Below are positions 1-36,701 of a stretch of DNA of 36,701 bases, piece after piece. The stretch covers positions 1 to 36,701 of the IMG/VR virus record IMGVR_UViG_3300030103_001938. The stretch is one strand, 5' to 3'. A program made the position numbers and the translations under genes. The stretch comes from a virus. The notes under the pieces are model-generated. The model searched no databases. It saw nothing but the letters and a program-made list of their open reading frames with translations, and had not been told where the DNA came from. Within the stretch, counting starts at the first letter, position 1, and every line of letters starts with the position of its first letter.

Positions 1-21
1 CAACAATATAAGGAAACAAAT

Positions 22-891
22 ATGGCAACAGTAAATCTAGGTGCTATCAAATTTAACTGGAAAGGTGCTTACAACAATAGTACACAGTACCAAGTTGATG
101 ATGTAGTTTCATCAGGTGGCTCTAGTTATATTTGTATTTTAGCATCACAAGGCAACGCAGTAAGTAATGGCACTTATTGGGAACAAATGTCGGCAGCAGG
201 TACTAATGGAACAAATGGTACAGATGTTGGCACAGTAATAACAACACAAGGCGATATACTTTACAGAGATGGAAGTGGATTACAAAGATTAGCGGCAGGA
301 ACAAGTGGACAAGTATTACAAACAGGTGGTACAGGTGCTAATCCTAGTTGGACTACAATGTCTAGTGATGTTGTAAAATTAACAAGTGGCTCAATCACTT
401 CTTCAACTTCAGAATTAGTAATGGATAATTTATTTAGCACAACTTACAGAGCATATAAATTTATATTTACTGATTTCACTCCGGCTACTATGAATGGCAG
501 ACTTTCTTATCAATACAGAATAGGAACAACAAATCAAAGTGGTAGTGATTATTATGAAGGTGGTTTGTTGTATTATTACAATGGTTCTGAATCACTTACA
601 TCTGGAAAAGAAAAAGCAGCAACTAATGGAAGAATTGGAAGATGGGGAACATCAAACACAGCATTAAATGCCAGTCAATTTGAAATAACTATGTCTGACC
701 CTAAAAGCACAAGAAGTGTTAAACAAATGTTCGTTTTAAATTCTAATCCATTTGAAACTGACCAATACTATTCTTTTCAAGCAGGTTTTTCTCAATGGAG
801 AAGTGCAAGTGCTGTTGATGGAATAAGATTTTACGCAAGTAATGGAAACATAGCATATTTAAACTATGCTGTTTATGGATTTAAACATTAA
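22..891 (+). CDS. tail fibre / adhesin-like protein with N-terminal carbohydrate-binding-like module
   Basis: A 289-residue probable virion adhesin. Residues about 8-55 (FNWKGAY, YQVDDVV, SYIC, YWEQM) look like the small aromatic carbohydrate-binding modules (CBM5/12 type) found on phage fibres. A short collagen-like GTNGTNGT stretch follows near residue 61, then a segment with TTQGDILYRDG and SGQVLQTGG, which is common in phage tail fibres. The C-terminal 170 residues are Ser/Thr/Tyr-rich, beta-type sequence I do not recognise. The start has an AAGGAAA ribosome site that overlaps the stop codon of the fibre gene 34709, if the window ends join. It begins the run of adhesin-like genes 22-4814. 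Role in host binding is inferred from domain type and position. Confidence 0.7.
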   Translation: MATVNLGAIKFNWKGAYNNSTQYQVDDVVSSGGSSYICILASQGNAVSNGTYWEQMSAAGTNGTNGTDVGTVITTQGDILYRDGSGLQRLAAGTSGQVLQTGGTGANPSWTTMSSDVVKLTSGSITSSTSELVMDNLFSTTYRAYKFIFTDFTPATMNGRLSYQYRIGTTNQSGSDYYEGGLLYYYNGSESLTSGKEKAATNGRIGRWGTSNTALNASQFEITMSDPKSTRSVKQMFVLNSNPFETDQYYSFQAGFSQWRSASAVDGIRFYASNGNIAYLNYAVYGFKH

Positions 892-908
892 TTTATAGGA
901 GAAATATT

Positions 909-1139
909 ATGGGAAAAAAAGTAGTAATAGATTTAGCAGTAAGTAATGAACCTGTTGAAGTTGAGCAAACTGCAGAAGAAACTTCTGAAATGGAAACTAT
1001 GCAAACTGCTATGACAGCACAAATGCAAGAAGAAAAAAATGCTGAACAATCTTATAAAGATTTGAAAGCTAGTGCTAAAGCTAAATTAATTGCAGGTGAA
1101 GCTTTAACAGAAGACGAAGCTGATACAATAGTTTTATAA
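909..1139 (+). CDS. small acidic Met/Gln-rich protein of the tail-fibre region
   Basis: A 76-residue acidic protein with a strong GGAG ribosome site. It has a helical, Glu/Met/Gln-rich middle (residues 17-50) and a C-terminal motif, KAKLIAGEALTEDEA, of a type I recall at the end of small proteins beside phage tail-fibre genes. No enzyme motif is visible. It could be a fibre assembly chaperone or a minor tail component; this rests only on its place between two fibre-like genes. Confidence 0.6.
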   Translation: MGKKVVIDLAVSNEPVEVEQTAEETSEMETMQTAMTAQMQEEKNAEQSYKDLKASAKAKLIAGEALTEDEADTIVL

Positions 1140-1144
1140 TAACA

Positions 1145-1169
1145 TTCATTAATAAAAAAAATTAATGAA
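1145..1169 (+). other. perfect 9-bp inverted repeat with A7 loop
   Basis: TTCATTAAT, seven A residues, then ATTAATGAA. It lies in the 51-base gap between two fibre-region genes. A hairpin in the mRNA is plausible, but the stem is AT-only and no U-run follows, so an intrinsic terminator is not supported. It may be an mRNA processing or stability element. Confidence 0.4.
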
Positions 1170-1190
1170 AATATAGGAAAAAGATAAAGA

Positions 1191-2063
1191 ATGTCTAAAG
1201 CAAGGAATCTTGGAAATATAGTTTCTGGAACTACAAGTACAATTGAAAACTCTGTTTTAAAGATTAAAGGCGATGGCTCTAGTGCTGACGCTAAATTAAC
1301 TTTAAATTGTAGTCAAAATTCTCATGGAGTTTCAATTCAAGCTCCACCTCATTCTGCCGGACAATCTTATGTTTTAATTTTACCTCAAAACACCGGAACA
1401 AATGGTCAAGTTTTGGCTACCAATGGTAGTAATACGAATCAATTATCATGGATAGACGCAGTAGAAACAAAACCAACTGTTGCCAATGTATCGCAAACAA
1501 TTGCACCTGCTACGGCTACTACAATAAGTATTACCGGAACAGGATTTGTTTCAATACCCTCTGTTGAATTTGTCAATGGTTCAACAGGTGCTATTACAAA
1601 TGCTAACACAGTTTCTTTTACTAACGCTACAACATTATCGGTTAATGTAACTTTAGCATTAGGTAACTATTATGTTAGAGTTGAAAATCCAAACGGACTT
1701 GCTGGACGAAGTACAAATAATATTATTACAGCTTCAACAGCTCCAAGTTTTTCAACGGCGGCAGGTTCATTGGGTGCGATAGCCGGAAACTTTTCAGGAA
1801 CGGTGGCCACAGTTGCTGGTTCTTCCGATAGTTCAATTACATTTTCCGAAGTAACAAGTGTTTTAACAAATGCATCACAGGCAAATTGCAGTTTAAATTC
1901 CACAACAGGTGTGATAACAACAACTGATTTTGGTGGCAGTTCAACTACGCCAACAACTTATAATTTTACTTTAAGAATTACAGACGCTGAAGCACAAACA
2001 GTTGATAGAGCTTTTAGCTTAACTTCTAGCTTCGGTGCAACAGGTGGAGGACAATTTAACTAA
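1191..2063 (+). CDS. fibre-associated protein with IPT/TIG-like and cadherin/Ig-like domains
   Basis: A 290-residue beta-rich probable tail protein. Residues 1-85 contain the NGQVLATNGSN and LSWIDAV type of segment seen in phage fibres. Residues about 92-165 (PTVANVSQTIAPATATTISI, then GTGF, YYVRVENPNGLAG) look like an IPT/TIG immunoglobulin-like domain. Residues about 175-285 (GAIAGNFSGTVATV, TTGVITTT, TYNFTLRITDAEAQT) look like a cadherin/He_PIG-type Ig domain. Such domains act as spacers or glycan-binding units on adhesins. Its stop overlaps the next start (TAATG), so translation is probably coupled. Domain names are from pattern recognition, not a search. Confidence 0.65.
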   Translation: MSKARNLGNIVSGTTSTIENSVLKIKGDGSSADAKLTLNCSQNSHGVSIQAPPHSAGQSYVLILPQNTGTNGQVLATNGSNTNQLSWIDAVETKPTVANVSQTIAPATATTISITGTGFVSIPSVEFVNGSTGAITNANTVSFTNATTLSVNVTLALGNYYVRVENPNGLAGRSTNNIITASTAPSFSTAAGSLGAIAGNFSGTVATVAGSSDSSITFSEVTSVLTNASQANCSLNSTTGVITTTDFGGSSTTPTTYNFTLRITDAEAQTVDRAFSLTSSFGATGGGQFN

Positions 2064-3397
2064 TGGCTACAAGATTAACACAATCAATGACATCAGGTGG
2101 AAGTACAACTAAATTTACAAAAAGTATTTGGGTAAAAAGAACTGGACTTACACAAGCATATTTAGTTGACAGTCAAGATGATGAAGTTGCTATTCAATTT
2201 AGAGATGACTATAAACTTAATGTTTTTATATGGAATGGTAGTTCATACAGCACAGAATTAGTTTCAAATCAATTATTTAGAGATGTTAATGCTTGGTATC
2301 ATATTGTTTGGGCAGTTGATTACACAAATGCAACACAAGCTCACAGAGCAAGAGTTTATGTTAATGGAGAAGAAATAACAAGTTGGGCAACTGAAACTAG
2401 ACCTGGTAATACTACAACTACTTTTAATACTTATAATTCATCTATAACTCATTACATTGGTAATAATGCAGGAGCAAATAAACCTTTTTATGGAATTATG
2501 AGTCATGTAATTCATGTTGATGGAGCTCAATTAGCTCCAACAGAATTTGGAGAAACAGATAGTACAACTGGAGAATGGAAAATTAAAACTTCTCCTAGTG
2601 TTACTTGGGGTACAAAAGGTTATTGGATTTTAAAAGATGGTAATTCAGTTACAGATGCTTCTACTAATTCAAATAACTGGACAGTTGCTACTGGTACACT
2701 TACAAAAACAGAAGATAATCCAAGTAATGTTTTTGCTACATTAAATACTTTAGATAAAGCAATAATTGGAACTCAACCTACTCTTGCTAATGGCAATACT
2801 AAATGGACAGCATCTGGTAATTCTTCATCAAACTGTGCAGTAAGAGGAACAATAGGTGCTTCAAGTGGTAAATATTATTTTGAAACAAAACTTTTAGAAG
2901 CAACTCAAACAATGGTTGGTGTTCATTTATCTGATGTATATCCTTGGTATGATAGTGATGGTTATTTAGGAAACAATAGTGGTTTTTATGGTATATACTC
3001 AAATGGTTCTGATAATTTATATGCAGTAGTTGCAGGTTCAAATCAATCAACTAATTTAGGTTCAGTAACTAATAATGACATTCTTGGTTGTGCTTTTGAT
3101 TTTGATAACAATAAATATTATTTTTCTAAAAATGGAAGTTGGTTAAATAGTGGTGACCCAACATCAGGTTCAACAGGTACTGGTTCTTTTGGAACTTTAG
3201 CTAGTGGACTTTATATTCCTGCAATAAGTAATGTATCTTATAATATTTCTTCAAGTGCAGTATTAAACTTTGGTAATGGCTACTTCGGAACAACAGCAGT
3301 ATCTAGTGCAGGAACTAACGCAAGTGGAATAGGTATATTTGAATATGATGTACCAACTGGCTACACAGCTTTATCAACAAAGGGGTTAAATTTATAA
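2063..3397 (+). CDS. LamG/concanavalin-A-like plus SPRY-like adhesin
   Basis: A 444-residue probable tail adhesin with two lectin-type folds. Residues about 15-150 (KSIWVKRTG, NAWYHIVWAVDYT, RVYVNGEEIT, YIGNNAG) match a LamG/concanavalin-A-like jelly roll. Residues about 270-430 (GKYYFETKL, VGVHLSDVY, DILGCAFDFDNNKYYFSKNG, VLNFGNGYF) match a SPRY/B30.2-like domain. Both types bind ligands, often glycans. It is coupled by TAATG overlaps to the genes on both sides. Its neighbours and composition support a role in receptor binding; the ligand is unknown. Confidence 0.7.
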   Translation: MATRLTQSMTSGGSTTKFTKSIWVKRTGLTQAYLVDSQDDEVAIQFRDDYKLNVFIWNGSSYSTELVSNQLFRDVNAWYHIVWAVDYTNATQAHRARVYVNGEEITSWATETRPGNTTTTFNTYNSSITHYIGNNAGANKPFYGIMSHVIHVDGAQLAPTEFGETDSTTGEWKIKTSPSVTWGTKGYWILKDGNSVTDASTNSNNWTVATGTLTKTEDNPSNVFATLNTLDKAIIGTQPTLANGNTKWTASGNSSSNCAVRGTIGASSGKYYFETKLLEATQTMVGVHLSDVYPWYDSDGYLGNNSGFYGIYSNGSDNLYAVVAGSNQSTNLGSVTNNDILGCAFDFDNNKYYFSKNGSWLNSGDPTSGSTGTGSFGTLASGLYIPAISNVSYNISSSAVLNFGNGYFGTTAVSSAGTNASGIGIFEYDVPTGYTALSTKGLNL

Positions 3398-4473
3398 TGG
3401 CATACACAACAATTAATAAATCTACAGATTATTTTAATACTAAACTTTATACAGGTAATGGTTCAACACAATCAATTTCGTCTGTGGGATTTCAGCCAGA
3501 TTGGGTCTGGTTTAAAAATAGAAGTTCATCTCAAAACCATAGATTATTTGATGCAGTAAGAGGTGCAGGTAAAAATTTAAAATCAAATGATACTACAGCA
3601 GAAATAGACGCAGGAACTGGAACAAGTGGTCAATTAAGAACATTTGATAGTGATGGATTTAGTGTAGGTAGTGATGGTTCTGTTAATAATAATGGTGAAA
3701 ATATTGTAGCATGGAACTGGAAAGCAGGAACAACTGGTTCAGGATATACAACAGGAACAGGAACAGCTAAAGCATATTCTTATTCTGTAAACACAACAGC
3801 AGGATTTAGTATTGTTAAATATACAGGTAATGGTTCGGCTGGACAACAAATTCCTCATCATCTTGGTGCTGTACCACATTTTATTTTATTAAAACCTTTG
3901 GATAGAGCAGACAACTGGAGAGTTTATCACCATAAACTAGATACTTCATCTCCAGCTAATTATCAGTTAAAATTAAATGTTACTAATGCAAAAGATTCTG
4001 GTTCTGATGTTTGGAATAATACAATTCCAACATCTACTTATTTTACATTAGGTAGTAATGCTGGAGTAGTGGCTAATGATGAAGATTTTATAGCTTACTG
4101 TTTTACAGAAAAAACTGGTTATAGCAAGTTTGGTTCTTATACAGCAAATGACCAAGATTATCCTAACTCACCATTTATTTATACTGGTTTTAAACCACAA
4201 TTTCTTCTAATTAAAAATATAGTTGACGCAACATCTAGTTCTGATTGGGTAATAACAGATAATAAAAGACCAGGATATAATCCTACAAATAAAAAAATAT
4301 TTGCTAATGAAAGCCAAGCAGAAGCTACAGATGAAATTGCTAATCTTTTATCTAATGGTTTTAAACTAGATAATTCAACAACAGATTTAAACTATTCAAC
4401 TAGAACTTATATTTATGCAGCATTTGGTCAATCATTAGTAGGTTCAAACAATGTACCCTGTACGGCCAGATAG
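3397..4473 (+). CDS. DUF7483-like phage tail protein with internal repeats
   Basis: A 358-residue protein of the type annotated DUF7483 in many marine phages (family assigned from memory). Three related segments are visible: YTGNGSTQSISSVGFQPDWV near residue 18, YTGNGSAGQQIPHHLGAVPH near 142, and YTGFKPQFLLIKN near 260, each followed by a basic/aromatic strand. The C-terminus NVPCTAR is typical of this family. It is probably a receptor-binding or accessory fibre protein. The start overlaps the previous stop by one base. Confidence 0.65.
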   Translation: MAYTTINKSTDYFNTKLYTGNGSTQSISSVGFQPDWVWFKNRSSSQNHRLFDAVRGAGKNLKSNDTTAEIDAGTGTSGQLRTFDSDGFSVGSDGSVNNNGENIVAWNWKAGTTGSGYTTGTGTAKAYSYSVNTTAGFSIVKYTGNGSAGQQIPHHLGAVPHFILLKPLDRADNWRVYHHKLDTSSPANYQLKLNVTNAKDSGSDVWNNTIPTSTYFTLGSNAGVVANDEDFIAYCFTEKTGYSKFGSYTANDQDYPNSPFIYTGFKPQFLLIKNIVDATSSSDWVITDNKRPGYNPTNKKIFANESQAEATDEIANLLSNGFKLDNSTTDLNYSTRTYIYAAFGQSLVGSNNVPCTAR

Positions 4474-4475
4474 AA

Positions 4476-4814
4476 ATGGCAAATGTATATAAAAATTCAG
4501 GTTTTAATTTATCAAATACTAATTTAACAACGATTTACACCGTTCCTACTAATAGAACGGCAATTGTAAAAAGTATTCAAATAAATAATGATGACGCTTC
4601 TGCAATACAAACAGAAATTTTTTTTACAGATTCGTCCGCTAGTCAAACATATAAAATATATCATAAAGATTTAGCGGCAGATACTACGGATAATGGAGTT
4701 GTAGCACCTTTGGTTTTAGAATCAGGCGATATACTTAAAATACAAGTAGCTACCGCTAATAAAATTGAGGGCGTTGTAAGTTATTTAGAAATATTTGATG
4801 AAAAGAGTGCTTAA
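4476..4814 (+). CDS. small beta-sandwich-like virion protein
   Basis: A 112-residue Thr/Ile/Asn-rich protein with an all-beta pattern (LTTIYTVPTNRTAIVKSIQI near residue 17, LVLESGDILKIQVATANKI near 80). It resembles small head-tail or fibre-associated proteins of marine phages. It starts two bases after the preceding stop and ends the adhesin cluster. No catalytic residues are evident. Structural role inferred from position and fold pattern. Confidence 0.6.
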   Translation: MANVYKNSGFNLSNTNLTTIYTVPTNRTAIVKSIQINNDDASAIQTEIFFTDSSASQTYKIYHKDLAADTTDNGVVAPLVLESGDILKIQVATANKIEGVVSYLEIFDEKSA

Positions 4815-4818
4815 TTAT

Positions 4819-4836
4819 ATTGTTGTTTTGAACAAT
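4819..4836 (+). other. small inverted repeat ATTGTT/AACAAT
   Basis: ATTGTT, a six-base loop and AACAAT, in the 36-base gap between the adhesin genes and the ejection-protein genes. The next gene has no clear ribosome site. The same ATTGTT/AACAAT arms flank the stronger hairpin downstream of the capsid gene (31154-31198). There is no U-tract, so its function is unknown. Confidence 0.3.
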
Positions 4837-4850
4837 AATATACTATATTT

Positions 4851-5294
4851 ATGGAGTTAGTACGAATACCGATACAAGAACTTGATAAAGTTTGGCCTAT
4901 TGTAGATAAAGATATAAGAGATGCTTTAGCTTATTCAAGTCAACTAAACGATTCAAATTTTGTCTATGAAACGGCAAAACAAGGTAAATTTCAAGTATGG
5001 GTTCTTTGGGATAAAGCTAAAGAACAAACTAACGAAAAATATTTTGGTGTTGTAATTACCGAAATTATAAAAAGAAAATTAGGTAAAGTTTGTCATATTT
5101 ATATTATGACAGGTAAGCAACGCCACAAATGGCAATATCTTATTAAAGATATTGAAAAGTTTGCTAAACAAGAGGATTGCAAAATGATGGAATTAATAGC
5201 AAGACCTGGTTGGCAAAAAGTTTTAAATAACTTTGGGTATAATAGAACCCATGTTGTTTTAGAAAAAAAGATTAAACAAGAGGAGAAAAAATGA
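4851..5294 (+). CDS. GNAT-fold-like protein, possible T7 gp13-type internal virion protein
   Basis: A 147-residue protein with a GNAT-like order: an N-terminal helix pair (IPIQELDKVWPIVDKDIRDA), a strand with FGVVITEII, CHIYIMTG, a helix HKWQYLIKDIEKFAKQ and a last strand ELIARPGWQKVLNNFGYNRT. That ending is typical of acetyltransferase-fold proteins. A canonical acetyl-CoA loop is not obvious. It lies directly before a gp14-like gene and larger ejection-protein candidates, like T7 gene 13, whose product I recall as GNAT-like. An ejection-related role is inferred from synteny. Confidence 0.55.
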   Translation: MELVRIPIQELDKVWPIVDKDIRDALAYSSQLNDSNFVYETAKQGKFQVWVLWDKAKEQTNEKYFGVVITEIIKRKLGKVCHIYIMTGKQRHKWQYLIKDIEKFAKQEDCKMMELIARPGWQKVLNNFGYNRTHVVLEKKIKQEEKK

Positions 5295-5995
5295 GTTTTG
5301 GAGGAGGAAGTTCTAGCGGTAGCACACAACAAACAGGCGTTACGCCTTATGCACCAGCTCAACCAGCATTAAATCAAATTATTAGCGAAGCCGGTAATCT
5401 TTACAATCAAGGAGTTGCGGCTTCAGGTTATGTTGCACCAACGCAGCAAACATTAACAGGACTTGCACAACAAGAGGCTATGGCCGGTGCAGCTAATCAA
5501 CAACTTGCAGATACTTTATCCGGAAAATATTTAAATCCTTTCTTATCGCCTTTATTACAAAAAACAGCTTCGGATATTGCAACAAATGTAAATTCTCAAT
5601 TTAGCGGTGCAGGTAGAACACCTGGTTCGCCAATGAGCCAAAATCAAATTGTAACACAAGTTGCCCAAGCAGCTTTACCTTTAGCTTTCGGCGAATATGG
5701 ACAAGAAAGAAATAGACAATTAAATATTGCTTCTAGAGCTCCGTCATTATTTACAACCGGAAGACAATTAGAACAATTAACTAGAGAACAGAATTTAGCA
5801 CCATTTCAATCTTTACAACAATACTCCGGAATAGTATCGCCAATAGCGGCAGGATTTCCGGTAACTAATCAACAAGTAAATACAAGAGCTAATCCATTAA
5901 CTACGGCTATGGGGGGTGCAATGATAGGTTCAGCAATTCCTGGAATTGGACCTCTAATTGGTGGTGGTATTGGTTTATTAGGGGGATTATTATAA
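5291..5995 (+). CDS. internal virion / DNA ejection protein (T7 gp14-like position)
   Basis: A 234-residue Gln/Ala/Gly-rich protein. It opens with a Gly/Ser-rich MSFGGGSSSG and has a repetitive helical middle with many Gln residues. The last 30 residues are a glycine-rich hydrophobic tail (GGAMIGSAIPGIGPLIGG, then GLLGGLL) suited to membrane insertion. This is the common form of podovirus pilot proteins that enter the cell membrane during ejection. The start overlaps the previous gene by 4 bases with an AAGAGGAG ribosome site. Function is inferred from composition and order. Confidence 0.6.
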   Translation: MSFGGGSSSGSTQQTGVTPYAPAQPALNQIISEAGNLYNQGVAASGYVAPTQQTLTGLAQQEAMAGAANQQLADTLSGKYLNPFLSPLLQKTASDIATNVNSQFSGAGRTPGSPMSQNQIVTQVAQAALPLAFGEYGQERNRQLNIASRAPSLFTTGRQLEQLTREQNLAPFQSLQQYSGIVSPIAAGFPVTNQQVNTRANPLTTAMGGAMIGSAIPGIGPLIGGGIGLLGGLL

Positions 5996-6105
5996 TGGAT
6001 AAAATAAAAAAAATTATTTTTGATATTGAAACTAAAATAAAAAACAAACCTGCAAAACACATTTTGGCCATATATATTTTAGTTGCAATTGCAATAATAT
6101 TTTAA
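5995..6105 (+). CDS. 36-residue single-span membrane miniprotein
   Basis: A short gene starting with a one-base TAATG overlap and ending TAA at the ribosome site (TAAGGAG) of the next gene. The product has a Lys-rich N-terminal half (MDKIKKIIFDIETKIKNKP) and a hydrophobic C-terminal span, HILAIYILVAIAIIF. Exact packing between two real genes supports translation. It sits among ejection-protein genes, so it could be a virion or inner-membrane accessory. No family recognised. Confidence 0.6.
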   Translation: MDKIKKIIFDIETKIKNKPAKHILAIYILVAIAIIF

Positions 6106-6114
6106 GGAGTTCAA

Positions 6115-7458
6115 ATGTTATCAGATAAAGGTTATGCTATACAAGGCGGTGTAAAAAATTTTCTTGGCGAAACGGAAGAAGTAACAGCTCCTAAATTTTG
6201 GCAATCTTCTGAAAGTAGCCCACCAACAGAATTATCTTATATTACGGACGCAGAAAAAAATCTTTTACTACAAGCTAATCTTCATGGTTCATTAGTGAAC
6301 AATCAACCTAATATTGGTGCTTCCGGTATTTTAAGTTTTGATGGCTGGGGAGATGCTAGTGATGGTTTTGGTAATTCCGGTGAAACTTCTTCTGATAGTG
6401 GTTTTGGTGGAGGTAATAATAACAATAATCAAGGTTCAGATAGTGGTCATTCAAGATTTGATGTAGGTTCTGGATATTATGGAGAGCCAACTACAACTAC
6501 AACAACTACAAATGATGGTGGAAATAATTATGTGGTTCCTGATCCTGTTTTACCACCAGGTGTTATTTCAAAAAATTTTGATTATGAAACTGAAGCATAT
6601 TCAACCGGACCAAATGACATTGATGCCGGTTATGGTTTAGGAAGTATTGAAAGTTCTTTTTATAATCCGGAAACAAAACAAGTTACTATAACACAAACAC
6701 CTGGAATCATTACAACGGAACAATATCAAACGGCAAATTTAGAAGCATATCTTGATTCAAACGCTGTTTCTAAAGAAGATAAAATTAATACCTTAAATCA
6801 ATTACAAGCTCTTTCTAATTCTAATTTGAAAGGAAGTAAATTATCCGATATAGAAACAGATTTTGTTGTAGATAATTTAGATTTAGCTTTTAACAATGTT
6901 AAAAATCAAACTAAATATAGTGAATTTACTTCTTCAATTGACGAAGATGCTTCAACTTTTGCAGGAGATTTATCGGATAATCCTTTAGGAACTGTAGCAA
7001 AATCTGGGGGTATATTAGGTACTATGATTAGAGGGGTTACAGATACTTATAAAAATAATAAAGCATTAGAATTATTAGGATATACAGGCCAAACTATAAG
7101 ATACAATCCCAATGACCCTAATGATTTTAAATATAGTGGAAATTATCTTACCGGAAATGTTAGCGGTGGGGAAAGGGAAGCTATGAACCAATTAACGCCT
7201 TTAGCGGCTAATGTTGTAGGAAATACGACACCGGTTAATTCTATGGTAAATAATTACTTTGCTAATCTAGGTAATCAAGGATCTGCTTCGGCTGTGCAAA
7301 CAGCATACGATCAGGCTAAAGCAAACCTTAATATGATACTTACCCCTACAAACCAGCAATTTGGCTATTCTGCGGCTTTCCCTGGCGGTTTTACAATGGA
7401 TAATTTAAGCAATAACCCTTATAATATTGATTATATGAAAAATAGAGGACTAATATAA
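6115..7458 (+). CDS. probable internal virion protein with low-complexity linker
   Basis: A 447-residue protein with a good GGAG ribosome site. Residues about 70-150 are a low-complexity linker rich in Gly, Asn, Ser and Thr (GGGNNNNNQGSDSG, TTTTTTT). The C-terminal half is helical, with a glycine-containing segment near 290-310 (LGTVAKSGGILGTMIRGVTD). I know no precise family. Its place between the gp14-like gene and two longer ejection-protein candidates suggests an internal virion protein; a TAATG overlap couples it to the next gene. Confidence 0.55.
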   Translation: MLSDKGYAIQGGVKNFLGETEEVTAPKFWQSSESSPPTELSYITDAEKNLLLQANLHGSLVNNQPNIGASGILSFDGWGDASDGFGNSGETSSDSGFGGGNNNNNQGSDSGHSRFDVGSGYYGEPTTTTTTTNDGGNNYVVPDPVLPPGVISKNFDYETEAYSTGPNDIDAGYGLGSIESSFYNPETKQVTITQTPGIITTEQYQTANLEAYLDSNAVSKEDKINTLNQLQALSNSNLKGSKLSDIETDFVVDNLDLAFNNVKNQTKYSEFTSSIDEDASTFAGDLSDNPLGTVAKSGGILGTMIRGVTDTYKNNKALELLGYTGQTIRYNPNDPNDFKYSGNYLTGNVSGGEREAMNQLTPLAANVVGNTTPVNSMVNNYFANLGNQGSASAVQTAYDQAKANLNMILTPTNQQFGYSAAFPGGFTMDNLSNNPYNIDYMKNRGLI

Positions 7459-8549
7459 TGTTTGATAAAAGATTTAGAGAAATGTTGATGATGGACTATG
7501 CAACTAAAAACCAAAACACAGGTATTTTAGGAGATACTAATAATGTTAGTAGCGGTTTATTAGAAAACACAGGTGGTTTTTTTGGTAATTTAGGTAACAT
7601 AAATCCAAACATTTTATTAGGTGCTAATATTGTGGGGCAAGGCATACAAGGTAAAGACCCATTTAGTTCTTTCTTACCGGCCGTTCAAGAAACAGGTAAA
7701 ATTCAATCTAACTTTATGCAAATGGAAGAAATGAAAAGAAAAATGGAAGAAAACAAAAAAGCTAGAGCTTTAGCTGAAAAACAAAGAAATTTCTTTGAAG
7801 CCCTACCTGACGACCACCCATTTAAAGATATAGCAAAAGCATTTCCAGATAAAGCTGCTGCAGGAATTATAAATATGGAAATACAACAAATTACAGAAAA
7901 TGCAAAAGATGCTAAAGATGCTTTAGCTAGAGCAGATAAATTAAAAGAACAAATTTCAAAAGACGAACAAACTTTCTTCAAAAATTATAATGATGATAAA
8001 CAAGTAGAAAATTTTAATGAATCAACTGTTCAACTTAAAAAAATGTTAGCGGCATTAGAACAAAATACAGGTGCCGGTGATGTAGCAGCTATTTTTGCAT
8101 TTATGAAAACACTAGACCCTAATTCCGTTGTAAGGGAATCAGAATTTGAAGTAGCAGAGGGTACAGGTGGTTCTACTTTTTTAAGTTTTGAAAAAGCATT
8201 TCAAAAATGGCAAAAACTAAAAACAGGTGAAAGATTAACAGAAAGAGAAAAACAAAACTTTAAAAATGCTGCAATAGCATTTCATAATTCATCAGAAGGT
8301 GCAATTGATAATATTAGATCCGGTTATGAAAAAGTAGCGGCAAACAAAGGATTAAATATTGAAAATATATTTGTTGATAGTGATTTAAGACCATTATTTA
8401 TTAATGAAACAATTTCAGATCAAACTGCAGATATGACTTCAACAACTGTTACAGGTAGATTACCTAAAGGAACAAGATTAGTTGATTATGCAAACGGAGA
8501 ATATTTCTTTAAATTACCAAATGGAAAAATATTTAAAATTAAAGGTTAA
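7458..8549 (+). CDS. probable internal virion protein, coiled-coil rich
   Basis: A 363-residue protein. The N-terminal 90 residues contain a glycine/asparagine-rich stretch (GGFFGNLGNINPNILLGANI). A strongly helical, Lys/Glu-rich region runs from about 85 to 215 (MEEMKRKMEENKKARALAEK and onward), probably a coiled coil. The C-terminus is a small beta unit (LPKGTRLVDYANGEYFFKLP). No catalytic motif is seen. It sits in the ejection-protein block and is coupled on both sides. Internal core role is inferred. Confidence 0.5.
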   Translation: MFDKRFREMLMMDYATKNQNTGILGDTNNVSSGLLENTGGFFGNLGNINPNILLGANIVGQGIQGKDPFSSFLPAVQETGKIQSNFMQMEEMKRKMEENKKARALAEKQRNFFEALPDDHPFKDIAKAFPDKAAAGIINMEIQQITENAKDAKDALARADKLKEQISKDEQTFFKNYNDDKQVENFNESTVQLKKMLAALEQNTGAGDVAAIFAFMKTLDPNSVVRESEFEVAEGTGGSTFLSFEKAFQKWQKLKTGERLTEREKQNFKNAAIAFHNSSEGAIDNIRSGYEKVAANKGLNIENIFVDSDLRPLFINETISDQTADMTSTTVTGRLPKGTRLVDYANGEYFFKLPNGKIFKIKG

Positions 8550-8551
8550 TC

Positions 8552-10570
8552 ATGGCAACAACTTTAGAATATGTTAATGAATTACCAAGTCAAAGAAAAA
8601 AAGAATTAGTTACATTAGAAGAAGTTCCAAACAAAGTAAGATTTCTAGTCGAAGCCGCACCTAATATGGCTTCAAAAGTAGCTACACTTCAAAAATTTTA
8701 TGTTGATGTAAAACCTTTAGAGGGTAACAATTTTATAGTTACCGATAAAGACGGAAACAGATTTCAATTAGATAATAAAAATAAAACAAATTTAGCGGAC
8801 GCAATAGATTTAGGTAAAGAAGCTGCGGAATTAGTAGGTTCTATATATGGTGCAGCAAAAGGCGGTGTTGCTGGAAGTGTTGTACCGGTAGTAGGAACAG
8901 CAGGTGGTGCAATAGTAGGATCTGGAGTTGGTATGGCAGCCGGAGCTGAATTGTTTGAAAGAGTTGGCCAAATGTATGGTGCTGAAATTTTAAGAACTAA
9001 CAAAGAATGGGCAGCACAAAGGGGTACGGATTTTGCTTTTGGTTCAATAGGACAAGCGGTGGCACCATTATTATTAAAACCTTTAAAAGGTGCAATAACA
9101 GGTTTTGGTAAAACAGGTGTTGCTACAAGTAAAAGATTATCAGATTATATAGACGCTGGTGTTACACCTTCTTTAGGACAAGTAACACAAAAAAGAGGTA
9201 TGCAAACAGTTGAATTGTTATTAGGTAATTTTCCAGGAAGTTCAGGTAAAATAGCAGCTGTTGCTGGAAATGCACAAAAACAATTAGGCGATAAAGTTTT
9301 ATCTACCGCAAAAAGTTTAATAGGAAAACCTGTTATTCCAGATGAATCAATAGTTGGTAGAGCATTAAAAAATTCTATTGATGGTGTAAATAATACTCAA
9401 AGTTTTGTTGGTTTATTTAATTCTAAAGCAGGAACATTATTTGGTAAATTAGATAAATATATTAAAAAAGATGCTTTAATTGATTTATCAAAAGCTAAAG
9501 GTAGTACAATTAATACTATTCGTTCTTTAGCTGACGATATTCCAGGTGCCAAAAATGTAGGCGATCAACTTAAAAGCCCTTTTATAAGTGATTTATTTGA
9601 AAACATAACAAAAGATATTACCAAAAACGGAGAACTTCCTTATGCTGCTGTAAAAGCTATTAAACAAAAAATAGGTAAAAAAATGGCTTCTTTTGATTTA
9701 ATACCTGATGTAGAAAAAGGACAACTTAAATTAATTTACAAAGCGTTAAGCGAAGATTTAAAAATAGCAGCTAAAAAATATGGTGGCGATAAAGCTGTAA
9801 AAGAAGTTATTAATGCTAATAAATTTTATAGTAAAGGATTACAAAGAATAGAAGATTATTTGCAACCAATAGTAAATACAGCAGATCCTGATAAACTTGT
9901 TATGTCTTTATTAAGTTCCGGTAAAGAAGGTGCAACTAGACTTAACGCTGTTAGAAATTCTTTAGCAAAAGTAAATAAAGCTACGGCAAACGATAATTAT
10001 AAAATTTTAGTATCAAACATTCTTGAAAGATTAGGCCGTATGCAACCGGCTCAAACATTTGGCGGCGACACCGTAATGACTGCCGGAAGATTTTCTTCGG
10101 AAACTTTTTTAACTAATTTTAGTAAATTATCAGAAAAAGCTAAAGATACTTTATTTAGAAATGCACCTTTTGGAAAAGAATTTCAAAAAAATTTACAACA
10201 AGTTTTAAACATTTCAGATAACATTAGAGCTAGTGGTAAGACTTTTGCTAACCCAAGCGGAACAGCAGATAGATTAGTCGGACAAGGTTTAATCTTTGGT
10301 GGTGGTGCAACAGCATTTACAGGTAATCCGGCTTTTATATTATCCGTACCTTTAGTTATTGGAAGTGCAAGGGTAACGGCAGGTTTAATGACTAACCCTA
10401 AATTTATAGGTTGGTTAGCACAAGGAATTAAAATATCAGGTAACAAAGGTGCTGACGCTGTAATTCAACATTTAGGAAAACTTGGCGTTATTATGGCAAA
10501 CGCAGATAGCGAAACAAGACAATTTATCTATGAGTATTTACAAATGCTACAAGGTAAAAAAGGGGAATAG
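8552..10570 (+). CDS. large internal virion / DNA-ejection protein with glycine-zipper segments
   Basis: The longest gene of the ejection block, 672 residues. Residues about 88-140 form a glycine/alanine-rich hydrophobic region (GSIYGAAKGGVAGSVVPVVG, then GGAIVGSGVGMAAGAELF) like the membrane-inserting glycine zippers of podovirus pilot proteins. Residues 180-560 are mostly helical with Lys/Asp repeats. A second hydrophobic stretch near 580-625 (GLIFGGGATAFTGNPAFILS, then VPLVIGSARVTAGLM) may cross the membrane. It has no visible transglycosylase or protease motif. It is the best positional match to T7 gp15/gp16. Starts two bases after the previous stop. Confidence 0.6.
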   Translation: MATTLEYVNELPSQRKKELVTLEEVPNKVRFLVEAAPNMASKVATLQKFYVDVKPLEGNNFIVTDKDGNRFQLDNKNKTNLADAIDLGKEAAELVGSIYGAAKGGVAGSVVPVVGTAGGAIVGSGVGMAAGAELFERVGQMYGAEILRTNKEWAAQRGTDFAFGSIGQAVAPLLLKPLKGAITGFGKTGVATSKRLSDYIDAGVTPSLGQVTQKRGMQTVELLLGNFPGSSGKIAAVAGNAQKQLGDKVLSTAKSLIGKPVIPDESIVGRALKNSIDGVNNTQSFVGLFNSKAGTLFGKLDKYIKKDALIDLSKAKGSTINTIRSLADDIPGAKNVGDQLKSPFISDLFENITKDITKNGELPYAAVKAIKQKIGKKMASFDLIPDVEKGQLKLIYKALSEDLKIAAKKYGGDKAVKEVINANKFYSKGLQRIEDYLQPIVNTADPDKLVMSLLSSGKEGATRLNAVRNSLAKVNKATANDNYKILVSNILERLGRMQPAQTFGGDTVMTAGRFSSETFLTNFSKLSEKAKDTLFRNAPFGKEFQKNLQQVLNISDNIRASGKTFANPSGTADRLVGQGLIFGGGATAFTGNPAFILSVPLVIGSARVTAGLMTNPKFIGWLAQGIKISGNKGADAVIQHLGKLGVIMANADSETRQFIYEYLQMLQGKKGE

Positions 10571-10574
10571 TCTA

Positions 10575-10781
10575 ATGGCTACACAATCACAAAAAAACGA
10601 AAAAGAAATAATTAAATTACAAGGCGAATTGAAATTAATTAATAACAAGATAGACACTATAAAAAACAATCATCTACAACATATTGATTACAAAATTAAT
10701 AACATTTATAAATTAATATGGCTGATTCTAACAATAAGCATAAGTGGACTTGTCAACTTGGTGATTACACTTCTTCAATAA
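10575..10781 (+). CDS. XhlA-like coiled-coil/membrane protein, possible holin partner
   Basis: A 68-residue protein. The ATG at 10575 follows an AGGGGA ribosome site, preferred over the in-frame ATG at 10482, which lies deep inside the previous gene. The first 45 residues form a Lys/Glu coiled coil (EKEIIKLQGELKLINNKIDT) and the last 22 a membrane span (LIWLILTISISGLVNLVITL). This is the layout of haemolysin XhlA-type proteins that act with holins. It opens the lysis region. The product could equally be a spanin-like or antiholin protein. Confidence 0.6.
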   Translation: MATQSQKNEKEIIKLQGELKLINNKIDTIKNNHLQHIDYKINNIYKLIWLILTISISGLVNLVITLLQ

Positions 10782-11092
10782 TATCCGATAGACAAAAAAG
10801 AACTTCATTAAAAGGTACGGCAAGTGAATATCAAGCTATTGCCCAATTGACAAAACAAGGGTATTTTGTAGCCAAAGCGGTAGATCCTGCTTGTCCGTTT
10901 GATATTGTTATTGTAAGTAAAAAAGGTAAAATAGAACTTTTAGATATTAAAACAAATACCTACCGCAAAACAAAAAAAGGCGTTAGTTTAGAAGATAAAG
11001 CTAAAGGTACATATAAAATTTATAGAGCTCCTACTAAACATCAAAAAGAATTAGGTATAAAATTATTTATGATTGATTATGAAACTGAATGA
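10718..11092 (+). CDS. PD-(D/E)XK-fold nuclease (Holliday-junction-resolvase-like)
   Basis: A 124-residue small nuclease-like protein. GTASEYQAIAQLTKQGYFVA (E37), CPFDIVIVS (D62) and IELLDIKT (D76-I-K78) make up the E...D...(D/E)xK pattern of archaeal-resolvase-like PD-(D/E)XK enzymes. It may cut branched or foreign DNA, or trim DNA for packaging. It begins 64 bases inside the upstream gene with no clear ribosome site, so translational coupling is likely. The start is the least certain part; an internal start near residue 16-30 would keep the catalytic core. Confidence 0.65.
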   Translation: MADSNNKHKWTCQLGDYTSSIISDRQKRTSLKGTASEYQAIAQLTKQGYFVAKAVDPACPFDIVIVSKKGKIELLDIKTNTYRKTKKGVSLEDKAKGTYKIYRAPTKHQKELGIKLFMIDYETE

Positions 11093-11441
11093 AAATACAT
11101 CGGTGGCCATGCCTATCAAGAACATGGTAGGAATCATAATAGCAGTCAGTATGGGCATCTTTGCTTACACCGAAATAACTGCTAGACTTACATCACTAGA
11201 GACATCAAGGGAATTGATGAATGCTGATTTATTAAAAGCTAGTGAACAAACAACGGTGGATAAAGAGCAATTTTTATTACTTGAGGATTTATACGAAACA
11301 ATAGAAAAACATCAAGAATTGCTAGACAAAAATATTCACAATCAAGTTATGCTTAACCATGTTGAAACACAATTAGAAAAAGCATTAACAGATATTGAGA
11401 AATTAAAAGATAAAGTAAGAGAAAACGGAAAAAATTATTAA
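11079..11441 (+). CDS. membrane-anchored coiled-coil protein of the lysis region
   Basis: About 120 residues. A hydrophobic segment near residues 15-30 (MVGIIIAVSMGIFAY) is followed by a long helical Glu/Lys/Leu-rich region to the C-terminus. The layout is that of an inner-membrane spanin or a membrane-anchored accessory protein. The start at 11079 (MKLNENTSV) is favoured from memory of similar marine phage proteins; an ATG two codons earlier (11073) is possible. It ends in a TAATG overlap with the next gene. Confidence 0.6.
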   Translation: MKLNENTSVAMPIKNMVGIIIAVSMGIFAYTEITARLTSLETSRELMNADLLKASEQTTVDKEQFLLLEDLYETIEKHQELLDKNIHNQVMLNHVETQLEKALTDIEKLKDKVRENGKNY

Positions 11442-11650
11442 TGGAAGAAGTTGTTATAGCATTATTATTATTGATAAATGGTGAGATAAAAGAGCACCGT
11501 ATTCAAGATTCAATGTCCGAATGTTTGAAAGGCAAAAGGGTGGCTTCTAGAGGTACTTCTAAATCAATAGAGTATCAATGCATCAAATCCCTTGCAGAAA
11601 CAGAAATATACATGGGCGAAAAATCAATCAAAAAATTAATATTAGAATAA
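11441..11650 (+). CDS. small protein with hydrophobic N-terminus and two cysteines
   Basis: A 69-residue protein with an N-terminal hydrophobic stretch, EEVVIALLLLINGEI, which could be a weak signal or membrane anchor, and Cys28 and Cys47 separated by a basic segment. No family name known. It is coupled by one-base overlaps to both neighbours in the lysis region. Confidence 0.5.
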   Translation: MEEVVIALLLLINGEIKEHRIQDSMSECLKGKRVASRGTSKSIEYQCIKSLAETEIYMGEKSIKKLILE

Positions 11651-11844
11651 TGGATAAATTTTTTTATAGTTTTTTTAATTTATTAGATAAATTTTCAACA
11701 CATTTAGATAATGTGTTTTTTCCAAAAAAAAAGAAAAGAAAAAAAAAGTGTAAAGATTGTAAATGTAATTGTCATTGTGAAGATGTATTACATGCCCATT
11801 GGTACGATGGCGATCTTTGTGCTTGTGATAATTGCAAACATTAA
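11650..11844 (+). CDS. cysteine-rich, probably zinc-binding miniprotein
   Basis: A 64-residue protein starting at the TAATG overlap. An aromatic N-terminal half (FFYSFFNLLDKF) and a run of Lys (KKKKRKKK) precede a Cys/His-rich end: CKDCKCNCHCEDVLHAHWYD, then CACDNCKH. There are eight Cys and four His in about 30 residues, enough for two metal sites. I do not recognise the family. It may bind zinc or nucleic acid; the metal is inferred from residue spacing only. Confidence 0.5.
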   Translation: MDKFFYSFFNLLDKFSTHLDNVFFPKKKKRKKKCKDCKCNCHCEDVLHAHWYDGDLCACDNCKH

Positions 11845-11864
11845 GGATTTTATGAGGCGATACT

Positions 11865-11972
11865 ATGGAATATTTACTTATAAAACTAGAATGTTTATTA
11901 AGAAAGTTATATGGTTTTGTTTGGCGGCAAAGAATAAAATTTACTTTAAAACATCTTAAAAAAAGGAGATAG
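11865..11972 (+). CDS. 35-residue basic amphipathic miniprotein
   Basis: ATG at 11865 gives MEYLLIKLECLLRKLYGFVW, a heptad-like amphipathic helix, then a basic tail; its end contains the AGGAG ribosome site of the holin-like gene. An overlapping frame, 11852-11959 (starting MRRYYGIFTYKT), has a better ribosome site (AAGGA, four bases upstream). Only one is likely real. I favour the helix-forming frame, without certainty. Confidence 0.35.
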   Translation: MEYLLIKLECLLRKLYGFVWRQRIKFTLKHLKKRR

Positions 11973-11974
11973 TT

Positions 11975-12367
11975 ATGTGGTTAAGTGCAATTAAACTGGC
12001 TGTAAATGCAGGTTCGCATATTTATAAAAAGAAAAAAGAAACGCAAATGCGTATGGCGGACGCACAAATGCTTCATGCGGAAAAGATGGCCAAAGGTGAG
12101 TTAGAATACTCAGGAAAATTATTAGAAGCAAGACAATCGGACTGGAAAGATGAGTTTGTTTTAATTGTACTCACTTTGCCTATTTTAGTAATTGCTTATG
12201 GAGTTTTTTCAGATGATCCAGGTGCTTCAGCTAAAATAAAAGAATTTTTTGAACAATTTCAACAACTGCCATCATGGTTCACTAATCTGTGGATTTTGGT
12301 CGTTGCATCAATTTACGGAATAAAAGGTACACAGATTTTTAAAGGCGGAATGTCTAATAAAAAATAA
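11975..12367 (+). CDS. holin-like membrane protein (GTA-type 3TM holin family)
   Basis: A 130-residue protein with a strong AAAGGAGA ribosome site. A basic helical N-terminus (KKKKETQMRMADAQMLHAEK) leads to QSDWKDEF and hydrophobic spans at about 60-79 (EFVLIVLTLPILVIAYGVFS) and 102-117 (FTNLWILVVASIYGIK). The sequence resembles, from memory, the 3TM holins of gene-transfer agents and marine phages. It would open the inner membrane for the peptidase encoded at 12821. Family call is moderately sure. Confidence 0.65.
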   Translation: MWLSAIKLAVNAGSHIYKKKKETQMRMADAQMLHAEKMAKGELEYSGKLLEARQSDWKDEFVLIVLTLPILVIAYGVFSDDPGASAKIKEFFEQFQQLPSWFTNLWILVVASIYGIKGTQIFKGGMSNKK

Positions 12368-12585
12368 TGTCCGATAATCTAGAGCTGATAAACGAATATA
12401 AGGATCAAGTTAGAATCCTTAAACAAGAAGTGGCAGAACTTCAAGATGCCGGTAAATCTAAAGATTCTGCTAACAAAAGATGTTTGCAAAAACTTGAACA
12501 TTCACAACAAGATTTAGAACAAGCAAACAAAAAAATTAAACAATTAGAAGAAGAAAATAAAAAACTTACGGAAAAAAAAGAATGA
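12367..12585 (+). CDS. coiled-coil protein of the lysis cassette
   Basis: A 72-residue, almost wholly helical protein with Leu/Ile heptads and many Gln, Glu and Lys residues (YKDQVRILKQEVAELQ, QANKKIKQLEEENKKL). It has no membrane span of its own. It starts at the previous stop (TAATG) and overlaps the next start by 4 bases. A spanin-like partner or a regulator of lysis is possible, but nothing in the sequence decides. Confidence 0.5.
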   Translation: MSDNLELINEYKDQVRILKQEVAELQDAGKSKDSANKRCLQKLEHSQQDLEQANKKIKQLEEENKKLTEKKE

Positions 12586-12824
12586 AATACGCTTTATATA
12601 TGATTATGTGTTCTGCCATAGCTGGTGAATGTATGCCACCGCACCAAATGGACAATAAATATAATGATATGTATAGTTGTTTAAATGCCGGATATAAAGA
12701 ATCTTTAGCTAAATCAAAAGAAATAGGAAAACAAGAAATAAATGAACATCATATTTACTTAAAATTTGTTTGCAAAGAAGAAGAAGTTATAGTACCAAAA
12801 CCAAAACCAAAGGTAGAAGCATGA
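12582..12824 (+). CDS. small cysteine-containing protein with signal-like N-terminus
   Basis: An 80-residue protein with N-terminus MKYALYMIMCSAIAGEC, a weak signal-like stretch without a proper lipobox. Cysteines lie near residues 10, 17, 33 and 64, so disulfides in the periplasm are possible. The tail is a Pro/Lys repeat (VPKPKPKVEA). I recall similar small proteins next to phage peptidase genes. Position suggests an outer spanin-like or periplasmic lysis helper. ATGA overlap couples it to the peptidase. Confidence 0.5.
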   Translation: MKYALYMIMCSAIAGECMPPHQMDNKYNDMYSCLNAGYKESLAKSKEIGKQEINEHHIYLKFVCKEEEVIVPKPKPKVEA

Positions 12825-13279
12825 AACTTACAAATAATTTTTCATTAAAAGAATTAACACAAAGCCAAACTGCATTAAGGAATGGTTTAGATAATACCCC
12901 TGACGAACAACAAATAGATAACCTACAAAATATTTGCGAAAAAATACTCCAACCATTAAGGGAATTTTATAATTTACCTGTTAAAGTTACTAGCGGATTT
13001 AGAAGTGAACAATTGGCAACTATGATAGGCTCAAAACCAACAAGTCAGCATTGCAAAGGCGAAGCGGTCGATTTTGAGATACCAGGTGTTGACAATAAAG
13101 AAGTAGCTACAAAAATAAAAGATGAATTTACTTTTGATCAGCTGATTTTAGAATATTACAATGACACTGATATAAATTCAGGTTGGATTCATGTTAGCTT
13201 GAAAAATACAACATTTGAAAATGACAATAGGCAAATGTCTTTAATTAAAGACGAACAAGGTTATAAGGAATGGCAATAG
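12821..13279 (+). CDS. peptidase M15-type endolysin
   Basis: A 152-residue peptidoglycan peptidase. VTSGFRS at 57-62, SQHCKGEAVDFE (H77, D84) and GWIHVS (H124) give the zinc ligands His-Asp-His of the M15 D-Ala-D-Ala carboxypeptidase/endolysin fold. It would cleave peptide stems once released by the holin. The ATG at 12821 uses a 4-base ATGA overlap; the longer in-frame ATG at 12770 lies inside the previous gene and is less likely. The length is normal for single-domain M15 endolysins. Confidence 0.85.
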   Translation: MKLTNNFSLKELTQSQTALRNGLDNTPDEQQIDNLQNICEKILQPLREFYNLPVKVTSGFRSEQLATMIGSKPTSQHCKGEAVDFEIPGVDNKEVATKIKDEFTFDQLILEYYNDTDINSGWIHVSLKNTTFENDNRQMSLIKDEQGYKEWQ

Positions 13280-13509
13280 ACAAAGCTAAAATGAAATGCA
13301 ATAGCCCTAGAAGACAAATATCTGGGGGTAAAAAATTTGTAGTTAAAGCATGTAAGAATGGTAAAGAAAAGATAATACGATTTGGAGATGCTAATATGAC
13401 AATAAAAAAAAATAACCCTGCTAGAAGACGGAGCTTTAGGGCTAGACATAGATGCGATACGGCTAATGATAAGTTTTCGGCAAGGTACTGGTCTTGTAAA
13501 AAATGGTAA
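13270..13509 (+). CDS. conserved basic phage protein with RRRSFRARHRC motif
   Basis: A 79-residue strongly basic protein. The core GGKKFVVKACKNGKEKIIRF, then NPARRRSFRARHRCDT and ARYWSCKKW, is a pattern I recall in many marine phages. Its Cys residues (near 10, 28, 62 and 76) may bind zinc. It starts inside the end of the peptidase gene with a TAAGGA ribosome site. Function unknown; nucleic acid binding or a virion role is possible. Confidence 0.65.
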   Translation: MAIDKAKMKCNSPRRQISGGKKFVVKACKNGKEKIIRFGDANMTIKKNNPARRRSFRARHRCDTANDKFSARYWSCKKW

Positions 13510-13637
13510 AATCAATTATAAAATTCATAGTGAAAGCTAGAATGCTGTATGCCGATTTAAGAGGTCATCATGGTAAAAGATGGAATTACGAACCCTCAGA
13601 TTGGTATATGGGTAATCATAAACGAAAGAAAAAATAG
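13503..13637 (+). CDS. 44-residue basic miniprotein
   Basis: It starts at an ATG overlapping the previous gene by 7 bases and ends TAG at 13637. The product is MVKSIIKFIVKARMLYADLR followed by GHHGKRWNYEPSDWYMGN and a Lys/Arg tail. Tight packing with its neighbours supports it. No known family name. One of the run of small basic proteins 13270-14228. Confidence 0.55.
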   Translation: MVKSIIKFIVKARMLYADLRGHHGKRWNYEPSDWYMGNHKRKKK

Positions 13638-13646
13638 GAGAATACT

Positions 13647-13739
13647 ATGCCAATGGTAAATGGAAAAAAATATGCTTATACAAAAAAAGGTAAGGCAGCA
13701 GCAAAAAAAGCAATGAAAAAAAAGAAAAAGAAAAAATAA
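13647..13739 (+). CDS. 30-residue lysine-rich miniprotein
   Basis: An AGGAG ribosome site (13637-13641) precedes ATG by five bases. The product starts MPMVNGKKYAYTKKGKAAAK and ends in a Lys run; about half the residues are Lys. Such peptides bind nucleic acid non-specifically, but function is unknown. Its stop overlaps the next ATG. Confidence 0.55.
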   Translation: MPMVNGKKYAYTKKGKAAAKKAMKKKKKKK

Positions 13740-13834
13740 TGTTAACATCAAAACAAAAAACTCTTCCACCAGCATTAAAGAAAAAAATTATTGCGGCGAA
13801 GATGAAAAAGAAAAAAAATAAGAAGAAAAAATAA
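13739..13834 (+). CDS. 31-residue lysine-rich miniprotein
   Basis: A TAATG-coupled gene. The product starts MLTSKQKTLPPALKKKIIAA and ends KKKKNKKKK. The LPPALKKKIIAAK segment is a conserved-looking helical motif I have seen in small phage proteins. Function unknown; likely cationic nucleic acid-associated. Confidence 0.55.
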   Translation: MLTSKQKTLPPALKKKIIAAKMKKKKNKKKK

Positions 13835-13980
13835 TGGCCAAACTATGTGCTAGAGGTAAAGCCGCTGCAAAGCGAAAATTTAAGGTGTACCCATCAGCGT
13901 ATGCTAATATGTATGCTAGTGGAGTTTGTAGCGGTAAAATTACACCTGGCGGTAAAAAGAAAAAAAAGAAAAAAAGATAA
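13834..13980 (+). CDS. 48-residue basic miniprotein with YPSAYAN motif
   Basis: A TAATG-coupled gene. The product starts MAKLCARGKAAAKRKFKVYP, continues SAYANMYASGVCSGKI and ends in a Lys/Arg run. The motif KFKVYPSAYANMYASGVC recurs, from memory, in small proteins of marine phages. Two Cys residues are present. Function unknown. Confidence 0.6.
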   Translation: MAKLCARGKAAAKRKFKVYPSAYANMYASGVCSGKITPGGKKKKKKKR

Positions 13981-14228
13981 TGGCCAAAAAAGGATTAAGA
14001 AGCTGGGTTTCCGAAAGATGGGTTGACATAGCAAACAAAAGGTCGGACGGAAGCTACCCACCATGTGGACGAAGCAAAGGGGAAAAAAGAAAAAACTATC
14101 CCAAATGTGTACCCATTGCTAAAGCCAGATCAATGTCTTCTTCACAAAGAAGAGCTGCAGTTTCAAGAAAACAAAGTGCCGAAAGAAAATCAAGAAAAGG
14201 CAAAAAACCGAATTATGCAAGAACTTAA
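13980..14228 (+). CDS. DUF5872-like basic protein
   Basis: An 82-residue Lys/Arg/Ser-rich protein with the pattern SWVSERWVDIANK, YPPCGRSKGEKRKNYPKCVP and RRAAVSRKQSAERKSRKG. It matches, from memory, the small DUF5872-type proteins of phages and some bacteria. It is the last gene of the late plus-strand unit, joined by a TAATG overlap. Cys29 and Cys43 could be metal ligands. Function unknown. Confidence 0.65.
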   Translation: MAKKGLRSWVSERWVDIANKRSDGSYPPCGRSKGEKRKNYPKCVPIAKARSMSSSQRRAAVSRKQSAERKSRKGKKPNYART

Positions 14229-14241
14229 AAAAGTTAGGCGT

Positions 14242-14259
14242 AGCTTTCGTTGTAAAGCT
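14242..14259 (+). terminator. hairpin between convergent transcription units
   Basis: AGCTTT, loop CGTTGT, AAAGCT: a perfect 6-bp stem in the 52-base gap between the late plus-strand unit and the minus-strand early unit. No U-run follows on either strand, so it is only a candidate terminator, supported by position. A second inverted repeat, AACTTTT/AAAAGTT (14283-14298), lies at the end of the minus-strand gene. Confidence 0.35.
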
Positions 14260-14280
14260 GGGATAGACGGTGGGATAAGA

Positions 14281-14925
14281 TTAACTTTTCCAAAAGTTCA
14301 TTGCATTAATTAAGTAATCAGGGTCTAGTTCATTCTTCCATTTAAAGTTTTCAAAATCCGGTTGAATGTAGTCTTTGATTACTTTTGCGTCATTGCTTAC
14401 TGACAAGAGGTTTTGCCTAACTTTACATCTTTGAATAAAATTAGGCAATCTTGACATGATAGCCTCCGGTTTAAGTAAGTCGTAATTATCGGCATGAAAA
14501 ACTTTAAATGTTTCTTCATTAATATAACAAATATAAATTGGTAGGCCGGTTGCATAATGGTAAAAATCCGTTTGCAAAAGGTGGTCGCTTAATGGTTTAT
14601 CCGGTAATTTTACAGTCAACCATGATCTAGTATTATCTTTTTTAAGTCTTCCTTGTTTTGGAAACTTACATTTATCCTCAATAACCATTTTACCTTTTAA
14701 ATCAGCGTAGCCATGAACAGGAATTTCTATTCCGTCAAAAACTTTATATGCTTCTATTTCCGGCTTACACTTATCAAAGTCAGGTATTGTTTTATGTGCT
14801 TCATGTCCGTTAATAATCATTCTTTCAATTATTGTGCAAAAATGATTATAAGCGTCTAGTTCTACCGGATCAGGTATAAGTCTTTTTAACTTTTCATTTA
14901 CCGGTACAAAATCATTGCTTGACAT
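14281..14925 (-). CDS. C-terminal half of a PD-(D/E)XK exonuclease (split gene)
   Basis: A 214-residue RecB/Cas4-like nuclease part. VHGYADLKGKMVIEDK carries D75, E83 and K85 of the catalytic D...ExK, and QTDFY (Q118-Y122) is the QxxxY motif of RecB-family nucleases. GRLKKDNTRSW, between them, is typical of marine phage exonucleases. The N-terminal helices that normally hold the LSPSQL motif are missing, but they occur at 17604-17876 on the same strand. Here the start is internal to the family, yet it has an excellent GGAGGT ribosome site and overlaps the regulator gene by 14 bases. Probably works with the annealing protein in recombination. Confidence 0.75.
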   Translation of the reverse strand: MSSNDFVPVNEKLKRLIPDPVELDAYNHFCTIIERMIINGHEAHKTIPDFDKCKPEIEAYKVFDGIEIPVHGYADLKGKMVIEDKCKFPKQGRLKKDNTRSWLTVKLPDKPLSDHLLQTDFYHYATGLPIYICYINEETFKVFHADNYDLLKPEAIMSRLPNFIQRCKVRQNLLSVSNDAKVIKDYIQPDFENFKWKNELDPDYLINAMNFWKS

Positions 14926-15259
14926 TATCTTTTACCTCCCATTCCGGCTTTAATACTAAAGGTTCTTCTAATTGCGGAATAAAATAAGACAAAGGTTTTT
15001 TTAAATATTTTGATACGGCTACAAGTTTGCAAATAGGAATTTTGTTTGTAGCTTTTTCATATTTCTGTATCTGTTGAAATGTTACTTTAATTGCATTGCC
15101 TAAATCTGTTTGTGTTACAAATTTATCAGGCATTTTTCTATTTGGGTTCATAGGATAAATATTTCTACTAGCTTTAGTTCTAGCTTCTTTAATCCTATTA
15201 CCTATATGCTTGTATAGTTCTATATCGTCTTGTGTAGTATGTGTTAATTGACTTGGCAT
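14912..15259 (-). CDS. XRE-family HTH transcriptional regulator
   Basis: A 115-residue regulator. The start at 15259 follows AAAGGAAAC, the same leader as other genes of this strand; upstream in-frame ATGs (15280, 15304) lack it. A lambda-repressor-like HTH spans about residues 18-72, with FVTQTDLGNAIKVTFQQIQK and YEKATNKI as recognition region, a form common in alphaproteobacterial XRE regulators. LKKPLSYFIPQ follows. There is no peptidase domain. Probably controls early promoters of this phage. It overlaps the nuclease part downstream. Confidence 0.75.
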   Translation of the reverse strand: MPSQLTHTTQDDIELYKHIGNRIKEARTKASRNIYPMNPNRKMPDKFVTQTDLGNAIKVTFQQIQKYEKATNKIPICKLVAVSKYLKKPLSYFIPQLEEPLVLKPEWEVKDNVKQ

Positions 15260-15323
15260 GTTTCCTTTCTTTGAAGACATAAATACCCTAACCCTAAAAT
15301 ACAATTTTTAATTTAATTAGTAT

Positions 15324-15428
15324 TTAAGTATAAATACTATCTTGTTTATTTTCCAAAACAGCAATCTTTTCATGCAAAACAGGTAATTTGTCTTGGTATT
15401 TACGAATCATTCTTTTATGTTTGTTCAT
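15324..15428 (-). CDS. 34-residue coiled-coil miniprotein
   Basis: MNKHKRMIRKYQDKLPVLHE is followed by KIAVLENKQDSIYT. It overlaps the end of the upstream gene by 14 bases, as other pairs here do, and a weak GGTGG lies upstream. It fills most of the gap 15260-15414. A helical heptad pattern is visible. Real but functionally unknown, at moderate confidence. Confidence 0.4.
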   Translation of the reverse strand: MNKHKRMIRKYQDKLPVLHEKIAVLENKQDSIYT

Positions 15429-15681
15429 TCGTTCCACCCACCTGTCTTTCTTTGCTTTCAGATCCCTGATTTGTTTGGGATTTATGTTCATCATTATCCT
15501 TACTGACTAATTTAATTTTTGACCCAAGATTACGCCTGTCAGTAATTGTTATTAATGCGTCTTCTTTGGGCATTTCTTGTTCATGAGCTTTTCTAGTAGC
15601 TTCCTCTACCGAATCGCCAACAAAAAATTCTTTAAAATTTACAATCATTTCTTGTAAAGTATTTTTTTCTACTTTAGCCAT
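15415..15681 (-). CDS. small hypothetical early protein
   Basis: An 88-residue hydrophilic protein. The N-terminal half (EMIVNFKEFFVGDSVEEATRK) is helical and has a beta-like middle (DALITITDRRNLGSKIKLVS); the last 25 residues are Ser/Gln/Glu-rich and probably disordered. It overlaps the LexA-like gene by 8 bases, so the two are likely co-translated. No family recognised. Confidence 0.5.
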   Translation of the reverse strand: MAKVEKNTLQEMIVNFKEFFVGDSVEEATRKAHEQEMPKEDALITITDRRNLGSKIKLVSKDNDEHKSQTNQGSESKERQVGGTNEQT

Positions 15682-15901
15682 TTAATACAATGTTTCTTCT
15701 ATATCCTTTTAAACGCTTTAAATCTTTTCTTTGTTCTAATTTAGTAATCAAAACAGTTACCGAATTTTTACTTTTAAAATCCAACGCATCAGCCATTTCT
15801 TGATAAGTTGGATAATACTTGTTCTTTTTGACATATTTTTTAATGAAATTCAATAGTTTCATCATTAAAGGTGTCATAGGAATAGTTGTTTCACTTGCCA
15901 T
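15674..15901 (-). CDS. LexA DNA-binding-domain-like regulator without peptidase domain
   Basis: A 75-residue winged-helix protein. TPLMMKLLNFIKKYVKKNKY, then YPTYQEMADALDFKSK, NSVTVLITKLEQR and LKRLKGYRRNIVL follow the LexA N-terminal domain step by step, and the EM-ALD-SK-LIT-LE-R spacing is closest to alphaproteobacterial LexA as I remember it. LexA is normally about 200-240 residues with a Ser/Lys self-cleaving domain; here the protein stops after the DNA-binding domain. Two GTTC-N7-GTTC sites in the window are candidate targets. It sits in the early minus-strand unit. Confidence 0.7.
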   Translation of the reverse strand: MASETTIPMTPLMMKLLNFIKKYVKKNKYYPTYQEMADALDFKSKNSVTVLITKLEQRKDLKRLKGYRRNIVLNG

Positions 15902-16202
15902 TATTTTCTTCCATTTTAAGATTCCTATTCAATTCGTTATATCCATTTATGTCATCATAGGTATCTTTTTTATATTTTTTATTTGTAATTGAACGCCATA
16001 ATTTAACTAAAGTCATGCAAATACCAAAAATATTATTTGGGCAACGAACTTGATAACCATTAAAAGCCGATAAAATACTTTCTAACATGCCTTTAAAAGC
16101 ATAACTTGTAGAACTAAAACTACCATATTGTTCTTGTTTGGTTTTTAAAAGTTTTTCTAATTCTTTAGTTATTTCGTTTATATTTTTAATATTATTTGTC
16201 AT
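15891..16202 (-). CDS. MazG-like / DUF6378-type protein
   Basis: A 103-residue all-helical protein. KTKQEQYGSFSSTSYAFKGM, then FGICMTLVKLWR and KKDTYDDINGYNEL, fit the DUF6378 family, related to MazG-type nucleotide pyrophosphohydrolases; the acidic D80, D83 and D84 fit the metal site. Phage MazG-like enzymes are thought to adjust nucleotide or (p)ppGpp pools. It overlaps the LexA-like gene by 11 bases and the gene upstream by 11. Activity is inferred from family resemblance. Confidence 0.6.
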   Translation of the reverse strand: MTNNIKNINEITKELEKLLKTKQEQYGSFSSTSYAFKGMLESILSAFNGYQVRCPNNIFGICMTLVKLWRSITNKKYKKDTYDDINGYNELNRNLKMEENNGK

Positions 16203-16470
16203 AACCTAAATCATAATTAAGTTGTTCTTCATAACCCATATAATAATTGTTGTTTAAATCTTTACAATAATGGCCAAACACATGATAATTTTTATAAGTA
16301 GCATAAGTTAATGGTTCATATTGTTTATGATTTTCATTCTTTACAAATTTAACATTGTTATAAAATGCTTCTTCACAAGTTATAGGTCTTAATGTAAAGC
16401 CAATAGGGATCTTAACGGCAGCATAACTATCGCCAACAATTATTAACAAGTACAAAAAAAACACTTTCAC
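16192..16470 (-). CDS. small secreted (signal peptide) early protein
   Basis: A 92-residue protein starting with GTG at 16470 in a TAGTG overlap with the preceding gene. The N-terminus MKVFFLYLLIIVGDSYA fits a signal peptide with cleavage after SYA. The mature part has two cysteines (about residues 33 and 69), many Tyr and Asn residues, and no further membrane span, so it would be a periplasmic protein with one disulfide. No family recognised. An exported product in an early unit may act in exclusion of other phages or envelope change; that is a guess. Confidence 0.55.
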   Translation of the reverse strand: MKVFFLYLLIIVGDSYAAVKIPIGFTLRPITCEEAFYNNVKFVKNENHKQYEPLTYATYKNYHVFGHYCKDLNNNYYMGYEEQLNYDLGYDK

Positions 16471-16853
16471 TAAATATCAAAAGCATTACTTGGTTGTGAT
16501 TGTGTTTGTTGTTGTTCTTTTGGTTTTGGATCATTTTGATAACCGGCAATATTTGGACTATCCGATTGATCATTTAACCAACCTATTAAACTTTTTTCAT
16601 TAGGGGCTACTTCCGGTGCATGTAAATTACCGGTAAATTTATTATCATCACCTCTAAATAAAACACCTACTTGGGCAAAAATTCTTATGAATTTAGTACC
16701 TTTAGCAGAAGTTCCTTTACTTCCTAATATTGTTCCCTTTTCGCCGTTGGCTAACTTTGTGTTGCCGGAAAAATCTATTTTTACAGATTTTTCATGGTTT
16801 GGGTTATATGGAAACAGCACCCAGTCTTTTTGCTTACCAGCCTGATTTGACAT
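16470..16853 (-). CDS. probable DNA-metabolism protein beside the annealing gene (SSB-like position)
   Basis: A 127-residue protein. The start at 16853 has a GGAGGA ribosome site; an upstream in-frame ATG lies inside the annealing gene. It has a beta-rich core (KDWVLFPYNPNHEKSVKIDF, then KFIRIFAQVGVLFRGDDNKF and TGNLHAPEVAPNEKSLIGWL) and a disordered Gln/Pro/Ser-rich tail ending NAFDI. A flexible tail with a short acidic-hydrophobic tip is like ssDNA-binding proteins, and position next to the annealing protein agrees. An OB fold is not proven. Confidence 0.45.
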   Translation of the reverse strand: MSNQAGKQKDWVLFPYNPNHEKSVKIDFSGNTKLANGEKGTILGSKGTSAKGTKFIRIFAQVGVLFRGDDNKFTGNLHAPEVAPNEKSLIGWLNDQSDSPNIAGYQNDPKPKEQQQTQSQPSNAFDI

Positions 16854-17421
16854 TTTGTCCTCCGTTGTTTTTGATTGTATTAGCTTTGGTATCAAATACT
16901 TTCTTTATTCTTTCGTTATTAGTTTCCCATTTTGAATATAAAGCATTTAATTTTGTTTCAGTCTTTTGATTTTCAATTTGTTTTTCAATTGAATCATTGT
17001 TTGGTTTATTTTGATTTTTTAATGCGTTAGCTAATTCATCAGCCGAAGCAAATTCCGTACCATGCAGACCGAAACTTGCTAAACATCTTCCTAAACTTGA
17101 TGTAAAAGCATTTTCTAAAGCCGAAGTTCTATTAACAAAACTTGCATCTCTTTTTTCTTCTGCATGGCCGGTACTATAAGGAGCATCACCTATATACAAA
17201 GTCGTTTTAGTTATAACTTTTTTATCGTCTTGATAAATTAATTGTTCGTCTATTTTAGATTCTGGAAAAAATTTAAGTAAATGATTATGTCTTCTAGCAA
17301 CTGTTAAATAATCTTTACCCTTGAAATCAAGTTTTTCAACTTCAGCATCTAATTTTTCAATACATTCTTTTCTTCTATCTTTAAAAGAACCTTTACTTTT
17401 TTCTTCCGTCTTTTGTGTCAT
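16834..17421 (-). CDS. ERF-like single-strand annealing protein
   Basis: A 195-residue recombination protein. The start at 17421 follows AAAGGAAAC; the in-frame ATG at 17451 overlaps the upstream gene further and lacks it. Residues 37-52 (DYLTVARRHNHLLKFFP) and 98-135 (RTSALENAFTSSLGRCLASF, then GLHGTEFASADELANA) match the ERF/Rad52-like annealase motif of the ETSAIGRAL type. It would anneal ssDNA made by the exonuclease. The C-terminus is a charged coil. It lies between the coiled-coil gene and the SSB-like gene, and its end overlaps the latter's start by 20 bases. Confidence 0.65.
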   Translation of the reverse strand: MTQKTEEKSKGSFKDRRKECIEKLDAEVEKLDFKGKDYLTVARRHNHLLKFFPESKIDEQLIYQDDKKVITKTTLYIGDAPYSTGHAEEKRDASFVNRTSALENAFTSSLGRCLASFGLHGTEFASADELANALKNQNKPNNDSIEKQIENQKTETKLNALYSKWETNNERIKKVFDTKANTIKNNGGQNVKSGW

Positions 17422-17644
17422 GTTTCCTTTCATTTTCATTTTTTTGTTCAATATCCTTTAATGCTTTAGCATGTATATAACTTTGATTTTTAGCTTTATT
17501 TCTTTCCGATTGTTCTAAATCTTTAACTTTCTTTGTTAAATCGGTAATTTCTTGATCCCTTTGTCTTATCAAACTATCTTGTTTTTTAACTTGTTTTGTA
17601 AGATTACGATTTTGTGTTTGAAGTTTTGCTAGTTGCTCCAGCAT
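17393..17644 (-). CDS. coiled-coil early protein
   Basis: An 83-residue protein: residues 1-50 form a Leu/Gln heptad coiled coil (MLEQLAKLQTQNRNLTKQVK, LIRQRDQEITDLTKKVKDLE), the rest is Lys/Glu-rich. Ribosome site AAAGG lies seven bases before the ATG. Its start lies inside the out-of-frame tail of the nuclease N-terminal part, and its end overlaps the annealing gene. Function unknown; perhaps a partner of the recombination proteins. Confidence 0.55.
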   Translation of the reverse strand: MLEQLAKLQTQNRNLTKQVKKQDSLIRQRDQEITDLTKKVKDLEQSERNKAKNQSYIHAKALKDIEQKNENERKHDTKDGRKK

Positions 17645-17876
17645 TTGGTTTGCCTTTCATTATTTCATTTATAGTTAGTTTATGAACTATGATGTCTTGT
17701 AAAGCTCTACCTACAATTCCACCAAAGATCATTTTCATATTAGGGGGCTGCTTCTTCCTATCTTTTTCATCAAGAACGCAATAATTGTAAAACCATTGAT
17801 CCGTTGATTTAGTTAATTGAGAGGGAGAAAGATGATCTGCGGAGAAACAACCCCCCTCCTTTCTATGCTTCCACAT
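17604..17876 (-). CDS. N-terminal half of the PD-(D/E)XK exonuclease (split gene)
   Basis: About 90 residues from the ATG at 17876 (AGGT ribosome site); in-frame ATGs at 17897 and 17939 are possible. GCFSADHLSPSQLTKSTDQW, then FYNYC and FGGIVGRALQDIIVHKLT, is the usual N-terminus of RecB/Cas4-like phage exonucleases (LSPSQL...FY.Y...FG..v...l). After MKGKPNAG the frame runs out of the family into the start of the coiled-coil gene and stops. The catalytic D, ExK and QxxxY are absent here, but all sit in the 14281-14925 product. Together about 300 residues, a normal length. Alternatively a decayed gene. Confidence 0.65.
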   Translation of the reverse strand: MWKHRKEGGCFSADHLSPSQLTKSTDQWFYNYCVLDEKDRKKQPPNMKMIFGGIVGRALQDIIVHKLTINEIMKGKPNAGATSKTSNTKS

Positions 17877-17981
17877 CTTACCTATTTTAATTAACATTGA
17901 TTCGAAACCTAATACAAATCTTGTAAAAAAACAATACATAATTTCATTGATTTTAAAAATAATATTTTATAAATCTAGGTT
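17877..17981 (+). promoter_or_regulatory. divergent intergenic region between early units
   Basis: This AT-rich gap separates the minus-strand early unit (nuclease N-part outward) from the plus-strand metallopeptidase gene, so it should carry two promoters. On the plus strand TTGATT (17947-17952) and TATAAA (17968-17973) are 15 bases apart, a short spacer; the ATG at 17982 would then have almost no leader. No strong minus-strand promoter stands out, and there is no GTTC-N7-GTTC box here. Confidence 0.35.
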
Positions 17982-18281
17982 ATGGGTTTCCGATTCATTA
18001 AATATAAAAAAAAACGAATCAAAGTTTTATGGGAAAATTGCGGAGATTGTCATGCAATATTCTATCCGGATTCCCTTATTCTGCGAATCAATCCAAACTT
18101 GTCAAAACAAATGATGGCACAAACATTATTCCATGAACTTTGGCATATTATTTGTTGGGTAAATAAAATTAACATAAATAAAATCGGCGAAGAAAAAACA
18201 GCTCTTTTGGCCGAAGAATTTATTCCCATTTTAAAATCTAACAACAAGTTACGGAAATTGATTAATGAATATTTACGGTGA
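17982..18281 (+). CDS. ImmA/IrrE-like HExxH metallopeptidase
   Basis: A 99-residue protein with the zinc-peptidase motif AQTLFHELWHIICWV (H51, E52, H55) and an acidic helix downstream (GEEKTALLAEEFIPIL) that could give the third ligand. It resembles the DUF955/ImmA-IrrE family, whose known members cleave repressors of mobile elements, but it is a minimal core without an HTH. The early units of this phage encode XRE-like and LexA-like regulators, which are possible substrates; this is inference. It overlaps nothing upstream and is followed closely by a zinc-finger-like gene. Confidence 0.7.
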   Translation: MGFRFIKYKKKRIKVLWENCGDCHAIFYPDSLILRINPNLSKQMMAQTLFHELWHIICWVNKININKIGEEKTALLAEEFIPILKSNNKLRKLINEYLR

Positions 18282-18282
18282 T

Positions 18283-18486
18283 ATGAAATTTTGTAGTGTA
18301 CCTAGTTGTGATAACAAAGCTGATGTTGTTGAAAATCATAGGGATTACTGCGCTGAATGTTGGTGGAAAAGATTTTCCGGAACTAAAACATCGTTAAAAA
18401 AATATGAAAAAAATATGGTAAATGAAAAGGAGCTTGAAGATGAAAAAACAAGACAAGAAAATATTAAAAGGTTCAAAGAAATATAA
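18283..18486 (+). CDS. small zinc-finger-like protein
   Basis: About 67 residues from ATG at 18283 (an alternative at 18265 overlaps the previous gene). KFCSVPSCDNKADVVENHRD followed by YCAECWW has four Cys and one His in a zinc-ribbon-like arrangement; a charged helix follows (KKYEKNMVNEKELEDEKTRQ). Could bind DNA or a partner. It overlaps the methyltransferase gene by 47 bases. Confidence 0.5.
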   Translation: MKFCSVPSCDNKADVVENHRDYCAECWWKRFSGTKTSLKKYEKNMVNEKELEDEKTRQENIKRFKEI

Positions 18487-18997
18487 AATTATCTATGCCG
18501 ACCCACCCTGGTATTTTAAAAGTTATTCAAAAAAAGGTGAAGACCGTAACGCTACCAAACATTATTCTTGCATGGAATTTAACGATTTATTGGATCTTAA
18601 TATCAATGATATTGCTGATATGGATTGTTGTTTGTTTATGTGGGTTACTGATCCTTTTTTGGAAAAATCTTTTAAGCTACTTAAACAATGGGGATTTAAA
18701 TATAAAACAATCGCTTTTACATGGGCTAAAAAAAATAAAACAAATGATAATTTCTTTATGGGATTAGGTTATTGGACAAGGGCTAACCCTGAAATTTGTT
18801 TGTTAGCTACTAAAGGTAAGCCAAAAAGATTTTATAAAAATGTAAAACAATTAGTTATTGATAGTCGTAGGGAACATTCAAGAAAACCGGATATTATTAG
18901 AACTAACATTGTAAATCTTTGCGGCGATTTACCAAGAATTGAATTGTTTGCTAGGCAAAAGGTTCAAGGTTGGGATTGTTGGGGTAACGAAGTTTGA
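18440..18997 (+). CDS. MT-A70 family DNA adenine-N6 methyltransferase
   Basis: A 185-residue enzyme; the start at 18440 has a GGAG ribosome site. KIIYADPPWYF (DPPW at 21-24) is the catalytic motif of MT-A70 methyltransferases, and the order of DPPW, LFMWVTDPFLEKSFKLLKQW and GLGYWTRANPEICLLATKGK is diagnostic. It would methylate adenine in phage DNA, probably to escape restriction. Normal length for phage MT-A70 proteins. The following gene starts inside its stop codon region. Confidence 0.9.
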   Translation: MKKQDKKILKGSKKYKIIYADPPWYFKSYSKKGEDRNATKHYSCMEFNDLLDLNINDIADMDCCLFMWVTDPFLEKSFKLLKQWGFKYKTIAFTWAKKNKTNDNFFMGLGYWTRANPEICLLATKGKPKRFYKNVKQLVIDSRREHSRKPDIIRTNIVNLCGDLPRIELFARQKVQGWDCWGNEV

Positions 18998-19476
18998 TTG
19001 TCAAATTAGAACCTTACGAAATAGAAATGGCTACGCAAGTTGCTAATAAAAGATATGTTGAAAATATAAAAATGAAAAAAACTTTTGGGCATGGTTTTAA
19101 AGGTACGGAAGAAAAAACATTATCTTTAGGAATTATTGGGGCAATGGGCGAAGTTGCATATTGTAAAGGTAAAAATGTTTTTTTTAATGGTAGTTATACC
19201 GATACTTATAGCCGCTACGATAAAGCTGATGTTGGTAAGGATATTGAAATAAGAACACAACAAAGAAAACAAAACAATACTTTAATCATAAGGCCAATTG
19301 AAAAAAAAGGTAAATATGTTTTAATTACTTATGACGGCAACCACACATATACAATACAAGGTTGGTTTCCATATTTTACAAAGCTAGACGATAAATACCT
19401 TACGGACTTTGGCCTTGATAGACCTAAATGCTGGAGTATTCCAATAAAAGATTTATACAACATTAACGATTTATGA
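18994..19476 (+). CDS. PD-(D/E)XK-fold-like protein with TTG start, coupled to MT-A70 gene
   Basis: A 160-residue protein starting with TTG in a 4-base TTGA overlap. IIGAMGEVAYCKGK (E53), YDKADVGKDIEIRT (D79, E85) and LIIRPIEKKGKYVLITYDG, then YTIQGWFPYF, follow the restriction-endonuclease-like fold of conserved phage proteins; E-x-R stands where E-x-K is usual. It could be a nuclease or a DNA-sensing relative. Its link to the MT-A70 gene recalls a methyltransferase-nuclease pair, but no target is known. Confidence 0.55.
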   Translation: MIVKLEPYEIEMATQVANKRYVENIKMKKTFGHGFKGTEEKTLSLGIIGAMGEVAYCKGKNVFFNGSYTDTYSRYDKADVGKDIEIRTQQRKQNNTLIIRPIEKKGKYVLITYDGNHTYTIQGWFPYFTKLDDKYLTDFGLDRPKCWSIPIKDLYNINDL

Positions 19477-20138
19477 CGGACAAAATTAATTTTAAAATTT
19501 TTAAGCCATTCGGTTCTACATTAGCAAAAGCAACATTACCTTTAGAATTAATAAAAGATTTCAAAGAAGATTTAAAAAAAATAAGACAAGACAAACAAAA
19601 AAGAAAAGACCATGATTGGTCAAAAAGACTTGTTGGCCATGTTGCCGAAGAATATTTAATTTCGCCGGAAATAATGTTAAAATGGAAAAGAAAATTCTTT
19701 GACCCTATTATGGTTTCTTATACCAATGCACATTTCAGAGAAGAAACTGTAAAATCAATATTAATTAATTCAGCTTGGTATGTCATATCTAAACCCAACG
19801 ATTACAACCCAATTCATAGACATACGGAATACACAAAAAACAAAAATTATCATTTATCAAGCGTAGGTTACTTACAAATTCCGCAATCAATGATTCCTAC
19901 GGAAAATGCAAAAGAGCATAATGATTTTTCCGGTAATACAGAATTTGTAGAGGGTTCGGAGGGTATGTTCAATGATTCTAATTACAGGGTTATGCCAAAA
20001 GATATGGAGCGTACTTGGATTCTTTTTCCAAATAATCTTTCGCATCAAGTATATCCTTTTAATTCTTCAAACAAAGATGAAGAAAGAATTTCTTTTAGTT
20101 TTAATGCTACTATTAATTTTGAAGAAAATATAAACTAA
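19473..20138 (+). CDS. 2OG-Fe(II) oxygenase of phage type
   Basis: A 221-residue protein. SAWYVISKPNDYNPIHRHTE (H115, H117), VGYLQIP, then FPNNLSHQVYPF (H191) and ERISFSFN (R205) match the iron ligands and 2-oxoglutarate-binding Arg of the phage 2OG-FeII_Oxy_5 family. Substrate unknown; related phage enzymes are widespread in marine viruses. The ATG overlaps the previous stop (ATGA). It ends the plus-strand unit, facing the minus-strand unit with only 45 bases to the next called gene. Confidence 0.8.
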   Translation: MTDKINFKIFKPFGSTLAKATLPLELIKDFKEDLKKIRQDKQKRKDHDWSKRLVGHVAEEYLISPEIMLKWKRKFFDPIMVSYTNAHFREETVKSILINSAWYVISKPNDYNPIHRHTEYTKNKNYHLSSVGYLQIPQSMIPTENAKEHNDFSGNTEFVEGSEGMFNDSNYRVMPKDMERTWILFPNNLSHQVYPFNSSNKDEERISFSFNATINFEENIN

Positions 20139-20183
20139 TCATTGTTAGTTCTATTATTATAATTGCTTCTAACATAACTACCC

Positions 20184-20363
20184 TTACCCTTTTTCGGTTT
20201 TATTATTCGTAATTTGTAATATGCTTTTATCAAAGTCTTGGCAATAGGATTTCTTTTTAAATTTGTTTTCATAATGTTTATAAATAATACCTTTAGAAGA
20301 TAAAATATTTTTTAAGGTTAATCTTGCTACTTCTTTAATATCAATAGTTTGTTCAAGTTTCAT
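20184..20363 (-). CDS. small protein with probable C-terminal frameshift
   Basis: A 59-residue frame (MKLEQTIDIKEVARLTLKNI, then LSSKGIIYKHYENKFKKK) with an AAGG ribosome site, overlapping the methyltransferase gene by 11 bases. The zero-frame end (SYCQDFDKSILQITNNKTEK) looks unlike a real terminus. Skipping one A in the A-run near 20256 gives RNPIAKTLIKAYYKLRIIKP, then KKGKGSYVR and a stop at 20135, and closes the gap to the converging gene. So the true gene may be 20135-20363, with a frameshift here. Confidence 0.5.
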   Translation of the reverse strand: MKLEQTIDIKEVARLTLKNILSSKGIIYKHYENKFKKKSYCQDFDKSILQITNNKTEKG

Positions 20364-20973
20364 TTTTTAACCTTTCTTCTATAATAGGAATTATATCTTT
20401 ATTTATTTCAGAACCAACCCATCTTCTTTCATTTAACTTACAAGCTATCGCCGTTGTGCCGCTACCTAAAAAAGGATCATAAACAACTTCGCCAAGTTCG
20501 GTAAAACAATTTATATGCCTAGAACATATTTCAACCGGCATAGAATTTTTAAATCCGCTTGGTTTGATACAAAATATATCTTCTAAAATTCTTTTTGTTG
20601 GCGGTACTTTTCTTTTGTTTTGTGTAAAGGTAATTAAATGTTGATAAGGTAATTTATATAAATCTATATTAAAAGACTTTACCCAAATTTTATAACTATG
20701 GACTTCCCACCCTATACTTTGAAAAGCATCTATTACTTCTTTATGTTTGGTAATTACACCGCCGTTGCCTCTTCTATCGGTTATGCAAATAGTAACAAAG
20801 CCATTGATAGGATTAAAATTTTCAATATATCCTTTAATCCAAGTGTAATAACTTTCTTTTAATGAAAGCCCTATTTCGCTAAAGTCAGGCGGCGAAGTAA
20901 TAATATAATTATATTTAAACTTTTTATTTGTTAGGCGTTCAATACAATTTTCATGGTAGAATTTATTTATCAT
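20353..20973 (-). CDS. DNA methyltransferase (N6/N4 class) with SPPD instead of SPPY
   Basis: A 206-residue protein with a beta-class order: motif IV near the N-terminus (IITSPPDFSE, 27-30) and the S-adenosylmethionine motif DPFLGSGTT at 166-174, then RRWVGSEINKDIIPI. The aromatic residue after PP, which normally stacks on the flipped base, is Asp here. The size and other motifs are intact, so it may have altered chemistry, or be a group I have not met. It lies next to another methyltransferase gene. Confidence 0.8.
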   Translation of the reverse strand: MINKFYHENCIERLTNKKFKYNYIITSPPDFSEIGLSLKESYYTWIKGYIENFNPINGFVTICITDRRGNGGVITKHKEVIDAFQSIGWEVHSYKIWVKSFNIDLYKLPYQHLITFTQNKRKVPPTKRILEDIFCIKPSGFKNSMPVEICSRHINCFTELGEVVYDPFLGSGTTAIACKLNERRWVGSEINKDIIPIIEERLKNET

Positions 20974-21130
20974 TTTTTATATAATCTTTAGCTTCTTTTT
21001 CGGTTGCAAAAAACTTTTTTGTAAATACTTCCATATTTAAATGATTTAATAATTTACTTAATTTTATTTTTTTAATTCGTTTTGTTCCATGTAAAACCCT
21101 GTAAACATATAAATCTTTTTTAATTGTCAT
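20963..21130 (-). CDS. 55-residue basic protein between methyltransferase genes
   Basis: The product starts MTIKKDLYVYRVLHGTKRIK, continues KIKLSKLLNHLNMEVFTKKF and ends FATEKEAKDYIKNDK. It overlaps both neighbours (ATGA at 21127-21130; 11 bases into the downstream gene), the packing typical of this unit, and fills the 153-base gap. A small alpha/beta basic fold is likely. Function unknown. Confidence 0.55.
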   Translation of the reverse strand: MTIKKDLYVYRVLHGTKRIKKIKLSKLLNHLNMEVFTKKFFATEKEAKDYIKNDK

Positions 21131-22083
21131 ATCTTTTTAAAAACTAATACATTTTGATGTATTTTAACTACTTTTCTATTTTTCATTGCAGTATTTGCTC
21201 TAACACTAGCCGAACCAATGGCATTTAATAAGATAATTTCATTATAGAGCTTCATTCCACATTTTTTAAAAGCGTTGATTGTGTCCGGAACAAAGCCGTA
21301 ATAATATCCTTTTTTATCTCTAAATTCGCCCACAACAAAACAAGCTAATTCTCCTTGTTTTAATATCTTGCATGACTTTGCAATGATTGATTCGTATATT
21401 TCTAAAAATTGTGGGTATTCCATGTTGGAAATATCGTCTTGCATATCGCTATAAATTTCAAGATTACCATAAGGCGGACAACTAAAAATAAAATCAAATT
21501 CTTCCAATTGGTTACTTTGTACGCCGTCATTTAAATTATCTAAAATTTTATTTGAATCGCCTACAATCCATTTGGGCTTCTTTTCTTTATCTTCAAAAAT
21601 TTTGTTAGCTTGTTCAATGTTGCTTTCAACTTGTTCAGGGCGTAATTCAATACCGGTATAATCATGCCCCATAGTAGCCGCAACAATACCCCTAACCGAA
21701 CCCCCTGCGAATGGGTCTAATATCCTTGCATTTTCTTTACCGCTAAACCACAAATAGGCCAATTCACAAACAACAGGGTCAAATATACTATGTTCGCCAA
21801 CATCTAATATTCTTTGGGTAGATTCGGCCGGTTTCTTTCCGCTTCGTTCGGCTTGTCTATGCCTACCGGCAAAATGAGCTCCATCAACCTTTCGCCCTAG
21901 TTCGCTTTCAATCCCTAACGCTTTCCATTTATTTCTTCTTCTTTGCCATGTACCTTGCTTGGTATCAAATACCGAAAATGGCGGTTCTATGTATTTATCC
22001 CTTAATTCAAATTTTTTGGTAACTTCATTACCGAATAAATCAACTTGAATATTTTCTTCGGTTTGTTTAAAATCTTCCGCCAT
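21127..22083 (-). CDS. DNA methyltransferase (DPFAGG...CPPY type)
   Basis: A 318-residue enzyme. ARILDPFAGGSVRGIVAATM (motif I, 123-128) followed by YTGIELRPEQVE and FIFSCPPYGNLE (motif IV, 201-206) give a gamma/zeta-like order, with S-adenosylmethionine binding before catalysis. The N-terminal 110 residues (TWQRRRNKWKALGI, HFAGRHRQAERSGK) are a basic region that I recall as typical of phage and mobile-element methyltransferases of this type. The target base is probably adenine or cytosine N4. The start has AAAGGGTG. Protection of phage DNA is the likely role. Confidence 0.85.
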   Translation of the reverse strand: MAEDFKQTEENIQVDLFGNEVTKKFELRDKYIEPPFSVFDTKQGTWQRRRNKWKALGIESELGRKVDGAHFAGRHRQAERSGKKPAESTQRILDVGEHSIFDPVVCELAYLWFSGKENARILDPFAGGSVRGIVAATMGHDYTGIELRPEQVESNIEQANKIFEDKEKKPKWIVGDSNKILDNLNDGVQSNQLEEFDFIFSCPPYGNLEIYSDMQDDISNMEYPQFLEIYESIIAKSCKILKQGELACFVVGEFRDKKGYYYGFVPDTINAFKKCGMKLYNEIILLNAIGSASVRANTAMKNRKVVKIHQNVLVFKKI

Positions 22084-22294
22084 GTTTCACCCTTTCTTGA
22101 TAGGCCTTATCTTCTTCTTGTTGCTTCTTAATTTGTTCAATTTCTTCTTTCTTAATCCATTCCTTTAAATCTTTTAAAGGAACATAATCTTTAGCTTTTA
22201 AAATATATTCCCAATATTTAACGCCTTGAACTTCGGCATTTTTATTACAAATATTTTTTAATTCTTCCCAAAGTTTATCCCTTGCGTTTGGCAT
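22067..22294 (-). CDS. small charged early protein
   Basis: A 75-residue helical protein rich in Lys and Glu: ARDKLWEELKNICNKNAEVQ near the N-terminus and LKEWIKKEEIEQIKKQQEE as a charged C-terminal helix. It overlaps the methyltransferase gene by 17 bases and starts 4 bases after the upstream stop. No family recognised. Confidence 0.55.
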   Translation of the reverse strand: MPNARDKLWEELKNICNKNAEVQGVKYWEYILKAKDYVPLKDLKEWIKKEEIEQIKKQQEEDKAYQERVKHGGRF

Positions 22295-22297
22295 TAG

Positions 22298-22543
22298 TTA
22301 TTTCCATGCCGAACCCTTGAAGCTATCAACTAAAGCCATATTAGAACCATTAACGGCATAAATCATTATTTTAGCTTTATCGTCTTGCTTAACAATGCTT
22401 TTACCTTTTTGAATGGCTTCTTGCTTGTTAGGGTATTCAAATCGTTGTCTATCACCTAACGGCTTCCAATTGATACAAGTATAATATTCCGGATTAGTAA
22501 CCGCTAATATTTCCCTTTGGTTAAATTGCATTTTTTTAGGCAT
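22298..22543 (-). CDS. small hypothetical early protein
   Basis: An 81-residue basic protein with alpha/beta pattern (CINWKPLGDRQRFEYPNKQE, then AIQKGKSIVKQDDKAKIMIY). GAAAGGA lies nine bases before the ATG. The layout recalls small proteins that bind DNA or a partner enzyme, but I recognise no family. Confidence 0.55.
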   Translation of the reverse strand: MPKKMQFNQREILAVTNPEYYTCINWKPLGDRQRFEYPNKQEAIQKGKSIVKQDDKAKIMIYAVNGSNMALVDSFKGSAWK

Positions 22544-22567
22544 AATATTGATTCCTTTCTATATAAT

Positions 22568-22795
22568 TTATATCAAAAGCCATGAAATATACAAGACTAA
22601 TACAACTAAAAGCCCTAAAGCTATATATATAAAAGTCTTTCTTTTTGGTTCTTTGTAGTGTTTTTCTATTGGATATTTGTAAAGTTGTGGATATTTCAAC
22701 CTATGTACTTCGCCAAATGTCATAAATGGGAAGCATTTACGCTTTAATTGTTTAGTTAAAATATCACAAATTGAAGTATAATCTTTGTTTTTCAT
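22568..22795 (-). CDS. small C-terminally anchored membrane protein
   Basis: A 75-residue protein: the soluble N-terminal 50 residues are basic (DILTKQLKRKCFPFMTFGEV), then a span FIYIALGLLVVLVLYISWLL to the C-terminus. A tail-anchored protein with the soluble part in the cytoplasm is likely. AAAGG ribosome site. Function unknown; membrane-acting early phage proteins often affect host takeover or exclusion. Confidence 0.6.
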   Translation of the reverse strand: MKNKDYTSICDILTKQLKRKCFPFMTFGEVHRLKYPQLYKYPIEKHYKEPKRKTFIYIALGLLVVLVLYISWLLI

Positions 22796-22796
22796 A

Positions 22797-23225
22797 TTAT
22801 AACCTTTCGCATTTAATTAAATCGTAATATTTATTATCTAATAAATTTTTAAGTTTATTAGTATTTTTAATTGTAGCGTTGTAAGATTTTTTAGCTAATG
22901 GCGAATCTATTTCATATCCAAAATTATCGCAAAAATCTTCAAATATTTCGCCGTCAACACCTAGTGAATCGCACAATAAACAATCCAAAACAGAATCTAA
23001 TTTTGGTTCACCTTCTATGCCAAAACCTTGACTATAAAAAACAGTCATTTGTTTAAAGCCGTACCTAGTATCTAAATGGTTTCCGTCTAGCTTGAACTTT
23101 CTTTTAATAGTAACTTTGTAATGGTTCATGTCTTGATTATCCATATTAGGGTTACTATCCGCATGACTTGAACTTATTGAAAGATTATTATTTTTAATAA
23201 AATCTTTTATTGTAGCTTGATTCAT
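22797..23225 (-). CDS. conserved phage early protein of unknown function, first in minus-strand unit
   Basis: A 142-residue protein; the start at 23225 has an AGGAGGG ribosome site, and the long in-frame extension to 23354 runs across the intergenic region and is rejected. N-terminal beta segment with HYKVTIKRKFKL and MTVFYSQGFGIEGEPKLDSV, then a C-terminal domain with FEDFCDNFGYEIDSPLAKKS and LKNLLDNKYYDLIKCERL, a pattern I have seen in phages and plasmids without a known role. It probably follows a promoter in the divergent region. Confidence 0.65.
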   Translation of the reverse strand: MNQATIKDFIKNNNLSISSSHADSNPNMDNQDMNHYKVTIKRKFKLDGNHLDTRYGFKQMTVFYSQGFGIEGEPKLDSVLDCLLCDSLGVDGEIFEDFCDNFGYEIDSPLAKKSYNATIKNTNKLKNLLDNKYYDLIKCERL

Positions 23226-23301
23226 ATTTCCCTCCTTTTGTTTAATTTGTAAATTACGAATCATAAATAAAAGTAACATAATACAAAACTTATACAAGTA
23301 A

Positions 23302-23329
23302 TATATGGCTATGTTCTTGGTTTGTTCTT
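23302..23329 (+). promoter_or_regulatory. LexA-type SOS box (GTTC-N7-GTTC) in the divergent early region
   Basis: GTTC at 23313-23316, seven bases, GTTC at 23324-23327; TATATG lies at 23302-23307. GTTC-N7-GTTC is the LexA operator of most alphaproteobacteria. The sequence TGTTCTTGGTTTGTTCTT differs by one base from TGTTCTTGTTTTGTTCTT at 24779-24796, which also has TATATG six bases upstream. It lies between the minus-strand unit (start 23225) and the initiator-like gene (23388), where it could control either. Confidence 0.65.
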
Positions 23330-23342
23330 CATTTTTTTTTAT

Positions 23343-23370
23343 TTGATTACCCAAAAAAAGGGTATATAGA
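23343..23370 (+). promoter_or_regulatory. putative promoter with 17-bp palindrome filling the spacer
   Basis: TTGATT at 23343-23348 and TATAGA at 23365-23370 are 16 bases apart and can serve as -35 and -10 boxes. The palindrome TACCC-A7-GGGTA, 23348-23364, occupies exactly the spacer. A protein bound there would block polymerase, as in an autorepressor. The next start codons are 23388 and 23409. Boxes were judged by eye. Confidence 0.45.
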
Positions 23371-23387
23371 TGCTTGGCAAAGGGTTT

Positions 23388-23780
23388 ATGAAAAATAAAG
23401 GGTTTTCAATGATTCCGAATCAAGTGATTTGGGATGAAGATTTATCAAATGACGCAAAGCTATTATTTAGCTATTTGCGTAGCTTATCGGAAAAATACCG
23501 GACTTTACGAAATAAGACGCTGTTAATAAAGCTGGGGATTAGCTTAAATACTTTACAAAATTGCAAGGCCGAACTTATTAAATTTGGCTATTTAAAGGTA
23601 ATTAGAAAGACTTCGGCTAATAAGTACGAACTAGCTATTCCTAATAAGGTAGTATTGCCATACCCAAATTTTGGGCAACCGATTACCCAAAAAATGGGTA
23701 GTATTAAGAAGAGTAATACTAATACTCAAAATACTAAATATATAAAAGGGTTTAAGAAATTAAAAGGTTTTAAGGGTTAG
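23388..23780 (+). CDS. winged-helix replication-initiator-like / regulator protein
   Basis: About 130 residues. The domain at 5-85 (KGFSMIPNQVIWDEDLSNDA, then KLLFSYLRSL, LRNKTLLIKLGISLNTLQNC and ELIKFGYLKVIRK) is the HTH_36/DnaD-like wing-helix form found in phage replication proteins. Start choice: 23388 keeps the full domain (AAAGGG close upstream); 23409 has better spacing. The linker after residue 90 is encoded by two 17-bp palindromes (23661-23700), like the origin inside lambda gene O. The Lys/Asn-rich C-terminus lacks a helicase-loader motif. It could be a replication initiator, a repressor, or both. Confidence 0.6.
   Translation: MKNKGFSMIPNQVIWDEDLSNDAKLLFSYLRSLSEKYRTLRNKTLLIKLGISLNTLQNCKAELIKFGYLKVIRKTSANKYELAIPNKVVLPYPNFGQPITQKMGSIKKSNTNTQNTKYIKGFKKLKGFKG
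23661..23700 (+). repeat. two 17-bp A-tract palindromes inside the initiator-like gene
   Basis: TACCCAAATTTTGGGCA (23661-23677) and TACCCAAAAAATGGGTA (23684-23700), centres 23 bp apart, have the same TACCC-N7-GGG form as the promoter copy at 23348-23364. The second and the promoter copy share 19 of 20 bases (GATTACCC...GGGTA). Two adjacent copies in the coding region and one in the promoter suggest binding sites for the product of this gene, or an origin. Confidence 0.65.
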
Positions 23781-23785
23781 TTTAA

Positions 23786-24091
23786 ATGTCTAATAGTTAT
23801 CCGGTAACCCCCCTGCCTTACTATTTTAAAGGCAAGGAATTACAACCAACTAAAAACAATTCTTATACTTTTAAAGAAAAGGTTGAAATTTGTATTAAGC
23901 TAAATCAAGAATATAAAGCCGGAATCTTGTCCGTTGGAAAGTTGGTTTGGATTTGGGAAAATGGCCGTTTTGGTAAATTCACCGTTGAATGTATTATTGA
24001 CGATATGCTAGAAAAAGAAATAATTAAGTTGAATCCTATTACCCTTGATAAGCGAAGATTTAGGGAAAAAAAGGGTTTTTTTGACTGGTAA
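23786..24091 (+). CDS. small protein between the initiator-like gene and terS
   Basis: A 101-residue protein. The N-terminus TPLPYYFKGKELQPTKNNSY resembles a partner-binding extension; KVEICIKLNQEYKAGILSVG and GKFTVECIIDDMLEKEIIKL, then KRRFREKKGFFDW, form a mixed helical basic domain. It follows the initiator-like gene by five bases and may be its helper. A helicase loader or initiator part is possible, but I recognise no family. Confidence 0.5.
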   Translation: MSNSYPVTPLPYYFKGKELQPTKNNSYTFKEKVEICIKLNQEYKAGILSVGKLVWIWENGRFGKFTVECIIDDMLEKEIIKLNPITLDKRRFREKKGFFDW

Positions 24092-24121
24092 TTATGTAAC
24101 AGTGTGTTGTATAAATACCAC

Positions 24122-24151
24122 ACATGCAACAACCCTTTCGCATGTTTTATT
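24122..24151 (+). terminator. candidate intrinsic terminator after the initiator-like unit
   Basis: ACATGC (24122-24127), a 12-base loop, GCATGT (24140-24145), then TTTATT. The stem is short and the T-run is interrupted, so termination may be partial. Placed between 24091 and terS. Confidence 0.4.
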
Positions 24152-24164
24152 AAGTAGCTACTTT

Positions 24165-24204
24165 GTTGGAGGGCGGTTCTCTTTCCTTTCTTACCGCCCC
24201 CAAC
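24165..24204 (+). other. GC-rich hairpin just upstream of terS
   Basis: GTTGG, bulged A, GGGCGGT (24165-24177) pair with ACCGCCC and CCAAC (24193-24204) around a 15-base pyrimidine loop (TCTCTTTCCTTTCTT). A 12-bp stem of this GC content is striking in an AT-rich genome. No U-run follows; the terS ribosome site (GAAAGGA) begins just after. It could control terS translation, terminate partly, process mRNA, or mark DNA for packaging. Confidence 0.6.
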
Positions 24205-24224
24205 CCTAGAAAGGAATTAAAATT

Positions 24225-24653
24225 ATGGTAGGAAGAAAAAGAAAATTAACCGATAAATTAGCTGAAAAGATTTTAGATTTAATAGCCGATGGTTTAACTA
24301 TTAGACAAATATTTGAAAGGGAAGATATTCAATATACTTGGACAAGTTTCCGAAAAGAATTAGTAAGCGATTCAAACTTAATGGATAGATACCAAAAATC
24401 TAAAGAACTAGCTATTGATTTAGAATTGTCAAACTTGAAAGACAAAAGACTTGAACTTGAAGCAAAAATAGAATCCGGCGAAATAGACGGCAAGGCCGGT
24501 CAAAATTTAGTTAATCTTTATAAAATTATTGTAGCTTCAAGCCAATGGTCGGCTAGTAAGTTAGCAAGTAAAAAATATGGCAAACAAGCCGAAGTTTTAA
24601 CGCTTAAAGGTTCACAAAACGAACCAATTAATATAAGTTGGAACAATAAATAA
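24225..24653 (+). CDS. terminase small subunit
   Basis: A 142-residue protein. The N-terminal HTH region (KLAEKILDLIADGLTIRQIF, then EREDIQYTWTSFRKEL) binds DNA in TerS proteins, followed by a helical oligomerisation region (YQKSKELAIDLELSNLKDKR) and a C-terminal LASKKYGKQAEVLTLKG that is typical of Sf6-like small terminases. It recognises the packaging site and stimulates TerL. The long gap to terL (24654-24996) may hold its target. GAAAGGA ribosome site. Confidence 0.8.
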   Translation: MVGRKRKLTDKLAEKILDLIADGLTIRQIFEREDIQYTWTSFRKELVSDSNLMDRYQKSKELAIDLELSNLKDKRLELEAKIESGEIDGKAGQNLVNLYKIIVASSQWSASKLASKKYGKQAEVLTLKGSQNEPINISWNNK

Positions 24654-24744
24654 ACTAAATTATGAATAAATATTGAATTAATTTATTATTTTTTATCTTT
24701 GCTTTGGTTTAAAAGTATTGATTTAATTGATAGTTTGCCATTTC

Positions 24745-24796
24745 TTGCACAAACAAAAAGCAGTTTATATATGTGAGGTGTTCTTGTTTTGTTCTT
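24745..24796 (+). promoter_or_regulatory. promoter with LexA-type SOS box at the predicted start site
   Basis: TTGCAC (24745-24750), 17 bases, TATATG (24768-24773) form a plausible sigma-70 promoter; transcription would start near 24780. GTTC-N7-GTTC lies at 24780-24794, right over that start, so LexA-like binding would block it. It points toward terL and the head genes. The element repeats the one at 23302-23329. Confidence 0.55.
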
Positions 24797-24825
24797 GAAT
24801 GATTCTAATTAGCAACAAGAGAGCT

Positions 24826-24878
24826 GATAATCGCAGATTATCGGAAGTTTATTAATGATAATTCATAAGTTATCGTTA
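24826..24878 (+). repeat. two inverted repeats built on GATAA
   Basis: GATAATC-GCA-GATTATC (24826-24842) is a perfect 7+3+7 palindrome. Next, TAATGATAA (24853-24861) and TTATCGTTA (24870-24878) form a second, with one mismatch and an 8-base loop. Four GATAA/TTATC units within 53 bases in the terS-terL gap suggest protein-binding sites, for example for TerS or a regulator. The rest of the gap 24654-24744 and 24879-24917 shows nothing I can identify. Confidence 0.5.
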
Positions 24879-24917
24879 GTAATAATTTGGCCGTAATTGG
24901 TTCTATTTATTAAATCT

Positions 24918-24960
24918 GGGGGGTTTTGAGCGACCGGCTACCCAACACCGGCGACCGGCG
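24918..24960 (+). other. GC-rich island with direct repeats, candidate packaging site
   Basis: GCGACCGGC occurs at 24930-24938 and 24951-24959, 21 bp apart, with CCGGC-type sequence between. This is the most GC-rich stretch by eye, in the terS-terL gap, where cos or pac sites commonly lie. GGGGGGTTTTG just before it (24918-24928) is repeated exactly at 25188-25198, before terL. Cleavage or binding is not shown. Confidence 0.4.
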
Positions 24961-24996
24961 TTTGATAAAAATGAATGGGTGGTATATATAAACAAA

Positions 24997-25188
24997 ATGG
25001 ATGACCTTATATTAAAAACAATAATTTTTATTATGAAAGATACTAAAACCAATAAACCGGTTGTAGTTTCACATTTTCAAGGATTCGATTCCGAACTAGA
25101 AGCACACAATTTTTCCGAATTTTTAAAAGAACAATTTATCCAACCGATTGAAAAAGAAGACCCTTATCCAAATGTAACCTTGCATTAG
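24997..25188 (+). CDS. small protein preceding terL
   Basis: A 63-residue protein from ATG at 24997; a GTG at 24979 would add six residues. LKTIIFIMKDTKTNKPVVVS, then HFQGFDSELEAHNFSEFLKE: a beta hairpin and helix with an acidic tail (IEKEDPYPNVTLH). No ribosome site stands out. The gene ends at the G-tract that precedes terL. Function unknown. Confidence 0.5.
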   Translation: MDDLILKTIIFIMKDTKTNKPVVVSHFQGFDSELEAHNFSEFLKEQFIQPIEKEDPYPNVTLH

Positions 25189-25205
25189 GGGGGTTTTGTT
25201 AAAAT

Positions 25206-26477
25206 ATGAAACAAATTGTAATTCCTTACTCACCTAGGGAAATCCAAAAATTTTTGCATCAAAAATGCGATGTCAACCGATTTAATGTTGTAATAGTTCA
25301 TAGAAGAGGTGGTAAAACAGTCTTTGCTATAAACCATTTAATTAAGGCGGCCTTGACGAACAAAAACCCCTACCCAAGATACGCCTTTATTTCGCCATAT
25401 AGATTGCAAGGGAAAAGCACCGCTTGGGATTACCTAAAGCAATTTTCGGCCGCCATACCTGGAACTAAATTTAACGAATCAGAATTAAGGGTTGATTTTT
25501 CCGTCAACAATAGCCGTATTCAAATTATTGGGGCGGAAAATAGTTCTGCCATAAGAGGGCAATACTTTGACGGAATTATTGTTGACGAAACACAAAATAT
25601 ATCGCCTGATTTGTTTGATACTATTTTACGACCTTGCTTATCCGACCGAAGAGGCTTCGCTATATTCATAGGTACGCCAATGGGTCGTAATTGGTTTTTT
25701 GATTTACATGAGAAAGCTAAATCGCAAAAGGATTGGTTCACATGCGTTTTCAAAGCTAGTCAAACTAAAATTATTCCAAAAGAAGAATTAGAAGCAGCAA
25801 AATTGGCGATGTCGCCGGAAAGTTACGAACAAGAATTTGAATGTTCATTTCAAGCCGGAATTAGCGGTTCTTATTTTGGTAGCATTATTGAAGAATTAGA
25901 ACAAGAAAACCGAATACAAGATTTTGAAATTGACGAAAATCTACCGGTAGAAACTTGGTGGGATTTGGGCATGAATGACTCCACCGTAATTATATTTGCC
26001 CAAAGGCGTAGCAATGGTGAAGTTAGGATTGTGGATTGTTACGAAAATTCTAGTGAGGGGTTAGAGCATTATTTTAATGTTATAGACGATAAACCCTATA
26101 CTTATTCAAAACATATAGCCCCTCATGATATTAGGGTAAGGGAAATAGGAACTAATAAATCAAGATGGGAAACCGCAAGGGAGATGGGAATGGAATTTGA
26201 AATCGCTCCAAAACTTTCAATAGAAGACGGAATAGAACAAGTTAGAAGATTATTACCAAAATGTTATTTTCATAAAAGTAATTGCAAAAAATTATTAGAA
26301 GCGTTAAAAAGCTATTGTAAGCGATGGGATGAAAAAAATAATTGTTTTAGGAATAAACCCTTACACAATTGGGCATCACATTTTTGCGATAGTTTCAGAT
26401 ACGGTGCTATTACCGAACCAATAGAAAGAACCAATTGGAAAAAACCGATTGAAGTCAATACAAGTTATATAGTTTAA
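25206..26477 (+). CDS. terminase large subunit
   Basis: A 423-residue packaging motor. N-terminal ATPase: Walker A HRRGGKT (32-38), Walker B GIIVDE (123-128, catalytic E128) and coupling motif GTPMG (156-160). C-terminal RNase H-like nuclease: WWDLGMNDST (D253, D258) and a late acidic motif FCDSFRYG near residue 400. It pumps DNA into the prohead at the portal and cuts concatemers. Length is usual for the compact TerL of podoviruses. A G-tract lies 12 bases upstream of the ATG instead of a standard ribosome site. Confidence 0.95.
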   Translation: MKQIVIPYSPREIQKFLHQKCDVNRFNVVIVHRRGGKTVFAINHLIKAALTNKNPYPRYAFISPYRLQGKSTAWDYLKQFSAAIPGTKFNESELRVDFSVNNSRIQIIGAENSSAIRGQYFDGIIVDETQNISPDLFDTILRPCLSDRRGFAIFIGTPMGRNWFFDLHEKAKSQKDWFTCVFKASQTKIIPKEELEAAKLAMSPESYEQEFECSFQAGISGSYFGSIIEELEQENRIQDFEIDENLPVETWWDLGMNDSTVIIFAQRRSNGEVRIVDCYENSSEGLEHYFNVIDDKPYTYSKHIAPHDIRVREIGTNKSRWETAREMGMEFEIAPKLSIEDGIEQVRRLLPKCYFHKSNCKKLLEALKSYCKRWDEKNNCFRNKPLHNWASHFCDSFRYGAITEPIERTNWKKPIEVNTSYIV

Positions 26478-26478
26478 T

Positions 26479-26673
26479 ATGGTAAAAAAACAAATTTCAA
26501 TAAAAGAAGAAATTAACAAAAGAATGAAAGCGGAAACGCCTAAAACCAATTTTTTACAAATTGGACTTTCGCCTATTACACATTTAAGAAAAAAATTACA
26601 TAAAAATCAAATTATAAAAGAATTAAAAAGTAGACCGGAAAATTTATCTCCGGCAAAAGTTAAATTAAAATAA
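26479..26673 (+). CDS. small basic protein between terL and portal
   Basis: A 64-residue Lys-rich protein (KQISIKEEINKRMKAETPKT, then THLRKKLHKNQIIKELKSRP). It starts one base after the terL stop and overlaps the portal ATG by one base (TAATG). Possibly a packaging or portal-assembly helper; no family recognised. Confidence 0.55.
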   Translation: MVKKQISIKEEINKRMKAETPKTNFLQIGLSPITHLRKKLHKNQIIKELKSRPENLSPAKVKLK

Positions 26674-28895
26674 TGGCAAAAGAAACTCAAGATATAGAAT
26701 TACAAGGTATATTAGGAAGCCAAATAAGAAATTCATTAGGTTATCTAGGCGGCGAATTATCTTCGCAAAGAAGAAAATCCATTGAATATTATTTAGGCGA
26801 TAAACTTGGAACGGAAATAGATGGCCGTTCACAGGTGGTGTCAACTGATGTTTCGGATACTGTTGAAAGTATCTTGCCAAACCTATTAAGGGTATTTACT
26901 GCTTCCGATAAAGTTGTGCGTTGCGATCCGGTTACGGCGGAAGATATTGAAATTAGCGAACAAGCTACGGCATATTTAAATCATGTTTTTTATAAACAAA
27001 ATGATGGCTTTTCATTGTTATATAATTTTTTCAAAGATGCATTAATTGAAAAAAATGGTTTTTTAAAAATTTATTGGGATGAAAGCGAAACAATAGAACA
27101 TGAAACTTATAGAAATTTAACACCGGCTGAAAAAGAAGCATTAAACGATACCAAAGATGAAATAGAAGTTATTGAAGAAGAAACTATTGTTGACGAAGTT
27201 GTAAAAGAACAACAAGAAATGGCTAGACAACAAGCCGAACAACAAGGCGTAGATATTTCAAATGTAGAATTTCCTGATCCGGTTTTATATAATTGCAAAA
27301 TTAAAAGAATTAGAAAACAAGGCCAAGTAAAAATAGAAAGCATACCACCGGAAGAATTTTTAATAGAAAGAAAAGCTAAAACAATTAAAGACGCTGATTT
27401 TGTTGCCCACAAAGTTTATATGTCAAGAAGCCAATTAATTGAAATGGGTTTTGACGAAGAAACAGTTAATAACCTACCGGCTTCACAAGACCAAAATTTT
27501 AATACCGAAGATGTTGCAAGAACAAGAAACATTGAAAGTTATAATTTAGATACGCCTACCGATAATTCTACGGCGAAGATACAAGTTTTTGAAACTTACA
27601 TAAGATACGATTACGATAATGATGGCGTTGCCGAACTCCGAAAAATTATTTGTGCCGGAGAAGACGGACATTTTATTTTAGAAAATATGCCATGCGATAG
27701 TATTCCGTTTGTAACAATAACACCTATTCCAATGCCGCATAGATTTTACGGAAGAAGTATTTCCGAATTAGTAGAAGACATTCAATTAATGAAATCTACT
27801 GTTATGCGTCAACTTTTAGATAATATGTATCTTACAAATAATAATAGGGTTGCCATAATGGACGGAATGGTCAACATGGACGATTTATTGACTACTAGAC
27901 CAGGCGGTGTTGTTAGAACTAAACAACCACCAAGCCAAGTTATGCAACCGCTTCAAGCACAACCTATTTCAAATCAAGCGTTTCCAATGTTAAGTTACTT
28001 GGATTCAGTTAGGGAAGTTAGAACCGGTATATCAAAACAAGTTCAAGGATTAGATCCAAATACTTTAAACGCAAAAACAGCAACAGGTGTTAATGCGTTA
28101 ATGACACAAACACAAATGCGTTCGGAATTGATAGCTAGAGTGTTTGCTGAAACCGGCGTAAAAGATTTATTTAGAAAAATATTTGAACTAATGGTTAAGT
28201 ACCAAGACAAACAACAAATAATTGAACTTAATAATACATACATTCCGGTTAAACCTACGGAATGGAAAGACAAATTTAACATAAATATAGTTGTTGGCTT
28301 GGGTACAGGTTCAAAAGAACAACAAATTATCATGCTAAACAATATTTTAGAAAGACAATTACAAGCATTTAATCTTCAAGGCGGTAAAGAAATGCCAATG
28401 GTTACATTAAAAAATATGTATAACACATTATCTAAAATAATTGAAAACGCAGGGCTTAAAAATGTGGACGCATACTTTGTAAATCCGGATATTGGCAAAC
28501 AACAAATGCCACCTCCACAACCACCTCCATTAACACCTATTGAAAAAATAGAATTTACTAGAATTAATTCGGAAGAAAAACGAAAAGTTGCGGAACTTGA
28601 ATTAGAAAGATTAGAATTACAACAAAAAATTCAAGAAATGCAATTGGACTTTGAAACTAAAATGAAAGAAATGGCCTTGAAGTACAATACACAAATTGAT
28701 ACAGCAAAAATTAAAGCCGAAGCCGATTTAGATAAGTTGATGGTAGCAGGAAATAGCAAGATACTTGAACAAGCCCAAAAATCTGCTAATATGCTTTCCC
28801 AACAAGTCAAAGGATTAGATGGAAACGAAAGACCAGACGCTCAGGGAAACGGAAGTAAGCCGCTCCCAACAAGCGAAACAATTACTGGACAATAA
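26673..28895 (+). CDS. portal protein (P22-like size)
   Basis: A 740-residue portal. The N-terminal part (RRKSIEYYLGDKLGTEIDGR, VVSTDVSDTVESILPNLLRV and FFKDALIEKNGFLKIYWDES) and the central segment with YIRYDYDNDGVAELRKIICA and IPFVTITPIPMPHRFYGRSI are characteristic of the P22-like portal group of marine podoviruses. GVNALMTQTQMRSELIARVF is the helix region near the DNA tunnel. A long C-terminal coiled coil follows from about residue 625 (barrel-like). It forms the dodecameric ring for DNA entry and tail joining. Confidence 0.9.
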   Translation: MAKETQDIELQGILGSQIRNSLGYLGGELSSQRRKSIEYYLGDKLGTEIDGRSQVVSTDVSDTVESILPNLLRVFTASDKVVRCDPVTAEDIEISEQATAYLNHVFYKQNDGFSLLYNFFKDALIEKNGFLKIYWDESETIEHETYRNLTPAEKEALNDTKDEIEVIEEETIVDEVVKEQQEMARQQAEQQGVDISNVEFPDPVLYNCKIKRIRKQGQVKIESIPPEEFLIERKAKTIKDADFVAHKVYMSRSQLIEMGFDEETVNNLPASQDQNFNTEDVARTRNIESYNLDTPTDNSTAKIQVFETYIRYDYDNDGVAELRKIICAGEDGHFILENMPCDSIPFVTITPIPMPHRFYGRSISELVEDIQLMKSTVMRQLLDNMYLTNNNRVAIMDGMVNMDDLLTTRPGGVVRTKQPPSQVMQPLQAQPISNQAFPMLSYLDSVREVRTGISKQVQGLDPNTLNAKTATGVNALMTQTQMRSELIARVFAETGVKDLFRKIFELMVKYQDKQQIIELNNTYIPVKPTEWKDKFNINIVVGLGTGSKEQQIIMLNNILERQLQAFNLQGGKEMPMVTLKNMYNTLSKIIENAGLKNVDAYFVNPDIGKQQMPPPQPPPLTPIEKIEFTRINSEEKRKVAELELERLELQQKIQEMQLDFETKMKEMALKYNTQIDTAKIKAEADLDKLMVAGNSKILEQAQKSANMLSQQVKGLDGNERPDAQGNGSKPLPTSETITGQ

Positions 28896-29115
28896 ACTTT
28901 TTCAAGAGGCCACAAAAACTCTTAAAAAAATTTATTCCGAAGCCCTTTTAGAAAAAACAGGGGCTAAAGAAAGCGAAACAAGGGAGAAACTTTGGATCGC
29001 TTATAATGTTGTTGGTAAAGTAGAACAACATTTAAAAAGTATTCTTGAAACCGGTAAATTAGCGGAAAAACAATTAGAAGAATTTCGCAAAACCGAAAAA
29101 GAAAAAAAATTTTAA
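28819..29115 (+). CDS. small helical protein overlapping the portal gene
   Basis: A 98-residue protein starting 77 bases inside the portal gene with AAGGA four bases before the ATG. QQAKQLLDNKLFQEATKTLK and YNVVGKVEQHLKSILETGKL form long helices with a charged C-terminus. It resembles small helical proteins beside portal genes in marine phages. A scaffold or head-assembly role is plausible. Confidence 0.6.
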   Translation: METKDQTLRETEVSRSQQAKQLLDNKLFQEATKTLKKIYSEALLEKTGAKESETREKLWIAYNVVGKVEQHLKSILETGKLAEKQLEEFRKTEKEKKF

Positions 29116-29131
29116 CCAAACAAGGTTAAAA
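29110..29131 (+). terminator. 8-bp hairpin between head genes
   Basis: TTTTAACC, loop AAACAA, GGTTAAAA. Eight A residues just upstream make it look like an intrinsic terminator on the minus strand, though no minus-strand gene is near; on the plus strand there is no U-run. It may be a processing element before the scaffold gene. Confidence 0.4.
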
Positions 29132-29173
29132 TAAGCCAAGTCAAACGACAGCTTAACAATAGGAGATGACTTT

Positions 29174-30169
29174 ATGTCAGATACAAACCCATTACTGAAT
29201 AATTTTTCAGTACAAGGTGCTGCAAAATCTATTGAGGGAATATTAGACCCTAATACGGCAACTATCAAACCTCAAAAAGAAGCAACACAGGTTGAACCAA
29301 AAGAAACCGAAGCGAAAGCCGAAGACAATCAAGAAGTTCAACCACAACCAGAAGCTCAACAAGAAGAAATTCAAGAAGCTCCTGTAGAAGAAGAAGCTCC
29401 AGAAGAGAGTGCTCTTAAAGAACAAGAAACAGATTTACACCAAGTTATTGTTAATGGTGAAAAAATTGATGTTGACCTTGATGAATTAAAAGCAGGTTAT
29501 CAAAAGGATGCCGATTACAGACGAAAAACAGAAGAATTAGCTTTATCAAAAAGAGAGCTAAAATCGGAAGAAGATCGTTTGAAAAACCAGTATTCGACCA
29601 AGTTGGACGATTTAAATTCACTTGTGTTGACTTTGAATGCTGAAATAAACAACGATATGAGTTCTAAAGAACTTGACCAATTATGGGAAGAAGACCCAAC
29701 GGAAGCGGCGAAGCTAGACCGTAAGATACGAAGAAGAAAAGAAACTATTACTTCGGCTCAACGGAAATTAAGAGAACATCAAACTTCGCAATTTCAAGAT
29801 TTGGTATCTAAAGAAAAGCAACGGATTGCTTTAAAATATCCTGAGCTTTACGATCCTGTTAAAGGCCATACTTTAAGAACTAATATGACGAATTATTTAT
29901 TGGGCAAAGGTTTTAATCAAAACGAAATAAGTTCAATTTATGATTCAAGACAGTTTGACATCATAGTAGAAGCTATGAATTACCAAACTAACAAAAAGTT
30001 GAAACCAACTTTAGTTAATAAAAAAGTCAAGCCGTCAAAAGTTGTAAAATCAGGTGTCAAAACAACTAAAGAAGAACTTAACTCCCAAGATAGGTTGAAT
30101 AAATTTAAATCGCTTAAAAAATCTGGTTCAGCAAAAGATGCTACGGATTTGTTATTGCGATACATTTAA
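29174..30169 (+). CDS. capsid scaffolding protein
   Basis: A 331-residue acidic N-terminal, basic C-terminal protein. Residues 35-90 are Glu/Gln/Pro-rich and probably disordered; VIVNGEKIDVDLDELKAGYQ, then KDADYRRKTEELALSKREL, is the usual motif of podovirus scaffolds before a long coiled coil (about 125-215). The basic end (KKVKPSKVVKSGVKTTKEEL) fits binding to the capsid protein. It lies directly before the capsid gene, with a GGAG ribosome site. No protease motif, so the scaffold is probably released or recycled. Confidence 0.85.
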   Translation: MSDTNPLLNNFSVQGAAKSIEGILDPNTATIKPQKEATQVEPKETEAKAEDNQEVQPQPEAQQEEIQEAPVEEEAPEESALKEQETDLHQVIVNGEKIDVDLDELKAGYQKDADYRRKTEELALSKRELKSEEDRLKNQYSTKLDDLNSLVLTLNAEINNDMSSKELDQLWEEDPTEAAKLDRKIRRRKETITSAQRKLREHQTSQFQDLVSKEKQRIALKYPELYDPVKGHTLRTNMTNYLLGKGFNQNEISSIYDSRQFDIIVEAMNYQTNKKLKPTLVNKKVKPSKVVKSGVKTTKEELNSQDRLNKFKSLKKSGSAKDATDLLLRYI

Positions 30170-30196
30170 CAACAACTTAACAAATAGGAGAAGAAA

Positions 30197-31147
30197 ATGG
30201 CTGTATTTCAAACTTACCAAACAGTCGGCATAAGAGAAGATTTGGCGGACATCATTTATTCGATTTCCCCAACTGAAACACCTTTTATGTCAGGAGTTGC
30301 TAAAGCTAGAGCAACTAACACTTCCCACCAATGGCAAACTGATGCGTTGGCTGCAGTTGCAGCAAACCATGCTGTTGAGGGAGCTGATATTTCTTACGGA
30401 ACTATGTCAGCAACAACTAAAGAAGAAAACCACACTCAAATATCTACAAAAGGTGTGCAAGTTTCTGGAACAAACGAAGCCGTAACTTCAGCTGGAAGAG
30501 CTAATGAATTAGCTTACCAAGTTGCTAAAGCAGCAAAAGAATTAAAAAGAGATATGGAAACAGCTCTTTTATCTAATGTTGCAAAAGCTGCTGGAAACGC
30601 AACAACTTCAAGAAAGTTAGGCGGTTGCCAAACTTGGATTGAAACAAATGTTGACGCTGGAGCAGGCGGATCTGGAAACGGAAACGGTGCTGCTAGAACA
30701 GATGGAACTCAAAGAGCTTTTACTGAAGATCAGTTAAAAGGCGTTTTGAGAAGTTGTTTTAACGAAGGTGGAAACCCTAATATGATTATGGTTGGTGCTT
30801 TCAACAAACAAAAACTATCTGGATTTACAGGTGGTTCTACTAGATTTGATTCTGCGGAAGATAGAAGATTAATTACTTCTATTGATGTGTACGAATCAGA
30901 TTTTGGTACGCTTCAAGTTGCTCCTAACAGATTCATTAGAGGTGCTAATGGTACTGCGGCTAAAAGAGGCCAAGATGCATTAATCCTTGAAATGGATATG
31001 TGGGCAGTTGCTTTCTTAAGAGATTTCCAACTACAAACTCCTGCACAAACAAAAGATGCAGATCAGAGATTTTTAGTTGCTGAATATACTTTAGAAGCTA
31101 GAAACGAAAAAGCAAATGGTGCTGTTTTTGATTTAACAACATCATAA
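30197..31147 (+). CDS. major capsid protein (SU10/DUF5309-like)
   Basis: A 316-residue HK97-fold protein. MAVFQTYQTVGIREDLADII with SPTETPFMSG, then HQWQTDALAAVAANHAVEGA, is the opening of SU10-type (DUF5309) capsid proteins; AKELKRDMETALLSN marks the spine helix, and FDSAEDRRLITSIDVYESDF with DMWAVAFLRDFQLQT ends the A domain. It forms the head shell. Synteny with scaffold and portal agrees. It has a GGAG ribosome site, and a stable hairpin follows the gene. Confidence 0.92.
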   Translation: MAVFQTYQTVGIREDLADIIYSISPTETPFMSGVAKARATNTSHQWQTDALAAVAANHAVEGADISYGTMSATTKEENHTQISTKGVQVSGTNEAVTSAGRANELAYQVAKAAKELKRDMETALLSNVAKAAGNATTSRKLGGCQTWIETNVDAGAGGSGNGNGAARTDGTQRAFTEDQLKGVLRSCFNEGGNPNMIMVGAFNKQKLSGFTGGSTRFDSAEDRRLITSIDVYESDFGTLQVAPNRFIRGANGTAAKRGQDALILEMDMWAVAFLRDFQLQTPAQTKDADQRFLVAEYTLEARNEKANGAVFDLTTS

Positions 31148-31153
31148 TAATAT

Positions 31154-31198
31154 ATTGTTGGGGGTGTAACCTTGTTTAGATATACACCCCCTAACAAT
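31154..31198 (+). terminator. strong 15-bp hairpin after the capsid gene
   Basis: ATTGTT and GGGGGTGTA (31154-31168) pair with TACACCCCC and AACAAT (31183-31198), with one bulged T and a 14-base loop. No U-run follows. It is probably a partial terminator or an mRNA 3' stabiliser that sets capsid output above that of the downstream genes. Confidence 0.6.
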
Positions 31199-31255
31199 TA
31201 ACCAAATGTTGAAGTCTTAAAAAGGTTATAGGCGGAACGACATAAGGAGAATAAA

Positions 31256-31603
31256 ATGAGAACTTTAAACGATTACTTTTTAGAGTGTCATTTAGACGAT
31301 GTATCAACAGCTGGAACAGTAAGAGTTGCCGTTCCTGATGCCGGTAAAGTAATAAAAATTACTTCGGTTTTAGGCGGAACTATTTCTGGAGGCAACGCTG
31401 GAATAACTGCAAAAGTAAATACTACTAACATGACTGGTGGAACAATTACTATTGCACATTCTGGAAGTGCGGCTGGAGATATTGACACTTGCGAACCAAC
31501 TGCTGCAAACAATGTATCAGAAGGTGACTATATAGCGATTGCAACTGACGGAGCTTCTACAGGAACTCATTCAGCACATTTTACAATTGTTGTAAGAAGA
31601 TAA
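31256..31603 (+). CDS. head decoration-like protein
   Basis: A 115-residue Gly/Thr/Ala-rich all-beta protein: FLECHLDDVSTAGTVRVAVP, then VIKITSVLGGTISGGNAGIT and HSAHFTIVVRR. The form is that of small capsid decoration or fibre-head proteins placed after capsid genes. AAGGAGA ribosome site. The G-tract hairpins on either side make it a separate mRNA segment. Structural role inferred from position. Confidence 0.6.
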   Translation: MRTLNDYFLECHLDDVSTAGTVRVAVPDAGKVIKITSVLGGTISGGNAGITAKVNTTNMTGGTITIAHSGSAAGDIDTCEPTAANNVSEGDYIAIATDGASTGTHSAHFTIVVRR

Positions 31604-31612
31604 TTTAATTTT

Positions 31613-31644
31613 GGGGGGATCTTGCCTAGCCGGTACTTCCCCCC
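31613..31644 (+). terminator. G-tract/C-tract hairpin after the decoration-like gene
   Basis: GGGGGGA (31613-31619) pairs with TCCCCCC (31638-31644) around an 18-base loop; CTCCAAC follows. No U-run. Its form and place parallel the hairpins at 24165 and 31154. Confidence 0.5.
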
Positions 31645-31663
31645 TCCAACATAGGAGAACAAT

Positions 31664-31951
31664 ATGAGTTTTAATTATGGATTAAGACCTACAAAAACAC
31701 AGAAAATAGCTAGTGGTGGTTCAAGTAGTGCGGTTGCAGATGTATTTGGTACACAAACTGAATATGTAAGAATAGCAGCTGATGCTGATTGTCATATAGA
31801 ATTTGGCGGAAATGGTTCAAGCGACCCAACGGCTACTACAAGCACAATCTTTATTCCTGCTGACCAACCTGAAATTTTTAAAGTTTCACCTGGCGAAAAA
31901 GTTGCTTCAATAGGAAGTGCAAATGTTTTTGTTACTGAAATGAGTGGCTAG
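31664..31951 (+). CDS. small beta-rich head protein
   Basis: A 95-residue beta-pattern protein (YVRIAADADCHIEFGGNGSS, then STIFIPADQPEIFKVSPGEK and VASIGSANVFVTEMSG). Such proteins follow capsid genes in marine podoviruses and are taken as head or head-tail components. Ribosome site AGGAG. Function unproven. Confidence 0.6.
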   Translation: MSFNYGLRPTKTQKIASGGSSSAVADVFGTQTEYVRIAADADCHIEFGGNGSSDPTATTSTIFIPADQPEIFKVSPGEKVASIGSANVFVTEMSG

Positions 31952-32082
31952 TGGCCAAAAAGAAACCATTATTTGGTGTCAATAATTATGTTAAAGAAAG
32001 CCCAAGAAAAAGGCCAAGAAGACATAGTAAAAAACCAAATAAAAAATTTTCTAAAAAAAAATATAGAGGTCAAGGTAGATGA
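31951..32082 (+). CDS. 43-residue basic head-region protein with GTG start
   Basis: It starts with GTG overlapping the previous stop by one base (TAGTG) and ends TGA overlapping the next ATG. The product opens AKKKPLFGVNNYVKESPRKR and continues with PRRHSKKPNKKF and KKKYRGQGR. The wording resembles small proteins I recall at this position in SAR11 podoviruses. Roughly half Lys/Arg; probably nucleic acid or capsid-interior binding. Confidence 0.65.
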   Translation: MAKKKPLFGVNNYVKESPRKRPRRHSKKPNKKFSKKKYRGQGR

Positions 32083-32411
32083 ATAAAGATATTAAGATTG
32101 ACGGATTAAAAAAAGAAACTTTTTTATTAGACGAACAAGAAAAAAAAATTGTTCTTAAAGAAGAAGTAAATATTGATTCGCATATAAAACATAATAAAGC
32201 TCTTTATAATCACAATGATGGATATTCTAAATCAAGAGAATTAAAAAGAGTTGCTTCAATACCAACTTTAGCTTTGCAAGTATGGGCAAATGAATATAAT
32301 GGAACTAAAAATTGGTTTGCCTTACCAAAAGAAGTACAAAAACAAATTATGAAGAAAAAATTAAATAGTAGTGAATTTCAATATTTTAGAACAGCGGCAG
32401 GTAGATTGTAA
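32079..32411 (+). CDS. small head-tail region protein
   Basis: A 110-residue charged protein (KETFLLDEQEKKIVLKEEVN, then SRELKRVASIPTLALQVWAN and WFALPKEVQKQIMKKKLNSS). The C-terminal helical part, WFALPKEVQ...FRTAAGRL, is a form common next to tail adaptors in these phages. ATGA overlap with the previous gene; TAATG to the adaptor gene. Confidence 0.6.
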   Translation: MNKDIKIDGLKKETFLLDEQEKKIVLKEEVNIDSHIKHNKALYNHNDGYSKSRELKRVASIPTLALQVWANEYNGTKNWFALPKEVQKQIMKKKLNSSEFQYFRTAAGRL

Positions 32412-33088
32412 TGGCATTATCTAATTATAGCGAACTTAAATCTTCAATAGCTAATTGGTTAAACAGATCAGATTTAACAACGGAAATAGCGGAAGACTTT
32501 ATTGTTCTAGCTGAAAAAGATTTTAATTCAAAATTAAGAATTAGGTCTATGGTAACACAAACAACTATTACAATAGATGCGGAAACAGAAAATTTACCTA
32601 GTGGATTTTTACAAGTAAGAGATTTTTATATTTTAAATGGCGGAACAAAATACCCTTTAAAATATATTACACCTGCACAAATGGATCAGATTAAAGGCGG
32701 TTCGTCTAGTGGACAACCATCTACATTTACAATACTTGGCGATACATTTAGATTTGCCCCTGCAGCTTCTTCAACTTATACCGGATATTTAAATTACTAC
32801 AAAAGATTTGACCCTTTATCTAATTCTAATACTTCTAATTTTATTTTAACTAACCACCCAGCGATATATTTATATGGTGCTTTATATCATGCGGCAAACT
32901 TTTTAGGTGGAGTTGACCCTGCTAGATTACAACAATGGCAAAGTATGTATTCTACTGCAATGGAAAGACTAGAAAGAAACGATAGAGAAGACCAATATGG
33001 AAATGCACCTTTACAACAAAGAAGTGATGTAACAGTCGCTGGTTCTTTTAGTGATAATTTTATTGCCGTAACAAATAACAACCAATAG
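32411..33088 (+). CDS. tail adaptor / head-tail connector protein
   Basis: A 225-residue protein. Its helical start with SELKSSIANWLNRSDLTTEI, then AEDFIVLAEKDFNSKLRI, the beta middle (YILNGGTKYPLKYITPAQMD, FTILGDTFRFAPAASSTYTG) and the late helix LYGALYHAANFLGGVDPARL match the SU10/T7 gp11-like adaptor family that joins portal to tail. Position before the nozzle-like gene agrees. Confidence 0.75.
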   Translation: MALSNYSELKSSIANWLNRSDLTTEIAEDFIVLAEKDFNSKLRIRSMVTQTTITIDAETENLPSGFLQVRDFYILNGGTKYPLKYITPAQMDQIKGGSSSGQPSTFTILGDTFRFAPAASSTYTGYLNYYKRFDPLSNSNTSNFILTNHPAIYLYGALYHAANFLGGVDPARLQQWQSMYSTAMERLERNDREDQYGNAPLQQRSDVTVAGSFSDNFIAVTNNNQ

Positions 33089-33095
33089 GAGTAAA

Positions 33096-34562
33096 ATGCA
33101 AATACCTTTTGGCGAATGGTTACCTGACCAACCGGAATATTTAAATCCAGGTGCCACAACAGCTAATAATGTTTATTACGCCCAAAATTCTTATAAAAGA
33201 TTTCCGTCTTTAATTAATTATTCTACAAATAATATTGGTGCACATTCAAGAGGTGCTGGTTCTTTTAGAGATAATTCAGGTAATGTATTTAACTTTGTAG
33301 CTAAAAATACTGACATTTATCAATTAGCTAGTGGAACATTTACTTCAAGAAAAGGAAGTTTAACCGGAACAAATTCTGATTATTTTACATTTACACAATT
33401 TGGTAATTATGTGATTGCAAGTAATGGAGTTGATGCCCCACAATATTATTTAATGGGTACTTCAACTAATTTTGCAAATTTAAGTACAATAGCTTCTTCC
33501 GGTTCTGTACCTACATTTAGAGTTTCAGGCGTTGTTAGGGATTTTTTAGTTACCGGAAACCAACCAACTAATCAAAATAGAATACAATGGTCAGGCATTA
33601 ACGATATTTCAACTTGGCAAACAGGAAATAAACAAGCTGATTTACAAGATTTACCAGGTTCAGGTGGCGAAATAGTTCACATAACATCAGGGGAAATAGG
33701 TTATGTGTTTAGACAAAATCAAATAATTCGTATGGACTATGTAGGCGGTGCAACAGTATTTAGATTATCTGTAATATCGCCAAATAGAGGTGCCGTTTAT
33801 GGAAGAACAGTTTGTCAAGATAATAGAAGAGTATTCTTTTATGCGGACGATGGTTTTTTTGAATTGAACGGAGATCAAATTGTTCCGATAGGAGCTGAAA
33901 AAGTAAATAGATTTTTTGATTTAGATTTAAATAAAGCGTTTAGTGATAGAATTTGTGCGGCGGTTGACCCTTTCAATCAATTAGCTATGTGGCTTTATCC
34001 ATCTGCCGGAAACACATCAAACACAACCGGCGTTTGTGATAAAATAATAATTTACAACTACGCAACTCAAAAATGGTCAACGGCAGACGCTAATGCAAGT
34101 ACAATATTTTCACAATTTGTAGGGGCATATACTGTTGAGCTTATGGATATTATTTCACAAAATTTGGATAGTATTAATATTGCTTTAGATACGGACTTTT
34201 GGAATGGCGGACAATTGTTACTTGGTGCAATAGATAATAATTACAAGGCCGCTATTTTTTCCGGTACGGACAATCAAGGAACAATAGAAACTAGAGAAAT
34301 GGAGTTGTTTCCAGGTCATAGAAGTAGTATAACCAATGTCAGACCGTTAGTTGACGCAACTTCTTCTGTTACTATTAAAAGCAAAGAAAGGTTAGCTGAT
34401 TTAGCAACCGAATCAACTTCTTCTTCAATGGTAGCAAGTGGCGATAATCCTGTTAGACAATCAGGTAGATATTTTAAAATAAAAGTGGTTACACCTTCCG
34501 GTTCTACTTGGACACATGCACAAGGCGTTGACATAGTAGCGTCAAGAATAGGTTTAAGATGA
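33096..34562 (+). CDS. tail nozzle / stabilisation protein (P22 gp10 / T7 gp12-like)
   Basis: A 488-residue beta-rich protein. IPFGEWLPDQPEYLNPGATT with ANNVYYAQNSYKRFPS is the usual start of tail nozzle or stabilisation proteins of P22-like podoviruses, followed by propeller-like repeats (YQLASGTFTSRKGSLTGTNS; YFTFTQFGNYVIASNGVDAP; YVFRQNQIIRMDYVGGATVF). It closes the tail tube and binds the fibres. AGGAG ribosome site. The following small gene overlaps the stop by four bases. Confidence 0.8.
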   Translation: MQIPFGEWLPDQPEYLNPGATTANNVYYAQNSYKRFPSLINYSTNNIGAHSRGAGSFRDNSGNVFNFVAKNTDIYQLASGTFTSRKGSLTGTNSDYFTFTQFGNYVIASNGVDAPQYYLMGTSTNFANLSTIASSGSVPTFRVSGVVRDFLVTGNQPTNQNRIQWSGINDISTWQTGNKQADLQDLPGSGGEIVHITSGEIGYVFRQNQIIRMDYVGGATVFRLSVISPNRGAVYGRTVCQDNRRVFFYADDGFFELNGDQIVPIGAEKVNRFFDLDLNKAFSDRICAAVDPFNQLAMWLYPSAGNTSNTTGVCDKIIIYNYATQKWSTADANASTIFSQFVGAYTVELMDIISQNLDSINIALDTDFWNGGQLLLGAIDNNYKAAIFSGTDNQGTIETREMELFPGHRSSITNVRPLVDATSSVTIKSKERLADLATESTSSSMVASGDNPVRQSGRYFKIKVVTPSGSTWTHAQGVDIVASRIGLR

Positions 34563-34708
34563 GCGAAAAAACTGATATAGACAATGTTAGATATTCATTT
34601 GAAACACAAGAGTTTTTTCAAAGACAAATTGAAGAAGCTATTAATACATTAATTAATGATAGGAACAAAGAAAGTAATAAAGCGTTTGCTTGGTTTATGG
34701 GAGATTAA
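34559..34708 (+). CDS. 49-residue protein between nozzle and fibre
   Basis: An ATGA-coupled gene: MSEKTDIDNVRYSFETQEFF, then QRQIEEAINTLINDRNKESN and KAFAWFMGD. A single long helix with an aromatic end. The stop TAA directly precedes the fibre ATG. Possibly a tail assembly factor. Confidence 0.6.
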   Translation: MSEKTDIDNVRYSFETQEFFQRQIEEAINTLINDRNKESNKAFAWFMGD

Positions 34709-36701
34709 ATGGCCGGTATAAAAGATTATTCAACAACAAATTTAAACAACACTTCTTTAAATGGAATTAGTGTTGCGGAGGGAATGTTACCCTCTAACTT
34801 AAACAATGCCATTAGAGCTCTAATGGTAAATACTAGAGAATGGTTTAATGATTCACAATGGGTAGAATATGGTGACGGCGATGGTGCTTACACTGCTGCC
34901 TATGCAAGTGGAACTTCTTTTACGATTGCCGGTGTAGATGTAACCGCTATTTATCATACCGGTAGAAGAATTAAATTAACTGCTTCAACACCTGGCACAA
35001 TATTTGGAACAATTAGTTCTTCGTCTTTTTCTACAAACACTACAATTAATGTTACTTGGGATAGCGGTTCTTTATCAAACGAAGCTATAACTAGAGTTTA
35101 TGTAGGTTCTTTATCACAAACAAATAATTCAATACCAACAAATGTTATTAATACGGCAAACATTGTTGATAATGCTGTTTCAAGTTCTAAATTTGCGGAT
35201 AATTCGGTAGCGACAGCAAAATTAAATGACAATGCAGTTACGGCTGCTAAAATAAATGCAAATGCTGTAACCGAAGCAAAAATAAATGCTGGGGCTGTAA
35301 CAAATTCAAAACTAGGTGCTGATTCGGTTAATGGTTCTAAAATAGCAGATGATAGTATAGATTCAGAACATATAGTTGATGGTTCGATTGATACTGCACA
35401 TATAGGAGATAATCAAGTAACACTAGCAAAAATTGCTGACGCTACAATTGTTACAAATTCAGAACAAGCCTCACATACACCGGACGATAATACTTTTTAC
35501 ACAACATTATCTGCCGATACTAGATTTTTAAATAAAGATACTTCTGAACTAATTAATTCAGGTAATACTTGGTCGGCTTCGGACGATAAAATAGCAACAA
35601 CAGCAGCGATTGATGCAAGGGTAATTGATTTAGTTGATGATGTTGGAGGTTTTGTAGCTATTGCAAACGAAACAAGTTTTCCAAATACAAACCCTGATTT
35701 AAATGATGGTGCTGGAACTATTGTAAGTATTAAAGCTCTTGCTTCTTCACATACTGCAAATGGTTCAGGACAAATAACAATTGCAAACGGAACATTAAAT
35801 AATTCAACTGTTACATTAACAGGACTAGGTGCAAGTGAAACTATTGCGGCAGGTTTTGGTATATTAGTTGAATCAACAACAACAAATCATACTTACGCTT
35901 TTCATAGATTAGTACCAAAAGCAACGGAAGTAACAACTGTTGCATCAAAAGCAACTGAAATAGGAAGATTAGGAACGGCGGACGCTGTATCGGATATGAA
36001 TACTTTGGGAACAACACAAACTGTTTCCGATATGAATACTTTGGCTGCTATATCCGGTTTAAATTCTTTAGCTTCAAATTCTGCTAATGTAACAACTGTT
36101 GCTAATAATTTAGCTTCGGTAAATAATTTTGCGGAAGTTTATAGAATTTCTTCTTCAGCACCTACTACAAGTTTAAATATTGGAGATCTTTATTTTGACA
36201 CTACAGCAAACGAATTAAAGGTTTATAAATCTTCAGGTTGGGCGGCAGCAGGCTCTTCTGTAAATGGAACTGCACAAAGATATAAATATACCGCTTCCGG
36301 TGGACAAACAACTTTTACCGGATCGGACGATAACGGCAACACTCTGGCTTACGATGCAGGATTTATAGATGTTTATTTGAATGGAGCAAAGTTAGTAAAT
36401 GGAACAGATGTTACAGTTACTAGCGGAACTTCGGTGGTGTTAGCTGCCGGTGCAACCGCTTCTGATATAATTTCAATAGTCGCCTACGGAACTTTTAATG
36501 TTGCATCTATAAATGCTTCTAATATAACATCAGGTGTTTTAGCAACTGCAAGAGGAGGAACCGGTTTAGGTTCAATTGGTAGTGCAGGACAGGTTATTAA
36601 AGTAAATTCTTCTGCAAACGCATTAGAGTATGGTAATGCAAGTTCAGCAGAAGTTTATGGTTTTAATAAAGACAACAATGGAAACTTGATTGTTACAACA
36701 A
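34709..36701 (+). CDS. tail fibre protein, runs off the right end
   Basis: 664 codons are read before the window ends, with no stop. The N-terminus (DYSTTNLNNTSLNGISVAEG, then SNLNNAIRALMVNTREWFND) is the tail-attachment type of podovirus fibres in marine phages. Ten decapeptide repeats occupy residues 152-251, VSDMNTL occurs twice near residue 425-450, and GDLYFDTTANELKVYKSSGW near 490 is common in pelagiphage fibres. If base 36701 joins base 1, the frame ends at 9-11 (TAA) after three more residues, 667 in all, and TAAGG gives the ribosome site of the gene at 22. It attaches to the nozzle and contacts the host. Confidence 0.8.
   Translation, partial: MAGIKDYSTTNLNNTSLNGISVAEGMLPSNLNNAIRALMVNTREWFNDSQWVEYGDGDGAYTAAYASGTSFTIAGVDVTAIYHTGRRIKLTASTPGTIFGTISSSSFSTNTTINVTWDSGSLSNEAITRVYVGSLSQTNNSIPTNVINTANIVDNAVSSSKFADNSVATAKLNDNAVTAAKINANAVTEAKINAGAVTNSKLGADSVNGSKIADDSIDSEHIVDGSIDTAHIGDNQVTLAKIADATIVTNSEQASHTPDDNTFYTTLSADTRFLNKDTSELINSGNTWSASDDKIATTAAIDARVIDLVDDVGGFVAIANETSFPNTNPDLNDGAGTIVSIKALASSHTANGSGQITIANGTLNNSTVTLTGLGASETIAAGFGILVESTTTNHTYAFHRLVPKATEVTTVASKATEIGRLGTADAVSDMNTLGTTQTVSDMNTLAAISGLNSLASNSANVTTVANNLASVNNFAEVYRISSSAPTTSLNIGDLYFDTTANELKVYKSSGWAAAGSSVNGTAQRYKYTASGGQTTFTGSDDNGNTLAYDAGFIDVYLNGAKLVNGTDVTVTSGTSVVLAAGATASDIISIVAYGTFNVASINASNITSGVLATARGGTGLGSIGSAGQVIKVNSSANALEYGNASSAEVYGFNKDNNGNLIVTT
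35162..35461 (+). repeat. ten 30-bp (decapeptide) repeats in the fibre gene
   Basis: Ten consecutive 10-residue units with the consensus (I/L)-x-(D/A)-(N/D)-(A/S)-(V/I)-x-x-x-(K/H), for example IVDNAVSSSK, LNDNAVTAAK, INANAVTEAK, IADDSIDSEH. DNA is less conserved than protein. Such arrays form a shaft in phage fibres and their number can vary between relatives. Confidence 0.7.

Follow-up and report, generated by a model that had tools for sequence, protein, structure and literature searches.

Two LexA-type boxes in HTVC106P-type pelagiphages as predicted operators of the SAR11 host SOS repressor

Introduction

Why would a phage with no detectable integrase carry, in two of its intergenic gaps, boxes that resemble the operator of a bacterial SOS repressor? 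The question arose from a viral genome of 36,701 nucleotides (IMG/VR record IMGVR_UViG_3300030103_001938), analyzed here over its whole length and referred to as the window. The closest named relative of the 36.7 kb window is Pelagibacter phage HTVC106P, isolated on a SAR11 strain; the TerL proteins of the two are 86% identical. SAR11 bacteria are the most abundant bacteria of the ocean and dominate at its surface, and phages lacking an integrase are customarily classed as purely lytic.

The original prediction described a duplicated promoter element with alphaproteobacterial LexA boxes, possibly controlled by DNA damage or by a LexA-like protein. Part of it stood: LexA-type boxes are fixed in two gaps and match a host operator. 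The duplicated promoter, the phage protein encoded at 15674 as the binder, and a TATATG promoter at both boxes did not. No earlier description of LexA sites in pelagiphages was found in the literature searched.

Results

The two 18-mers, TGTTCTTGGTTTGTTCTT at 23312-23329 and TGTTCTTGTTTTGTTCTT at 24779-24796, are both on the plus strand and differ by a single base. Each contains GTTC-N7-GTTC, and a scan of both strands yielded these places as the sole matches in the window: box A (GTTCTTGGTTTGTTC, 23313-23327) and box B (GTTCTTGTTTTGTTC, 24780-24794), both predicted host-LexA operators. They are non-coding, as had been proposed. Box A occupies the divergent early gap, between an HTH gene with replication-initiator and DnaD-like matches (23370-23780, plus strand, start possibly ATG 23388) and the likely ATG (about 23225) of the divergent early gene phrog_4273 (22797-23225, minus strand), the start of which was set at the ATG behind a GGAGGG motif. 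Box B occupies the terS-terL gap, between the stop (24653) of the Sf6-type small terminase gene terS (24225-24653, plus strand) and a small conserved ORF (24979-25188, plus strand) preceding the large terminase gene terL (25206-26477, plus strand).

The presence of two boxes in the gaps had been judged notable against the chance expectation; the positions held and the statistics did not. The bare pattern is expected 0.66 times in the window, and at least two matches appeared in 13 of 100 window shuffles, which is not significant. The 18-mer is more striking than the bare pattern, as none of 100 shuffles reached its match count with up to three mismatches allowed. The window alone therefore makes a weak case, in which chance is a fair rival, and conservation in relatives was the decisive test, which removes this doubt.

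For this comparison, we took HTVC106P and 80 viral contigs carrying a close terL and extracted the sequence before the HTH gene (gap A) and that from terS to the small ORF preceding terL (gap B). The boxes recurred in the same two gaps of HTVC106P-type pelagiphages, with only the N7 spacing conserved. GTTC-N7-GTTC was present in 32 of 35 gap A sequences, where every other spacing between N3 and N11 was absent, and in 38 of 62 gap B sequences, where N8 occurred once and the remaining spacings from N3 to N11 never. The N7 spacers were free to vary (16 versions in gap A, 13 in gap B). In a census of all direct-repeat tetramers, GTTC/GAAC with N7 took the top rank in gap A; in gap B it was outranked solely by a shifted register of itself. 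When the sequences were clustered at 80% identity, the box was retained by 13 of 16 representatives for gap A and by 16 of 32 for gap B; dinucleotide shuffles of those clusters gave expectations of 0.03 and 0.1, respectively. HTVC106P itself has exactly two matches, one per gap, with box A at 36883-36897.

The gap B box was found at two main places, mostly on the opposite strand. Such shifts of place and strand would be better explained by selection acting repeatedly on the site than by an inherited fixed stretch. Box B is missing in 24 of 62 relatives, which counts against the LexA-operator reading, as do its moves and flips. Several relatives without a perfect box share the same half-changed form, GTTG-N7-GTTC (six contigs), which suggests a weaker site or decay.

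The notion of a duplicated promoter element did not survive the comparison. Among the relatives, each box varies in flanks, spacer and orientation independently of the other, and the two are mostly oppositely oriented; on these grounds we rejected it. The argument from matching flanks proved weak as well: the TATATG upstream of box A is not kept in relatives, and the flanks of the two boxes are unrelated.

In a sister clade (terL identity to the window about 59%), 20 of 67 records bear the box some 450 nt 5' of terL, with N7 spacing only and one or two copies in each record where it is present. Among HTVC010P-type phages, GTTC-N7-GTTC is absent from HTVC010P, HTVC204P, HTVC034P, and HTVC028P and occurs once in Skadi-1. 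HTVC008M (KC465899) contains eight matches in 147 kb, one of which bears the exact umuDC-type box core. The 18-mer is also present in many other viral contigs, 83 of 122 places being outside ORFs of at least 70 aa, and further phage groups may carry such boxes. Terminase genes like those of the window were nearby at just 15 of these 122 places; most of the matched contigs lack them, and we therefore left the collection count out of the evidence.

We then compared the boxes with the SOS operators of the host. The published LexA motif of Caulobacter is GTTCN7GTTC (PMC12700426). Full-length LexA with DNA-binding and S24 peptidase domains is encoded in eight of ten SAR11 genomes, and GTTCTATAAAAGTTC is located at the promoter of all eight SAR11 lexA genes. 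Scanning seven SAR11 genomes for TGTTC-N7-GTTCT returned lexA in 7/7, umuDC in 4/7, and ribonucleotide reductase in 4/7, plus some intragenic matches. The umuDC box of several SAR11 genomes is identical to the flanked form of box B at 24779-24796 over 18 of 18 positions. The 17-mer was detected in 80 of 197 Pelagibacteraceae genomes (reversed control, 0), and all 32 places inspected were 0-4 nt upstream of umuD. The assignment to the alphaproteobacterial LexA operator form was thus borne out, SAR11 LexA having exactly such an operator at its own lexA and at umuDC. These matches strongly support the reading of both phage sites as host LexA operators. The LexA-type box at the ribonucleotide reductase promoter, seen at four SAR11 loci, makes this gene a possible member of the LexA regulon. 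Infection by another pelagiphage, HTVC027P, raises host recA, lexA, umuD, and umuC (PMC12753301), so SOS in SAR11 can be set off by infection.

Promoter-like elements accompany both boxes at different positions. TATATG precedes both 18-mers, at 23302-23307 (gap of 4 bases) and 24768-24773 (gap of 5 bases). Upstream of box B it belongs to a putative promoter on the plus strand (24745-24773), in which TTGCAC (24745-24750) is followed by 17 bases and TATATG; TTGCAC is found in gap B of 33 of 62 relatives. At box A, a promoter ending in TATATG had been proposed too, but there the conserved promoter-like element comes after the box (TTGATT, 16 bases, TATAGA; 23343-23370, plus strand). A TTGA[CT]T..TATA-like element follows box A in 27 of 35 relatives, 21 times at a distance of 3-5 nt and 5 times at 15-18 nt, the two distances differing by roughly one helical turn. 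A strict sigma-70 scan of the window listed no promoter at either box, and both elements are best regarded as candidates. Box A is situated just 5' of its element, a position that would also allow LexA to activate, which counts against the reading as a repressor site.

Gap B contains further elements. In the window (24824-24960) and in the same gap of relatives, a conserved hairpin, CTGATAATCGCAGATTATCGG, is joined by another, imperfect hairpin and by a run of GGGG, all upstream of the small ORF. TTATCGG-type motifs occur in 55 of 62 relatives and GGGG in 61 of 62; the hairpins and the run are possibly a packaging site, a terminator or an RNA element. Upstream of terS, a near-palindrome, TGTTGTATAAATACCACA (24105-24122), is a candidate operator for another phage regulator, and 23 of 62 relatives have similar TTGCAAAAATATCACA motifs in their gap B.

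The phage also encodes a LexA-domain protein of its own. The 75-aa product of 15674-15901 (minus strand) consists of a winged-helix LexA DNA-binding domain (PF01726, 36.7 bits against a cut-off of 23.7), and P0002, the protein of a relative, matches solved LexA chains. The S24 peptidase, or self-cleavage, domain (PF00717) was detected neither in this protein nor in the phage records. Of 22 records from relatives, 11 encode a similar protein; the others are mainly short fragments. Several small phage proteins matched no known family.

Integrase searches of these phages were empty, in line with the predicted lack of an integrase; the integrases known from HTVC011P and HTVC019P were recovered by the search. 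Neither a ParA-type ATPase nor an S24 repressor was detected in these phages. A prophage search of 397 SAR11 genomes revealed no close terL. One SAR11 contig of 399 kb carries a distant relative (terL about 47%) with an integrase-like gene and tRNA-Met adjoining, probably an integrated prophage; the 58 kb inspected there (positions 242001-300000) showed no LexA-type box. As a point against the LexA reading, HTVC106P came into culture by infecting its host, and no dormant state of it is known.

Discussion

The explanation that we favor, and consider probable, is that boxes A and B are SAR11 host LexA operators, which repress the early (replication) and packaging promoters and release both upon SOS in a phage without a detectable integrase. 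As the sites copy the switch of the host's SOS repressor, the host alarm probably times the replication and packaging genes of the phage. In an undamaged cell, host LexA would occupy both boxes, A adjoining the promoter of the HTH/replication gene and B between terS and terL, keeping transcription for replication and packaging low. RecA would be activated by UV damage or by phage replication intermediates. LexA would then cleave itself, and both phage promoters would open alongside the host umuDC and ribonucleotide reductase genes. Judged from sequence, repression by LexA and release by SOS are likely; LexA binding, the direction of control, both promoters and their induction by damage are presumed.

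A bolder form of this explanation is a tentative possibility. Integrase-less SAR11 phages may have an SOS-gated dormancy or delay, with host LexA silencing replication and packaging in healthy cells until damage, for example by sunlight UV, frees them, and with the phage LexA-domain protein acting as a second regulator in the manner of GIL01.

The original prediction also offered the 15674 protein as a binder. As the main one, it would order the phage's own early and packaging genes, perhaps also sitting as an uncleavable occupant on host SOS promoters. Its favor rests on the occurrence of a protein with only the LexA DNA-binding domain in the window, in HTVC106P and in the records of 10 relatives, but its recognition helix (SKNS[VI][TS]..) is unlike that of host LexA (SKSGIHR). 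The differing residues are at positions that presumably touch DNA in LexA. Such proteins are also found in sister-clade phages, HTVC103P and Hodr, despite boxes there being absent or few. The helix difference and the presence in box-less phages make this protein an unlikely main binder; it is probably a separate phage regulator.

Titration is a still less convincing role for the boxes. Replicating phage DNA would act as a sponge for LexA, turning on host umuDC and ribonucleotide reductase to supply nucleotides and lesion bypass, with control of phage genes being secondary. The operator at both host loci and the rise of host SOS genes during HTVC027P infection (PMC12753301) are consistent with this, but just two sites per genome, tied to two promoter gaps and unscattered, speak against it. 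That the boxes are chance matches, or look-alikes with another role such as iterons or packaging signals, is very improbable: the shuffled windows with two matches and the possible packaging elements of gap B lend it something; against it stand the 18/18 match to the host SOS box and the fact that both gaps and both clades keep N7 exactly while the spacer letters vary.

If host LexA does gate these promoters, SAR11 lysis would hinge on DNA damage, for instance from sunlight UV, and the lytic and temperate labels of marine phages would call for care. The SAR11 LexA regulon outlined here from sequence comprises lexA, umuDC, and a ribonucleotide reductase, and its operators are directly testable.

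Among known systems, the logic of the proposed circuit is closely paralleled by that of the Bacillus phage GIL01. GIL01 is likewise non-integrating and has host LexA boxes at early replication and late promoters, and its gp6 is a truncated LexA homologue that lacks the cleavage domain (PMC6182141, PMC4551915). Here too, boxes lie at the replication and late/packaging regions, and the phage encodes a truncated LexA homologue, the 15674 protein. In GIL01, gp6 activates the late promoter through its own site, and host LexA represses together with gp7 (PMC6182141, PMC4551915). The differences are considerable: in GIL01, a tectivirus, lysogeny and LexA binding are proven and gp7 serves as a co-repressor (PMC6182141, PMC4551915), whereas the window represents a tailed SAR11 phage with no known dormancy, its circuit being read from the genome. 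The two phages are unrelated, so we do not propose that their circuits have a common origin. In CTXphi, SPC32H, and similar phages, host LexA sites in phage promoters tie the lytic cycle to damage; these phages are temperate or integrating (as cited in PMC9437464), unlike the window phage with no detected integrase. In CtrA-controlled lytic deferment, alphaproteobacterial phages similarly borrow a host regulator for the timing of lytic genes; that regulator belongs to the cell cycle (PMC9437464), whereas the one apparently borrowed here is the SOS repressor.
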